Source: Macrocystis pyrifera
Taxonomy: Eukaryota > Sar > Phaeophyceae > Laminariales > Laminariaceae
Direction: 5' to 3'
Length of the DNA stretch: 64,000 nucleotides
NCBI GenBank assembly: GCA_031763025.1
Contig: JASSKH010000017.1
Coordinates: 8,472,254-8,536,253 of the forward strand
Under the pieces are notes generated by a model that made no database searches, was not told the DNA's origin, and saw nothing but the letters and a program-made list of their open reading frames with translations. The position numbers were made by a program, and so were the translations under genes. Of this stretch, positions 1-64,000 are shown in pieces. Position 1 is the first letter of the stretch; each line of letters begins with the position of its first letter.

Positions 1-143
1 TGACGACACGCTACCGCCGCCTTGTTTTCGTCGCCGGGAACTTTCTCCTCGTCGCTTTTTATTCACCTAGGGACTCCCACGGCCTGCTCATTGTCCATGC
101 TCTCGAAATCGCCTTTTGCTGCAGACCCCCGCCCCCCCCCCCC

Positions 144-658
144 TATACATTACGTATAGGTTGGGTTGGTGCCGGTTGATAGCGACACTGCAAAACATGT
201 CGCTCACTACGTGAGCTAGACAACCAGGGTATCGTTTTTTTGTTTGTTTTTTTTTTGGTGGTCGGTCACAGGTGGGCTTTCGAGCTATAGATTATTTGTG
301 CGGGCTGGAGAACCTTCACTCCGCACATGGGGAATGACCGCATCACTTAGCGTTTGCAGTAAGGCATCCATGAGGCAGTTACATAGGATCCCCATTGCTG
401 TCTCTGGAAGTGGCGGCATCGAAAAATAAATCAACACATTGAAGCTGTCATCTATACGCAAGCCCGCCTCACAAGCGGTTATTAGTAGGATGCAGCTCGC
501 CCTTCATGCGACTCGCTGAACACCTCACGGCGCTTCGCATAACTTGGTGTACGCAATGTCTGCCTCGATGGCGAAAACCCGACCTGCTCCGTGCCGGCAT
601 TGTAGGGATGCGAGGATATATGGTCATACGACTGCGGCCATGCATGATATCGAGTACA
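144..658 (-). mobile_element. Dispersed element A, near full length
   Basis: Member of a roughly 0.5-kb repeat family seen at ten places outside copy 2. In the orientation used here for the family, the fixed end is TGTACTCAT and the far end is CCAACCCAACCTATATATA. This copy is reversed. It is bounded by a C run on its left and by CCCCC on its right, so in family orientation both ends abut G runs. The internal hairpin seen in other copies is disturbed here. No ORF of useful size lies in it. Confidence 0.85.
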
Positions 659-946
659 CCCCCTCCTCAACGTTGTTGAGCTTCTGTATCTTCGGGACTA
701 CCCCCTCCCTCGCTTCCCTCATTGCTACCGATCGCATTTCCCTCATCAAGCGTTTTCAACGACGCATGCTTTTAAATTTTATACCCCCCTCGAGAGAGAG
801 AGAGAGAGATGAGGAAAATGGACGAATGTGACAGGGAGGAGTTTGGTACACTGAATAGCAGCGAGAAAATGATCGCTATCCTAGGAGGTAGATGGTGGCC
901 ACAGGCGGCGAAACAGGAAGGGGATGATAAGACTAGCAAAATGTTC

Positions 947-1083
947 CTATGTAATACATGGAAACAAAGCAATGAGCGCCCAACTGTTGGAGGTGTCTCT
1001 ACCAGGAGTAGGAACGATGCTCCGTCTCGAAAGGGATGCGTGTTCAATGTTCAAATAACTAAGACACGCAACATATGAGTACG
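947..1083 (-). mobile_element. Dispersed element B
   Basis: A second repeat family, matched by 38719-38849 in the opposite orientation. In family orientation it starts with TGCGTACTCAT straight after a G run, much like element A, and then shares the segment with CACGCATCCCTTTCGAGAC. The match ends near 947, although the repeat may reach further left. Here the C run at 1084 follows directly. Confidence 0.65.
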
Positions 1084-1248
1084 CCCCCCCCCCACCCTCC
1101 TCCTCTCCCGCCCCCTTTCCCTCTCCCTCTCCCTCTCTCGTTCTCTATCTCGCCCTGTCCCTGTCCCTATCTCTGTCTGTTTGTTGCTCCGATTCTCGTC
1201 CCTCTCTCCTTGTCTGTCTCTATCTCTCTGTCCGTATCTGTACAGCAG

Positions 1249-1447
1249 TGCATCGGTATCGGTCGCCGCTCGACTCGTCCATAGCAGCGCCGACGACGGC
1301 GGTGGCGGTGGCTGCTGCTGTGACCGGTGTAAAATGAAGGGGTTGCCATGCGGCGATGACGAGCATGGGAGTACGATGCTTCTCGACCCTCCCCACTACG
1401 GCTGCCACTTCCCCCGACACCTTCATACGAGGGTAGAGGTTCAAGAG
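1249..1447 (+). CDS. Exon of a Cys/Gly-rich protein (gene ending at 3121)
   Basis: A 160-bp pyrimidine tract ends in TGTACAG CAG just before base 1249, and GTAAGT follows base 1447, so both splice sites are strong. The open frame ends in phase 0 and reads from ASVSVAARLV through a Gly run, CCCDRC and MLLDPPHYGC to RVEVQE. A diverged paralogue at 32773-32950 keeps MLLDPP and RHLH, with several third-position changes between them, which supports this strand and frame. It probably belongs upstream of the exons at 1977-3121, but its phase does not join exon 1977 directly, so an intermediate exon or another acceptor is needed. Function not recognised. Confidence 0.5.
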
Positions 1448-1976
1448 GTAAGTCGGTGGGGAGGGGAGATGAAGAGGGTGGTGAGGGGAGGTTGGATGTA
1501 CGGAGAGAAACGTCGAAGGCGGGGGGGGGGGGGAGGAGAGGAGGAGGAGGGGGGAATGGGGGAAGGAAGGGGAGGAGAGGGGGGGGGGGGGGGCGAGGGG
1601 ATGGGCAGGCCGACCACGGGGGAAGGGGAGGAGAAGTTGAGCGGGGGTGTGGGAATTTGTGGGGGGTAGCGGTTGGCAGACGATTTGCACCATTTCGCTG
1701 TTGCATCTTCCCGAGATCGAGTTCCCTTAACCGGACGCCCCCCCTAACCCCAGACGTATAATGGCTGATACATGATACGCTACCGGCCCTCGACAAGGTG
1801 TTAGGGTCAGCAACAAGCACCGGACTAATTCCACGACCACCAGCCCATCGATTATTGTTTGTAACGCCACGTTTTCGTCTCCCTCGCCCACGCCCCCCGT
1901 CCTACCTCTTCCCCCTCAATTGTGGAAACCCCACTGTTGTTCTAACCTTGACGTTGCTTGTGTGCACGGAATGCAG

Positions 1977-3121
1977 CTGCCTTCACGGAGGGAGACAGTG
2001 GAGGTTGGCGTGTGGCAAGTTTGTGTTAATTTGTGGGACAGGGGTTGCAGCACGTCCACGTGACGTGACGGGGAGGATGCATCTGGACATAAAGCTGCCG
2101 GCGAACCTTTTCATCGGCGATGAAGGTGCGAAACGCTCACGCCCCCTCACGCGCTGGTATTTGTTTTTCTCGGCGCCTACATCCGCTTTTTTTTCTGGGC
2201 GTCCGCTTTTTTCTTGACCTCCAGATTTTTCGTCGGGGCCGTATTTGTTCGTTTAGGGGGCGGGGGGGGGGGGGTGTACTCAGTATCATGCATGGCCGTA
2301 GTCGTAAGGCCATAGACCCTCGTATTTCTACAATGCCGGGACGGAGCATATCGGGTTTCGCCGGCCAGACAGATATTGGTTGCACCAAGCGCGAAGCGCC
2401 GTAAGGTGCCCGGCTAGTCGCATGAAGGGTGAGCTGTATCCCACTTGGAACCGCTTCTGAGGCGGATTTTCTTGCACATGTAGGACAGCGTCAATGAATT
2501 CATTTATTTTCCGGCGTGGCCACTTCCAGAGACAAAATTGGATTGGCCATGTAACCGCCCAGTGGGTGCCCCCTTACCTATATACCTGGTACACACTACG
2601 TGATACGACCATCCCCCTTGTGCGGAGTGAAGGTTCTCCCCGCACAAGAATGGTCTAACTCGGCCGCCAGACGTAGTGATCGCCCAAAAACCAAAATAGT
2701 ACCCTGGTTGTCTAGCTCACACAGTGAGAGGCGTGTTTCAAAGCGTCGTCGCCAACCGACGCCAACCCAACATATATATACATGTAGGGGGGGGGGGGGG
2801 GGCACCATTATTTCGTGTTCGCGTCAGTAGACGGACAGACTGACGGGCGAGCGGGCCGTCGAGAAAAGCGACGATTTTGTTTTTTTGAAGCAACCTATCG
2901 TGATTTGTTTGGTATGAGCTTGAGTCGGGCGAAGCCACATAGGTACCGGTAAGTCTTGATGAACTCTGAAACGCCTTTGGTGTGACGGATCAAGCCTCGC
3001 GCCGAGAAGGCGAATGCGGCTCGGACTGTTTCGGAACTCCTTGAGCACTTGTTTTTGTTTTAGCGATGAGGGTGACGATAGTGAAAATGGCGATGACGAT
3101 GATAATGACAAATGGTGGTGA
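1977..3121 (+). CDS. Three phase-consistent exons of a protein with an acidic tail
   Basis: Exons are 1977-2125, 2891-2948 and 3064-3121. The first follows an acceptor ending ATGCAG and ends before a weak GTGCGA donor. The second lies between TTTTTTTGAAG and GTAAGT. The third follows TTGTTTTTGTTTTAG and ends in TGA. Split codons rejoin at both junctions (G+CA gives Ala, CG+C gives Arg), so the frame is continuous: GKFVLICGTG, DIKLPANLFIGDEA, TYRDLFGMSLSRAKPHRYR, then the acidic DEGDDSENGDDDDND and KWW at the C-terminus. A full copy of element A (2275-2786) occupies most of the first intron. The 5' end is not resolved; the exon at 1249-1447 is a candidate. I do not recognise the protein. An acidic tail suits a basic partner, but that is inference. 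Confidence 0.55.
2275..2786 (+). mobile_element. Dispersed element A, full length, inside an intron
   Basis: Forward copy running from TGTACTCAG, right after a run of 13 G, to AACATATATATACATGTA, right before a second G run of 17. It lies in the intron between the exons ending at 2125 and starting at 2891, so it should be removed by splicing. The copy at 45691-46202 is its partner. Confidence 0.88.
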
Positions 3122-3569
3122 TGGCGAGGGTCGACGCATTTTGTTTCTCTGAGGTTTGAAGCGTATACTTGTATCACGTAGTTATGTACGTAGAAGGCCT
3201 GGATGCTTGTGCGTGATGTTCGGTGTTCTCGTGTGTTTACCGTGCCCTTGGCTATACGGTTGTCCGGGTTGTTGAGTTGTTTTGCGTCAGAGCGTTATTC
3301 TTTCAACCGTTTGATGTCCTACTCTTCGCTTCTACCCTCGGAGACTGTTCCTTTGCCATAGAGGCTTGGCTATTACCGTGGAAGCTCGCTTATTCCTGCT
3401 GAGGTAGTCGTTTTCCTTGCCGTGGCCACGAAGCTATCGCGGCTCCCACCGCGACTTTTTTTGGACACTCCTCGCGGTACTGCGCCTATTCCCCCTCCGC
3501 GTTCGTGTGTGTACTCACTCAACGAACATTCTAACCCTCCTGCTATTGACTGTTTTTCCTTCATAGATG

Positions 3570-3840
3570 TAACCGTCGCTGCTGCTGATGCTGCTTCTGC
3601 TGCTACTGCTGCTACTACTACTACTACTATGACTGTATACCGGGTATTCTTCTACTATATCCTAGTGTATACTACTGTTATTTTTCATACTACGATTTAA
3701 CTACTACGGCTACTGCTGCTACTGCTGCTACTATCACTGCTGCTCTTATACTGCTGCTGCTACTACTACTAATACTGTTCTACTGCTGCTGCTTCTGCTA
3801 CTGATACTGTCACCCCCAATGCTGCTGCTTCCCAACTAAT
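3570..3840. repeat. CTG/CTA trinucleotide microsatellite
   Basis: About 270 bp of interrupted CTG, CTA and ACT triplets. Copy 2 (46980-47270) differs in triplet number and has an extra segment near 47200, as expected of replication slippage. No coding role is evident. Confidence 0.85.
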
Positions 3841-3861
3841 CGTGACGAAATCCCGCTCCAG

Positions 3862-4013
3862 GGCGGGCGCTTGGAGCTGGTGGACTTGGGCATGACGACA
3901 GCTTGCGTCTAAAGCGTGAACGGCGTTAGCAACGAACAGGAGGGCGACACCTTGTACATGGTCAAGAAGTTACTCTCTTCCGCGAAGCGCCTTCCGTCTG
4001 CAGATATGTTCAG
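3862..4013 (+). pseudogene. Disabled exon, LLSSAKRLPSAD family
   Basis: The segment follows an acceptor (CCCGCTCCAG) and precedes a donor (GTGAGG). The frame reads GRLELVDLGM, then LYMVKKLLSSAKRLPSADMF, and aligns with the minus-strand ORF at 40035-40316 (LYMAKELLSSAERLPSADTF). Most differences over that core are synonymous third-position changes, so the frame was under selection. A TAA sits where the paralogue has GAA, 17 codons into the exon, and both duplicate copies carry it. A following stretch to 4214 (NAGGRD, PLRVKRIQ) also matches the paralogue. Function unknown. Confidence 0.5.
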
Positions 4014-4980
4014 GTGAGGGGTCAAGAAATGAGAAGGGGTGGGGAGGTAAAGAGCGCGATACCCCTTTTTTCGTTTCGTTTTCATGTTTCGTCCGGGTGT
4101 TACAACAAAGGCATTGTGAACGCGGGTGGGCGGGACGTGGCGGAACGGCGGAGGCCGCTTCGCGTGAAGAGAATACAGCCACCTGAAAATATGAGCACGT
4201 ATATATCATCATAGAGCCTTTATTTAGAAGAGCTACCTCGCCTTATTGTAGTACTACATTGTACGATAGCTTCATACAGCCCCGCTTGCGTCCACGGTGA
4301 ATTACGTTGCTGCTATAAGTATGCTGACTCTGGCTCAGTCTGCATCAGTCTAGCCCAGCTTGGCAGGCGCTCGATCCCCCGGTCTGGCTGCAGTCGAAAA
4401 CGTGCACGTAGTCTTACGCCTGCGCACGCCCCGGGTTGACGCACGCGGTGGCACACGGCGGCAGTCACGATATAGACTTTTGACAACACTCGCTTCCATT
4501 GAAGCACTGTGTATGATACAGCAGTCTAGCAACATTTAACGAAGCGTGGACCGGCGAAGATCACTTTGTAATAGTTAATTTCCGCCAAAAAACGCGCACG
4601 GCCCACCGTGTTGAAAACTATCGATACCGTAGGTAGGTCGGAAGGGCCTGTAGACCAGCACCGGTACGTAAAAATCAAGTGGGTGGGGCCAGGTATAACT
4701 CATCTGATAAACCGTGCTGTGCCTCTCTCGCCCGGTGACATATTTGATACTGGTACGCATATAGTTTCGATTGGTCGACGGCGGCGGGAAGAAAAGTGCT
4801 AAGGGAGCAGCCTCGATGGTGCTTGCCGCGTGTTTCCGTATTCCGATATTCATATTCCCCCTTCCCTGTGATTTAGACGCAACAGTAGAATGGGGTTTCC
4901 GACCACCGCTGCCACCCTGATATTGATCGATTTTCGTGTTTGGTATGTTCGCTTATTTTCCCAAGCGTTTGAGGCTAAGC

Positions 4981-5000
4981 GGGGGGGGGGGGGGGGGGGG
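4981..5000 (+). repeat. Poly-G tract
   Basis: An uninterrupted run of 20 G. Its partner at 48421-48441 is one base longer. No element A or B end was recognised beside it. Confidence 0.9.
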
Positions 5001-5157
5001 TGATATGCCGACCAAACAATGCTGCTATTGTGCATGTCAGTGAAGGTCAATATGGAAGCCGCGGTCGAAAAATGTTCGAGGAGCAGTCGCGGAACATGCA
5101 GGGCGCTAACAATCGAAAGGTTTCGAGACCGCCCTTGTTGGCTTTGCGCTGTTTTGT

Positions 5158-5520
5158 GTGCCTTTTTTTGCGCATGGGTTACGAACGCTGTTTCAAGCGT
5201 TCGTCACCCTCCCCGCCCCCCTTTTTGACCCGCGTTTTTGTCCCCGGTTTTGGTCGGCCGGTGTCCTCAGCACCACCGCCATTGTCGCCAGCCTCGGCCT
5301 GACGGTGTACAAAGTCGCCACCAGGACAGAGCTATCGGGCGGCGAAGAGGATTGGACCGCTATTAGCTATGAAGGACGGGCGCTCGTTCGGCCTTCCGTC
5401 GAGAAGGCAAAATTATCTAGGCTCCATCTCGCGCCATGTGAGGGTTCGCTCGTTTTTGTCATGCTGTTGATCTTGTTGTGGGCGATTTCCAATGGTATTA
5501 CTCTAGGGCGTGATGCTTGA
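5158..5520 (+). other. ORF with one hydrophobic segment, coding status uncertain
   Basis: An open frame with a plausible acceptor (GGTGTCCTCAG before 5271) followed by TTAIVASLGLTVYKVATRTE, which could span a membrane, and a polar stretch with GGEEDW. In copy 2 a 2-base insertion (TAT to TATAT near 48810) changes everything after GGEEDWTAISY, so the downstream part is not conserved between two otherwise near-identical copies. That argues against coding beyond this point. Confidence 0.2.
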
Positions 5521-5888
5521 CGTTCCTATGTTTTCCTCTTGTCCGCAATGGTAGTCTTACCTCTCGTGCTGTACGATCGTCTGGAGAATGCTGGGCGAAC
5601 AACAGCTGCTGCAGTTCTATAGTAGAGTGGATGGTGCTCCTCTGGGAAACAATAATCACCCGCGATGGACCCGTCTCGATATCCTAGTCCTTTGAGAAGG
5701 AATCCCTCGAGCTGCCCATGATCGCGCGGGCTTGGTTCGTGGTATCTTCGCGTTCCTCCGGTCCTTTCCGTGCATGGCCCACCCGCGACGCAAGATACGC
5801 CCCGGCAGCCTCCTCTCTACATCATCTACTGTATCATATCGCAGGTACCTTGTATAGATTCCCCCTCTCCCTTCCCCGGGGGTAGATC

Positions 5889-6262
5889 ATTTTTTGCAAG
5901 GTGAAGAACTTAACTCCGCACAAGGGGAATTATCGTATCGCGTAGTGTGTATATGGTAAGGCACCCTCGAGACAGTTACATGGTAAACCCATTGCGGTCT
6001 CTGGATGTTGCCACACCAGAAAACAAATCGATGCATTCGAAGCTGTCAACCACATGCAAGAAAACCCGCCTTGTAAAGAGATTCTTAGTAGGATACAGCT
6101 CACCCTTCATGCGACTCGCCGAACACCTCACGGCACTTCGTGCTTGGTGCAAGCAATGTCTGCCTGGTCGGTGAAAACCCGACGTGCTCCGTCCCGGCAT
6201 TGTAGGGATGCGAGGGTCTATGGTCATACGACTACGGCCGTGCATCACATGAGTACGCACAC
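5889..6262 (-). mobile_element. Dispersed element A, truncated
   Basis: Reversed copy that lacks the far third of the element: it starts at the hairpin region (AACTCCGCACAAGG) and keeps the fixed end, ATGAGTACG, followed by a C run. The family's TATATATA end and flanking homopolymer are missing on the left. Confidence 0.8.
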
Positions 6263-8031
6263 CCCCCCCCCGTCCCCCACCACTGTTGTCAGTGAAACGC
6301 ATGATATCCATTTTTAGTTATAAAGAGCGACATCTAACCAAACCGATGATCGAATAAGCCCATTTTTTTCCTCTCTCTTTTTCTGTCGGTCACGTCTGTA
6401 TGCCTGCCTGCTTGTCTTCCTACCTGTCTGCCGGGCTGTCTCTCTCTGTGCTCCTGGTGCGGTGGCGGTGGCGGTGGTGGGGGCAGTGGGCGCGGTTGTG
6501 GTGGCGGCGATGGGGTGCGAGCGAGATGACTTCTTGGCCAGCTGAACGCACGCCTGGCGAGAGGCAGGGGCAGCCGCGATGGAACACCCAAGCAACGACC
6601 TAGCTTTGGCCGACCGCTCAGCAATGTCAGGGGCGGGATGTCTGGCAGGGCAGGGGCCACAGAGTGGCGGTAGTGTGAAAATTGGGCTAGGCGGGTAGAT
6701 TCATCTTTGTTGAATTTCTCGCGGTGTCTCTGTTTTGATCGTGGTGTTTCTCTTTCGAGATGAGGATGACGACAGCGACGACGTGATACTCGACTCGGTG
6801 TGGGTACGCAGCTAACAGTACAGTTCGATACAAATAGTGCATTTGCCTCGTCTGCTCAGGGTTCCGTTGTACGCGGGGGTCTAAAAGGGGATCTCGAGGG
6901 GTGTTCGTCGTTGTTGTCGCCGAGGACGTCGTCGGGTTTTGTTTCACTCCGTATTTGTTGTTGCCGTTACCGCCATCGCGCGGCCCGGGGACGGAGATGG
7001 GTGTAGCAGGGCAGGGTGTGAGATAGCGAATGCCAATTTTCAGTGGTTGATCGGGTCTGCTTGTTGCTGTCTTATGACTGTCTTATGGCTGTTGTCGATA
7101 TTCTTTTTTTTTGTCGTACTGTTAACCACCAGTGTTGCGGTGTTGCAGCGGCGACAGTATGTTGCAGATGCAGTTTACCTTGTGCATACGTAGCAATAGC
7201 AGAGCAGTAGCACTGAAGAGTGTCAGGGGGCGGGGTGAGACGACGGTGGCGAGGGATGAGACAGGAGAGACGAACGACGAAAAAGGGCTCCTAAATGGTC
7301 ACGGCAACAACAGCACCGAACAAAAAATTATACTACACGCCAACTTTTACTCCAGCACGATATCTGCATGGGTTCCTTTCTATTACACGAGTTATTTGTC
7401 CCTAAGTGCACCCGGGCGTACTTCGAGAATTTCTTTTGTTAAAAGTGTTCATCGTTACAGTATGAATTTGCAGCTAAACGTCGTTGAGCGCTGACACGAA
7501 GGAAGAGACAACCGAACGCGGTTCAACCATTTGTTCGAGCGAATAGCTAAACAAAAATCAGGAAAGGGGGGGGAAATTGACACCACCGAGAAACAAGGTG
7601 CTAACGAAAAGAGCGGTAGCCCCGGTCCCCCCCCCCCCCCCCCCTCAATATCGTTTAATCCATACCTGGCAGCACAAAGTGCTTGATGGCACGTATTGTA
7701 TGCTGCACCTTTTCCCTTAACCCTTGTCATTGCAGTAGTTTGCACTTTCCGTGTTATCCCAAGCATCAGTCCTTCATCCTCCCTTGCCACCGGTGGCAGT
7801 CGGAGTGCGCCTCAAAGGGAACTACAATAGGCTACTGCTGTAGGCAATAGACGTCAGTAGCATTAGACTACTACAATTAATATCGACAGTAGGCAATAGG
7901 CAATGCGGCGACCGTCCCCAATGCAGCAATCACCCGCGCCTCGCAACCTCATGTGCTTCGACGAATACTGCTGTAGCATTAGTGTCACCACACTTTGTGG
8001 CAGATGTCCCGACACGGAGCGAACAGCTTAC

Positions 8032-8110
8032 CAACTCTCTGGTGCTAAGTTTCTTCCTGTGACCACGGTATAAGAAACCTGTTAATATGTGTCCGCAGGT
8101 ACGTCCAGAA
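8032..8110 (-). CDS. Possible internal exon, function unknown
   Basis: On the minus strand an acceptor (CTTTTACATTTTCCAG) and a donor (TTG then GTAAGC) enclose 79 bp with an open frame reading SGRTCGHILTGFLYRGHRKK to TREL. In copy 2 several codons change the amino acid (Gly to Arg, Cys to Arg, Leu to Arg), which is more than expected for a constrained exon. No neighbouring exon with matching phase was found. Confidence 0.25.
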
Positions 8111-10207
8111 CTGGAAAATGTAAAAGCGGCACGTCTTGAAAAAACATGCATTCCTGAACATTTTAATAGTTTTCTTAGTTTACTGTTACCCCCCCCGTCC
8201 CCCCGTCCCCCGTGTCGCTCGTGCGATCGTATCGTCGAACCAATCTCTGCAAGCTATTTTACAGTCATACACACTCACTCAAGACGGGCTCAACAAGCCA
8301 CACGCCGTAAGTCAGCACTGCTTTGGTAGACACGCTCAAGCTTTGCCAGACACACGTGCACTCTCAGATCGTCACCAGCAAAAAAGCGTCTCGTTCCCGA
8401 CTAGGAAAATTCTACTGCCACCCACCTTTCCAATAGAACCACTGATCGATACTGAGAAGTATACAGCCTAGTTCTGAACGGAAACCAAGAGGCGCATGCC
8501 ATCACCCGATCATCTCACAGCCCCCCACCGACACCCCAACACCATCACCACCACCGGCAAACTCATTGAAAAAAAAGCGAATGTGTACAATGGACAAGAA
8601 CTAACAGCACCGATCCCAGTCGTCCAGCAGAGGCTACACTGCGTATGGCGGTACGTAAGGGGATCACGAGAGGAGAAGCGTCGGGACGGATCACCAAAAC
8701 CCTTCTCCACGCTAGATTGGAAAACACCATGATGTCGAACGTTGTCGACGGCATGAGACTGAAAGGTGAACGGGAGGGAGAGCCTCACCCTGCACACCGG
8801 AGAACTCCAAGATGAACACACCATTACGTTCCTACAGCAGTGGTTACACAATCGTGCTAGGCAGTAAGTACTACGCTAATGATACTGATAATACTGTAGT
8901 ACAATTCGAGTCGTGCGCAATGAGTACCGCACTCACAGCCGATTCGAGGGTGCTAACCTACATGTACTGCAATCGTGCTGGGTCGTACAAAAAACCCAGA
9001 CAAAAAACATTTTTTTTCTTGCTACCCCGAGTGCACAAGAGACAAAAACGAGGCAAAAACGTGACCACGGTGCTACAATATCTGCTGCGCAGTGTTAGTG
9101 ACCAGTCACCCCATCTATAATAACACCTTTTCACGCCAAAATAGCAGCACATCTCAGCCGCGCATTTTCCTACAGTAAATCGAGCATAACCCTGCCCTAA
9201 CGCTTTCGCTACGAGTACCGGGCAGTCGTGTTATATTTACGGCGACAAATGCGATAGTCAGCACAGCACAAGGTAGCTTCCATATCGTAAAGGGAACTGA
9301 AGGGCTTCACACGTCGGTTTCCACCCCTCTTCTCTCCGCGAGTATGAGCACTCCTATGGACACCACGATACTGCAGATGTACTACAGTAGGATCGATAGC
9401 ACTCTCACTGCAGACTGCCGAAGTACCAGGCAAGTAATGGTAGTATCCGCATTTATTAATAGTGGGTACATACTTGTCCCACAACCACCCAAAAACGTCA
9501 CCAACAGCTCGCCGTACATACACAGGACCTTCAATAGTATACCAGCCTCGTTCCCCCGTTGTCCGTGCAAATTACTTCAGGTCTGATGAGGTCCGCCGTA
9601 CAGTACAAAGCTAGCTCGATACGGTACATGGTACACACTTAAGACGATACGTACACTCGAAAAAGTCCTCTGAAAAAAAGCGTATGGAAGGGGGGGACAA
9701 AAACTACTGCAGAAAAGAAGTGCTAGCAGAAAACACGTAATTCCAGGATAAATATATATATGATATTCGACACCAATGAAAGCAGCAAACGATGGCGGGC
9801 TATACCACTGCCCACCAATCACCCCAAAGTCCTATGAAACAAACTGCGTATACACCGGTTCATTGCGTGTGTATATATACTAGCAACACAGAATGACTAG
9901 GAAATTAGGGCGGACCGCAATTTTTTCACTGTCCAGCAATCACGCAAACAAAACCTCTGGAATCAAGTGTGCACGCAAAGAAAACATGTCCGTGGCACCA
10001 ACGTCTCTGTCGTCTTTTTCACCTAATCGACATCATATACATGCCGTGTAGATGCCTTGTGTGCAGAAAGTCGGTACGGTAAGCCCTGACTGACAAAAAC
10101 ATAAAAAAAATGACGTCAGAATACGGACATATAAACTGCCAATCACACACATACATCCATGCATCCCCCGAATCAATGAACAATAACTAAAAGTGTAGTT
10201 TTAGTGG

Positions 10208-10432
10208 ATGGAAGAGGCCGAGAAGTTGACCAACCCCCCTCTCCCTCTCTACATCCATCGTTTTCTTGCAACCTTGCCCCCCCCCGCCGCCGCCCCCGCC
10301 GCCGCCTTGCTGGCGGCAGTCGCCTGCCGGGTGCGGGACGACACCCCAGCCCCCGAAGACACCTTTCGACCTCGGACTGAGGCGGTGATCGTAGCGTCGT
10401 CCTCCCTCGGCCTGCCGGCGCTCCTAAAATAA
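10208..10432 (+). CDS. Small ORF, Ala/Pro-rich, 74 residues
   Basis: An ATG-to-stop frame beginning MEEAEKLTNPPLPL, followed by a Pro/Ala-rich stretch that becomes a short hydrophobic segment (AAALLAAVACRV) and a charged C-terminal half with EDTFRPRTEAV. Copy 2 (53640-53864) keeps the frame, the length and every residue except one Ala to Glu change. The Pro/Ala stretch arises from a CCG/GCC-rich run, so the frame could be open by composition alone. No upstream or downstream exon was identified. Confidence 0.3.
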   Translation: MEEAEKLTNPPLPLYIHRFLATLPPPAAAPAAALLAAVACRVRDDTPAPEDTFRPRTEAVIVASSSLGLPALLK

Positions 10433-10599
10433 CGAGCGGGTGAAAACGGGGGACGGGGGACGGAGGGGCGAAGGATGGGACCGTTATTGGTTAACTCGCG
10501 GTTTGTGCGGCCATGTTTGGCTAGCCGTTACTATGGTTGCATTGGGTGCTGTTATTTTGTTGTTGTTGTGGTACGGTTTATAGATCGTCAGGAGTATTA

Positions 10600-10735
10600 T
10601 TAAACACTACAGTAGTAGTGTTGGCAGTAGTCACAGTAGTAGTAGCAGCACTAACAGAGGTCACATTGTTATAAATACTTGTAGTAGTACGAGTAGTAGT
10701 GACCGCAGAAGTAGTAGCAGTACATCTACCGCCGT
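10600..10735. repeat. TAG/GTA trinucleotide microsatellite
   Basis: Interrupted AGTAGT and GTAGTA triplets. Copy 2 at 54030-54165 differs at several triplets. Confidence 0.75.
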
Positions 10736-11320
10736 CTGTCAGCACGCAGCGTATCTGCCAACGATTCAAACACGCAACATCAATCCTTGAGCGAGCGAGG
10801 GCCCCCACCTCCTCGGTGGAGGGCAAAGGGTGGCCGACGGAAAACACATTTGCGGTTACTAAACTCGAAATGTAATTAAGCCTCCGACGGAAGGAGGAAG
10901 AAAAACAAACCTATCGTATACCTGGTATGCTAGTTGTGCCGAACGAAGACTTGATGGCTACATTTCGAGTTTGGTGAGACCCAAAATGTGTTTTTCCTTT
11001 GCAAAAACTTTTCCCCTCGGCTGAGGACCCTCGTGTGATTTTTTTTAGAGTTGTTCTCAAAGTTGGCACGTGCGCTGCGCATTTATACATGAAGGCTAGG
11101 TACCACTAGCAGGTTAGTTTGACGCACGTACACAATCGTTTATATTTGGACCCGGCAATATGTATCTGGTATGTTGCACAAGGTTGGACGTCAGCTTTTA
11201 GCAAAAGTTACCGCAGTAGCGCAAGCAGCGTCAAATGTTATCGCCATGTGCACAGGGCGAAGGATTCAAACATACGCTGCCTGACCTGGGGATGTTTAGG
11301 TATTACCCCCCCCCCCCCCC

Positions 11321-11832
11321 TATATATATATATATAGGTTGGGTTGGCGTGGGTTGGCGACGACGCTGTAAAACACGCCTCTCACTGCGTGAGCTAGACA
11401 GCCAGGGTACCGTTTATTTTTGGCGGATACCACGGCTGGCGGTCGAGTTATTAATATATTATTTTTGTGCGGGGAGAACCTTTACTCCGCACAAGGGGGT
11501 GATGATCATATCACGAAGTGTGTATATGGTGAGGCACCCACGAGGCAGTTACATAGTAAATCCATTACTGCCTCTGGAAGTGGCCACACCAGAAATTAAA
11601 TCAACTCATTAATGCTGTCAACCATATGCAAGAATACCATAAATTAAATCAATTCAGTAGTGTTGTCATTCATAATCCGCCTCTAAAGTGGTTCATAGTA
11701 GGATGCAGTTCACCTTTCATGCGACTCGCCCAACACCTTGCCGCGCTTCGCGCTTGGTGCAAGCAATGTCTGCCTGGTCGGTGAAAACCCGACGTCCTCC
11801 GTTCTGGCATTGTAGGGATGCGAGGGACTATG
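11321..11832 (-). mobile_element. Dispersed element A, fixed end missing
   Basis: Reversed copy starting at TATATATATATATATA after a run of 15 C and running to GATGCGAGGGACTATG. It then departs from the family, so the last 40 or so bases at the fixed end have been lost. The loss is shared by copy 2. Confidence 0.85.
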
Positions 11833-11974
11833 ACGTGCCTGGGGCTGCGCTCGCGATTTCCTCAAAAATGAACTCTTAATTTTTGGGGATGACACGGCCG
11901 AGCTCGTACATATACACCGAGAATTCGACTTTTTTCTACATTTGTGCTGTAAATGTCATTTTTGGTGGGTTTAG

Positions 11975-12066
11975 TTTGCTATCTCAAGAACTCTCCGTTG
12001 CGACCATAATCATGTCATCGCTCTCGAACCGGCGGAAACAGATGATCAGGTCAAAGAGCGGATTTG
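11975..12066 (+). CDS. Internal exon, function unknown
   Basis: An acceptor (GGTGGGTTTAG) and a GTGAGT donor bound 92 bp. With phase 0 at the start the exon reads FAISRTLRCDHNHVIALEPA and then ETDDQVKERI, leaving two bases for the next codon. The amino-acid mix is typical of a folded soluble protein and unlike the low-complexity frames around it. Copy 2 (55403-55494) is the same. The neighbouring exons were not located. A second frame with an ATG (MSSLSNRRKQ) is open over the same bases and is an alternative first exon using the same donor. Confidence 0.45.
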
Positions 12067-12288
12067 GTGAGTAGACACACAACGCAAAAAAAAAGGAACA
12101 AACTGATGAAAAGGGAGCGGGTGTGCTTGCTGGGGTTTGAACTCACGCGAACAGGTTCGAAGTCCAACCCCATGCTGTACCTGTAGTACTTTATCATGCA
12201 TTTTCAAATGTTGCTTATGTTTCGGTCGAAGAAAGGGACGCCTGGCGAAAAAAACTACTGTTGATACCTCGGCGATGCTATAACGATC

Positions 12289-12724
12289 TTAAAAAACCTC
12301 ACAGGTGCAAAAACGGCATGCTTCGTACTCATCATAATAAGCTTGGCTTCGCGAGACCTGGCTGCGTGTACTAGGCTTGCATTTTTTTCCCGCCGAAAAA
12401 TAGTAAATGAGAGCGATACAAGTACTTAATAGAAGCCATAGACAAAAAATTTTTTCGGGGGGGGGGGTCAAGTTCGATAGCTGCGCGTAGACGTCTACCA
12501 CGTTGTTTTTGTTATTCTCCCGCGACAAGGATGCCCTGAGACAACCAAACAAACATGCATCACATGAATCCCCCCAAGCTGCGTCGTGAAACAACATCGT
12601 ACCTCAGCCGCCTCGCCATGCCTTGCGACTTTTCTCCGTCGGCCGGTCGTCCTGCATTGGCCCCCCTGTGGGCGGACCCATCCCTCTTCACCGACGCCAT
12701 CGCTGCCGGCCTTGTCGTCGCCAT
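12289..12724 (-). CDS. Mini-gene unit 1: two-exon small protein
   Basis: The first coding exon is 12603-12724. Its ATG lies 16 bases inside an exon that opens after a strong acceptor (GTTTTCCTTTCAG), so a 5' non-coding exon is implied. It reads MATTRPAAMASVKRDG and ends RRL plus AG. A 67-bp intron (GTACGA to GGTTGTCTCAG) follows. Exon 2 starts at 12535, completes Arg and reads ASLSRENNKNNVVDVYAQLS. In this copy the frame stays open across a short G/C run into a hydrophobic stretch and a Cys-containing tail (YYDEYEACRFCTCEVF), giving about 122 residues. In copy 2 the part after the run is in another frame, so the true C-terminus is uncertain. Units 2 and 3 share the start context, splice positions and motif GT(K/E)SSMA across the start. 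Function unknown. Confidence 0.5.
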
Positions 12725-13083
12725 GCTGCTCTCGGTGCCCCTGAAAGGAAAACACACACACGTGACGAAAAAAAAAAAAACGGAGCGTCGCGGGGGAGCG
12801 AGGGGTGGGTGAATATCAATAGGTTGTATGTTTTCGAGTTTTTTTTTCTGGTTGAACACTTCTTATTGGTTTTGTTAGCAGCAAGTAGCAGCAACAGCGG
12901 GCGGGAAGAGGCAGGAGAAGGGGTACACTCAGGAGCCCTAAGGGGATAACACTTCAGTACGAACCACTCTCCAAAGCAAACGAAACAATACGCGCGAATA
13001 TCGCGTGCTTGCTACAGCATTATTATCGCACTTCAGTTTACAAGAAAAACAACGTGAAGATCACGCGCCCGCTGGGCTATAAA

Positions 13084-13368
13084 CTATAAACAAAGTGAGG
13101 CAGACGCGCTCGGGAAGGTGCGCCAAACGCAGGCGGCTACTATACACGCTTTTGCGTGTATCTTGCCCAGCAAAGACGTCCTGAGACCACCAAACAAACA
13201 TAAAAATCGCCAATCACTGGTGCCGTGTCGTGAAGAAATATCGTACCTCGGCCCTCGTGTTTCCCCCTCCAGCTGTCCGCCGGCGACCGTTCGAGTGTTT
13301 TGGGCCCCCTGGTAGGCGGACACGGCCCTCGTCGATGTCGCCACCGGTGCCGCCCTTACCGCCGCCAT
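13084..13368 (-). CDS. Mini-gene unit 2: two-exon small protein
   Basis: Paralogue of unit 1. The coding part of exon 1 is 13247-13368, exactly the 122 bp of unit 1, preceded by an acceptor (TTCTTTTTTTAAAG) and AGAGCAGC before the ATG. It reads MAAVRAAPVATSTRAVSAYQ and ends ETRGP plus AG. The 66-bp intron runs GTACGA to GGTGGTCTCAG. Exon 2 (13084-13180) reads TSLLGKIHAKACIVAACVWR and stops at TAG, for about 72 residues. Copy 2 (56488-56771) has identical exon lengths. Conserved exon length and splice phase among diverged units suggest real genes or recently lost ones. Confidence 0.5.
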   Translation of the reverse strand: MAAVRAAPVATSTRAVSAYQGAQNTRTVAGGQLEGETRGPRYDISSRHGTSDWRFLCLFGGLRTSLLGKIHAKACIVAACVWRTFPSASASLCL

Positions 13369-13461
13369 GCTGCTCTTTGTGTTCCTTTAAAAAAAGAAGG
13401 AACGCGAGGACACGGCGAAAAAAAATAGAGAGCGGCCAGGGGCCGGAGGGGGGGGGGGGGG

Positions 13462-13967
13462 TGTACTCATTATCATGCATGGCCGTGGTCGTATGACCAT
13501 AGACCCTCGCATCCCTACAATGCCGGGACGGAGCGCGTCGGGTTTTCACCGACCAGGCAGACATAGCTTGCACCAAGCGCGAAGCGTTGGGCGAGTCGCA
13601 TGAAGAGTGAGCTGCATCCTATTAAGAACCGCTATAGAGACAGATTTTCTTGCATATGGATGACAGCGTCAATGAATTGATTTAATTTCTGGTGTGGCCA
13701 CTTCCGGAGACAGCAATGAGTTTACTATGTAACTGCCTCGTGGGTGCCTCACCATATACACACTACGTGATACGATCATCCCCCTTTGTGCGGAGTAAAG
13801 ATTCTCTCCGCACAAAAATGATCTAACTTGACCGCCAGCCGTGGTAACCGCCAAAAAAAAAAAAAACGGTACCCTGGCAGTCTATAGCTCACGCAGTGAG
13901 AGGCGTGTTTTACAGCGTCGTCGCCAACCGACGCCAACCCAACCTATATATACCAGGTATATAAATA
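13462..13967 (+). mobile_element. Dispersed element A, full length
   Basis: Forward copy from TGTACTCATTATCATGCATG, after a run of 13 G, to TATATATACCAGGTATATAAATA, before a run of 6 G. It lies between mini-gene units 2 and 3. In copy 2 only the first 188 bases remain (56862-57049). Confidence 0.9.
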
Positions 13968-14165
13968 GGGGGGGGTAGGTTTTGTGGGGGGGTTTCGGTG
14001 GGTTAATGTTTTAGACTGTGACCTTGTTGTTTAGCAGCGGCAAGAGAGGGGGGGACGATGGGGAGAGAGGGGTTACGCTCAGGGGAGAGGGGATAACTCC
14101 GACAAATTTATTCTCTAAGGAAAACGAAAAAAAATGTGCGAAGATCGCGCGATTGCTACGGCATT

Positions 14166-14511
14166 TTACTCCATAAGAAATGTAACACAAAGATGGACGC
14201 AACGTAAGTACCACCTCTCGGACGGACGGCACGCTATTACCCCCTTTTGAGACAAGGTAATATCACCAGTATTGGATTCAAACAGCGTTCTACTATGAGG
14301 TAATATGACCACCGCACGTGCCGAACAATGCAACAACTCAATCGAGGCAATACGATGCCACCGCGCCGAGACGAAATGCTTACCTCAACTGCCGAGCAGC
14401 GCCTTCCGGCTTCTGGCTGTCGATCGTCCGGAATGCATCGCCTCCCCTGTTGGCAGGCAAATTCTTCCTGGCAGCAACCTCCGGTGTCAGCCTCGCTGCC
14501 GCCGCCGCCAT
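14166..14511 (-). CDS. Mini-gene unit 3: two-exon small protein
   Basis: Third paralogue. Exon 1 coding part is 14384-14511 (128 bp) after the acceptor CCTTCCCTTTCAG; it reads MAAAAARLTPEVAARKNLPA and ends GAARQL plus AG. The donor is GTAAGC and the intron 91 bp. Exon 2 (14166-14292) follows ACCTCATAG and reads RTLFESNTGDITLSQKG before a Cys-containing end, for about 84 residues. In copy 2 the acceptor region is altered (57350-57362) and its AG is lost, so that copy cannot splice this way. Exon 2 is not clearly homologous to exon 2 of units 1 and 2. Confidence 0.45.
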
Positions 14512-14599
14512 GCTGCTCTTGGTTCCCCTGAAAGGGAAGGAACGGAAGGACAAGACGGAAAACAAGCATAGTGTGGCCGGGGGAGGGGGGGGGTGGGGG

Positions 14600-14890
14600 T
14601 GAGGAATAAATACTTCTGTATCCGGGGGTTTGCTGTGAAAGCATTGTTTAGCATCGGCAAGAGAGGAAGGGAGGAAGAAAGAGAGGGGTATCGCTCAGGG
14701 GAGGAGCATAAGTTGAACACACTCACTCTAAAAAACAAACGCGAAGATCACGCGCTCTCTAGAATACTCTGCCCTGGTATACAAAATAAAGCAAAACTAA
14801 AGGTAACAGAGATCACACGCTAGCTTACTCCACAAGCAAAGAGAAGCAGTCGCGCTCTCGAAGGTGCATCTACATACCCCATCGCACTAT
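14600..14890 (-). promoter_or_regulatory. Conserved upstream block of the mini-genes
   Basis: A block lying upstream of unit 3 on the minus strand, with related blocks at 12890-13140 (upstream of unit 1), 14020-14240, 35720-35840 and 36410-36500. Shared parts, read on the plus strand, are CAGC(A/G)GCAAGAG, CTCAGGGGAGGGGATAA, CTCTCTAAA and one or two copies of CGCGAAGATCACGCG followed by CGCT. On the minus strand CTGCTAAAC followed by a pyrimidine tract and CAG resembles a branch point and acceptor. It could be promoter, 5' UTR or first intron. Confidence 0.4.
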
Positions 14891-14989
14891 GAAAAAGACA
14901 ATGCTCGAACAGAACGTGTGAGTTGGAGCCCATCTTAATGGGGAACACTAAATTTCGTTATTTGGAAATAAAATTTCAATTCCAATGAA

Positions 14990-15530
14990 CTTTAATTTGA
15001 TTTCGAAAAAAAAGCGTGTTCATTGTCAAACAAAAAGGAAATCGAAACAACCTAGAAAAATGCAGCGCGTCACACAACGCCCAGCCGACAAACAGCGACG
15101 AGCGTAGACGAGAGCGAAGGTTTGCGTTGTCGCGTGCGCGCCGACGCCAGCATTTTTTTCATTTTGGTGGCGCAGGATAGGAAGCTATCACTCTCAAGGT
15201 GTCTTGGGTGGGCGGAGGGAGCCCTCAAGCGCCATGTGCGGAACAGCGAAGGTGGTGCAGCTATCGAGGTCTCGAGCGTATCCTCTGTTTTTTCGCTCGT
15301 TTGCTCGGTTTTTGTGGTGGTTGGTCGATCGAGCAAAGCGAAGAATTGGGCTTGCGGCCACCATGATTTCTTTTGAGGCGCCACCGCCGGAGTACGATGT
15401 GATATGGTATGTGGCCGTGGGCGCGGCTATTGCTCCGCTCGCCAGTCGTTGAAGTTCGCGTTTTATCGCCTCGACGGTGGTCACCGAAGCGGCCAAGAAT
15501 CACCCCAGACTCCACCGGGGGTGTTGACCC
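14990..15530. other. Region with overlapping ORFs on both strands, unresolved
   Basis: Several frames of 84-104 codons overlap here on both strands, for example a minus-strand frame with TTVEAIKRELQRLASG and another with EQTSEKTEDTLETSIAAP. The two duplicate copies differ at only a few bases, some of which change residues in each frame, so none is favoured. No splice pair with matching phase was found. An unrecognised exon may be present. Confidence 0.25.
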
Positions 15531-15566
15531 ACCATGAACATGCTACATCAAGGCTGATCAACTCCC

Positions 15567-15972
15567 AAATTCGAAATTGAAATAAAAATATCACACGAAA
15601 AAAATCCCAAAAGACTTTTCACTCAAATAGTTTTTTTCTAATTTGCCCCTTCGAATCCTGCCTGGTCATGCACTCTTCGGCCAATCAGATGCAAATTAAA
15701 TTAAAAAAATATAATCAAATCAAATTGAAAGAACCAAAAGTCCTCGATAAAATGGACCCTTATAAGGCATAAATTCGAAATTGAAATAAAAATGTCACAC
15801 GAAACAATTCCCAAAAGACTTTTCACTCAGATTGTTTTTTTCTAATTTGTCCCTTCGAATCCTGCCTGGTCATGCACTCTTCGGCCAATCAGATGCAAAT
15901 TAAACTAGAATAAAAATCAAATCAAATTGAAAGAACCAAAAGTCCTCGATAAGATGGATTCTTATAAGGCAT
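15567..15972. repeat. Tandem duplication, two units of about 204 bp
   Basis: Units 15567-15770 and 15771-15972 align along their full length. Each contains GCCAATCAGATGCAAATTAA (a CCAAT box beside an octamer-like ATGCAAAT) and CCTTCGAATCCTGCC. The AT-rich composition differs from its surroundings. It lies about 100 bp beyond the stop codon of the minus-strand gene at 16072-20492. Confidence 0.9.
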
Positions 15973-16071
15973 CCGCCGACGCAGCATCAAAACAAAGTTT
16001 AGGGCAGTTCATTCACCCTGCACCTTCTACCAAAATTATTCGAAGAGCTGAATAAGCGGCCGCACGTAATT

Positions 16072-19000
16072 TTATGCCTGGTATCGTTCAGTACGTACAG
16101 TAGTCTTGGCGGCTGCAATGTAGCGAAACATATGTACCCGTACGAAACCGCACCTTGTCAAGGATGCGAGGCCAGGCGTTACGACGCAAGTGGTGGTCTT
16201 CCTAGCCTTGGCAGCGGTCGCCGGCACTGCTTGGCGCGGGGTGTTGATGCCGATGGCCGACAAAGGCGACCGCGTGGGCGGCGGCGGCGGCGGCGGAAGC
16301 GGCGGCCCTGATGGAAAGACTTCGCTTCTCAGCCGAAGAAGTGGCACACGGCGAAGAGAACATCGCGCCTCCGACCCCAACCCCTATCCAAGGGGCGCGC
16401 CTTCCGGTGGGGCATCCCGATACCCTCCCACCGTTTTCGTCATTGCATGGCACTGGCGTGGGGGCGGCCGTGGCGGTGGGTGTGGCGGGGATTGCAGGGG
16501 CGACGGTGGCGGTGGGGATGGCGGGGACCTCAGGAGCGACGGTGGCGGTGATGCTGATGGGAGCTGCAGGGGCGGCGATGGCGGTCACGGGAGCGGAGGG
16601 AGCGATGGAGGCGGCGGGGATGGCGGCGATCGGGGCGGCGGGTTTGGTGGTGGCGGGAGGGGAGGCGGCGATCGGGGCGGCGGAGATGGTGATGGCGGGG
16701 GTGGAGGGGGCGATCGGGGCGGCGGGTTTGGTGGTGGCGGCGGGGGGGAGGCGGCGATCGGGGCGGCGAGGATGGTGATGGCGGGGGTGGAGGGGGCGAT
16801 CGGGGCGGTGGGTTTGGTGGTGGCAGGGGGGGAGGCGGCGATCGGGGCGGCGGGGATGGTGATGGCGGGGGTGGAGGGGCGATCGGGGCGGCGGGTTTGT
16901 TGGTGGCGGGGGGGCAGGCGGCGATCGGGGCGGCGGGGGGGTGGTGATGGCGGGGGTGGAGGGGGCGATCGGGGCGGCGGGTTTGTTGGTGGCGGGGGGG
17001 AGAGGCGGCGATCGGGGCGGCGGGGATGGTCATGGCGGGGGTGGAGGGGGCGATCGGGGCGGCGGGTTTGGTGATGGCGGGGGGGGGGGGAGGCGGCGAT
17101 CGGGGCGGCGGGGATGGTCATGGCGGGGGTAGAGGGGGCGATGGGAGCGACGGCGCCGGCGGCGCTGATGACGGCTGGCATGGGGGACATGGGCTTGGTG
17201 GTTGCGGCGCACGAAGCCAGGATGTCCAGGGCAGTCAGCGTAGTCGAAGGCGAGACGGTGGTGGTGACGGGGGAGGTGGTGGCGGCCTGTGGCGGCTTCA
17301 CGGTGGTGGCTGTCGTCGTCTTCGTGGTCGTCGTCGCTGTCGGCAACGGCAGAGGCGTGGCTGTGGCCGCCAACGACACGAGGACGGCGAATGCTGATGG
17401 GCTCGATGCAGGCGTGGTTGGTCCCTGCTCCCCGGCATCACTCGAGATGTTGAGCACCGACGGAGGAGTCATAGTGCCGCTCACCAAGGTCCGCGAGGCA
17501 CCTGGGGTGGAGAATGTCGAGGCGGCGGTAGAAGACACGGCAGCGGCAATGCCCGAGGCACGGGTGCAGAGCGTGTTGGCGCTCAAGGGCGTCGCGGGAG
17601 ACGCGTCTAGCCCGCCGGCACGAGGGCTTGCATAGCCGGAATCGATGCAGTCGCTGCGGTCGCGGTCGCTGTTGCCGTTTTCGTATCCGTTGCTGCTGGT
17701 GTAGGACTCGTCGGTACTTTCCTCTAGAGAAGCTCCACCGGTCTCCTGCAGCTTACGAGCAAGGGCGTCTCGCTCGGCGACCGCGGCCACCAGGATACAC
17801 TGCATGTCGTTGGTCTGTTCTTTGAGAGCTCGATTGTCCGATTGGAGCCTCTTGTTGCGGGCACCGGCGTTCTGCAGCCTGCGAGCAAGGGCGTCTTTCT
17901 CTTCGACGGCAGCCACCAGGGTCGATTGCAGGTCTTGGACTTGTTCCTGAATGACGAGCTTCTCCGACTGGAGGGTTTGGTTGGTGGCAACCAGCGAGGT
18001 CTTGTCGGCCGCAAGCTGAACGGCGACTGTGTGAACGGCGCTAGCGGCTTGCTTCCAGCTGTTGACTACCTGGGCCTGTTGGGTGCGCAAGCGGCCAGGC
18101 GGGAAGAAAAAGTAATTGGGGACGAGTAGATATCAACAGGGAGTGGGAGGGCAGAAATTTTCGCGTGCACTATCTATTAAATAGACTACGACTATACCAC
18201 ATACTGGTCAAATTATTCCCGGTAGTACATACCATAGGAGCCTGACAACACAAACAGAAAACAGCCGAGTACCTGGCACCTGATGTTAATAGTACCGCTG
18301 TAGTCTATATACCAGATACATTACGTATATTGTATATTTACTTTATTTTATCATGTATACCTGGCACTTGCTTACAGTACGCGACATCAGTTAATAATCT
18401 CCTATTTTGGATAAGGCTCGCGGCTTATATTATCGTTATTGTAATTGTTTCCTGGTAATATTTTTGCCATCCACCACTGCTGTGCATTTAAGCATACGCT
18501 GCTTACATTGTAATGTCAACGTCGAACATAGGAGGCTACCAGGGGCCAGTTAATTTATATCTAGAATGGCGTTCCTTGCTGAGCATGAATGCTTCCGAAG
18601 CTGTAAATTCTTAAAATTCTAAAACTCTCCGCCTAAAATTCTTGACTCCCGAGTTCTTGACTGACCAGCGCACATACACTGAAACAATACAGTAGGTGCA
18701 TCAAGGGCGAAACACCCCCCTTCACATCATAGAGAGTACATACAGGATGTCAGGTACCCAGTAAGAAACCGAAATACTGCCCCACTTGGGCTACATTGAG
18801 ATTTCTTATTGGGTAGAGGGTGCCTTCTACGGTATTTGCAGCCTCAAGTACAACAGCTCCCCCAGTTTCTTATTCTCCTGTAAATACTTACCTCAGTCCC
18901 GCCTTTCACATTTTCCTCTAAATATCATCTCAGTCCTGCCTTTCTTCATTACTGCTGTGCTGGTTTTATCAGGAGGTGCTCGCATATATACTATTAAATA

Positions 19001-20492
19001 CCAGTTGCAGCAGCCTAGTTGCTGTAAAGTAGTTGTACTCGTACCTTATATTATTATTAGTATTAAAATAGTGCTGATGGTATTCGTAGTCTTCACACAA
19101 CAAGCAGGAAGCAGTTGAACTATCACGTAAAACCAACGTAATTTCAATTTTCATGAATGCACGCAAGATATGTACTCGTGTTGATATGAACAGTGCACCT
19201 GGTTGTTGTTCATCAAGTCGCAAAAGCGAGACACCGCGTCCTTGGTCTCCTGCGCGGTCCGCGTGGTGGCCGCCACGGCAGTCTCGATTGCCTCAACGAC
19301 GGCCCTGTCCGACAGGATCGCCTGCGCGGACTCAACAGGGGCGGCAGCGGTAGCGGTGGCGGCGGCGGCGGTCGGGTGCACCCTTCCATCCCCTCCACCC
19401 TCGTCCTGCCCCCCCTCTTGCTCTTGCACCTGGTTGGGGTACAGCTGGCGCTGGTGCTGGCGTTGCTGCTGGTGCCTCTGCCCTGCGGACGAGAGAGGCC
19501 GCGGCAAGTATATGACGCCCTGTGCGCCGGGCGGGGAGGGGCCAGGGCCAGCGTCAATGCATAGGGTGGAAATCAGTGGCTGCTGCTTCTGCTTCTGCTG
19601 CTGATGCTGCTGCTCGTCGTCGCACGGCACGGTCTTCCCCTGGCGGTGGTGTGGCGAAAGCGAGGCAAGGCTGCTTCCTCCGTTGTTCTTTGGAAAGGGC
19701 AGCCACACGGGAGCACGCAGCAAGCACAGCAACGACAGAAGTAAAGCGACGCATCATGCCAACTGCCAACCATAAAAAACGGCGAGAACAACTGATAGGA
19801 TCATCATCGTCGCTTCTGAATCGTTCCTATTTTATAAAACCTTGCATTATTATTGCGCCCTTTGCCTACTGCAGTAGTCCACGCAGGGGGCGCAATGCAT
19901 GCAAGCGCGCGCGAGGAGGAGCAGCTTTGGGTTTTGCGTGCATTCTCGACGCAACGAAGGGGTAATGCAATTTGTTTGTTTTTTTCCCAATGCCTGTGGC
20001 CCATACCCCCAAAAATGCCAACGCTCGCTCGTACCAGGTGTATGTGATGCATGGTTGCGTTGTTGTACCACCCTCCCTCTGATCTGCTCTGATACATACT
20101 CGTACCAGTATATTTTCTATGCGGGGAAGAACTACAGCAGCAGATCTCGTCCTACGTGGAGGATGGACCCGCCCGCGTGCCCCTTTAACTTTGTAGAGTC
20201 GACTCCTCTCTATAATATGCGCACGAGTTTGCATGGGAGCCTGTCGCGATCTCGAAATCTGCCTGTTGTAATTGCTGATGCGGGCTTGGCTGGCGTGGGG
20301 CTTCTTCCCCCTCGCAAAGGCATGCCTATGGTATAATAAACTTACCAGCAGCGCGTTGCGCGGAGCACGGGATGCCGCAGCGCTCTGACCAGGCTGCATC
20401 TTCTGCTGCTGCCCTTGCTGGGACTGCCCTCCGGTGGCAACTGCGGGGAGAGCCGACGCGCTGCTAATAGTCGTAGGGAGGTTGGTGGTCAT
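16072..20492 (-). CDS. Three-exon gene: Gln-rich, coiled-coil, Ala/Pro-repeat protein (copy 1, frame broken)
   Basis: Exon 1 is 20346-20492 (ATG to a GTAAGT donor), exon 2 19199-19687, exon 3 16072-18075. All junctions are phase 0. Exon 1 (MTTNLPTTIS) and exon 2 are rich in Gln and Ala; exon 2 ends SRFCDLMNNNQ. Exon 3 opens with about 110 residues of coiled coil containing two related blocks (LVAAVEEKDALARRLQ and LVAAVAERDALARKLQ), then a Ser/Thr/Pro-rich region, then a 28-residue repeat built on AAPIAASPPATTKP and AAPIAPSTPAITIP, and an Ala-rich tail with TTTCVVTPGLASL. Compared with copy 2, this copy has at least six length changes in G/C runs inside the repeat and tail (for example near 16279, 16746, 16876, 16935, 16991 and 17081) that break the frame. 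They may be sequencing errors or decay. Degenerate relatives lie at 36430-37145 and 37577-38183. Family and function not recognised. Confidence 0.7.
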
Positions 20493-20889
20493 GTTGATGG
20501 TGGTGGTTCTTCTGCGTTGGCTGTCGTAAGAGAGAGAGATCTTCTGTCGCGACGCTCTCTCTGCAGTGATGCTGAGATGAGGCAAGCAGAAAAGTGAATG
20601 CCGTGGTGGGGGGCTGATGGTTGAAACCAAGATCTCGCCCAAAAAAAAGTGGCAAAAAAAAAAACCAAAGGACCAAAAACACCCCAACGGGCAGTGTAAA
20701 AAAACCATTTTTTCGTCGTTGTTATCAGTTATACGAGTACTCGTAGCAAATTTCAAGATAGATATGAGATCTTTCAAGTTGGACATAAAAAAATAATTCA
20801 ATTTGTAGTGTGAAATTGTCAAAAAAAAAAAAACGAAGGCGACGATACCTGGTACGATATCTTTTCACAGCTGGTGTTGGATTATAGTA

Positions 20890-21076
20890 TCGGAAGTTTC
20901 GATGTTTCGAAATATAGAATTTTCGATATACATCGATCGAACGTGATTTGCCCTACATCTCCCGGCCAGAATCTCCGTGTTTTTCTGTTTTGAGCAGCAG
21001 CTCAACTGGGTCAACGCGCGGTGATCGGCCCTCCGCGACGGCGTGGGTGCTGCCTGCCGTTTGTCGAAGCCATGTA
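20890..21076. other. Stretch without a recognisable gene
   Basis: AT-rich then mixed sequence beyond the start of the coiled-coil gene. It contains ATCGAT-type palindromes around 20925-20940. No ORF or splice pair of note was seen. Confidence 0.4.
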
Positions 21077-21181
21077 TTACGGGGGACCATAGTAAATAGG
21101 ACCAAATATTGTTAGTAAAAATAGGTAAGTATATAGGTTTTTGTGTGTACCGTAGGTCCTATTTACTATGGTCCCCCCTAA
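21077..21181. mobile_element. Palindromic MITE, copy M1
   Basis: About 105 bp with imperfect terminal inverted repeats beginning TACGGGGGACCATAGTAAAT and ending with its reverse complement. The centre is AT-rich. Flanking TA/AAT suggests a short AT target duplication. Four more copies are at 22069, 35913, 36253 and 41903. No protein is encoded, so it would depend on a transposase elsewhere. Confidence 0.85.
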
Positions 21182-21679
21182 TAGTACTTGGTACCTCGTA
21201 CTGCAGAGGTACGTTATTAATAGTATGTACTGTAGTAGCAATAGCAGTGGGAATAGTGTGATGCCAAATTGGTGACTAAAATCCTAGCTGCTGCTCCAGC
21301 TGCGCAACGATACCACGTCTCCATTTGCAACTTCGCGACGATTCGTACCCATCCATGCAGATGCTGAGGTTTGGGAGCCGTGTGCGCCATTACGCCATAA
21401 AATCAGACGATTTGGAATGTACCCGGCTCCCCAGAAAACGTATCCACGACCACTCCCCCCCCTCTTCCTTCCCTTGCCCCTGGAGTGCCGAACTTGTTTT
21501 TCGACATACCGACCTCAGATGCATTGCGATCAATACGAGGTCGAGAACCCGAGGAAAAAAACAGTCGTCGTCATCTCCGGCAGACCGGGACAATCGCAAT
21601 TCAAAATCGGCAAGTCGATCTCTATGTCCGGTACTGACTGGTTGAATGTCTTTTGAGGAGTACCTGGTAGTAAACAGAA

Positions 21680-21930
21680 AAAGCGTGCAACGCGGGTATG
21701 AGCCATAGACTCAAGTGGTTCGGTACGGCCTCAATACTCTACTGAACAGTCCGGTAAGGTTCGTTACCAACTCGATACTGGTACCCGATACTTCGGCAAG
21801 TTCGGTACGACTTCAGTACTGTATCAACACTTCGATGAGTTCAGTACGACCTCAGTAATACTGGTACCCGAGACTTCTGTAAGTTCGGTACGCCCACCTA
21901 AAGTACCCCGGGTACCGGTATATACACCCT
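21680..21930 (-). repeat. Degenerate satellite based on GGTACCGGTA
   Basis: Irregular repeats of about 45 bp with GGTACC, TTCGGTAAGTTCGGTACG and CTTCGGCAAG elements, in the opposite orientation to the larger array at 34000-34460. Confidence 0.65.
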
Positions 21931-22068
21931 ACCGAACACACCTTTGCAATAATATGCCTGGTACCTGCTGTATCATACCAGTATCTCAGAGGTGGCTATG
22001 AACATTCCAAGAAAAATGCGTGGTTTTGTGGTGCTTGTTCGCTAAGCAGTACGAGTGATGTATTACTA

Positions 22069-22173
22069 TTACGGGGGTCCATAGTTAACAGGACCTATGG
22101 TATACATAAAAAAATATAAATTTACATATTTTTACTGACAATATTTGGTCCTATTTACTATGGACCCGCGTAA
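22069..22173. mobile_element. Palindromic MITE, copy M2
   Basis: Same family as 21077-21181: TTACGGGGGTCCATAGTTAA at one end and CTATTTACTATGGACCCGCG at the other. Confidence 0.85.
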
Positions 22174-22950
22174 TGGTACTATTAATTGATTACTGTGCCA
22201 CTAATGTGCTAACTGATAAGAGTTCAGAGCACTGCACCAGAGATCCATTGCATTGACAGCTATCCTCATCGCGTGTGGTTTCCGTGCGTTGTCTTTCACG
22301 TTAAACCTGTCCTCCACATCACAAGACAACCAACCGTGTGGTGTCATGAACATAACTCACATCCAGCCCTTTTCACCCCAATAAAATGACGGGAGAGTCA
22401 TACCCATGCGCATCACTAGAACTCGCTTTTAATTGTGTCGAGGCTACATTCCGCACACTGCGAGAGCAGGTGTCAACATTCAGTTGAGAACGCGAGGCAT
22501 TCAACGGCAACAGAGGCGGCCAAGCAACATGCCTCAGCTCTCATCGATAGACAGCCCAACAACGGGTGCAGTCGTGTGGTGGAAGCGGGGGCGAGGGGGA
22601 CGGGGACACACCCCCCACGAAACCATACAACCACACAATCAGCCATTCGCATTGTGTGTGTTCGGCGGTATATTCAACTTTAGTCCAACCACGACGCGCA
22701 ACAGCTGCACTACATCAAAACACACATCCCGCGCCCCTACAAGCAATCGTCCACCTCTGCTCCCCTACCGCTCCATGCTTCCTTTCTTGAGTTTTTGCTG
22801 TTCTCTCCCATACCCTCACCCCACTCCCTAGCTCGCCTCCATTACATTGTCATCTCCCCCCCCAAAATCGGCCGTCTACCACCTGCTCACTGGCACCGTG
22901 ATAGAACAACAACTCTCTTTTACTACATCCATCTGCTATATGCGATTCGC
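22174..22950. other. Region with only short unsupported ORFs
   Basis: Both strands carry frames of 60-130 codons that are rich in Pro, Thr and His from C-rich sequence. I found no donor/acceptor pair with matching phase. Confidence 0.35.
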
Positions 22951-22957
22951 TACGTAC

Positions 22958-23027
22958 GTCTATCTCCTCCCGCATCCTGGGCACTGCTCTGAGCTCGTCG
23001 TCTTGCTTCTATTCTGGCGCGTCTGGC
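22958..23027 (-). CDS. Possible exon, basic Arg-rich
   Basis: A 70-bp minus-strand stretch between an acceptor (CCACGAGACAG) and a donor (GTACGT), reading ARRARIEARRRAQSSAQDAG. No partner exon with matching phase was found. The composition could be chance. Confidence 0.2.
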
Positions 23028-23139
23028 CTGTCTCGTGGGTACAGACGGGCGAAGGGCAGCAGTAGGGGGGTTGAGGTGCACCGTCAGAAGAGCAGACGCC
23101 CCAAGACCAAAAACACCGGAAACCACCCACCTGAAACCG

Positions 23140-23740
23140 AAGAATGGTACATGCCACTCTGGGCGGAAATATAAGGAACGTTTAGACATGAATATGAAGA
23201 CCAAGCGGGTCCATCTATTTACGCCCATAGTGGTGCGATGTGTTGACAAGTGCCACGTACCCCTATCGTACCACCTCGTTTTTCTGAGCCTCCCCGCTTG
23301 AATTGCTCCATACTACTATTACTAGTAAAGCAATTTAGATGTATGCTATAATACCTGTACGATGTAAGTGCGCCATATTCTTTCGGGGGGTTCTTTGCGT
23401 GAGGAGATCTACACCAATAGCAAGTCAAAACCTGACCTCGAGAGAAAACCGAAAGTGCAACCCGATGAGCGATGCCATACGGTTTTATGTGACTGGTATT
23501 TTTTTACACTGGGTGTACTGATGAAGCTGGGTAGAAAGGGCGATTTAATGTGAAGACAACAACAGTGAAAAGACAGAAAACGTATTCTTTCTGAGATATC
23601 GGGTTTTTCCTTTTTAGGTTTAGGAACCCCTCCCGAGGGAAAATATAAAAGCGCGTTTATACATAAATATGAAGAACCAACGGTTCTTATATTCCCGCCC
23701 AGAGTGGTGCCTGTATCATGCCTACAGTAGCACACGCCAT
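23140..23740 (+). repeat. Diverged direct repeat, two units
   Basis: The stretch 23155-23240 (GAAATATAAGGAACGTTTAG to CATAGTGGTGCGATG) recurs at 23634-23720 (GAAAATATAAAAGCGCGTTT to CAGAGTGGTGCCTG) with many differences. It may be an old exon or transposon duplication. Confidence 0.5.
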
Positions 23741-24333
23741 CAGTAAGTCACCCAAAACTGACTTTAGAGAACATGTGTAGGCTTACCACGATGCTACTTA
23801 ATCCCCATGACCTGTGTAGGTGTGCAATGAATAATATTGTGCAACGCAATGGGATATGCCGGGAAGTTACTTCCTCAGTCGAGGAACTCCTCCGTCATTC
23901 AGAAGTATCGCCTCACAAGCCAAAAAAGTGCTACGTACTGAACCTAGGGTGGGGCACTGGCTGACTCGAGCCAGTAGCGACAATACTGTCGTCGAAATCA
24001 ATCAGTATACTCTTACTGGATTCCGGCAGTATCTTGTCTTTCCTCTCCACTCTCTCCTCCCGAAACGCACTTAGTAGGTGGCCGTACTGTAATATGGCGT
24101 GTTTGTTTGGCGTACGCAAGATAAAAAGTACTGGCGAATATACTTGCCAGGTCAATCAGTAGATTACAACGGGCAGTATATACTGCGCCAGTGCTCAGCT
24201 CTAACTAGACCCCTATTGTATCAAGCGTATATGCGCAATAACTTCGTAGTGTGCCGATTTGGACGTCGGTGGTTTATTCGGTAAGGTGATCACCCTTGTG
24301 TGAAAAAAAAAAGAGGGCAATTGCTTGTGGCAG

Positions 24334-24385
24334 ACCCTTCAAAACCTGGCAGCTGCCGTGGCCGCACAGCAGCAAAGTTCGGGTT
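24334..24385 (+). CDS. Possible small exon, Ala/Gln-rich
   Basis: Bounded by an acceptor (TTGCTTGTGGCAG) and a GTGAGT donor, reading TLQNLAAAVAAQQQSSG. Heptad-like and similar in flavour to the Gln/Ala exons of the coiled-coil gene, but no neighbouring exon was located. Confidence 0.3.
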
Positions 24386-24939
24386 GTGAGTGCCTGGTTC
24401 AGGATATGGTTTGGTCAGCACAACACCGCCAACTCATTGTCCCGACACAAAACGATGCTTACACGCGTACCTTGACCTGGTACACAAGTTCATCGCTCGG
24501 ATGTACCGCAATCACTTTTTTCTTCCGTGCAGATGAAACATCTGGGGTATACCCGAAACATGGGCAATTGACGTGACGGGCGCGGAGCTATAACAGCTGT
24601 TGGGGAGGGCCAACAAACAAACGGACCACCCCACGCCCCCCCCACAATAAACGTAAGTAAAAAATGCCATGCTGCTAACGAGAAGTGCTCAAGTGGTGGG
24701 CCTTGACAATGCACCAGAAGACGACGTAGAAACTGCAGACAGTTTGCGACCTCGCTGTTGTGTGGAATATCGCGATACCGCGGCTATGTGTACGGTCTTT
24801 GATTTTTATGGGGCACCTTCATGCAAACAATGGTCGATGTACGGGAGTGTTTCACAAAGGGCTCGAATCAGCATACGACTACGGATTGTGGCATGTCGCA
24901 CGCGCCTTCCTACTACATAGTAGTACTATAATACTACCA

Positions 24940-25061
24940 CAGCATTACTACTACTCTACTATTAATAGTAGTGCTATACTACTACTAGTAGTGCTATGCT
25001 ACTACTAGTAGTGCTATGCTACTACTAGTAGTGCTATAATACTACCACAGCATTACTACTA

Positions 25062-25112
<51 letters not shown>

Positions 25113-25135
25113 CACTACTGCTACTACTACTACTA
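24940..25135. repeat. CTA/TAC trinucleotide microsatellite
   Basis: Four imperfect units of CTACTACTAGTAGTGCTAT, partly palindromic, followed by a long TAC run. It abuts the 3' side of the SMIM4-like second exon, where reading through it would give a Ser tract. Confidence 0.9.
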
Positions 25136-25194
25136 TTGTTGCGATGATCACGGTGCAAGCCATTCTCGTCAATCGAGTCGCAGCGGTTAATCAC

Positions 25195-28100
25195 CTGGTA
25201 CTCCTCCTCTGCCTCGGCTCGTCGCTCTGCTTCTTTCCTCAAGGCCACGTCGTAAAAACCCTTAAAAAGACCGGCACGTGTGAAGAACAAGTGTCGCAAT
25301 AACCGGACAGAAAAAAAGAGAGAAAGGCGGAATAAACGTTCGGCTTCACCGCAGGACAGGGCAAGGGAGAACAGGACATGCCAGGGTGTGCATGGGGATG
25401 GGCCAATAGAATGCCGAACAGAGAGCACAGCATATAGCATGCATTACATCACAATCACAACGCCACCGGGAGGACTGGACGAGACATGGTTATCGGTATC
25501 AACATGGAACACGAGGCACAGGTGAGGGCTGCTCGCTGACGACGCACTCTAGAGGTAATACATACTCTCTGGTTTGCGACTTGCGAGCAGCAGTTGTCAC
25601 ACGGTACTTTGCAGTGCGTACGTACGTACGCACGTACCAGGTACTGCTGCTGTAACATCGGGTGAGCGGTTTATTGGCTTTGCGCAAACATCCCCCCGCA
25701 GGAGGTGGTGACAAGCTTGCTTCACCAGCAGGGAATACTACAACACTGATTTGAAGCGGATTTGTCACGCGTATTGCATGATCCGGACGGAGAATCAGCG
25801 CAGTGCGGACACAGGGTGTGCTGGATGTCTTTGCTTTGAAATAACAACCACGACAACAAGCAACGAGTTGACCTTTGATACCAAGTACCCGGTACCACGT
25901 AGCGACTACAAACTTGCGCCATATTCCTGTGCTACTGTGCATGCTTCTACACCCCACCCTGGTGCATGCGCAGGTTGTTTTCTGTCGACATAGTATCCAT
26001 TCGACGACGCGGCCACTCTATCTACACGTACAAAATGCCTGTGGATCGAAGCGCCTGAAGGTATGGTCTTGCGATGGCGATCATACCATTATAACTCCAT
26101 TATTCTATCGTATGATACCAGGTATGTATGGCAACATACTTGGTATGATGTGTGCTTGCAATGATATGTACAGCAACAGACGGGATGCTTGCTGTTGGTC
26201 ATTATGGTAAGGCGTATACCAGGTACCTCACAGTCGATGATATCTACAACAGGCGGGATGCTTGCTGTTGGTCATTATAATAAGGTGTATACCATGTACC
26301 TCACAGTCGGCATGTGGAGGTATGTTGAGTGCGGGCGAGCGGCTGAACAGACTCATGCTACAAGTATGTACCTGGTGCCGTTAATTATAGCGTTGAGATT
26401 CACACAAGGGTGTGATTGTTTTCTCCACAACCGCAAGGGAGCTAAAGACGAACGTGCCATTTTCGGAAGGCTCTTCACCAGATGTTTCCCCAAACACCTT
26501 GTTCGGTATCATACGTAGCCCATTTGAACGGACCCCGCAATGAGGGAAAACAGCACATACGGCACCTCAAATTTCTGCCACCATTTTTTCCCACTACAGG
26601 CTGCAAGGGGCCGGCATCAACTCTGATAAGAGACGTTAGTATACAAGGGACGTTCAATCCCGAACGCACTAGGTTCGCTTAAAAGGGGCTAACTACTGCA
26701 TATGGGCAACCTTCCCGTCCTGGAAAAATCGAGCGCTGAAGACCGATACCACCCCTGCGCGGACTCAACACTCGCTACGGTAGTACAGCAGTAGCTGCCT
26801 TTACGTCGGCGGCTGGTGCACTGTCAGCAAACCAACAAAAGAAAATGCAGCACAGCAGTATCAGGTATATACCTGGTATCTACATATCGCACGTGACACG
26901 CTGATATCAGTGTGCTGCTACAAGCTCTACCGCCCGTGGTGCCTCGGTGGGCGTCGTCTCCATCCAGACGGCACGTTCAGCAGTATCAGGTTTAGCTTTC
27001 TACTCCTGTGAATGTGCCAATCTGCCTCGACACACACCACGCCCAGGCGAGGGCGCGAGGCCGCACGTACTGCGAATTACGGGGCCCGCAAGCCAGGAAT
27101 GCATTGTATCTGACGCACCGCCATTGGCCCCACTCTACCACGAACAAGGCCTATACGACAGGCAGGGACAGACAGCGTCGGTGACAGAAGATGTCGTTCC
27201 TCGAGGTGAGTCCAGTCTCACATCACCCGACACGCGCTCGCCGAGGGCAAGCGCGAAGGCACGTAAAGGATGATACCATAGACTTCTCTTACTTTTGTCT
27301 TTCTTCCTCAGCGGGCTCCACTGGCACCTCTTTGGTCTCACAGCGCTCGCACTTGAGCAACGCTTCTTTCTGTTACGGTACTTGCCCCATTTTTCCTTTT
27401 TCGAGTAAGAGCCTTCTTTTTTCTGTTTCTTGTTTTTGTTTTTGCGGGCCTTTGTTCTATGGTGTAGCGTCCAATGGGGCAATACCATGCACTTTCGTAT
27501 TATATAATATCATATTATATTTTACGAAAGACACAGCGTTACGCCGTCGGCACCGTCAAGAGAGATGGGCTGTCCCGCCATGTGCGCGCCTGCATGCGTG
27601 TGGATCTCCCACCGCGCGCTGCAGTGTCACAGGGCATGAGGGGCATCTGCAGCCCGCAGCGATTCACGCTGGAAAGCTGTATCCCGCATTAAAAACGCCT
27701 TCCCACAATTAAGGGGTCCCAATAACTCGGAAAGTCCACGCCTCCGTTTCAAGGCTGACTACTAGTCCGACCAATAACTACTGTAGTCGGCGACTTAAGC
27801 CATGCCGACTCGCAGCTCTAGGAATTCGACCTCGCAATAGCATTGAAAATCAGGGGATTTGGGTATAAAATCACTGGGATTACCGGTCCGTAGGTATATA
27901 CGAGATCATGTTGACGTCGAGCATCTACTGCCGTACCACAAGCACAACATACCACAACAACACAGCGCAATCCGCACTGCACACAGCAGCAAAGCAAGTA
28001 AGTGCCGATCGATCAGAGCCCGACAATGCGAGGGAGCAGCCGGAGTCGGTGAGAGCCAGTATATATCGTCAACCATGATACTCGTACAGCTCGCTGTTGT

Positions 28101-29006
28101 TCTCAAAACGAACGAAGAAGTAGAAACTTACCCGGTCTACAAACGTTTTCGAGCATATGGGGCCTTCAAAGGGCATTTGAAAGTCGTCAGTTTGTTTGCA
28201 CCTACATACAATCGCGGATTTTTCTGTCCGCTTCATTCGCCTTTGGTTTTCTTGCTTGTGAGCGAACGTGCGAGAGTAGTGGGCGGCGGAGCAAAGCGCC
28301 TTGTACGAAGCTCTCTCGTCTTTCTATTTTATAAAAAACTAAAAAAGCACGTCAGCTGTGTCTTCAATCGTCTTTTTATTTTATTAAAAACTGTTTTTGT
28401 CGATCGATGTCTGTCGAGGACTCGGAATCTCGCCGCTTCGAACCAAAGATCGGCCTGAGTTTTTCTCAAGCCGATCTTGGCCCAACATCGGCCCCAGATT
28501 TGCTTTTTTCGGACTTTTCCAACTGTTGGATTTTTTTTGTTTTTTAAAGTGCCCATAGAAAGCATGTTCTAAATTTTCTTGGCGGGTATCTTTGGAATTC
28601 AAACTTTTTATTGATACTCCGCGTTCCCATTGGCATACGTCTTATGCAGTCCAAACATGAAAAATCCAACCGGATTTTTTTTTCGATTCGAGAATCCCAT
28701 GACCCAAGTCGTCGGATTTTGGGCCAAAATCCGACGACTTGGGTCGTTAGATTTTCAAATCGAAAAATGGCATGCTCTCTAAATTCGAGATGTTATCCAC
28801 GACAGCAAACAGCTGCAGAACGATCGATGAGTTGGATGGTGACACAGCTGTATAGCCACGTTGCTTCGCGCCCGACGCGCGGGCGGCGCGTCCCTCCGTG
28901 GCCAGATTACAGTCGGCTGGCGCGGGCTCGGGTCTAGAGACCAAGAGAAGCGCCCTCGGCACGCACCTCTCCGTGGAAACGTACTCGTAGACTACACTGC
29001 TGTACA

Positions 29007-29038
<32 letters not shown>

Positions 29039-30045
29039 CTGTCACAAAATGAAACACAAAATGCCAAGACAGGTTGACTCTAGCGCACTCGCCACGTCTC
29101 TTCGCCGCCAGACCAGAGGCTGTCAGCGTGGGCTCGGACGCTTGGGTCCTACGCGCAGGGCAGCGCACCCAGCGCGTGTGTTCGCGGCGCCAAACCACAA
29201 TAACAGCAGTTGGCCTCGGCGTTTGCTCGAATCTTTACACGCACAATGAATCTGATTTTTCCGCATAGGAAGACTCTTTCGACTTGCCAAGTTCGTATCT
29301 GAAAATGCGATGGGGTCAAAATGTGAAGCTCAAAAATCGAACCGCATAGGAAACGGCCTGACAGGCACACAAGACACTGAAAAATGTTTGAAATAATACT
29401 CCCTGTAAATGTTGCAGCAGAAAACATTGGCTCTTTCGCTCGGCTGTCGGAGGACACAGATACCGTGGGAGATCGCCACTCGGCAAAGCTTCGGGTACGA
29501 GGCTCTTATAATACAGTAGGACGAGGCTCCTATAACACAGTAGCACGAGGCCCGTATAATATTATGCTGGTACCTGATAGCTGTGCGCGACGACGGCGTA
29601 CGGCTGCTGCACGGCTGTAGGCTGTACGTGTGCGGTGTATGATGCGGTGCAATCCAACATTTGAAATTCGGCGGTACCACATACAGCAGCAGTACCAGTG
29701 GTACAGAGCAGTACACTCATCGAGCGTGAGCATAAACCCACTGGTCGTCAACTCCATTCTGTTCTGCAACCGACGCTTGTAGCTGGTGCACATGACAACG
29801 CGCACTCTCATCGGCACAACACTGTAGCTGTTGCTGTTCTGAACACGCACATCGCGGCCTCACCACCTTCCAGCTAGTTGGCTGTCAAAGGTGTCGCAGG
29901 AAACGGCATACAGGATGCAAGTAGATGCCTTAGACAGTTGAAAGTCGGCACTCACCGTGTTGAGCATGAAGAGCTCCATACCAGCCCCAATAACAAACGA
30001 GGCCGGCACAAACTGCACCATTACTGTGGCGAACTTGCTGCTCAT
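25195..30045 (-). CDS. SMIM4/UQCC5-like mitochondrial membrane protein
   Basis: Exon 1 is 29956-30045 (ATG to a GTGAGT donor) and exon 2 starts at 25260 after TCTTTTTAAG; both are phase 0. Together they read MSSKFATVMVQFVPASFVIG, AGMELFMLNT, then GFYDVALRKEAERRAEAEEE and YQ. The order FxPxxFVxG, MExxM, FYDVxxRKxxERxxxxxxEE is what I know of the small SMIM4/UQCC5 family, a single-span inner mitochondrial membrane factor needed for complex III assembly in animals. Residues 12-27 would be the membrane span. Exon 2 either ends at a possible donor after 25195 or runs on to a stop at 25042 through a Ser tract; the former matches family length (about 50-70 residues). The 4.7-kb intron holds another same-strand gene (26381-28236), which is odd. 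Exon 1 has a broken duplicate at 41168-41270. A divergent gene starts 191 bp upstream at 30237. Confidence 0.65.
26174..26320 (+). repeat. Tandem duplication, about 75 bp, two units
   Basis: GGGATGCTTGCTGTTGGTCA and the 40 bases after it, including GTATACCA and GTACCTCACAGTCG, occur twice with few differences. Function unknown. Confidence 0.85.
26381..28236 (-). CDS. Four-exon gene for a 99-residue Cys-rich protein
   Basis: Exons are 28132-28236, 27293-27369, 26566-26622 and 26381-26441. Donors are GTAAGT, GTAAGA, GTGCCG (weak) and acceptors ACCGTAACAG, GTCTCTTATCAG, TTCGTCTTTAG. Phases fit at every junction and the total is 300 bp including TAA. The protein reads MKRTEKSAIVCRCKQTDDFQ, then FEGPICSKTFVDR, KEALLKCERCETKEVPVEP, then VDAGPLQPVVGKNGGRNL and a short tail ending QRYN. 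Cys at 11, 13, 27, 42 and 45 suggest a metal site with a CxC and a CxxC pair, but I cannot assign a family. It lies within the intron of the SMIM4-like gene on the same strand. An alternative second exon (27818-27976, open to TAG) also follows the first donor in phase but gives an implausible Val/Cys-rich tail. Confidence 0.5.
28438..28480. other. Inverted repeat, 9-bp arms
   Basis: AAGATCGGC and GCCGATCTT flank a short pyrimidine-rich loop. It lies 260 bp from a longer perfect hairpin at 28701-28745. Confidence 0.5.
28701..28745. other. Perfect 20-bp inverted repeat with a 5-base loop
   Basis: The arm GACCCAAGTCGTCGGATTTT at 28701-28720 is followed by GGGCC and its exact reverse complement at 28726-28745. 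The flanks (TTCGATTCGAGAATC and GATTTTCAAATCGAA) are partly complementary too, extending a looser stem. It could be a foldback transposon, a small-RNA precursor or a terminator-like structure. Confidence 0.9.
29008..29037 (+). repeat. CAG microsatellite
   Basis: About ten CAG triplets followed by CAACAACAA. Confidence 0.9.
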
Positions 30046-30236
30046 AGCGGTCGTCTGCACACGTGAAAGTAGCCCAAAACAAAGGCTTGCGTTGATTTTT
30101 CTCACTAAGGGTGTCAAGTAACTTCTGAGGCCGTAACGAATAGGGGTAGCTGTGAGAATTTCCCCGGTAGCTTCAGTATATATCGCACCAGAAGGCAAAC
30201 ATTCAGTCACGTACAAGAATACGGAACCACTAAGCC
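30046..30236. promoter_or_regulatory. Putative bidirectional promoter
   Basis: The 191 bp between the start codon of the minus-strand SMIM4-like exon (30045) and the plus-strand start at 30237. The related interval at 41271-41499 is also flanked by the same two starts, so the head-to-head arrangement is older than the duplication that made the two loci. Confidence 0.45.
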
Positions 30237-30281
30237 ATGGCGCAACAGCTGCGAACGGGCCTGCGGAAGGCCGCCGATGCT
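30237..30281 (+). CDS. First exon of a divergent gene (MAQQL family)
   Basis: ATG in a good context (AAGCCATGG) opens MAQQLRTGLRKAADA, followed by GCAAGT. The paralogous locus at 41500-41544 has GTAAGT at the same place, so this is either a GC-AG intron donor or a decayed one. Reading through, the frame stops within nine codons. A possible next exon at 30523-30563 (after CGCTGACAG, before GTATGG) joins in phase and reads IPVLSKHFRDHVS. The product is unknown; sharing a promoter with a mitochondrial assembly factor hints at a mitochondrial role, which is inference only. Confidence 0.4.
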
Positions 30282-30877
30282 GCAAGTGCGTATTATGAGT
30301 GTGTGTGACTGTGCTTGTACGCTCGAAATACGTGTGTTATATCGTCCCGAAAGAGAGATGCCCCAGGTGTTTTCCGCGTGAGAGATTTTCTTTGGAAACG
30401 ACACAGAACGACCGTGGTCCCATGCCGAGCTTCTCGTTCCCCTTTGTTGCCCTTTGTCGTCTTGTCCTGTGGGGAGAAAAAAGCGGAGCGAGTTCGCAGC
30501 AACTCTTGCAACTCGCTGACAGATACCAGTACTGTCGAAACATTTTCGCGACCATGTCTCGAGGTATGGTAGCGGTGGCGCGGGTAGCACCCCCATTGGC
30601 GACGGTAGAAGTAACAGACAGCCTACATTGCTGTAATATGTGAAACAAAATACAGAGAGAGACGAAAGACATGCTATTAATAGTACACGTATGACTGAAG
30701 TAGAGGTGTCATACATAAACATCTACAGCAGCAGTACGTACCTGTACTTGTACCGCGTTTGCGTGGCGAACCAACCACCAACTTTACGACGAAGTGGAAA
30801 CTTGAACCTGGGGTCATGAGTCTCGAGTGCTGAGTGCCAGCTGCCCCTTTGCTGAGTGTTTGAGAAATGACAATACT

Positions 30878-30882
<5 letters not shown>

Positions 30883-30911
<29 letters not shown>

Positions 30912-30918
30912 AGCAGCG
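30883..30918 (+). repeat. CAG/GCA microsatellite
   Basis: Interrupted CAGCAG triplets. On the minus strand they would encode a Leu or Ala run, which explains the low-complexity frames there. Confidence 0.85.
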
Positions 30919-31286
30919 CAGCAGCGGCAGCCGTGGTCACGGCTGCACTGAACAAACTCGGCGTGCTCACGACTTCACCCTGCCTACTTGCAGACCTTGG
31001 CGAGGGTGTTGGCGGGGGTACAAGCGGTATAATACCTGCATGTTGACTCACCTCACACCTCCTTGTTGTGCCACAATTCACAAAGCCATACCGGTATCTA
31101 TTAATATTATGTACTGGTATGCAAGAACAAAGGTACAAATCAAGATATGTATTATACGTCGTACACGGGCTCCCCGGGGAGGGTATTTACCGCCCCCGGG
31201 GTTTTCATAGTCGTGTAGTATTTTTTCTTCCTTTCTTGGTACATATCACAAGTACCTCGCAGGCCTACCGTTTTGCGCTGTAAATA

Positions 31287-31611
31287 ACAGTAGTGGACAA
31301 ACCTTGATAGTAGATCTTCCTGGGGTAGCTAATTAGGCACTCTGATTGGCTAGGGGTATGTTTTACGCGGCTTAATCAACTTTCGAGTCTTTCCCAGCCA
31401 CAGCATCCCGAGTCATCCCGAGTCAAACCTAGAGTCTTCCCAAGCTCAGCATCCACGCCGGCTGAGCCAACCTAGAGTCTTAACAAGCACAGCATCCCAG
31501 CACTGACCACTGGCATAGGGTTCGGGTTAGGGTTCGGGTCGGAGGGTCGGCTTCAGGCGTCCAACACAAAACCCCCATAAAGATCTACTATCAAGGTCTG
31601 TCCACCCCTCG
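31287..31611. mobile_element. Terminal-inverted-repeat element, about 325 bp
   Basis: The left end (ACAGTAGTGGACAAACC, then TTGATAGTAGATCTT) and the reverse complement of the right end (CGAGGGGTGGACAGACC, then TTGATAGTAGATCTT) align over about 33 bp. Each end is flanked by TA, as in Tc1/mariner-type insertions. The interior has imperfect repeats of CCCAGC, ACAGCATCC and CTAGAGTCTT. It encodes no transposase and would be a non-autonomous copy. Confidence 0.7.
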
Positions 31612-32426
31612 TAGATAATGTGAACATTTTAGAAGGTTTTCCATTGAATATGGAGGCATTTATAAACCCGGTATGTAGGTCATCTACCGCGGACGGCACT
31701 CGGCGCGACTTCTCCCCTGCCGCAATCATACTACTGCTATCGAGTGACGGAGCGGCTTTGTGTTACCTGCTCTGGATGCTTGAGACTGTTCGTGCCGCAG
31801 CTACGAGCAGCACGCACATATATCCCTATACCTGGTAGGCTACAGCACTACCTGTAGGTATGTACCTGGTGTCGGGCATCAGCAGGTACCTGGAATGAAA
31901 TTGTGTCTGTTGCGTCAAAGTAAGTGAGTGGCTCCTGCTCATGTCGCACGTACGTACTGCCCGGTACCTGAGCTCTGTTGGGAGCCGTATTGGGAGCTGT
32001 GTTGGGAGCGATGTTCGCGGTTCACAATCACTGCCCATCGAAAGGTTCAGGTTGGACTAGGTGGCACCGCGGCGGCAGCACATGCCGTGCCTCCCGTTCG
32101 TGTGGGTCCCACGCCATAGCCACAACACCCTGTGTGACACGGCACCACCACGGTCGTCATGCTTCGGTCTTCGCGACTCTCTCGACGTCGCCTTTTTTTA
32201 TGGTTAGATTTCTCCCGTTTCGCCAATACTCCCGGCTCTCGAAGAATGCCTTTTTCGTGTGTCCCCCCCCCCCCCTCTCACACACACTGCTGTTGATTGA
32301 CCTCCTGTTACTTCAAAACGACCCCCCCTTCCACCCTTGCCCCCGTCCTCAACGCTGTCGAGGCCTTTTGTATGGAATTTCCTACCAACCACCCCCTAAA
32401 CGCTGTCGATCAGCTGTATACCCCCG

Positions 32427-32670
32427 CTCTTGAAGTGGCCACACCGGAAAAAAATCAATTCATTCGACGTTGTCATCCGTATGCAAGAAAGTCCGCCTCC
32501 CAAGCGATTCTTGATAGGTAGGATGCAGCTTACCCTTCATGCGACTCGCCGAACGCTTTACGGCGCTTCGCGCTTCATGCAAGCAATGTGTGCCTGGTCG
32601 GTGAAAACCCGAATTGCTTCGACCGAGAGGGTCTATGGTCGCACAACTATGACCATCCACGACATGGGTA
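32427..32670 (-). mobile_element. Dispersed element A, truncated
   Basis: Reversed copy that starts at the CTTGAAGTGGCCACACCGG segment, just after a short C run, and ends at the fixed end with GACATGGGTA followed by C8. It is more diverged than other copies. Confidence 0.75.
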
Positions 32671-32772
32671 CCCCCCCCCACCACCAACGCGTTCGACGCC
32701 GTTGACTCCCCGCCCCCCCCCCCATCCTCATCCATTCCCTCCATACACGTATCTCTTCGCTTGTCGGTATAG

Positions 32773-32950
32773 TTCATCGGTACCGGTCCGTTCCCGACTC
32801 GTCGGTAACCGCGACGGCGGCGGCTGCTGCGGCTGGAAGAAATTGCAGGCGTCTCCCCGCGGCGGCGACGAACGCGGGAGCGCGATGCTTCTCGACCCCC
32901 CCCGCGTCTGCTGCTACATCTCCCGACACCTTCATGCAGGGGTCTAACAG
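32773..32950 (+). pseudogene. Paralogue of the exon at 1249-1447, degenerate
   Basis: Follows a pyrimidine tract and GTCGGTATAG, and reads VPVRSRLVGNRDGGGCCGW, MLLDPPRVCCYISRHLHAG, then TAA three codons before the expected donor, which is GTACGC here. The relation to 1249-1447 covers the whole exon including the acceptor. The in-frame stop suggests it is no longer functional. Confidence 0.45.
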
Positions 32951-32992
32951 GTACGCTGTCGGGAATCTGGGCTTGGGGAGGGCGGGAGAGTT

Positions 32993-33160
32993 GGGGGGGG
33001 GGGGGGGGGGGGGGGGGGTGTACTCATTGTCATGCATGGCCGTAGTCGTATAACCATGACCATGGGGGGGAGGGGGGGGGGGGGGTGATCGAGAAAGAGA
33101 GGGGAGGACGAGAGAGGGGGAGAGTGGAAGGAGGGGGGGGGGGGGGGGGGGGTGTATTGG
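32993..33160 (+). repeat. Poly-G tracts with an element A fragment
   Basis: A run of 26 G (32993-33018), the first 45 bases of element A (33019-33063), a G-rich stretch, and a run of 20 G (33133-33152) followed by GTGTATTGGATATCATGC, which may be another element end. Confidence 0.8.
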
Positions 33161-33280
33161 ATATCATGCTTCGACTTCTGCATGATAATGACCTGTTGGG
33201 CGGGCAAGCGACTGCACCTGAAACGAAAACATTGGGAACAAGTAATTGAAAGAGAAGAGCGGAGGGGGGAGGGGGGGGGG

Positions 33281-33637
33281 GTACTCATTGTCATACATGG
33301 CCGTAGTCGTACGACCATATACCCTCGCATCCCTACAATGCCGGGACGGAGCGCGTCGGGTTTTCACCTACCAGGCAGACATTGCTTGCACTAAGCGCCG
33401 TGAGGTGTTGGGCAAGTCGCATGAAGGGTGAGCTGCATCCTACTAAGAACCGCTTTAGAGGCGGATTTTCTTGCATATGGATGACAGCATCAATAAATTG
33501 ATATAATTTCTGGTGTGGCCACTTCCAGAGACAGCAATGGGTTTACTATGTAACTGCCTCGTGGGTGCCTCACCATATACTCACTGCGTGATACGATCAA
33601 CTCCCTTGTGCGGAGTAAAGGTTCTCCGCACAAAAAT

Positions 33638-33639
<2 letters not shown>
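33281..33639 (+). mobile_element. Dispersed element A, truncated, ends in 42 G
   Basis: Forward copy with the fixed end (GTACTCATTGTCATACATGG) directly after a G run. It contains the family hairpin, TTGTGCGGAG at 33606-33615 pairing with CTCCGCACAA at 33624-33633. It stops just past the hairpin and runs straight into 42 G (33640-33681). Confidence 0.9.

Positions 33640-33681
<42 letters not shown>
33640..33681 (+). repeat. Poly-G tract, 42 bases
   Basis: Uninterrupted run of 42 G, followed by GTGCAATTCTGCGTGCGCTC, a sequence that recurs at 38284 beside a short G run. Confidence 0.9.
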
Positions 33682-33682
<1 letters not shown>

Positions 33683-33999
33683 GCAATTCTGCGTGCGCTC
33701 TATATCCCTATTCTATCTTTACTACATGCTGGTGACCTGTCTGTATTGTCAAGATCTCGATATCCAGAGCGTTCCAGCCACGCCTTGCCTCATGGGATGA
33801 TATACTGAGTGCTGGGTGACACAAACCAGCGGAACACCGGGTCACATGCCGCGCCGAGTCGAGGGCGTCTCGCATTTCCCTGTGTGCCACGAAGCCTAGA
33901 GTGCGAGAGAAGTAAATACTTCCGGAAAAAAGTCAATTCGGTACAAAGTAATTATCACTGCTGACAAAAATCTACAAGGGTGCAAGGGTAGGTTGGGTA

Positions 34000-34460
34000 G
34001 AGTATACCGGCACCCGGGGTATTTTGGTGGTCGTACCGAACTTACCGAAGTGTCGGGTACCGGTATTGAAGTCGTACCGCACTTACCGAAGTGTCGGGTA
34101 CCGGTATCGAGCCCGTGTTGAACAAATATCCATACCCCCGGCATTGTTGTCAAAGGGATACCGGTGCCCGGGGTATATTTCGGGTGGTCGTACCGAACTT
34201 ACCTATAAGTGTAGGGTACCGGTGTCGACGTCTTACCGAACATACGAAAGTGTCGAGTACAGCTAACGATTCTATACCGAACTTACCGGAGTCGGGTACT
34301 GATATCGAGTTCGTACCGAACCTTACCGAAGTGCCGGGTACCGGTATCGAGGCTGTACCGAACTAAATAAAGTGTCAGGGACTGGGTTCGAGGCCGTACC
34401 GAACCTTACTGAAGTGTCGGGCGCCGGTATCGAGGCCCTACGGAACATAGTATACCGGTA
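34000..34460 (+). repeat. Satellite array based on GGTACCGGTA
   Basis: About nine degenerate units of roughly 45 bp, each with a form of GTACCGAACTTACCGAAGTG and TCGGGTACCGGTATCGAG. Unit length and sequence vary. Inverted relatives lie at 21680-21930 and 35020-35260. Confidence 0.8.
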
Positions 34461-34655
34461 GAGCTGCCGAGGCAGAAGTACTTGCAGCGCTCGCCTGTCT
34501 CTTATGTCGGTCCGAGACTTCCTGGACAGCACATGAACGAGTCCTCACGGGCGCCCTCGTTTCGAAGCCCATTCGGCCACCCCGTAATCGTCGACGGCTT
34601 TGGTGTTGTCCTCCGGCACGTCGTAAACCTCCCCCGAGACCTATTGAAAAAAAAA

Positions 34656-35630
34656 GCCGGAGCGATTGCGGGCATTCGTCTACCCGACACCACTATTAAT
34701 AGCGCACTTGTTGCACCGGGGCTACCAAGCTATCCACCGCGGGCGAGCCTGTTGGTGGTGACCCATGAATATGATCCTTAATATTATTAGGGTGGTCTCC
34801 CCTGCTGGTTGCGGTCGCTCATGGTGGCTTACCGAACAGTCTACACATACGAGAAAAGCCATTTTTTGGTCTAAAGCGGGCGCGTGCGGAGCACAAGATG
34901 TTGCACTGAATGTTCGCTGTGGGGGGGGGGGTGAGGGGGCTAACCTACCCCGCCTCAAGTCCGTGCGATGACGTCAGGGGGCTTTCAGTGTTGTCGGTAT
35001 CGCATGACTGAACACCTATACCCCTGGGTACCGGCATCCTCACGCCTCTCGACCGCAATGCCGGGGGGTATGCGTATTTGTTCGGTACGGCTTCGATACG
35101 GGTACCCCTCACTTCGGCAGGTACGGGACAAGCCTATTTTACCGGTACCCGACACTTCGGTAAGTTCGGTACTCCCACCCGCATATACCTTGAATACCCT
35201 CGACCACAGTATCAGACGTACGGGTAACTGGTTCGGTACAGTCCCGATACCGGGGTTGTCGGTATATGGTGCTGTGCTATCGACACACTGTACTCTGACG
35301 TCATCACACGGACTTTAGGCGGGGTGGGTTGGCACCCCCGCCCCCCCACAACAAACAAGCAACGCACAATTGCGGTCTACACGCGCCTGCTTTAGACAAA
35401 AAAAAAAAAGGATACTCGTCCAATGTAGAGTGTATGGTAAATCATGAGCGACATCGGCAGCAGGGGGAGACCACCCGGACAACAAATCACAATCGTCGTC
35501 ATGGGTCTCCAACAGGCTCGCCCGGGGCGGATAGCTCCACAGCCCCGGTACAACAAACGCACTAGCCAGCGAAGGGTCCGTGGTGTCCGACAGACGCGCG
35601 TGCCCGCAGTCACCCCGGCTGTTCTTCAAA
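34656..35630. repeat. Large inverted repeat with 320-bp arms
   Basis: The arm 34656-34976 aligns with the reverse complement of 35295-35630 with many differences. Each arm encodes a related frame pointing inward from its outer end: AIAGIRLPDTTINSALVAPG and SYPPRASLL on the plus strand in the left arm, and RLSDTTDPSLASAFVVPGL and SYPPRASLL on the minus strand in the right arm. TGACGTCA, a perfect palindrome, sits at the inner edge of both arms (near 34969 and 35296). The spacer holds GGTACC satellite. The protein is not recognised. Confidence 0.75.
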
Positions 35631-35912
35631 AGGTATCGGGGAAAGAGGAGGAGACAATATTTTGTTTGCGGGGATCTTACGTCGAAAACCTATTAATAGC
35701 ACCTGTAAAATAGTTTCAGCAGCGGCCGAAGCCGGAAGGAAGGAGGGGGGCGAGAGGGGTTAAGCTCAGGGGGGGGGGGGGGGGGGACTTCAACGAATCC
35801 ACTCTCTAAAAAATGACGCGAACGTATCACCCGCTCGCCGCAGTACTCTTTTCATTTTTTATATTTTTGCCCATCCCTATATTGTCTTCGCCCTTCTTTT
35901 CCCTCCCTGCTG

Positions 35913-36016
35913 TTACGGGGGACCCTAGTAAATAGGACCTACGGTACACACAAAAAAAATGTATATTTACCTATTTTTACTAACAATATTTGGTCCTATT
36001 TACTATGGGCCCCCGC
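35913..36016. mobile_element. Palindromic MITE, copy M3
   Basis: Same family as 21077-21181: starts TTACGGGGGACCCTAGTAAA and ends TTTACTATGGGCCCCCGC. Confidence 0.85.
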
Positions 36017-36204
36017 AAAAAAATCGTAACTCAGATCCGGGGTCACATGGTTCTTCCCACTGCGGTACGTGCCTTGCAATTTTATCACAAGAAGGGTCCG
36101 GTACTTTTTTTTTTTTCTCCCCTGGTCGATTCGCGTCGAATTGTGCCTTACATAGCCAACCTACAACAGGCGCTCTCGAAAAGTTGGCGTCAATAGAGGG
36201 GAAA

Positions 36205-36400
36205 AAAAAAAAGTCCGTAAGGAGACTCGAACCCTCGACCTCCATCCTCGTATTACGGGGGACCATAGTAAATAGGACCTATGGCACACAAAAACCTATA
36301 TAGTTGCCTATTTTTACTGACAATATTTGGTCCTATTTACTATAGGCCCCCGTAAATAGTATTCGAGGTTAACCGCTAGACCACCGCGGGGCGACCGCCT
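36205..36400 (-). other. tRNA-like sequence split by a MITE
   Basis: On the minus strand GCGGTGGTCTAGCGGTTA resembles a tRNA D-arm/A box, and GGGTTCGAGTCTCC a T-arm/B box followed by a run of 10-11 T. The MITE at 36253-36355 lies between them; without it CCTCG and CGAGG would face each other like an anticodon stem. The acceptor ends do not pair, so this is a damaged tRNA, a tRNA-derived repeat or coincidence. Confidence 0.3.
36253..36355. mobile_element. Palindromic MITE, copy M4
   Basis: Same family: TTACGGGGGACCATAGTAAA at one end and TTTACTATAGGCCCCCGTAA at the other. Inserted within a tRNA-like sequence. Confidence 0.88.
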
Positions 36401-36429
36401 ACTCAAGGGTGTCACAACTAACACGGAGA

Positions 36430-37145
36430 TCACGCGCTCGCCACTGCATAAAACAAAGAGAGGAAGACGCGATCTCTCGAAGGTACGCCCACCCGCATCG
36501 CACTATTCATACCGCTTTCGTGCAGGACGTGGGTGTACGGTGTCCACCAAAAAAGCAACGCTAAACCGTGAGCGCGGATCGTGCTCTTCTTCCACCCCAA
36601 ATGCGTCGGAAACGTGAAGCAAACGACCACGCGTAGATTAACATGATTCAGCACGAACACAGCAGCAGGGGCGGCGGCTGAAAACCAAGGAGAAACGTTG
36701 CGTACAACACCGTGTACCTTGTCAAAAGATTCGAGGTCAGGCGTGACGACGCAAGCCGCGGTCTCCCGGTATACCGCCCTAGCAGCGATCTCCGGCGACG
36801 ATGAAAAGCGTGTTATCTCGGCCAACGCGGGGTTCAAACCTCGCGGTCATCGTTGTCGTCGGCAGGCCGCTCGGCGGCAGAGGAAATTTCCGCCAAGAGA
36901 GATAGGACCCATGGTCCCACCGAGGGAGAGGTACCCCCTCTCCTTGACGCCCGGGTCGTCCCTCGGTTGTCACGTTTGCTCTTCTCCAACACTTGCTTGG
37001 CGGTGGTCGCGTCGCCGATTGCGACGTCGGCGGTTGCGACGTCGGCGGTCGCTACCGGCATGGGCGTGATCCCCCGATGGCTTACTTCGAGGCCCACAAA
37101 GCCAAGCTCTACAATGGTGTAGCACAGCACCATCCAGCCCCGCAT
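36430..37145 (-). pseudogene. Degenerate paralogue of the coiled-coil/Ala-Pro gene tail
   Basis: The minus-strand frame at 36430-36837 contains YRETAACVVTPDLESF, aligning with KTTTCVVTPGLASL near the C-terminus of the gene at 16072-20492; the nucleotide match extends over about 100 bp. Further upstream on this strand PVATADVATADVAIGDATT recalls the Ala/Pro/Thr region. Frames change between the two parts, so the gene is broken or has unseen introns. A plus-strand frame (GVTTQAAVS) is open over the same bases. Confidence 0.4.
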
Positions 37146-37576
37146 TACATTCTGTTTTTGTGGTCCATCTGTCTACACGATATCGGTACTGCTGCATTTC
37201 TGCTAAACAAGTTCTCTCGTATATTCGTAAGCGCACGCAGAATTGCAGCCGCCCCCCCCCCCCCCCCTCGCTTTTTCTCTACAGCAGTAGTATCATGTTT
37301 TGTTTTGTTTCGTTTTGGGCACGTGTGGGCTCCCGCGCCCGACAGGCCGAGACGGAACCGGACAAGAAATAGAACATGTCGCCCCTTGCAAACCCGCCGC
37401 CATGCACCTCAAGGCAAATATGTCAGGAGACATGTCAAGCAAGGCAAAACGTGCGCTGTCACGGGTTTAGGGCCGGTTGCTCCACACTACAACCTAGTAG
37501 TTAGGTGCCGGTCAAGGCATGCCAGTCAAGGCAAAGTTGTTGCCTGTCAAAGGGGCCAATGAAAGTGCTGTCTCCT

Positions 37577-38183
37577 GACATGCGTGCCTCAAGGCCGACA
37601 AAGCCAAGCTCGCTGAGGCAAACGCAAACCTCGAGGTGAAGGAGCTCGTTGTTGAGGGGCGGGTACAGGGTCCTGGAGAAATCGGTGGCGCCTGGCGTCG
37701 GGTACTGCCGAGCGCAAAACCGGCGGGGCCTGAGCCCATTGAAATCCCCGAGAGGAACCATCATCAGACCAGAGACCAGCGGCAACATGGTACCCAACAG
37801 CAACAGGACTGCCACGCCTTCTGTGGCGCCCTCTGCCTCGACTATCCTCGCTTCGAGCGCCTCCGCAGCCGAAGCTCGGCGGTGTAGTCAATCGAAGCGA
37901 GGACAATCAAGGCGGACGACACCGCCAAAGGGGCGGCAGTCCTCGTGTTGTTGCAAAACAATGTTGCCGCCGGTCCGGTCTCGTGATGATTGGGATGGGG
38001 ATTGGGATGGGTCCAAGACCTGGCGGTTTACGTTCGGCGATACCAGACGCCAGACGCCACTGCGTTCTCTCGCCGGGTCTCTTTTCCACACCTCGAGCAG
38101 GAAAAGCTGCCTCGCCTCGCCTCGATTTTTTTTTGTCGCGTTTGACGCAGCGAGCTTGGCTTTGTCGGCCTCGAGGCGCATGG
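37577..38183. repeat. Inverted repeat of a coiled-coil paralogue fragment
   Basis: The arm 37577-37855 aligns with the reverse complement of 37893-38183 around a 37-bp spacer. The left arm reads LKADKAKLAEANANLEVKEL on the plus strand and the right arm LEADKAKLAASNATKK on the minus strand. Both match the coiled-coil start of exon 3 at 18075 (LAADKTSLVATNQTLQ). A Ser/Thr/Pro stretch (TATPSVAPSASTILASSAS) follows in another frame of the left arm, as in the parent gene. These are diverged, frame-shifted gene fragments arranged head to head. Confidence 0.65.
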
Positions 38184-38718
38184 CGGATGTCGTAGGGCGC
38201 TAGTTATCTTGTTCCTTTCCACTTCGATATCGGCATGCCGGGTGCACAAAAAAAACGACCCAAACACAAATCACAGAGTTCGGGGTGCAATTCTGCGTGC
38301 GCTCTACCTAAAAAAAGTAACTGGAACGCAGTACACTATTATGGTCTACCGTAGAGGGAAGATCAACAAAACAGAATGGAATCGGGAGGGTTGGATGGTG
38401 TCATGATACAGTTTTAATTTCTACCTGGTGGTCACCATTCGCAGTATACCACAGCAGTATCGCCGCCCACCTGTTGGCTGAAGACCGGGACAATATAAAC
38501 TTCAAGAAAGAAAGGTCCGTATCAAGAAAGCTCAAGCAAAGAAAGGTTCGTATCAAGAAAGAGGGTCTTCGTCTCTTGCAACGGTTTTTCGGTGGCGGAA
38601 AGGTCGAGAAGAACAGTACGAATCGGGGATAGAATCAAAGTTTGTTCAAGAAAGTATATGCTAGTCGACGAAAGCACTTGTTGATGAAAAAATAATGAAG
38701 TACCCCGGGGGGGGGGGG

Positions 38719-38849
38719 TGCGTACTCATTTGTTGCTTGCCTCGTCATTTGACTATTGACCACGCATCCCTTTCGAGACTGAGCACCGTTCCTACTCCTA
38801 ATAGAGGCACCTCCAACATTTGGGCGCTCATCACATATATTACATAGGC
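38719..38849 (+). mobile_element. Dispersed element B
   Basis: Forward copy starting TGCGTACTCATTTGTTGCTT right after a G run, matching 947-1083 in reverse. It ends at TATTACATAGG, a few bases before an element A copy begins. Confidence 0.7.
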
Positions 38850-38856
38850 GTGGGGG

Positions 38857-39089
38857 TGTACTCATTATCATGCATGGCCGTAGTCGTATGACCATAGACC
38901 CTCGCATCCCTACAATGCCGGGACGGAGCACGTCGGGTTTTCACCGACCAGGCAGACATTGCTTGCACCAAGAGCGAAGCGCCGTGAGGTGTTGGGTGAG
39001 TCGTATGAAGGGTGAGCTGCATCCTACTAAGAACCGCTTCTGAGGCGGATTTTCTTGCATATGGATGACAGCGTCAATTAATTGATATA
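38857..39089 (+). mobile_element. Dispersed element A, truncated, ends in 33 G
   Basis: Forward copy from TGTACTCATTATCATGCATG to CAATTAATTGATATA, then directly into 33 G (39090-39122). The truncation point differs from those at 33639 and 57049. Confidence 0.9.

Positions 39090-39122
<33 letters not shown>
39090..39122 (+). repeat. Poly-G tract, 33 bases
   Basis: Uninterrupted run between a truncated element A and a second, more diverged element A fragment. Confidence 0.9.
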
Positions 39123-39123
<1 letters not shown>

Positions 39124-39207
39124 ATAATCATGTCATGCATGGCCGTGGTCACAATCGTAGATCCTCGCATCCATACAACGCCGGGACGGAGCACGTCCGG
39201 TTTTTTG
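39123..39207 (+). mobile_element. Dispersed element A, short diverged fragment
   Basis: Begins TATAATCATGTCATGCATGG after the 33-G run and follows the family to GAGCACGTCCGGTTTT, where it stops near a GTGGGTGGGG stretch. Confidence 0.75.
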
Positions 39208-40034
39208 TGGGTGGGGACGATCACAAAACGCTGTTATTGTTAATAGTCGTGACCACGGCTTTCGTTCATAGTGCCGCCAAGCGTTAAAAAAAAAAAAAAA
39301 CTTGAAAAATAAATCCTGGGACCGGCGCAAAATGAATGTCACAACATAGAAGAAATGAGCCCTTTAGACCTGCGATACCGCCGTGTATATAGTCTAGACT
39401 ACCTCGTAGCACCGCCGTAAAGCTTCTCTGGTGCGCAACACGAAAAAAAAAAAAAGAAAACGGTTTCAATGCCAGGCATCGTGTTAGGTACTATTAATAG
39501 GCATCAAATAAACCAGCGTGCCAGGTGCCTAACTTTTTATTTTCCCATCTTAGGCACCGGGTATTTTCTTACCTACAGTACAGTCTGTAGAACGCCGCTG
39601 TATGGTGCGTAGAACAAGAAGAAGAAAAAAAAAAAACGCATTCTAGGTACTGGTATGAGGTGTGAGACCTAAAACCTCAAGCCATGTGACTGCCGCCGTG
39701 TGTCACCGCCGTGTTGAATGGTCGGGGGGCGCACGCAGGCGCAAGGCTGCACGAACTTCTTCAGCTGCAGCCGGAACGAGGGATCGGACGTCGTCCAGGC
39801 TGAGCTGCTGTAGACTGGACCGGACTGCGTCAGAGTCCGCACAGCAGTACAGTACCAACATATTTCACGGCCGGGCGCATGCGCCATTTTTATATTGTAT
39901 CTGTATTGCACGAAGAAGTACGGTAACAAGGCACATCAGCTCTGCAAAAGGAGATGGCTTTTTTACATGCTCGTGTTTCGATTGACAGCAACTTCTTCAC
40001 TCGAAACGGCTTCGGCTGTTGCTTCGCGTTCCGC

Positions 40035-40316
40035 CTACCCGCGTTCGTCACCGCTCCGACGACGATGACGACGACGGCGACGGAAAACAAGACGAAAGCA
40101 AGACGAAAACGGAACGAGAAACGCTAAATTGAGGTATCGCGCTCTCCATCCCCCCACCTTTTCCCTTCTGTTGACTCTCCACCCGAACGTATCTGCCGAG
40201 GGGAGGCGCTCCGCGGACGACAGCAGCTCCTTGGCCATGTACAAGATGCCCTCCTGCCCGTCACCGACGCCGTCCACGCCTTCGCCGTAACCCGTCGCCA
40301 TGCCCAAGTCCGCCAT
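40035..40316 (-). CDS. Small ORF, LLSSAERLPSAD family, 93 residues
   Basis: ATG at 40316 opens MADLGMATGYGEGVDGVGDG, then ILYMAKELLSSAERLPSADT and a basic tail. It aligns with the disabled exon at 3862-4013. Over the core, most differences are synonymous, which supports the frame. In the relative a GTGAGG donor follows PSADMF; here the site reads GTGGAG, so the Arg-rich tail to 40035 may be intron read-through. A second conserved stretch (NAGRRNAKQQPKPFRVKK) lies at 39960-40050 in another frame and is probably the next exon. Confidence 0.4.
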   Translation of the reverse strand: MADLGMATGYGEGVDGVGDGQEGILYMAKELLSSAERLPSADTFGWRVNRREKVGGWRARYLNLAFLVPFSSCFRLVFRRRRRHRRRSGDERG

Positions 40317-41167
40317 TGTCAAGCGCCCACCTTAACGGGGATGTGAGTTGCGGTGTCATCTCCTGTCTCTTCTGTGATTGTCACAGGTCTGGTGACGACG
40401 TGATACCTGGTCGAGGGCACACATGGGGTTGGGGTTGCGTGGGGCAGAACAAGTGAATTGCGTGTACCACAGGTACTACTACAGCTATTAGTAGTACCGT
40501 ACAAAAAACTGCTGTCTCTGTAGTCTGTTGTCTGTACGACCAGGTATGGTGGAGCAAGATACGGGCGCCGATGGTTGATATCAAGATCGCAACAAAAAAA
40601 AAAATGTTCCCTGTTGAGCAAGAGTACAGCAGGCGGTAGGTATTCATAGTACACGCAGCACCAAGGGACCAGCAGACCAGCGGAACTCTGCCGCTGTGTG
40701 CGGTGTTTAGGCTTTGGTATACTGCTGGTAGGTTCGACAAACTGGCTTGCAAAATAGTGTACTGCTGCTGCAGTCCCACACCACTCCAGATGTGCAATGT
40801 GCAACATCAACACATCAAGTCTGCAATTACAGCTGGGCAGCTGGGATTCCAAGAGAGCTTTTCCGAACCTCAGGTCTCGTCGGCACAGAAATCTGCAAGT
40901 AATCGAACATTTTTGAATTTACAGCAGTATTGGGGGAGAACAAAGCTTCACAAGATAATAATAATCCCAATATGTGTAGCTGCAGTTGTTGCTGTCCTGA
41001 GCTACGTAGCACATGCATATCCACTGCCCTCCGCTCGTGTCGCGAGCTGGCTGTTGCAGATCGCAGGTGAACGATGTATGATGCCAGTGTATATATACAG
41101 CATACAGCACGAAAAAACAACAGCTACACCCTTGTTTAATATTTAGACATTGAGACACGGCACTAAC

Positions 41168-41270
41168 CGTGTTGATCATGAAGAGCTCCAGAGGAGAGCT
41201 CCAGAGCAGACCCGCCAGCGAACGAGGTCGGCACAAGCTCCGCCATGATGGTAGCGTAGTTGCTGCTCAT
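41168..41270 (-). pseudogene. Broken duplicate of SMIM4-like exon 1
   Basis: Reads MSSNYATIMAELVPTSFAG from ATG at 41270, matching the exon at 29956-30045. A 13-bp tandem duplication (CTCTGGAGCTCTC) shifts the frame just before the conserved MELFMINT, which is recovered in another frame ahead of a GTTAGT donor. No matching second exon was found nearby. Confidence 0.65.
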
Positions 41271-41499
41271 GGTGGTCGTCTGGACACGTGGAAGCAATTC
41301 GAAACATGTCAGCCCGGACCCACGGTCTGCTTTTTGCTTTTTTGTTTCTTGGTTTCAGTCAATGGGAATGACTAGGATTCCCATTGGTTTCAGTGGTTTT
41401 AATCCACAAGAAGAGTTTCATGTTGTTGTAAAGGCGGTAATAGGCGGGGTATCTATGGATTGTCCCCGAGGGAGACATAAATACTGGACCACCTAAGCC

Positions 41500-41544
41500 A
41501 TGGCGCAACAGCTGCAAACGGACCTTTTGAAGGCTGCCGATACC
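41500..41544 (+). CDS. First exon of a divergent gene (MAQQL family), second locus
   Basis: ATG at 41500 opens MAQQLQTDLLKAADT, followed by a canonical GTAAGT donor, 229 bp from the head-to-head SMIM4-like remnant. It corresponds to 30237-30281. Without splicing the frame stays open for 60 codons, which is an alternative. The next exon was not identified; an AG after a pyrimidine-poor stretch at 41668 is one possibility. Confidence 0.4.
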
Positions 41545-41902
41545 GTAAGTAGGTACTATGAGTGTGCGCGACTGCGCCACCGTGCTCGAAATACCTGTGA
41601 TATCGTTCCAAGAGAGAGATGCTGGGATGTTTACGTGTCACATGTTGATATTTTTCGGAAACTACAGAGCTACCGTACGTAACAACACCCATTGGGATGA
41701 ATTTCCGAGCTGGTATTGTCCATGGCAAGGGAGGCACCCACGACGAAGATGGCGGCTTTGGAAAGGTCTCGTCGTGGTCTTTCCATAGATGCATCGCTCG
41801 GCGTGTACACTCTTCCCGTCGTGGAGAAATGCAGCTTCGAAAATCGTCCGAGGGGGTGCTCTCTCGCGACTGTACCTTATGTCTACATATTAATATTGAT
41901 AT

Positions 41903-42005
41903 TTACGGGGGTCCATAGTTAACGGGACCAAATTTTGTTAGTAAAAATAGGTAAATATATAGGTTTTTATGTATACCATAGATCCTATTAACTATGTACC
42001 CCCGT
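41903..42005. mobile_element. Palindromic MITE, copy M5
   Basis: Same family: TTACGGGGGTCCATAGTTAA at one end, TTAACTATGTACCCCCGTA at the other. Confidence 0.85.
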
Positions 42006-42199
42006 ACTAGTACGATAGTACAATAGGTATCGGTTCCACCAAGCTTCTCGCTCCTTTGTCCTTTGTCGCATACCTGGTAAGCAGCACCAGCACCAGCACC
42101 AGCACCAGCAGTGACAAGGCAGTGTTATCGTGAGACGCCGCACACCGCAGGGTAGTATATACTGATGCCATACCTGTAGTCCACACTACTCTATTGTTG

Positions 42200-42662
42200 T
42201 GAAACGTTCTTGTGAACAAGTGGAAGCTGCAATATCGATGTGTGGGAGCCATCGTCGCCGCTGTTACGGGCTGGCTGGACCCTTGATTGTTCACATTAGG
42301 CCTTGGATCTTGGCGTGCGAGCACTTTGTTCTCGGCCATTGCTCGGATTCCGCCTTTGTTGCTGTTGCCGGAATGACCTCGTAGCACTCGGTGGTCTATA
42401 TACGTTGGCCGAGTATGAACGGGGCGAGTCGGCGCTCCTCCGTCGCCACTAGTCCATCGCCTTGAGAGTCGAGGTACACCCTACTAGCAGAGTTCTCCTC
42501 GACAAGGTCGAAGTTGATTTCGGGTCAGTCTTGTGGATGTCTAAAATAGCTCGATGGGCCTGCCCCTACTTGGGTTCATTCGAACGAATCAGATCACGCA
42601 TCGGACACATCAAACCACTTCACAGATCGCACAGATCAGTTTCACGGATCTGCACCATCTGA
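42200..42662. other. Possible coding region, strand unresolved
   Basis: The minus strand has protein-like frames (PEINFDLVEENSASRVYLDS, then GLVATEERRLAPFILGQRI to a stop, and RAMAENKVLARQDPRPNVNN). The plus strand has an equally convincing frame at 42462-42662 (RVEVHPTSRVLLDKVEVDFG to a stop). No splice pair decides between them. Confidence 0.3.
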
Positions 42663-43245
42663 CAAAAAAAAACAATCAACGGGGGTGATCGACCTGGTCA
42701 TGATATCATGTGTGCCCGGGATTGCTATTAATAGCACATTGTACTACTGCTGTAGGTCTGGCACGAAATGTGTGATCTGCAGATGTTTCCACGTGATGAT
42801 GTAGTGTGCGTGATCTATACGTATGTCCCGACCCACTGAGCTGTGCGTACGAGCTAGTAGTGTAGGTAGTGTAGGCAGATAGATCATGGTATGTCCGACG
42901 TGTGACAGATACAACGGGTCCTCACGTCGCCACCCGGAGTCATTGACGCATTGATATGATTTTCCATGTACACCCCTTTCCATGTACCAGGTATGTACCA
43001 AATCACGAGTCTCTTGCATAGAGGCGCTCGGGGCCCCACATTAGAAAAGCCTTTTGAATGACGGGGAATGGTGAGTAGCTATATACAGTAGTCTATTGTC
43101 GTTCGTGATGCCCTTCCTTGCCATCGTGGCTTCCTCGCACCGCAGTGGTACCGAGCGTGTACATCGCACGGGTCGGGAAGAGGGCGCCCGACGTACCTCG
43201 GCGGGGGCGATGGAGGCTTTTTCCTGGCTAGCTTGAGCTAAACGT

Positions 43246-43473
43246 TTGCATTCTTCTCTGCGGTGTGGTCTTGGGGGCGGTCTCGGGAACGGTCTTTACG
43301 TTTCGCACGCGCCGCGTTTGGTTTATAGAGGTCCGGATGACCTTGCGGTGGCAGCTCCAATGTCTTACCTTCGTGTAGATCCCATCGCCACTGTCCCCGC
43401 TCGTGACGACACGCTACCGCCGCCTTGTTTTCGTCGCCGGGAACTTTCTCCTCGTCGCTTTTTATTCACCTAG
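43246..43473 (+). other. ORF spanning the left visible edge of copy 2
   Basis: An open plus-strand frame with RGPDDLAVAAPMSYLRVDPI and ARDDTLPPPCFRRRELSP crosses 43404, the base matching window position 1. On the minus strand a GTAAGA donor near 43365 would end a basic Ser/Arg-rich exon over the same bases, so the strand is uncertain. Confidence 0.25.
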
Positions 43474-43545
43474 GGACTCCCACGGCCTGCTCATTGTCCA
43501 TGCTCTCGAAATCGCCTTTTGCTGCAGACCCCCGCCCCCCCCCCC

Positions 43546-44062
43546 CTTATACATTACGTATAGGTTGGGTTGGTGCCGGTTGATAGCGACACTGCAAAAC
43601 ATGTCGCTCACTACGTGAGCTAGATAACCAGGGTATCGTTTTTTGTTTGTTTGTTTTTTTGGTGGTCGGTCACAGGTGGGCTTTCGAGCTATAGATTATT
43701 TGTGCGGGCTGGAGAACCTTCACTCCGCACATGGGGAATGACCGCATCACTTAGTGTTTGCGGTAAGGCATCCATGAGGCAGTTACATAGGATCCCCATT
43801 GCTGTCTCTGGAAGTGGCCGCATCGAAAAATAAATCAACACATTGAAGCTGTCATCTATACGCAAGCCCGCCTCACAAGCGGTTATTAGTAGGATGCAGC
43901 TCGCCCTTCATGCGACTCGCTGAACACCTCACGGCGCTTCGCATAACTTGGTGTACGCAATTTCTGCCTCGATGGCGAAAACCCGACCTGCTCCGTGCCG
44001 GCATTGTAGGGATGCGAGGATATATGGTCATACGACTGCGGCCATGCATGATATCGAGTACA
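43546..44062 (-). mobile_element. Dispersed element A (copy-2 partner of 144-658)
   Basis: Reversed copy between a C run and CCCCC, near identical to 144-658. Confidence 0.85.
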
Positions 44063-44350
44063 CCCCCTCCTCAACGTTGTTGAGCTTCTGTATCTTCGGG
44101 ACTACCCCCTCCCTCGCTTCCCTCATTGCTACCGATCGCATTTCCCTCATCAAGCGTTTTCAACGACGCATGGTTTTAAATTTTATACCCCCCCCCCCCC
44201 CTCGAGAGAGAGATGAGGAAAATGGACGAATGTTACAGGGAGGAGTTTGGTACACTGAATAGCAGTGAGAAAATGATCGCTATCCTAGGAGGTAGATGGT
44301 GGCCACAGGCGGCGAAACAGGAAGGGGATGATAAGACTAGCAAAATGTTC

Positions 44351-44488
44351 CTATGTAATACATGGAAACAAAGCAATGAGCGCCCAACTGTTGGGGGTGT
44401 CTCTACCAGGAGTAGGAACGATGCTCCGTCTCGAAAGGGATGCGTGTTCAATGTTCAAATAACTAAGACACGCAACATATGAGTACGC
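44351..44488 (-). mobile_element. Dispersed element B (copy-2 partner of 947-1083)
   Basis: Same boundaries as in copy 1; ends ATGAGTACG against a run of C. Confidence 0.65.
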
Positions 44489-44655
44489 CCCCCCCCCCCA
44501 CCCTCCTCCTCTCCCGCCCCCTTTCCCTCTCCCTCTCCCTCTCTCGTTCTCTATCTCGCCCTGTCCCTGTCCCTATCTCTGTCTGTTTGTTGCTCCGATT
44601 CTCGCCCCTCTCTCCTTGTCTGTCTCTTATCTCTCTGTCCGTATCTGTACAGCAG

Positions 44656-44854
44656 TGCATCGGTATCGGTCGCCGCTCGACTCGTCCATAGCAGCGCCGA
44701 CGACGGCGGTGGCGGTGGCTGCTGCTGTGACCGGTGTAAAATGAAGGGGTTGCCATGCGGCGATGACGAGCATGGGAGTACGATGCTTCTCGACCCTCCC
44801 CACTACGGCTGCCACTTCCCCCGACACCTTCATACGAGGGTAGAGGTTCAAGAG
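44656..44854 (+). CDS. Exon of a Cys/Gly-rich protein, copy 2
   Basis: Partner of 1249-1447 with the same 199-bp length, acceptor and GTAAGT donor and the same reading frame. Confidence 0.5.
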
Positions 44855-45389
44855 GTAAGTCGGTGGGGAGGGGAGATGAAGAGGGTGGTGAGGGGAGGTT
44901 GGATGTACGGAGAGAAACGTCGAAGGCGGGGGGGGGGGGGGGGGAGGAGAGGAGGAGAGGGGGGAATGGGGGAAGGAAGGGGAGGAGAGGGGGGGGGGGG
45001 GGGGCGAGGGGATGGGCAGGCCGACCACGGGGGAAGGGGAGGAGAAGTTGAGCGGGGGTGTGGGAATTTGTGGGGGGGGTAGCGGTTGGCAGACGATTTG
45101 CACCATTTCGCTGTTGCATCTTCCCGAGATCGAGTTCCCTTAACCGGACGCCCCCCCTAACCCCAGACGTATAATGGCTGATACATGATACGCTACCGGC
45201 CCTCGACAAGGTGTTAGGGTCAGCAACAAGCACCGGACTAATTCCACGACCACCAGCCCATCGATTATTGTTTGTAACGCCACGTTTTCGTCTCCCTCGC
45301 CCACGCCCCCCGTCCTACCTCTTCCCCCTCAATTGTGGAAACCCCACTGTTGTTCTAACCTTGACGTTGCTTGTGTGCACGGAATGCAG

Positions 45390-46532
45390 CTGCCTTCACG
45401 GAGGGAGACATTGGAGGTTGGCGTGTGGCAAGTTTGTGTTAATTTGTGGGACAGGGGTTGCAGCACGTCCACGTGACGTGACGGGGAGGATGCATCTGGA
45501 CATAAAGCTGCCGGCGAACCTTTTCATCGGCGATGAAGGTGCGAAACGCTCATGCCCCCTCACGCGCTGGTATTTGTTTTTCTCGGCGCCTACATCCGCT
45601 TTTTTTTCTGGGCGTCCGCTTTTTTCTTGACCTCCAGATTTTTCGTCGGGGCCGTATTTGTTCGTTTAGGGGGCGGGGGGGGGGGGGGGGTGTACTCAGT
45701 ATCATGCATGGCCGTAGTCGTAAGGCCATAGACCCTCGTGTTTCTACAATGCCGGGACGGAGCATATCGGGTTTCGCCGGCCAGACAGATATTGGTTGCA
45801 CCAAGCGCGAAGCGCCGTAAGGTGCCCGGCTAGTCGCATGAAGGGTGAGCTGTATCCCACTTGGAACCGCTTCTGAGGCGGATTTTCTTGCACATGTAGG
45901 ACAGCGTCAATGAATTCATTTATTTTCCGGCGTGGCCACTTCCAGAGACAAAATTGGATTGGCCATGTAACCGCCCAGTGGGTGCCCCCTTACCTATATA
46001 CCTGGTACACACTACGTGATACGACCATCCCCCTTGTGCGGAGTGAAGGTTCTCCCCGCACAAGAATGGTCTAACTCGGCCGCCAGCCGTAGTGATCGCC
46101 CAAAAACCAAAATAGTACCCTGGTTGTCTAGCTCACACAGTGAGAGGCGTGTTTCAAAGCGTCGTCGCCAACCGACGTCAACCCAACATATATATACATG
46201 TAGGGGGGGGGGGCACCATTATTTCGTGTTCGCGTCAGTAGACGGACAGACTGACGGGCGAGCGGGCCGTCGAGAAAAGCGACGATTTTTTTTTTGTGAA
46301 GCAACCTATCGTGATTTGTTTGGTATGAGCTTGAGTCGGGCGAAGCCACATAGGTACCGGTAAGTCTTGATGAACTCTGAAACGCCTTTGGTGTGACGGA
46401 TCAAGCCTCGCGCCGAGAAGGCGAATGCGGCTCGGACTGTTTCGGAACTCCTTGAGCGCTTGTTTTTGTTTTAGCGATGAGGGTGACGATAGTGAAAATG
46501 GCGATGACGATGATAATGACAACTGGTGGTGA
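45390..46532 (+). CDS. Three exons of the acidic-tail protein, copy 2
   Basis: Exons 45390-45538, 46302-46359 and 46475-46532 match 1977-3121 in length and phase. The splice sites are kept (TTTTTTTTGTGAAG, GTAAGT, TTGTTTTAG). The tail differs by one residue (DND then N instead of K before WW). Element A at 45691-46202 again fills the first intron. Confidence 0.55.
45691..46202 (+). mobile_element. Dispersed element A (copy-2 partner of 2275-2786)
   Basis: Full-length forward copy with G runs of different length from copy 1 on both sides. Confidence 0.88.
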
Positions 46533-46979
46533 TGGCGAGGGTCGACGCATTTTGTTTCTCTGAGGTTTGAAGCGTATACTTGTATCACGTAGTTATGTAC
46601 GTAGAAGGCCTGGATGCTTGTGCGTGATGTTCGGTGTTCTCGTGTGTTTACCGTGCCCTTGGCTATACGGTTGTCCGGGTTGTTGAGTTGTTTTGCGTCA
46701 GAGCGTTATTCTTTCAACCGTTTGATGTCCTACTCTTCGCTTCTACCCTCGGAGACTGTTCCTTTGCCATAGAGGCTTGGCTATTACCGTGGAAGCTCGC
46801 TTATTCCTGCTGAGGTAGTCGTTTTCCTTGCCGTGGCCACGAAGCTATCGCGGCTCCCACCGCGACTTTTTTTGGACACTCCTCGCGGTACTGCGCCTAT
46901 TCCCCCTCCGCGTTCGTGTGTGTACTCACTCAACGAACATTCTAACCCTCCTGCTATTGACTGTTTTTCCTTCATAGAT

Positions 46980-47270
46980 GTAACCGTCGCTGCTGCTGAT
47001 GCTGCTTCTGCTGCTACTGCTACTACTACTACTACTATGACTGTATACCGGGTATTCTTCTACTATATCCTAGTATATACTACTGTTATTTTTCATACTA
47101 CGATTTAACTACTACGGCTACTGCTGCTACTGCTGCTACTATCACTACTGCTCTTATACTGCTGCTGCTACTACTACTAATACTGTTCTACTGCTGCTGC
47201 TGCTACTATTGCTACAGATATTGCTGCTGCTTCTGCTACTGATACTGTCACCCCCCAATGCTGCTGCTTC
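46980..47270. repeat. CTG/CTA microsatellite, copy 2
   Basis: Partner of 3570-3840, shorter near 47020 and longer near 47200. Confidence 0.85.
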
Positions 47271-47300
47271 CCAACTAATCGTGACGAAATCCCGCTCCAG

Positions 47301-47452
47301 GGCGGGCGCTTGGAGCTGGTGGACTTGGGCGTGACGACAGCTTGCGTCTAAAGCGTGAACGGCGTTAGCAACGAACAGGAGGGCGAGACCTTGTACATGG
47401 TCAAGAAGCTACTCTCTTCCGCGAAGCGCCTTCCGTCTGCAGATATGTTCAG
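47301..47452 (+). pseudogene. Disabled LLSSAKRLPSAD exon, copy 2
   Basis: Same 152-bp exon, splice sites and in-frame TAA as 3862-4013. Confidence 0.5.
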
Positions 47453-49330
47453 GTGAGGGGTCAAGAAATGAGAAGGGGTGGGGAGGTAAAGAGCGCGATA
47501 CCCCTTTTTTCGTTTCGTTTTCATGTTTCGTCCGGGTGTTACAACAAAGGCATTGTGAACGCGGGTGGGCGGGACGTGGCGGAACGGCGGAGGCCGCTTC
47601 GCGTGAAGAGAATACAGCCACCTGAAAATATGAGCACGTATATATCATCATAGAGCCTTTATTTAGAAGAGCTACCTCGCCTTATTGTAGTACTACATTG
47701 TACGATAGCTTCATACAGCCCCGCTTGCGTCCACGGTGAATTACGTTGCTGCTATAGGTATGCTGACTCTGGCTCAGTCTGCATCAGTCTAGCCCAGCTT
47801 GGCAGGCGCTCGATCCCCCGGTCTGGCTGCAGTCGAAAACGTGCACGTAGTCTTACGCCTGCGCACGCCCCGGTCTGACGCACGCGGTGGCACACGGCGG
47901 CAGTCACGATATAGACTTTTGACAACACTCGCTTCCATTGAAGCGCTGTGTATGATACAGCAGTCAAGCAACATTTAACGAAGCGTGGACCGGCGAAGAT
48001 CACTTTGTAATAGTTAATTTCCGCCAAAAAACGCGCACGGCCCACCGTGTTGAAAACTATCGATACCGTAGGTAGGTCGGAAGGGCCTGTGGACCAGCAC
48101 CGGTACGTAAAAATCAAGTGGGTGGGGCCAGGTATAACTCATCTAATAAACCGTGCTGTGCCTCTCTCGCCCGGTGACATATTTGATACTGGTACGCATG
48201 TAGTTTCGATTGGTCGACGGCGGCGGGAAGAAAAGTGCTAAGGGAGCAGCCTCGATGGTGCTTGCCGCGTGTTTCCGTATTCCGATATTCATATTCCCCC
48301 TTCCCTGTGATTTAGACGCAACAGTAGAATGGGGTTTCCGACCACCGCTGCCACCCTGATATTGATCGATTTTCGTGTTTGGTATGTTCGCTTATTTTCC
48401 CAAGCGTTTGAGGCTAAGCGGGGGGGGGGGGGGGGGGGGGGTGATATGCCGACCAAACAATGCTGCTATTGTGCATGTCAGTGAAGGTCAATATGGAAGC
48501 CGCGGTCGAAAAATGTTCGAGGAGCAGTCGCGGAACATGCAGGGCGCTAACAATCGAAAGCTTTCGAGACCGCACTTGTTGGCTTTGCGCTGTTTTGTGT
48601 GCCTTTTTTTGCGCATGGGTTACGAACGCTGTTTCAAGCGTGCGTCACCCTCCCCGCCCCCCTTTTTGACCCGCGTTTTTGTCCCCGGTTTTGGTCGGCC
48701 GGTGTCCTCAGCACCACCGCCATTGTCGCCAGCCTCGGCCTGACGGTGTACAAAGTCGCCACCAGGACAGAGCTATCGGGCGGCGAAGAGGATTGGACCG
48801 CTATTAGCTATATGAAGGACGGGCGCTCGTTCGGCCTTCCGTCGAGAAGGCAAAATTATCTAGGCTCCATCTCGCGCCATGTTAGGGTTCGCTCGTTTTT
48901 GTCATGCTGTTGATCTTGTTGTGGGCGATTTCCAATGGTATTACTCTAGGGCGTGATGCTTGACGTTCCTATGTTTTCCTCTTGTCCGCAATGGTAGTCT
49001 TACCCCTCGTGCTGTACGATCGTCTGGAGAATGCTGGGCGAACAACAGCTGCTGCAGTTCTATAGTAGAGTGGATGGTGCTTCTCTGGGAAACAATAATC
49101 ACCCGCGATGGACCCGTCTCGATATCCTAGTCCTTTGAGAAGGAATCCCTCGAGCTGCCCATGATCGCGCGGGCTTGGTTCGTGGTATCTTCGCGTTCCT
49201 GCGGTCCTTTCCGTGCATGGCCCACCCGCGACGCAAGATACGCCCCGGCAGCCTCCTCTGTACATCATCTACTGTATCATATCGCAGGTACCTTGTATAG
49301 ATTCCCCCTCTCCCTTCCCCGGGGGTAGAT

Positions 49331-49704
49331 CATTTTTTGCAAGGTGAAGAACTTAACTCCGCACAAGGGGAATTATCGTATCGCGTAGTGTGTATATGGT
49401 AAGGCACCCTCGAGGCAGTTACATGGTAAACCCATTGCGGTCTCTGGATGTTGCCACACCAGAAAACAAATCGATGCATTCGAAGCTGCCAACCACATGC
49501 AAGAAAACCCGCCTTGTAAAGAGATTCTTAGTAGGATACAGCTCACCCTTCATGCGACTCGCCGAACACCTCACGGCACTTCGTGCTTGGTGCAAGCAAT
49601 GTCTGCCTGGTCGGTGAAAACCCGACGTGCTCCGTCCCGGCATTGTAGGGATGCGAGGGTTTAAGGTTATACGACTACGGCCGTGCATCACATGAGTACG
49701 CACA
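49331..49704 (-). mobile_element. Dispersed element A (copy-2 partner of 5889-6262)
   Basis: Same truncation on the left; the C run at the fixed end is shorter than in copy 1. Confidence 0.8.
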
Positions 49705-52700
49705 CCCCCCGTCCCCCGCCACTGTTGTCAGTGAAACGCATGATCTCTATTTTTAGTTATAAAGATCGACATCTAACCAAACCGATGATCGAATAAGCCC
49801 ATTTTTTTCCTCTCTCTTTTTCTGTCGGTCACGTCTGTATGCCTGCCTGCTTGTCTTCCTACCTGTCTGCCGGGCTGTCTCTCTCTGTGCTCCTGGTGCG
49901 GTGGCGGTGGCGGTGGCGGGGCAGTGGGCGCGGTTGTGGTGGCGGCGATGGGGTGCGAGCGAGATGACTTCTTGGCCAGCTGAACGCACGCCTGGCGAGA
50001 GGCAGGGGCAGCCGCGATGGAACACCCAAGCAACGACCTAGCTTTGGCCGACCGCTCAGCAACGTCAGGGGCGGGATGTCTGGCAGGGCAGGGGCCACAG
50101 AGTGGCGGTAGTGTGAAAATTGGGCTAGGCGGGTAAATTCATCTTTGTTGAATTTTCTCGCGGTGTCTCTGTTTTGATCGTGGTGTTTCTCTTTCGAGAT
50201 GAGGATGACGACAGCGACGACGCGATACGCGACCCGGTGTGGGTACGCGGCTAACCGCACAATACGATACATATTGTGCATTCGCCTCGTCTGCTCAGGG
50301 TTCCATTGTGCGCAGGGATCTAAAAGGGGATATCGAGGTGTGTTCGTCGTTGTTGTAGCCGAGGACGTCGTCGGGTTTTGTTTCACGTTGTCTTTGGTAT
50401 TGCCGTTAGCGCCATCGCGCGGCCCGGGGACGGAGATGGGTGTAGCAGGGCAGGGTGTGAGATAGCGAATGCCAATTTTCAGTGGTAGGTTGGGTCTGCT
50501 TGTTGCTGTCTTATAGCTGTTGTCGATATTCTTTGTTTTTTTGTCGTACTGTTAACCGCCAGTGTTGCGGTGTTGAACCGGCGGTGGGAACGGTGACGGT
50601 ATACTGCGGATGCACTTTACCTTGTGTATACGCAGCAATGGCAGAGCAGCAGCACTGAAGAGTGTCAGGGGGCGGGGTGAGACGACAGTGGCGAGGGATG
50701 AGACAACAGAGACAAACGACAAAAAAGGGCTCCCAAATGGTCACGGCAACAACAGCACCTGACAGAAATTTGTACTACACGCCAACTTTCACTCGAGCAC
50801 GATTTCTGCATGGGTTCCTGTCTATTGCACGAGTTATGTGTCCCTGTGTGCACCCGGGCCTACTTCGGGAATTTCTTTCGTTAAAAATGTTCATCGTTTC
50901 AGCATGAATTTGCAGCCAAACATCGTTGAGCGCTGACACGAAGGAAGAGACAACCAAACGCGGTTGACCAATTTATTCGGGCGAATAGCTCAACAAAAAT
51001 TTGGATAGTGGGGAAAAATTGACACCACCGAGAAACAAGGTGCTCACGAGAAGAGCGGTACCCCCGGCTCCCCCCCCCATTCCAAAATCGTTTAACCCAT
51101 ACCTGTTAGTACATAGTGCTTGATGGCATGTGTTGTATGCTGAACCTTTCTCCTTTACCCTTGACATTGCAGTAGTTTGCACTTTCCGTGTTATCCCAAG
51201 CGTAAGTCGTTCATCCTCCCTTGTCGCCGGTGGCAGTCGGAGTGCGTCTCAAAGGGAACTACAATAGGCTACTACTGCAGGCAATAGACGTCAGTAGCAT
51301 TAGACTACTACTATTAATATCGACAGTAGGCAATAGGCAATGCGGCGACCGTCCCCAATGCAGCAATCACCCGCGCCTCGCAACCTCATGTGCTTCGACG
51401 AATACTGTAGCATTAGTGTCACCACACTTTGTGGCAGATGTCCCGACACGGAGCGAACAGCTTACCAACTCTCTGGTGCTACGTTTCTTCCTGTGACCAC
51501 GGTATAAGAAACCTGTTAATATGTGTCCGCGGGTACGTCTAGAACTGGAAAATGTAAAAGCGGCACGTCTTGAAAAAACATGCATTCCTGAACATTTTAA
51601 TAGTTTTCTTAGTTTACTGTTACCCCCCGTCCCCCCGTCCCCCGTGTCGCTCGTGCGATCGTATCGTCGAACCAATCTCTGCAAGCTATTTTACAGTCAT
51701 ACACACTCACTCAAGACGGGCTCAACAAGCCACACGCCGTAAGTCAGCACTGCTTTGGTAGACACGCTCAAGCTTTGCCAGACACACGTGCACTCTCAAA
51801 TCGTCACCAGCAAAAAAGCGTCTCGTTCCCGACTAGGAAAATTCTACTGCCACCCACCTTTCCATTAGAACCACTGATCGATACTGAGAAGTATACAGCC
51901 TAGCTCTGAACGGAAACCAAGAGGCGCATGCCATCACCCGATCATCTCACAGCCCCCCACCGACACCCCAACACCATCACCACCACCGGCAAACTCATTG
52001 AAAAAAAGCGAATGTGTACAATGGACAAGAACTAACAGCACCGATCCCAGTCGTCCAGCAGAGGCTACACTGCGTATGGCGGTACGTAAGGGGATCACGA
52101 GAGGGGAAGAGTCGGGACGGATCACCAAAACCCTTCTCCACGCTAGATTGGAAAACACCATGATGTCGAACGTTGTCGACGGCATGAGACTGAAAGGTGA
52201 ACGGGAGGGAGAGCCTCACCCTGCACACCGGAGAACTCCAAGATGAACACACCATTACGTTCCTACAGCAGTGGTTACACAATCGTGCTAGGCAGTAAGT
52301 ACTACGCTAATGATACTGATAATACTGTAGTACAATTAGAGTCGTGCGCAATGAGTACCGCACTCACAGCCGATTCGAGGGTGCTAACCTACATGTACTG
52401 CAATCGTGCTGGGTCGTACAAAAAACCCAGACAAAAAAAACATTTTTTTCTTGCTACCTTGAGTACACAAGAGACAAAAACGAGGCAAAAACGTGACCAC
52501 GGTGCTACAATATCTGCTGCGCAGTGTTAGTGACAAGTCACCCCATCTATAATAACACCTTTTCACGTCAAAGTAGCAACACGTTTCAGCCGCGCATTTT
52601 CCTACAGTAAATCGAGCATAACCCTGCCCTAACGCTTTCGCTACGAGTACCGGGCAGTCGTGTTATATTTACGGCGACAAATGCGATAGTCAGCACAGCA

Positions 52701-53639
52701 CAAGGTAGCTTCCATATCGTAAAGGGAACTGAAGGGCTTCACACGTCGGTTTCCACTCCTCTTCTCTCTGCGAGTATGAGCACTCCTATGGACACCACGA
52801 TACTGCAGATGTACTACAGTAGGATTGATAGCACTCTCACTGCAGACTGCCGAAGTACCAGGCAAGTAATAGTAGTATCCGCATTTATTAATAGTGGGTA
52901 CATACTTGTCCCACAACCACCCAAAGACGTCACCAACAGCTCGCCGTACATACATACGAGCTTCAATAGTATACCAGCCTCGTTCCCCCGTTGTCCGTGC
53001 AAATTACTGCAGGTCTGATGAGGTCCGCCGTGCAGTACAAAGCTAGCTCGATACGGTACATGGTACACACTTAAGACGATACGTACACTCGAAAAAGTCC
53101 TCTGAAGAAAAGCGTGTGGAAGGGGGGCACAAAAACTACTGCAGAAAAGAAGTGCTAACAGAAAACACGTAATTCCAGGATAATATATATATATATATGA
53201 TATTCGAAACCAATGAAAGCAGCAAACGATGGCGGGCTATACCACTGCCCACCAATCACACCCCAAATTCCTATCAAACAAACTGCGTATACACCGGTTC
53301 ATTGCGTGTGTATACATGCTAGCAACACAGAATGACTAGGAAATTAGGGCGGACCGCATTTTTTTCACTGTCCAGCAATCACGCAAACAAAACCCCCGGA
53401 ATCAAGTGTGCACGCAAAGAAAATCCGTGGCACCCACGTCTCTGTCGTCTTTTTCACGTAATCGACATCATATACATGCCGTGTAGATGCCTTGTGTGCA
53501 GAAAATCGGTACGGTAAGCCCTGACTGACAAAACATAAAAAATGACGTCAGAAGACGGACATATAAACTGCCAATCACACACATCCATCCATGCATCCCC
53601 CGAATCAATGAACAATAACTAAAAGTGTAGTTTTAGTGG

Positions 53640-53864
53640 ATGGAAGAGGCCGAGAAGTTGACCAACCCCCCTCTCCCTCTCTACATCCATCGTTTCCTTG
53701 CAACCTTGCCCCCCCCCGCCGCCGCCCCCGCCGCCGCCTTGCTGGCGGCAGTCGCCTGTCGGGTGCGGGACGACACCCCAGCCCCCGAAGACACCTTTCG
53801 ACCTCGGACTGAGGCGGTGATCGTAGAGTCGTCCTCCCTCGGCCTGCCGGCGCTCCTAAAATAA
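53640..53864 (+). CDS. Small Ala/Pro-rich ORF, copy 2
   Basis: Partner of 10208-10432; same length, one residue different. Confidence 0.3.
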   Translation: MEEAEKLTNPPLPLYIHRFLATLPPPAAAPAAALLAAVACRVRDDTPAPEDTFRPRTEAVIVESSSLGLPALLK

Positions 53865-54750
53865 CGAGCGGGTGAAAACGGGGGACGGGGGACGGAGGGG
53901 CGAAGGATGGGACCGTCATTGGTTAACTCGCGGTGCGTGCGGCCATGTTTGGCTAGCCGTTACTACGGTTGCATTGGGTGCTGTTATTTTGTTGTTGTTG
54001 TGGTACGGTTTATAGATTGTCAGGAGTATTATTAATACTACAGTAGTAGTGTTGGCAGTAGTCACAGTAGCAGCAGCAGCACTAATAGAGGTCACATTGT
54101 TATAAATACTTGTGGTAGTACGAGTAGTAGTGACCGCAGAAGTAGTAGCAGTACATCTACCGCCGTCTGTCAGCACGCAGCGTATCTGCCAACGATTCAA
54201 ACACGCAACATCAATCCTTGAGCGAGCGAGGGGCCCCACCTCCTCGGTGGAGGGCAAAGGGTGGCCGACGGAAAACACGTTTGCGGTTACTAAACTCGAA
54301 ATGTAATTAAGCCTCCGACGGAAGGAGGAAGAAAAGCAAACCTATCGTATACCTGGTATGCTAGTTGTGCCGAACGAAGACTTGATGGCTACATTTCGAG
54401 TTTGGTGAGACCCAAAATGTGTTTTTCCTTTGCAAAAACTTTTCCCCTCGGCTGAGGACCCTCGTGTGATTTTTTTTAGAGTTGTTCTCAAAGTTGGCAT
54501 GTGCGCTGCGCATTTATACATGAGGGCTAGGTACCACTAGCAGGTTAGTTTGACGCACGTACACAATCGTTTACATTTGGACCCGGCAATATGTATCTGG
54601 TATGTTGCACAAGGTTGGACGTCAGCTTTTAGCAAAAGTTACCGCAGTAGCGCAAGCAGCGTCAAATGTTATCGCCATGTACACAGGGCGAAGTATTCAA
54701 ACACACGCTGCCTGACCTGGGGATGTTTAGGTATTACCCCCCCCCCCCCC

Positions 54751-55261
54751 TATATATATATATAGGTTGGGTTGGCGTCGGTTGGCGACGACGCTGTAAA
54801 ACACGCCTCTCACTGCGTGAGCTAGACAGCCAGGGTACCGTTTATTTTTGGCGGATACCACGGCTGGCGGTCGAGTTCTTAATATATTCTTTCTGTGCGG
54901 GGAGAACCTTTACTCCGCACAAGGGGGTGATGATCATATCACGTAGTGTGTATATGGTGAGGCACCCACGAGGCAGTTACATAGTAAATCCATTACTGCC
55001 TCTGGAAGTGGCCACACCAGAAATTAAATCAACTCATTAATGCTGTCAACCATATGCAAGAATACCATAAATTAAATCAATTCAGTAATGTTGTCATTCA
55101 TAATCCGCCTCTAAAGTGGTTCATAGTAGGATGCAGTTCACCTTTCATGCGACTCGCCCAACACCTTGCCGCGCTTCGCGCTTGGTGCAAGCAATGTCTG
55201 CCTGGTCGGTGAAAACCCGACGTCCTCCGTTCTGGCATTGTAGGGATGCGAGGGACTATGA
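54751..55261 (-). mobile_element. Dispersed element A (copy-2 partner of 11321-11832)
   Basis: Same loss of the fixed end as in copy 1; starts at a TA run after C14. Confidence 0.85.
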
Positions 55262-55402
55262 CGTGCCTGGGGCTGCGCTCGCGATTTCCTCAAAAATGAA
55301 CTCTTAATTTTTGGGGATGACACCGCCGAGCTCGTACATATACACCGAGAATTCGACTTTTTTCTACATTTGTGCTGTAAATGTCATTTTTGGTGGGTTT
55401 AG

Positions 55403-55494
55403 TTTGCTATCTCAAGAACTCTCCGTTGCGACCATAATCATGTCATCGCTCTCGAACCGGCGGAAACAGATGATCAGGTCAAAGAGCGGATTTG
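55403..55494 (+). CDS. Internal exon, copy 2
   Basis: Partner of 11975-12066, same acceptor, donor and reading. Confidence 0.45.
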
Positions 55495-55678
55495 GTGAGT
55501 AGACACACAACGCAAAAAAAAAGGAACAAACTGATGGAAAAGGGAGCGGGTGTGCTTGCTGGGGTTTGAACTCACGCGAACAGGTTCGAAGTCCAACCCC
55601 ATGCTGTACCTGTAGTACTTTATCATGCATTTTCAAATGTTGCTTATATTTCGGTCGAAGAAAGGGGCGCGAAAAAAA

Positions 55679-56138
55679 CTACTGTTGATACCTCGGCGAT
55701 GGTATAACGCTCTTGAAAAACCTCACAGGTGCAAAAACGGCATGCTTCGTACTCATCATAATAGGCTTGGCTTCGCGAGACCTGGCTGCGTGTACTAGGC
55801 TTGCATTTTTGTCCCTCCGAAAAATAGTAAATGAGAGCGATACAATTAGAAGACGTAGACATTTTTTTGTTTTTGGGGGGGTCAAGTTCGATAGCTGCGC
55901 GTAGACGTCTACCACGTTGTTTTTGTTATTCTCCCGCGACAAGGACGCCCTGTGACAACCAAACAAACGCACATCACATGAATCCCCGCATGCTGTGTCG
56001 TGAAACAACATCGTACCTCAGCCGCCTCGCCATGCCTTGCGACTTTTCTCCGTCGGCCGGTCGTCCTGCATTGGCCCCCCTGTGGGCGGACCCATCCCTC
56101 TTCACCGACGCCATCTCTGCCGGCCTTGTCGTCGCCAT
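55679..56138 (-). CDS. Mini-gene unit 1, copy 2
   Basis: Exon 1 coding part 56017-56138 and exon 2 from 55949 (acceptor GGTTGTCACAG). After the QLSNL segment the frame differs from copy 1 because the short G run has changed length, so the two copies predict different C-termini. Confidence 0.45.
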
Positions 56139-56487
56139 GCTGCTCTCGGTGCCCCTGAAAGGAAAACACACACACGCGACGAAAACAAAAACAGAGCGTC
56201 GCGGGGGAGCGAGGGGTGGGTGACTATCAATAGGTTATATGCTTTCGAGTTTTTTTTTCTGGTTGAACACTTCTTATTGATTTTGTTAACAGCAAGTAGC
56301 AGCAACAGCGGGCGGGAAGAGGCAGGAGAAGGGGTACACTCAGGAGCCCTAAGGGGATAACACTTCAGTACGAACCACTCTCCAAAGCAAACGAAACAAC
56401 ACGCGCGAATATCGCGTGCTTGCTACAGCATTATTACCGCACTTCAGTTTACAAGAAAAACAACGTGAAGATCACGCGCCCGCTGGG

Positions 56488-56771
56488 CTATAAACAAAGT
56501 GAGGCAGACGCGCTCGGGAAGGTGCGCCAAACGCAGGCGGCTACTATACACGCTTTTGCGTGTATCTTGCCCAGCAAAGACGTCCTGAGACCACCAAACA
56601 AACATAAAATCGCCAATCACTGGTGCCGTTTCGTGAAGAAATATCGTACCTCGGCCCTCGGGTTTCCCCCTCCAGCTGTCCGCCGGCGACCGTTCGAGTG
56701 TTTTGGGCCCCCTGGTAGGCGGACACGGCCCTCGTCGATGTCGCCACCGGTGCCGCCCTTACCGCCGCCAT
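56488..56771 (-). CDS. Mini-gene unit 2, copy 2
   Basis: Exons 56650-56771 and 56488-56584, identical in length to 13084-13368. Confidence 0.5.
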
Positions 56772-56861
56772 GCTGCTCTTTGTGTTCCTTAAAAAAAAGA
56801 AGGAACGCGAGGACACGGCGAAAAAAAATAGAGAGCGGCCAGGGGCCGGAGGGGGGGGGGG

Positions 56862-57049
56862 TGTACTCATTATCATGCATGGCCGTGGTCGTATGACCAT
56901 AGACCCTCGCATCCCTACAATGCCGGGACGGAGCGCGTCGGGTTTTCACCGACCAGGCAGACATTGCTTGCACCCAGCGCGAAGCGTTGGGCGAGTCGCA
57001 TGAAGGGTGAGCTGCATCCTACTAAGAACCGCTTTAGAGGCGGATTTTC
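56862..57049 (+). mobile_element. Dispersed element A, truncated in copy 2 only
   Basis: Follows the full element at 13462-13967 for 188 bases, to GAGGCGGATTTTC, then meets GGGGG and unrelated sequence. The remaining element and adjoining bases up to about 14008 of copy 1 are absent. Confidence 0.9.
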
Positions 57050-57444
57050 GGGGGAAGGTAGAACAGTTTTGGTTTTTTTTCTGTGAATTTGTTGCTCAGC
57101 AGCGGCAAGAGAGAGGGGGGACGAGGGGGTAGAGAGGATACGGTCAGGGGGGGGGGATAACCCCGACAATTTTTTTCTCTAAGGAAAACGAAAAAAAAAA
57201 ACGCGCGAAGATCGCGCGATCGCTACGGCACTTTACTCCATAAGAAACGTAACACAAAGATGGACGCAACGTAAGAACCACCTCTCGGACGGACGGCACA
57301 CTATTACCTCCTTTTGAGACAAGGTAATATCACCACTATTGGATTCAAACAGCGTATGCGGTAATATGACCACCGCACGTGCCGAACAATGCAACAACTC
57401 AATCGAGGCAATACGATGCCACCGCGCCGAGAAGAAACGCTTAC

Positions 57445-57572
57445 CTCAACTGCCGAGCAGCGCCTTCCGGCTTCTGGCTGTCGATCGTCCGGAATGCATC
57501 GCCTCCCCTGTTGGCAGGCAAATTCTTCCTGGCAGCAACCTCCGGTGTCAGCCTCGCTGCCGCCGCCGCCAT
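57445..57572 (-). pseudogene. Mini-gene unit 3, copy 2, acceptor lost
   Basis: Exon 1 coding part matches 14384-14511. The acceptor AG used by exon 2 in copy 1 (CCTCATAG) is replaced by CCGCATACG, so exon 2 cannot be joined as in copy 1. Confidence 0.4.
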
Positions 57573-58627
57573 GCTGCTCTTGGTTCCCCCTGAAAGGGAA
57601 GGAACGGAAGGACAAGACGGAAAACAAGCATAGTGTGGCCGGGGGAGGGGGGGGGTGGGGGTGAGGAATAAATACTTCTGTATCCGGGGGTTTGCTGTGA
57701 AAGCATTGTTTAGCATCGGCAAGAGAGGAAGGGAGGAAGAAAGAGAGGGGTATCGCTCAGGGGAGGAGCATAAGTTGAACTCACTCACTCTAAAAACAAA
57801 CGCGAAGATCACGCGCTCTCTAGAATACTCTGCCCTGGTATACAAAATAAAGCAAAACTAAAGGTAACAGAGATCACACGCTAGCTTACTCCACAAGCAA
57901 AGAGAGGTAGACGCGCTCTCGAAGACGCGTCTACATACCCCATCGCACTATGAAAAAGACAATGCTCGAACAGAACGTGTGAGTTGGAGCCCATCTTAAC
58001 GGGGAACACTAAATTTCGTTATTTGGATATAAAATTTCAATTCCAATGAACTTTAATTTGATTTCGAAAAAAAAGCGTGTCCATTGTCAAACAAAAAGGA
58101 AATCGAAACAACCTAGAAAAATGCAGCGCGTCACACAACGCCCAGCCGACAAACAGCGACGAGCGTAGACGAGAGCGAAGGTTTGCGTTGTCGCGTGCGC
58201 GCCGACGCCAGCATTTTTTTCATTTTGGTGGCGCAGGATAGGAAGCTATCACTCTCAAGGTGTCTTGGGTGGGCGGAGGGAGTCCTCAAGCGCCATGTGC
58301 GGAACAGCGAAGGTGGTGCAGCTATCGAGGTCTCGAGCGTATCCTCTGTTTTTTCGCTCGTTTGCTCGGTTTTTGTGATGGTTGGTCGATCGAGCAAAGC
58401 GAAGAATTGGGCTTGCGGCCACCATGATTTCTTTTGAGGCGCCACCGCCGGAGTACGATGTGATATGGTATGTGGCCGTGGGCGCGGCTATTGCTCCGCT
58501 CGCCAGTCGTTGAGGTTCGCGTTTTATCGCCTCGACGGTGGTCACCGAAGCGGCCAAGAATCACCCCAGACTCCACCGGGGGTGTTGACCCACCATGAAC
58601 ATGCTACATCAAGGCTGATCAACTCCC

Positions 58628-59033
58628 AAATTCGAAATTGAAATAAAAATATCACACGAAAAAAAAATCCCAAAAGCCTTTTCACTCAAATAGATTTTTT
58701 CTAATTTGCCCCTTCGAATCCTGCCTGGCCATGCACTCTTCGGCCAATCAGGTGCAAATTAAATTAAAAAAATAATCAAATCAAATTGAACGAACCAAAA
58801 GTCCTCGATAAAATGGACCCTTATAAGGCATAACTTCGAAATTGAAATAAAAATGTCACACGAAACAATTCCCAAAAGACTTTTCACTCAGATTGTTTTT
58901 TTCTAATTTGTCCCTTCGAATCCTGCCTGGTCATGCACTCTTCGGCCAATCAGATGCAAATTAAACTAGAATAAAAATCAAATCAAATTGAAAGAACCAA
59001 AAGTCCTCGATAAGATGGATTCTTATAAGGCAT
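58628..59033. repeat. Tandem duplication of 204-bp units, copy 2
   Basis: Units 58628-58831 and 58832-59033, partner of 15567-15972. Confidence 0.9.
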
Positions 59034-59132
59034 CCGCCGACGCAGCATCAAAACAAAGTTTAGGGCAGTTCATTCACCCTGCACCTTCTACCAAAATTAT
59101 TCGAAGAGCTGAATAAGCGGCCGCACGTAATT

Positions 59133-62100
59133 TTATGCCTGGTATCGTTCAGTACGTACAGTAGTCTTGGCGGCTGCAATGTAGCGAAACATATGTACCC
59201 GTACGAAACCGCACCTTGTCAAGGATGCGAGGCCAGGCGTTACAACGCAAGTGGTGGTCTTCCTAGCCTTGGCAGCGGTCGCCGGCACTGCTTGGCGCGG
59301 GGTGTTGATGCCGATGGCCGACAAAGGCGACCGCGTGGCGGCGGCGGCGGCGGCGGAAGCGGCGGCCCTGATGGAAAGACTTCGCTTCTCAGCCGAAGAA
59401 GTGGCACACGGCGAAGAGAACATCGCGCCTCCGACCCCAACCCCTATCCAAGGGGCGCGCCTTCCGGTGGGGCATCCCGATACCCTCCCACCGTTTTCGT
59501 CATTGCATGGCACTGGCGTGGGGGCGGCCGTGGCGGTGGGTGTGGCGGGGATTGCAGGGGCGACGGTGGCGGTGGGGATGGCGGGGACCTCAGGAGCGAC
59601 GGTGGCGGTGATGCTGATGGGAGCTGCAGGGGCGGCGATGGCGGTCACGGGAGCGGAGGGAGCGATGGAGGCGGCGGGGATGGCGGCGATCGGGGCGGCG
59701 GGTTTGGTGGTGGCGGGAGGGGAGGCGGCGATCGGGGCGGCGGAGATGGTGATGGCGGGGGTGGAGGGGGCGATCGGGGCGGCGGGTTTGGTGGTGGCGG
59801 GCGGGGAGGCGGCGATCGGGGCGGCGAGGATGGTGATGGCGGGGGTGGAGGGGGCGATCGGGGCGGTGGGTTTGGTGGTGGCAGGGGGGGAGGCGGCGAT
59901 CGGGGCGGCGGGGATGGTGATGGCGGGGGTGGAGGGGGCGATCGGGGCGGCGGGTTTGTTGGTGGCGGGGGGGCAGGCGGCGATCGGGGCGGCGGGGGTG
60001 GTGATGGCGGGGGTGGAGGGGGCGATCGGGGCGGCGGGTTTGTTGGTGGCGGGGGGAGAGGCGGCGATCGGGGCGGCGGGGATGGTCATGGCGGGGGTGG
60101 AGGGGCGATCGGGGCGGCGGGTTTGGTGATGGGGGGGGGGGAGGCGGCGATCGGGGCGGCGGGGATGGTCATGGCGGGGGTAGAGGGGGCGATGGGAGCG
60201 ACGGCGCCGGCGGCGCTGATGACGGCTGGCATGGGGGACATGGGCTTGGTGGTTGCGGCGCACGAAGCCAGGATGTCCAGGGCAGTCAGCGTAGTGGAAG
60301 GCGAGACGGTGGTGGTGACGGGGGAGGTGGTGGCGGCCTGTGGCGGCTTCACGGTGGTGGCTGTCGTCGTCTTCGTGGTCGTCGTCGCTGTCGGCAACGG
60401 CAGAGGCGTGGCTGTGGCCGCCAACGACACGAGGACGGCGAATGCTGATGGGCTCGATGCAGGCGTGGTTGGTCCCTGCTCCCCGGCATCACTCGAGATG
60501 TTGAGCACCGACGGAGGAGTCATAGTGCCGCTCACCAAGGTCCGCGAGGCACCTGGGGTGGAGAATGTCGAGGCGGCGGTAGAAGACACGGCAGCGGCAA
60601 TGCCCGAGGCACGGGTGCAGAGCGTGTTGGCGCTCAAGGGCGTCGCGGGAGACGCGTCTAGCCCGCCGGCACGAGGGCTTGCATAGCCGGAATCGATGCA
60701 GTCGCTGCGGTCGCGGTCGCTGTTGCTGTTTTCGTATCCGTTGCTGCTGGTGTAGGACTCGTCGGTACTTTCCTCTAGAGAAGCTCCACCGGTCTCCTGC
60801 AGCTTACGAGCAAGGGCGTCTCGCTCGGCGACCGCGGCCACCAGGATACACTGCATGTCGTTGGTCTGTTCTTTGAGAGCTCGATTGTCCGATTGGAGCC
60901 TCTTGTTGCGGGCACCGGCGTTCTGCAGCCTGCGAGCAAGGGCGTCTTTCTCTTCGACGGCAGCCACCAGGGTCGATTGCAGGTCTTGGACTTGTTCCTG
61001 AATGACGAGCTTCTCCGACTGGAGGGTTTGGTTGGTGGCAACCAGCGAGGTCTTGTCGGCCGCAAGCTGAACGGCGACTGTGTGAACGGCGCTAGCGGCT
61101 TGCTTCCAGCTGTTGACTACCTGGGCCTGTTGGGTGCGCAAGCGGCCAGGCGGGAAGAAAAAGTAATTGGGGACGAGTAGATATCAACAGGGAGTGGGAG
61201 GGCAGAAATTTTCGCGTGCACTATCTATTAAATAGACTACGACTATACCACATACTGGTCAAATTATTCCCGGTAGTACATACCATAGGAGCCTGACAAC
61301 ACAAACAGAAAACAGCCGAGTACCTGGCACCTGATGTTAATAGTACCGCTGTAGTCTATATACCAGATACATTACGTATATTGTATATTTACTTTATTTT
61401 ATCATGTATACCTGGCACTTGCTTACAGTACGCGACATCAGTTAATAATCTCCTATTTTGGATAAGGCTCGCGGCTTATATTATCGTTATTGTAATTGTT
61501 TCCTGGTAATATTTTTGCCATCCACCACTGCTGTGCATTTAAGAATACGCTGCTTACATTGTAATGTCAACGTCGAACATAGGAGGCTACCAGGGGCCAG
61601 GTAATTTATATCTAGAATGGCGTTCCTTGCTGAGCATGAATGCTTCCGAAGCTGTAAATTCTTAAAATTCTAAAACTCTCCGCCTAAAATTCTTGACTCC
61701 CGAGTTCTTGACTGACCAGCGCACATACATTGAAACAATACAGTAGGTGCATCAAGGGCGAAACACCCCCCTTCACATCATAGAGAGTACGTGCAGGATG
61801 CCAGGTACCCAGTAAGAAACCGAACTGCTGCCCCACTTGGGCTACATTGAGATTTCTTATTGGGTAGAGGGTGCCTTCTACGGTATTTACAGCCTCAAGT
61901 ACAACAACTCCCAGGTTTCTTATTCTCCTGTAAATACTCATCTCAGTCCTGCCTTTCACATTTTCCTCTAAATATCATCTCAGTCCTGCCTTTCTTCATT
62001 ACTGCTGTGCTGGTTTTATCAGGAGGTGCTCGCATATATACTATTAAATACCAGTTGCAGCAGCCTAGTTGCTGTAAACTAGTTGTACTCGTACCTTATA

Positions 62101-63543
62101 TTATTATTAGTATTAAAATAGTGCTGATGGTATTCGTAGTCTTCACACAACAAGCAGGAAGTAGTTAAACTATCACGTAAAACCAACGTAATTTCAATTT
62201 TCATGAATGCACGCAAGATATGTACTCGTGTTGATATGAACAGTGCACCTGGTTGTTGTTCATCAAGTCGCAAAAGCGAGACACCGCGTCCTTGGTCTCC
62301 TGCGCGGTCCGCGTGGTGGCCGCCACGGCAGTCTCGATTGCCTCAACGACGGCCCTGTCCGACAGGATCGCCTGCGCGGACTCAACAGGGGCGGCAGCGG
62401 TAGCGGTGGCGGCGGCGGCGGTCGGGTGCACCCTTCCATCCCCTCCACCCTCGTCCTGCCCCCCCTCTTGCTCTTGCACCTGGTTGGGGTACAGCTGGCG
62501 CTGGTGCTGGCGTTGCTGCTGGTGCCTCTGCCCTGCGGACGAGAGAGGCCGCGGCAAGTATATGACGCCCTGTGCGCCGGGCGGGGAGGGGCCAGGGCCA
62601 GCGTCAATGCATAGGGTGGAAATCAGTGGCTGCTGCTTCTGCTTCTGCTGCTGATGCTGCTGCTCGTCGTCGCACGGCACGGTCTTCCCCTGGCGGTGGT
62701 GTGGCGAAAGCGAGGCAAGGCTGCTTCCTCCGTTGTTCTGTGGAAAGGGCAGCCACACGGGAGCACGCAGCAAGCACAGCAACGACAGAAGTAAAGCGAC
62801 GCATCATGCCAACTGCCAACCACAAAAAAACGGCGAGAACAACTGAAAGGATCATCATCGTCGCTTCTGAATCGTTCCTATTTTATAAAACCTTGCATTA
62901 TTATTGCGCCCTTTGCCTACTGCAGTAGTCCACGCAGGGGGCGCAATGCATGCAAGCGCGCGCGAGGAGGAGCAGCTTTGGGTTTTGCGTGCATTCTCGA
63001 AGCAACGAAGGGGTAATGCAATTTGTTTGTTTTTTTCCCAATGCCTGTAGCCCATACCCCAAAAAATGCCAACGCTCGCTCGTACCAGGTGTATGTGATG
63101 CATGGTTGCGTTGTTGTATCACCCTCCCTCTGATCTGCTCTGATACATATTCGTACCAGTACATTTTCTATGCGGGGAAGAACTACAGCAGCAGATCTCG
63201 TCCTACGTGAAGGATGGACCCGCCCGCGTGCCCCTTTAACTTTGTAGAGTCGACTCCTCTCTATCATATGCGCACGAGTTTGCATGGGAGCCTGTCGCGA
63301 TCTCGAAATCTGCCTGTTGTAATTGCTGATGCGGGCTTGGCTGGCGTGGGGCTTCCTCCCCCTCGCAAAGGCATGCCTATGGTATAATAAACTTACCAGC
63401 AGCGCGTTGCGCGGAGCACGGGATGCCGCAGCGCTCTGACCAGGCTGCATCTTCTGCTGCTGCCCTTGCTGGGACTGCCCTCCGGTGGCAACTGCGGGGA
63501 GAGCCGACGCGCTGCTAATAGTCGCAGGGAGGTTGGTGGTCAT
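59133..63543 (-). CDS. Three-exon coiled-coil, Ala/Pro-repeat gene (copy 2, one frameshift)
   Basis: Exon 1 is 63397-63543, exon 2 62249-62737 (acceptor CCTTTCCACAG; copy 1 has CCAAAG), exon 3 59133-61126 (acceptor CGCACCCAACAG). All are phase 0. Exon 3 is open except for one missing base in a G run near 60102-60107, where the other repeat units have five G and this has four. With that base the gene would encode about 876 residues: about 212 in exons 1-2, then coiled coil (about 225-330), Ser/Thr/Pro-rich linker, six or so 28-residue Ala/Pro repeats, and the Ala-rich tail ending TERYQA. The single short homopolymer defect, at a place intact in copy 1, looks like a sequencing error. Introns are 659 and 1122 bp. 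No known domain recognised. Confidence 0.72.
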
Positions 63544-64000
63544 GTTGATGGTGGTGGTTCTTCTGCGTTGGCTGTCGTAAGAGAGAGAGATCTTCTGTCG
63601 CGACGCTCTCTCTGCAGTGATGCTGAGATGAGGCAAGCAGAAAAGTGAATGCCGTGGTGGGGGGCTGATGGTTGAAACCAAGATCTCGCCCAAAAAAAAG
63701 TGGCAAAAAAAAAAACCAAAGGACCAAAAACACCCCAACGGGCAGTGTAAAAAACCATTTTTTCGTCGTTGTTATCAGTTATACGAGTACTCGTAGCAAA
63801 TTTCAAGATAGATATGAGATCTTTCAAGTTGGACATGAAAAAATATTTCAATTTGTAGTGTGAAATTGTCAAAAAAAAAAAACGAAGGCGACGATACCTG
63901 GTACGATATCTTTTCACAGCTGGTGTTGGATTATAGTATCGGAAGTTTCGATGTATCGAAATATAGAATTTTCGATATACATCGATCGAACGTGATTTGC

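Follow-up and report, generated by a model that had tools for sequence, protein, structure and literature searches.

A dispersed non-coding repeat of Macrocystis pyrifera with G runs at both junctions and a 3' end shared with a LINE

What kind of repeat keeps one end constant, stops at varying points on the other side and meets a run of G's at both? The question is posed by a copy at 33281–33639 of the window, that is, of the whole 64-kb stretch of DNA analysed here (8472254–8536253 of its contig, in a genome of 537 Mb on 223 contigs). A run of 11 G's (33271–33281) lies at its fixed end and a run of 42 (33640–33681) adjoins the shortened one. A 98% identical paralogue in the neighbouring tandem duplicate (L002; L numbers denote retrieved loci) has 29 G's instead of 42. 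Strands are given below in RNA sense, in which this copy is on the minus strand.

BLAST searches of the window with three copies showed that the repeat, here called Element A, is a dispersed family with a full length of ~513–530 bp. Full copies are found at 2276–2802 (minus strand, flanked by G13 and G16), 13463–13975 (minus, flanked by G14 and G8) and 657–132 (plus, with C12 on the RNA 5' side). They run from TGTACTCAT to ...CCAACCCAACC(TA)n, with G's flanking both sides. Given this family length, the copy at 33281–33639 (~360 bp) is itself shortened; it covers ~368 of the 513 consensus positions and stops at AAAAATGA against the G42 run. A reading of it as a complete element with a terminal hairpin was rejected, since the full copies place the hairpin internally. 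At the fixed end, the letters GTACTC are present in 43 of 50 A copies and replaced by a variant in seven. In the RNA sense of the minus strand, GTACTCAT becomes the 3' end of the RNA (ATGAGTAC), and the variable side is its 5' end. A 32-nt piece of A had no exact counterpart in the viral contig and genome contig collections searched.

The window comprises most of a ~43.4-kb tandem segmental duplication. Its inner junction, at 33169/33170, directly follows a G20 run and cuts a further A start of which the first 17 nt are seen (33153–33169, minus strand); the junction region (33165–33170 of the window) was noted together with L027:2918 and L065:3196. The second duplicate carries paralogues of the A copies at 132–657 (43548–44061, plus), 2276–2802 (45692–46213, minus), 5883–6256 (49326–49699, plus) and 11329–11832 (54757–55260, plus). 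An insertion of ~946 bp (L064:7415–8361) is found in one duplicate only and has a clean empty site at 28392 of the window; a similar sequence was seen by eye downstream of L066, and the insertion is possibly a recently mobile element. The window also contains a GC-rich tandem repeat with units of 36–42 bp and open reading frames several hundred codons long on both strands (16461–17153 and 59521–60204), and an array of 41-bp units (33980–34450) with related stretches near 21720–21950 and 35020–35180.

Ten A copies in the window lie outside the second duplicate. The preliminary description had given all ten the same (T)GTACTCAT end, which is true of nine; in the copy at 11832–11329 (plus strand), the GTACTC end is without its first 35 positions and is not bordered by a G run. 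The different internal stops that it had reported were found again, at 33061, 33639, 39089, 32427 and 5883. Six of the ten lack the far end only, one the GTACTC end only, and three are full. Besides the copy under study, the shortened ones are 33020–33061 (minus, 43 positions, with a G26 run at 32993–33018 on the RNA 3' side), 32427–32671 (plus, 257 positions, diverged to 79% identity with the consensus), 5883–6256 (plus, 372 positions), and two head-to-tail copies at 38858–39089 (minus, 232 positions) and 39125–39204 (minus, 84 positions) that are separated by a run of 33 G's (39090–39122). Such a constant 3' end with variable 5' truncation is a feature of LINE-type retroposons.

Among the loci L003–L030, we counted 13 copies without the far end only, one without the GTACTC end only (the second copy of L005) and four without both, in a set (L002–L030) that was retrieved with a 361-bp query and mostly holds the two ends of that query by selection. 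L023 was omitted from these counts, its two pieces being one copy split by another insertion. An automated tally of 41 to 2 was set aside, as its secondary copies include many LINE ends matched by the A consensus. Truncation is from one side in the window, as six copies to one, with the exception named and with one short copy that arose by deletion, as discussed below.

The G runs were examined in 50 A copies that retain the fixed end (10 from the window, the one at 56863 included, and 40 from the loci; recent duplicates were dropped). In agreement with the earlier statement that most junctions adjoin a homopolymer of G, 47 of the 50 copies have a run of at least five G's no more than 25 nt from the fixed end, and 41 have one no more than 25 nt from the far end, against a background of 4.5% for 25-nt stretches of the window. 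The far end shows such a run in 25 of 27 full and 16 of 23 short copies. Runs of at least five C's, the control, have a background of 3.9% and were found at none of the fixed ends and at one of the far ends. In successive 20-nt steps away from the element, the share of copies with at least five G's is 84, 26, 16, 6 and 14% on the fixed side and 76, 32, 22, 18 and 16% on the far side; the enrichment therefore peaks at the junctions and stays above background out to 100 nt.

Does the genome encode an enzyme that could mobilise such a sequence? In the flanks of several A copies we noticed a second family with the same terminal GTACTCAT, and a 67-nt piece of it led to loci where it continues into a LINE, of which it forms the end. 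The preliminary description had proposed to look for a LINE with a common 3' end, and one is thus present. A and the LINE share their last 67–75 nt at 72–76% identity, including a hairpin UGGUC-NNNN-GACUA whose loop differs between the two; in 86 copies, no hairpin pair had changed on both sides. LINE loci carry a CPCG...H...EC stretch, and one copy contains RVT_1 above the cut-off (E=6e-9) and a weak match to the R2 protein 9nl2 (E=5e-5). In the search for the partner reverse transcriptase, the best 150 of 4,386 loose candidates were scored and all 150 matched.

A well-preserved LINE copy on contig C211 has an open frame of 1,137 aa. In 633 residues of this frame, Exo_endo_phos was detected above the cut-off (E=2.6e-7), and Exo_endo_phos_2 (1.5e-5) and the start of RVT_1 (1.1e-5) below theirs. 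An APE-type endonuclease precedes the reverse transcriptase in one frame (P0001), which is a feature of RTE and RTE-X LINEs. The 3' end of the C211 copy reads ...CAACAAATGAGTAC followed by C's, 16 in the match shown (GAGTAC-C16); it was assigned to this copy by position, with 852 unread bases between the RT match and the end. In L092, and likewise in L068 and L071, the C-terminal frame reaches a TGA inside ATGAGTAC, so the partner LINE is almost without a 3' UTR. A very short 3' UTR is again characteristic of RTE and RTE-X LINEs. An autonomous partner with reverse transcriptase and endonuclease, as expected for a LINE-type retroposon, thus exists in the same genome. That this LINE moves A in trans, and that A depends on it, is suggested by the shared end.

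Two ends of the LINE lie inside the window, at 803–1082 (plus, followed by C10 at 1084–1093; paralogue in the second duplicate at 44207–44486, plus) and at 38722–38846 (minus), 11 bp from the A copy at 38858 and in the same orientation. Thirty other RVT_1 loci, drawn from the best 150 of 7,470 candidates, were rejected as partner: 27 of them match the partner RT at only 22–27% identity and thus belong to another LINE. The GAGTAC-C end was absent from these 30 loci, which span 3.8 kb each and possibly fall short of their 3' ends. We also observed that independent LINE copies halt at the same nucleotide before a G run, namely L068 and L074 at ~205–211, and L066, L070, L072, L073 and others at position 66; the stop at 66 is partly a product of the query, unlike that of the L068/L074 pair. 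These shared stops may reflect preferred stopping points or short active subfamilies.

If the G runs are target sequence duplicated upon insertion, direct repeats should flank the copies. The preliminary description had proposed such duplications as a check, and they are clear at L007, L004 and L084 and only statistically visible overall. The clean repeats are CGATGCCGGGGGGGG in L007, TTCTGAAGGAGGG in L004 and ACCAAAAAGGCGG/ACCAAAAAGTCGG in L084, a 5'-truncated LINE copy whose repeats run into G's and lie 2 nt from the truncation. Shorter or less perfect repeats were picked by eye in L024, L019, L028 and L021 (a truncated A copy); in L021 and L028 the script put other matches ahead of them. 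Most flanks consist of G only, which makes single duplications unreadable there. In RNA sense, the clear repeats start with a C run, that is, the primer strand ends in G's.

Before the counts of repeats and G runs, the second window duplicate was dropped (except 56863 for A), as were cross matches of low identity and all copies that lack the fixed end or lie too close to the edge of a locus. For A, the loci L001, L002, L009, L010, L017, L020 and L061–L065 were also dropped; the same rule by name was applied to the LINE (set B), with L062, L063 and L065 in place of L061–L065 and with L002 not on the list of names. Twenty-seven of the 38 LINE copies in these statistics come from L066–L097, which were found with the 67-nt query. 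Since the last G of this query came from a G run, it favours LINE copies shortened just after nt 66, and the right-hand G figure of the B set is partly built in.

Ten of 88 copies reach a repeat score of at least 14, against 3.9 expected from permuted pairs (p 0.0036), at a median score of 8.4 versus 8.0 in the permutations. For about six of the ten the high score comes from flanking family sequence (L006 twice, L018, L019:1403, L023 and L026), and for L078 it comes from a distant match; the clean remainder is L004, L007 and L084. We then restricted the comparison to the 41 copies in whose flanks no family sequence was detected, which removes 47 copies, L004, L007 and L084 among them. The mean score of the 41 is still elevated (p 0.0012). 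A score of 10 or more is seen in eleven of them, where 4.85 would be expected, and a score of 14 or more in none (0.4 expected). The excess at 10 is largely made up of G runs that include one or two letters other than G; one copy, L026, retains family letters. It is what a short duplication within a G run would be expected to leave, as a property of the set and not as proof for any single site.

The readable duplications also delimit what the element itself contributes. By eye, the tail of the A or LINE copies is ACCT in L019 and L021 and ACCG in L028; it is AGCCC in L007, GCCCCT in L084 and ~13 C's in L004. In these few separable copies, the element's own tail is thus a short RCC(C)n with ~2 to ~13 C's, and the junctional C (G) tracts seem to derive mostly from the target, which is duplicated on insertion. 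The earlier idea of a C tail in place of the usual A tail holds for the end of the element, which is C-ended, and apparently not for most of the tract. In L007 and L024, the duplication is separated from the RNA 5' end by eleven extra letters, all G except for one T in L024, which could reflect transcripts starting in a C run, or slippage. A 17-letter filler in L019 (2027–2043), between the RNA 5' end of A and the likely duplication, resembles internal A sequence and looks like a template switch during insertion.

Copies of A and the LINE are frequently neighbours, and close neighbours point the same way. At gaps of up to 200 bp, all 35 pairs, in 25 loci, have the same orientation, and this includes all 27 pairs at gaps of up to 50 bp. 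At longer gaps opposite orientations also occur: with limits of 500, 1,000 and 5,000 bp, the pairs in agreement number 36 of 39, 39 of 45 and 41 of 49. (L065 was retained in these counts, and L001, L002, L009, L010, L017, L020, L062 and L063 were left out.) Left-hand neighbours often end at the G run beside the next copy, as in L019, L028, L078 and L079, and L099/L093 show a chain of A, LINE and A. These one-way arrays fit a strand-bound target that is copied by each insertion, later copies presumably entering beside earlier ones.

Could the arrays instead have arisen by tandem duplication or unequal exchange, without repeated insertion? The ~43.4-kb duplication does break 17 nt into an A copy, beside G20, so such events occur here. 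But 20 of the 35 close pairs join an A copy to a LINE copy, always in one orientation, and since they join two different families, tandem duplication is no explanation for them. Of the alternatives considered, we find this the least probable.

In the main rival explanation, A is a DNA transposon or is Helitron-like; it would enter G runs at full length, and its copies would be shortened later by one-sided deletions at the G tracts. Worms without the DOG-1/FANCJ helicase are a precedent, since their long G tracts provoke one-sided deletions of adjoining sequence. The window itself holds a case of this kind: the copy at 56863–57049 (minus strand) ends at position 197 against GGGGG, and because it is the duplicate of the full copy at 13463–13975, it must have been shortened after insertion. 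Comparison of 13650–14015 with 57050–57081 shows a net loss of 335 bp from the A copy, up to the flanking G run; beyond it, 50–65 bp are unusually diverged, as if after error-prone repair. G-tract lengths also differ between the two duplicates. Some short A copies may therefore be deletions at G tracts rather than truncated insertions. However, this deletion is the only indel above 30 bp between duplicates that are 97.9% identical, the LINE has the same 3' end and C-rich end, which would be unexpected for a DNA transposon, and the direct repeat of L084 lies right next to a truncation. In the consensus, terminal inverted repeats are absent by eye (TGTACTCATTATC against the reverse complement of the other end, TATATTATATACC), and TGTACTCAT and TATATTATA do not read as inverted repeats of each other. 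Helitrons are recognised by 5'-TC, a 3' hairpin with CTRR, insertion in AT and a Rep/helicase partner; the ends of A do not fit this by reading, and its flanks are G runs. We consider a G-tract-targeting DNA element with later deletions to be quite unlikely.

It is also conceivable that the element makes the G runs itself, through a long C tail and non-templated addition of G's, and that the target is no G tract at all. The extra letters past the duplication in L007 and L024 would suit this, as would the fixed end of L004, which has 13 G's that are missing from the right-hand repeat. Yet the duplications that are readable by their non-G letters include G's on both sides (L007, L084, L004), the element's own tail in L019, L021 and L028 appears by eye to be no more than ACCT, ACCT and ACCG, and several insertions sit at G runs that end other copies (L019, L028, L078, L079). 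This origin of the runs appears even less probable than a DNA element, though not as improbable as arrays formed by duplication.

Target-primed retroposition by the LINE machinery is consistent with these data, and the reading of the preliminary description, a 3'-constant, 5'-truncated sequence with an oligo-C end on the other strand, was borne out. How does the pair compare with known systems? L1 and Alu combine a homopolymer tail with 5' truncation and duplication of the target, and an APE-type endonuclease exposes their homopolymer primer. A and its LINE would resemble them in all of these, with the difference that C/G takes the place of A/T. In part, the L1/Alu features are also given in PMC3747384. 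In the terms of that source, the ~70 nt of 3' sequence that A shares with the LINE make this a 'stringent' pair, whereas Alu and L1 share only poly(A). UnaL2 and other stringent LINE/SINE pairs have the 3' end in common, often including a stem-loop, and carry short tail repeats (PMC3747384), and the present pair is similar in its common 3' end with stem-loop and its short tail. It differs in that the tail units listed there are TGTAA, TAA and A, unlike the C's here, and in that no Pol III head was found in A.

A is short, non-coding and has a 3' end in common with a LINE, as is typical of SINEs. Neither a Pol III promoter nor a tRNA, 5S or 7SL head was found in it, the best matches to the box patterns having 2–4 mismatches in 9–11 fixed positions. 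We therefore do not file A as a SINE and call it SINE-like only. ARAGORN detected no tRNA in the 64-kb window, and there was no Rfam match in the whole window at the gathering threshold or in a full copy (13440–13990) at E<=5.

The preliminary description knew no named family with this arrangement. This no longer stands for the pairing as such, because a SINE-like/LINE pair is on record in a brown alga: the parts of PMC12477816 consulted describe RTEX-N1_Ec32 of Ectocarpus, a non-autonomous element of ~600 bp with more than 6,000 copies, whose 3' end is conserved with the autonomous RTE-X LINEs RTEX-1 and RTEX-2_Ec32, whose 5' part is of unknown origin, and whose genome contains LINEs that are frequently 5'-truncated. 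By these descriptions, A is alike in size class, non-autonomy and LINE-shared 3' end, and may be a relative of RTEX-N1_Ec32. The same parts of that account make no mention of a C tail, a G-tract target or arrays. In S. japonica, RTEX-1 and other LINEs are reported to be recent insertions (PMC4421812); the portion of that paper used here does not mention C tails, G targets or one-way arrays. Among LINEs that target microsatellites, Togen, with (TG)n, and some HERO families are named in PMC4640811, in the part of it that we draw on, with target choice mostly tied to a restriction-like endonuclease. The partner LINE would be similar in having a simple-repeat target and would differ in its APE-type endonuclease and in the G homopolymer as target, which that part does not mention. 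As for G-tract targeting, in the titles and abstract beginnings of the open-licence literature searched we found no description of a C-tailed or G-targeting retrotransposon.

The anatomy of A, its one-sided loss in the window, the G's on either side, the few clear direct repeats, a LINE that has the same 3' end together with endonuclease and reverse transcriptase, and the one-way neighbours are best explained by target-primed reverse transcription at G tracts, in which the LINE protein copies C-ended RNA: its own in cis and that of A in trans. From the sequences at hand we consider this very probable. A would then be a non-autonomous retroposon, mobilised in trans by a LINE that resides in the same genome and has an APE endonuclease. 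The A RNA would be the minus strand of the original orientation and end in ...UGGUC-NNNN-GACUA...AUGAGUAC-RCC(C)n. The LINE protein would recognise the last ~70 nt common to LINE and A and nick the G strand, probably at or near the 3' end of a G run, and the resulting G-ended 3'-OH would prime on the C-ended RNA. An early stop of reverse transcription would leave the 3' end constant and the 5' end variable, and repair would duplicate the target, so that full and truncated copies alike would have a G run at both junctions. With a fixed priming strand and a G run that is doubled at each insertion, new copies would enter beside earlier ones in the same orientation, giving head-to-tail arrays.

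LINE tails and targets are usually regarded as A/T-rich or as specific gene and repeat sites. We regard the chances as evenly balanced that the present pair departs from this in full, with an APE-type endonuclease specific for G homopolymers, C/G pairing in place of A/T, a pair of elements that makes its own targets and strand-locked arrays and seeds G tracts genome-wide, and an RNA signal within the last codons of the LINE. As the stop of the LINE lies four bases before the C-rich end, one stretch would serve both as protein code and as RNA recognition signal. If this is true, the combination of G-homopolymer target and C-ended RNA would represent a new form of target-primed reverse transcription, and it would provide both a natural assay for G-tract nicking and an endonuclease of unusual target choice. 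It would also account for the G runs and the one-way repeat clusters in this genome.
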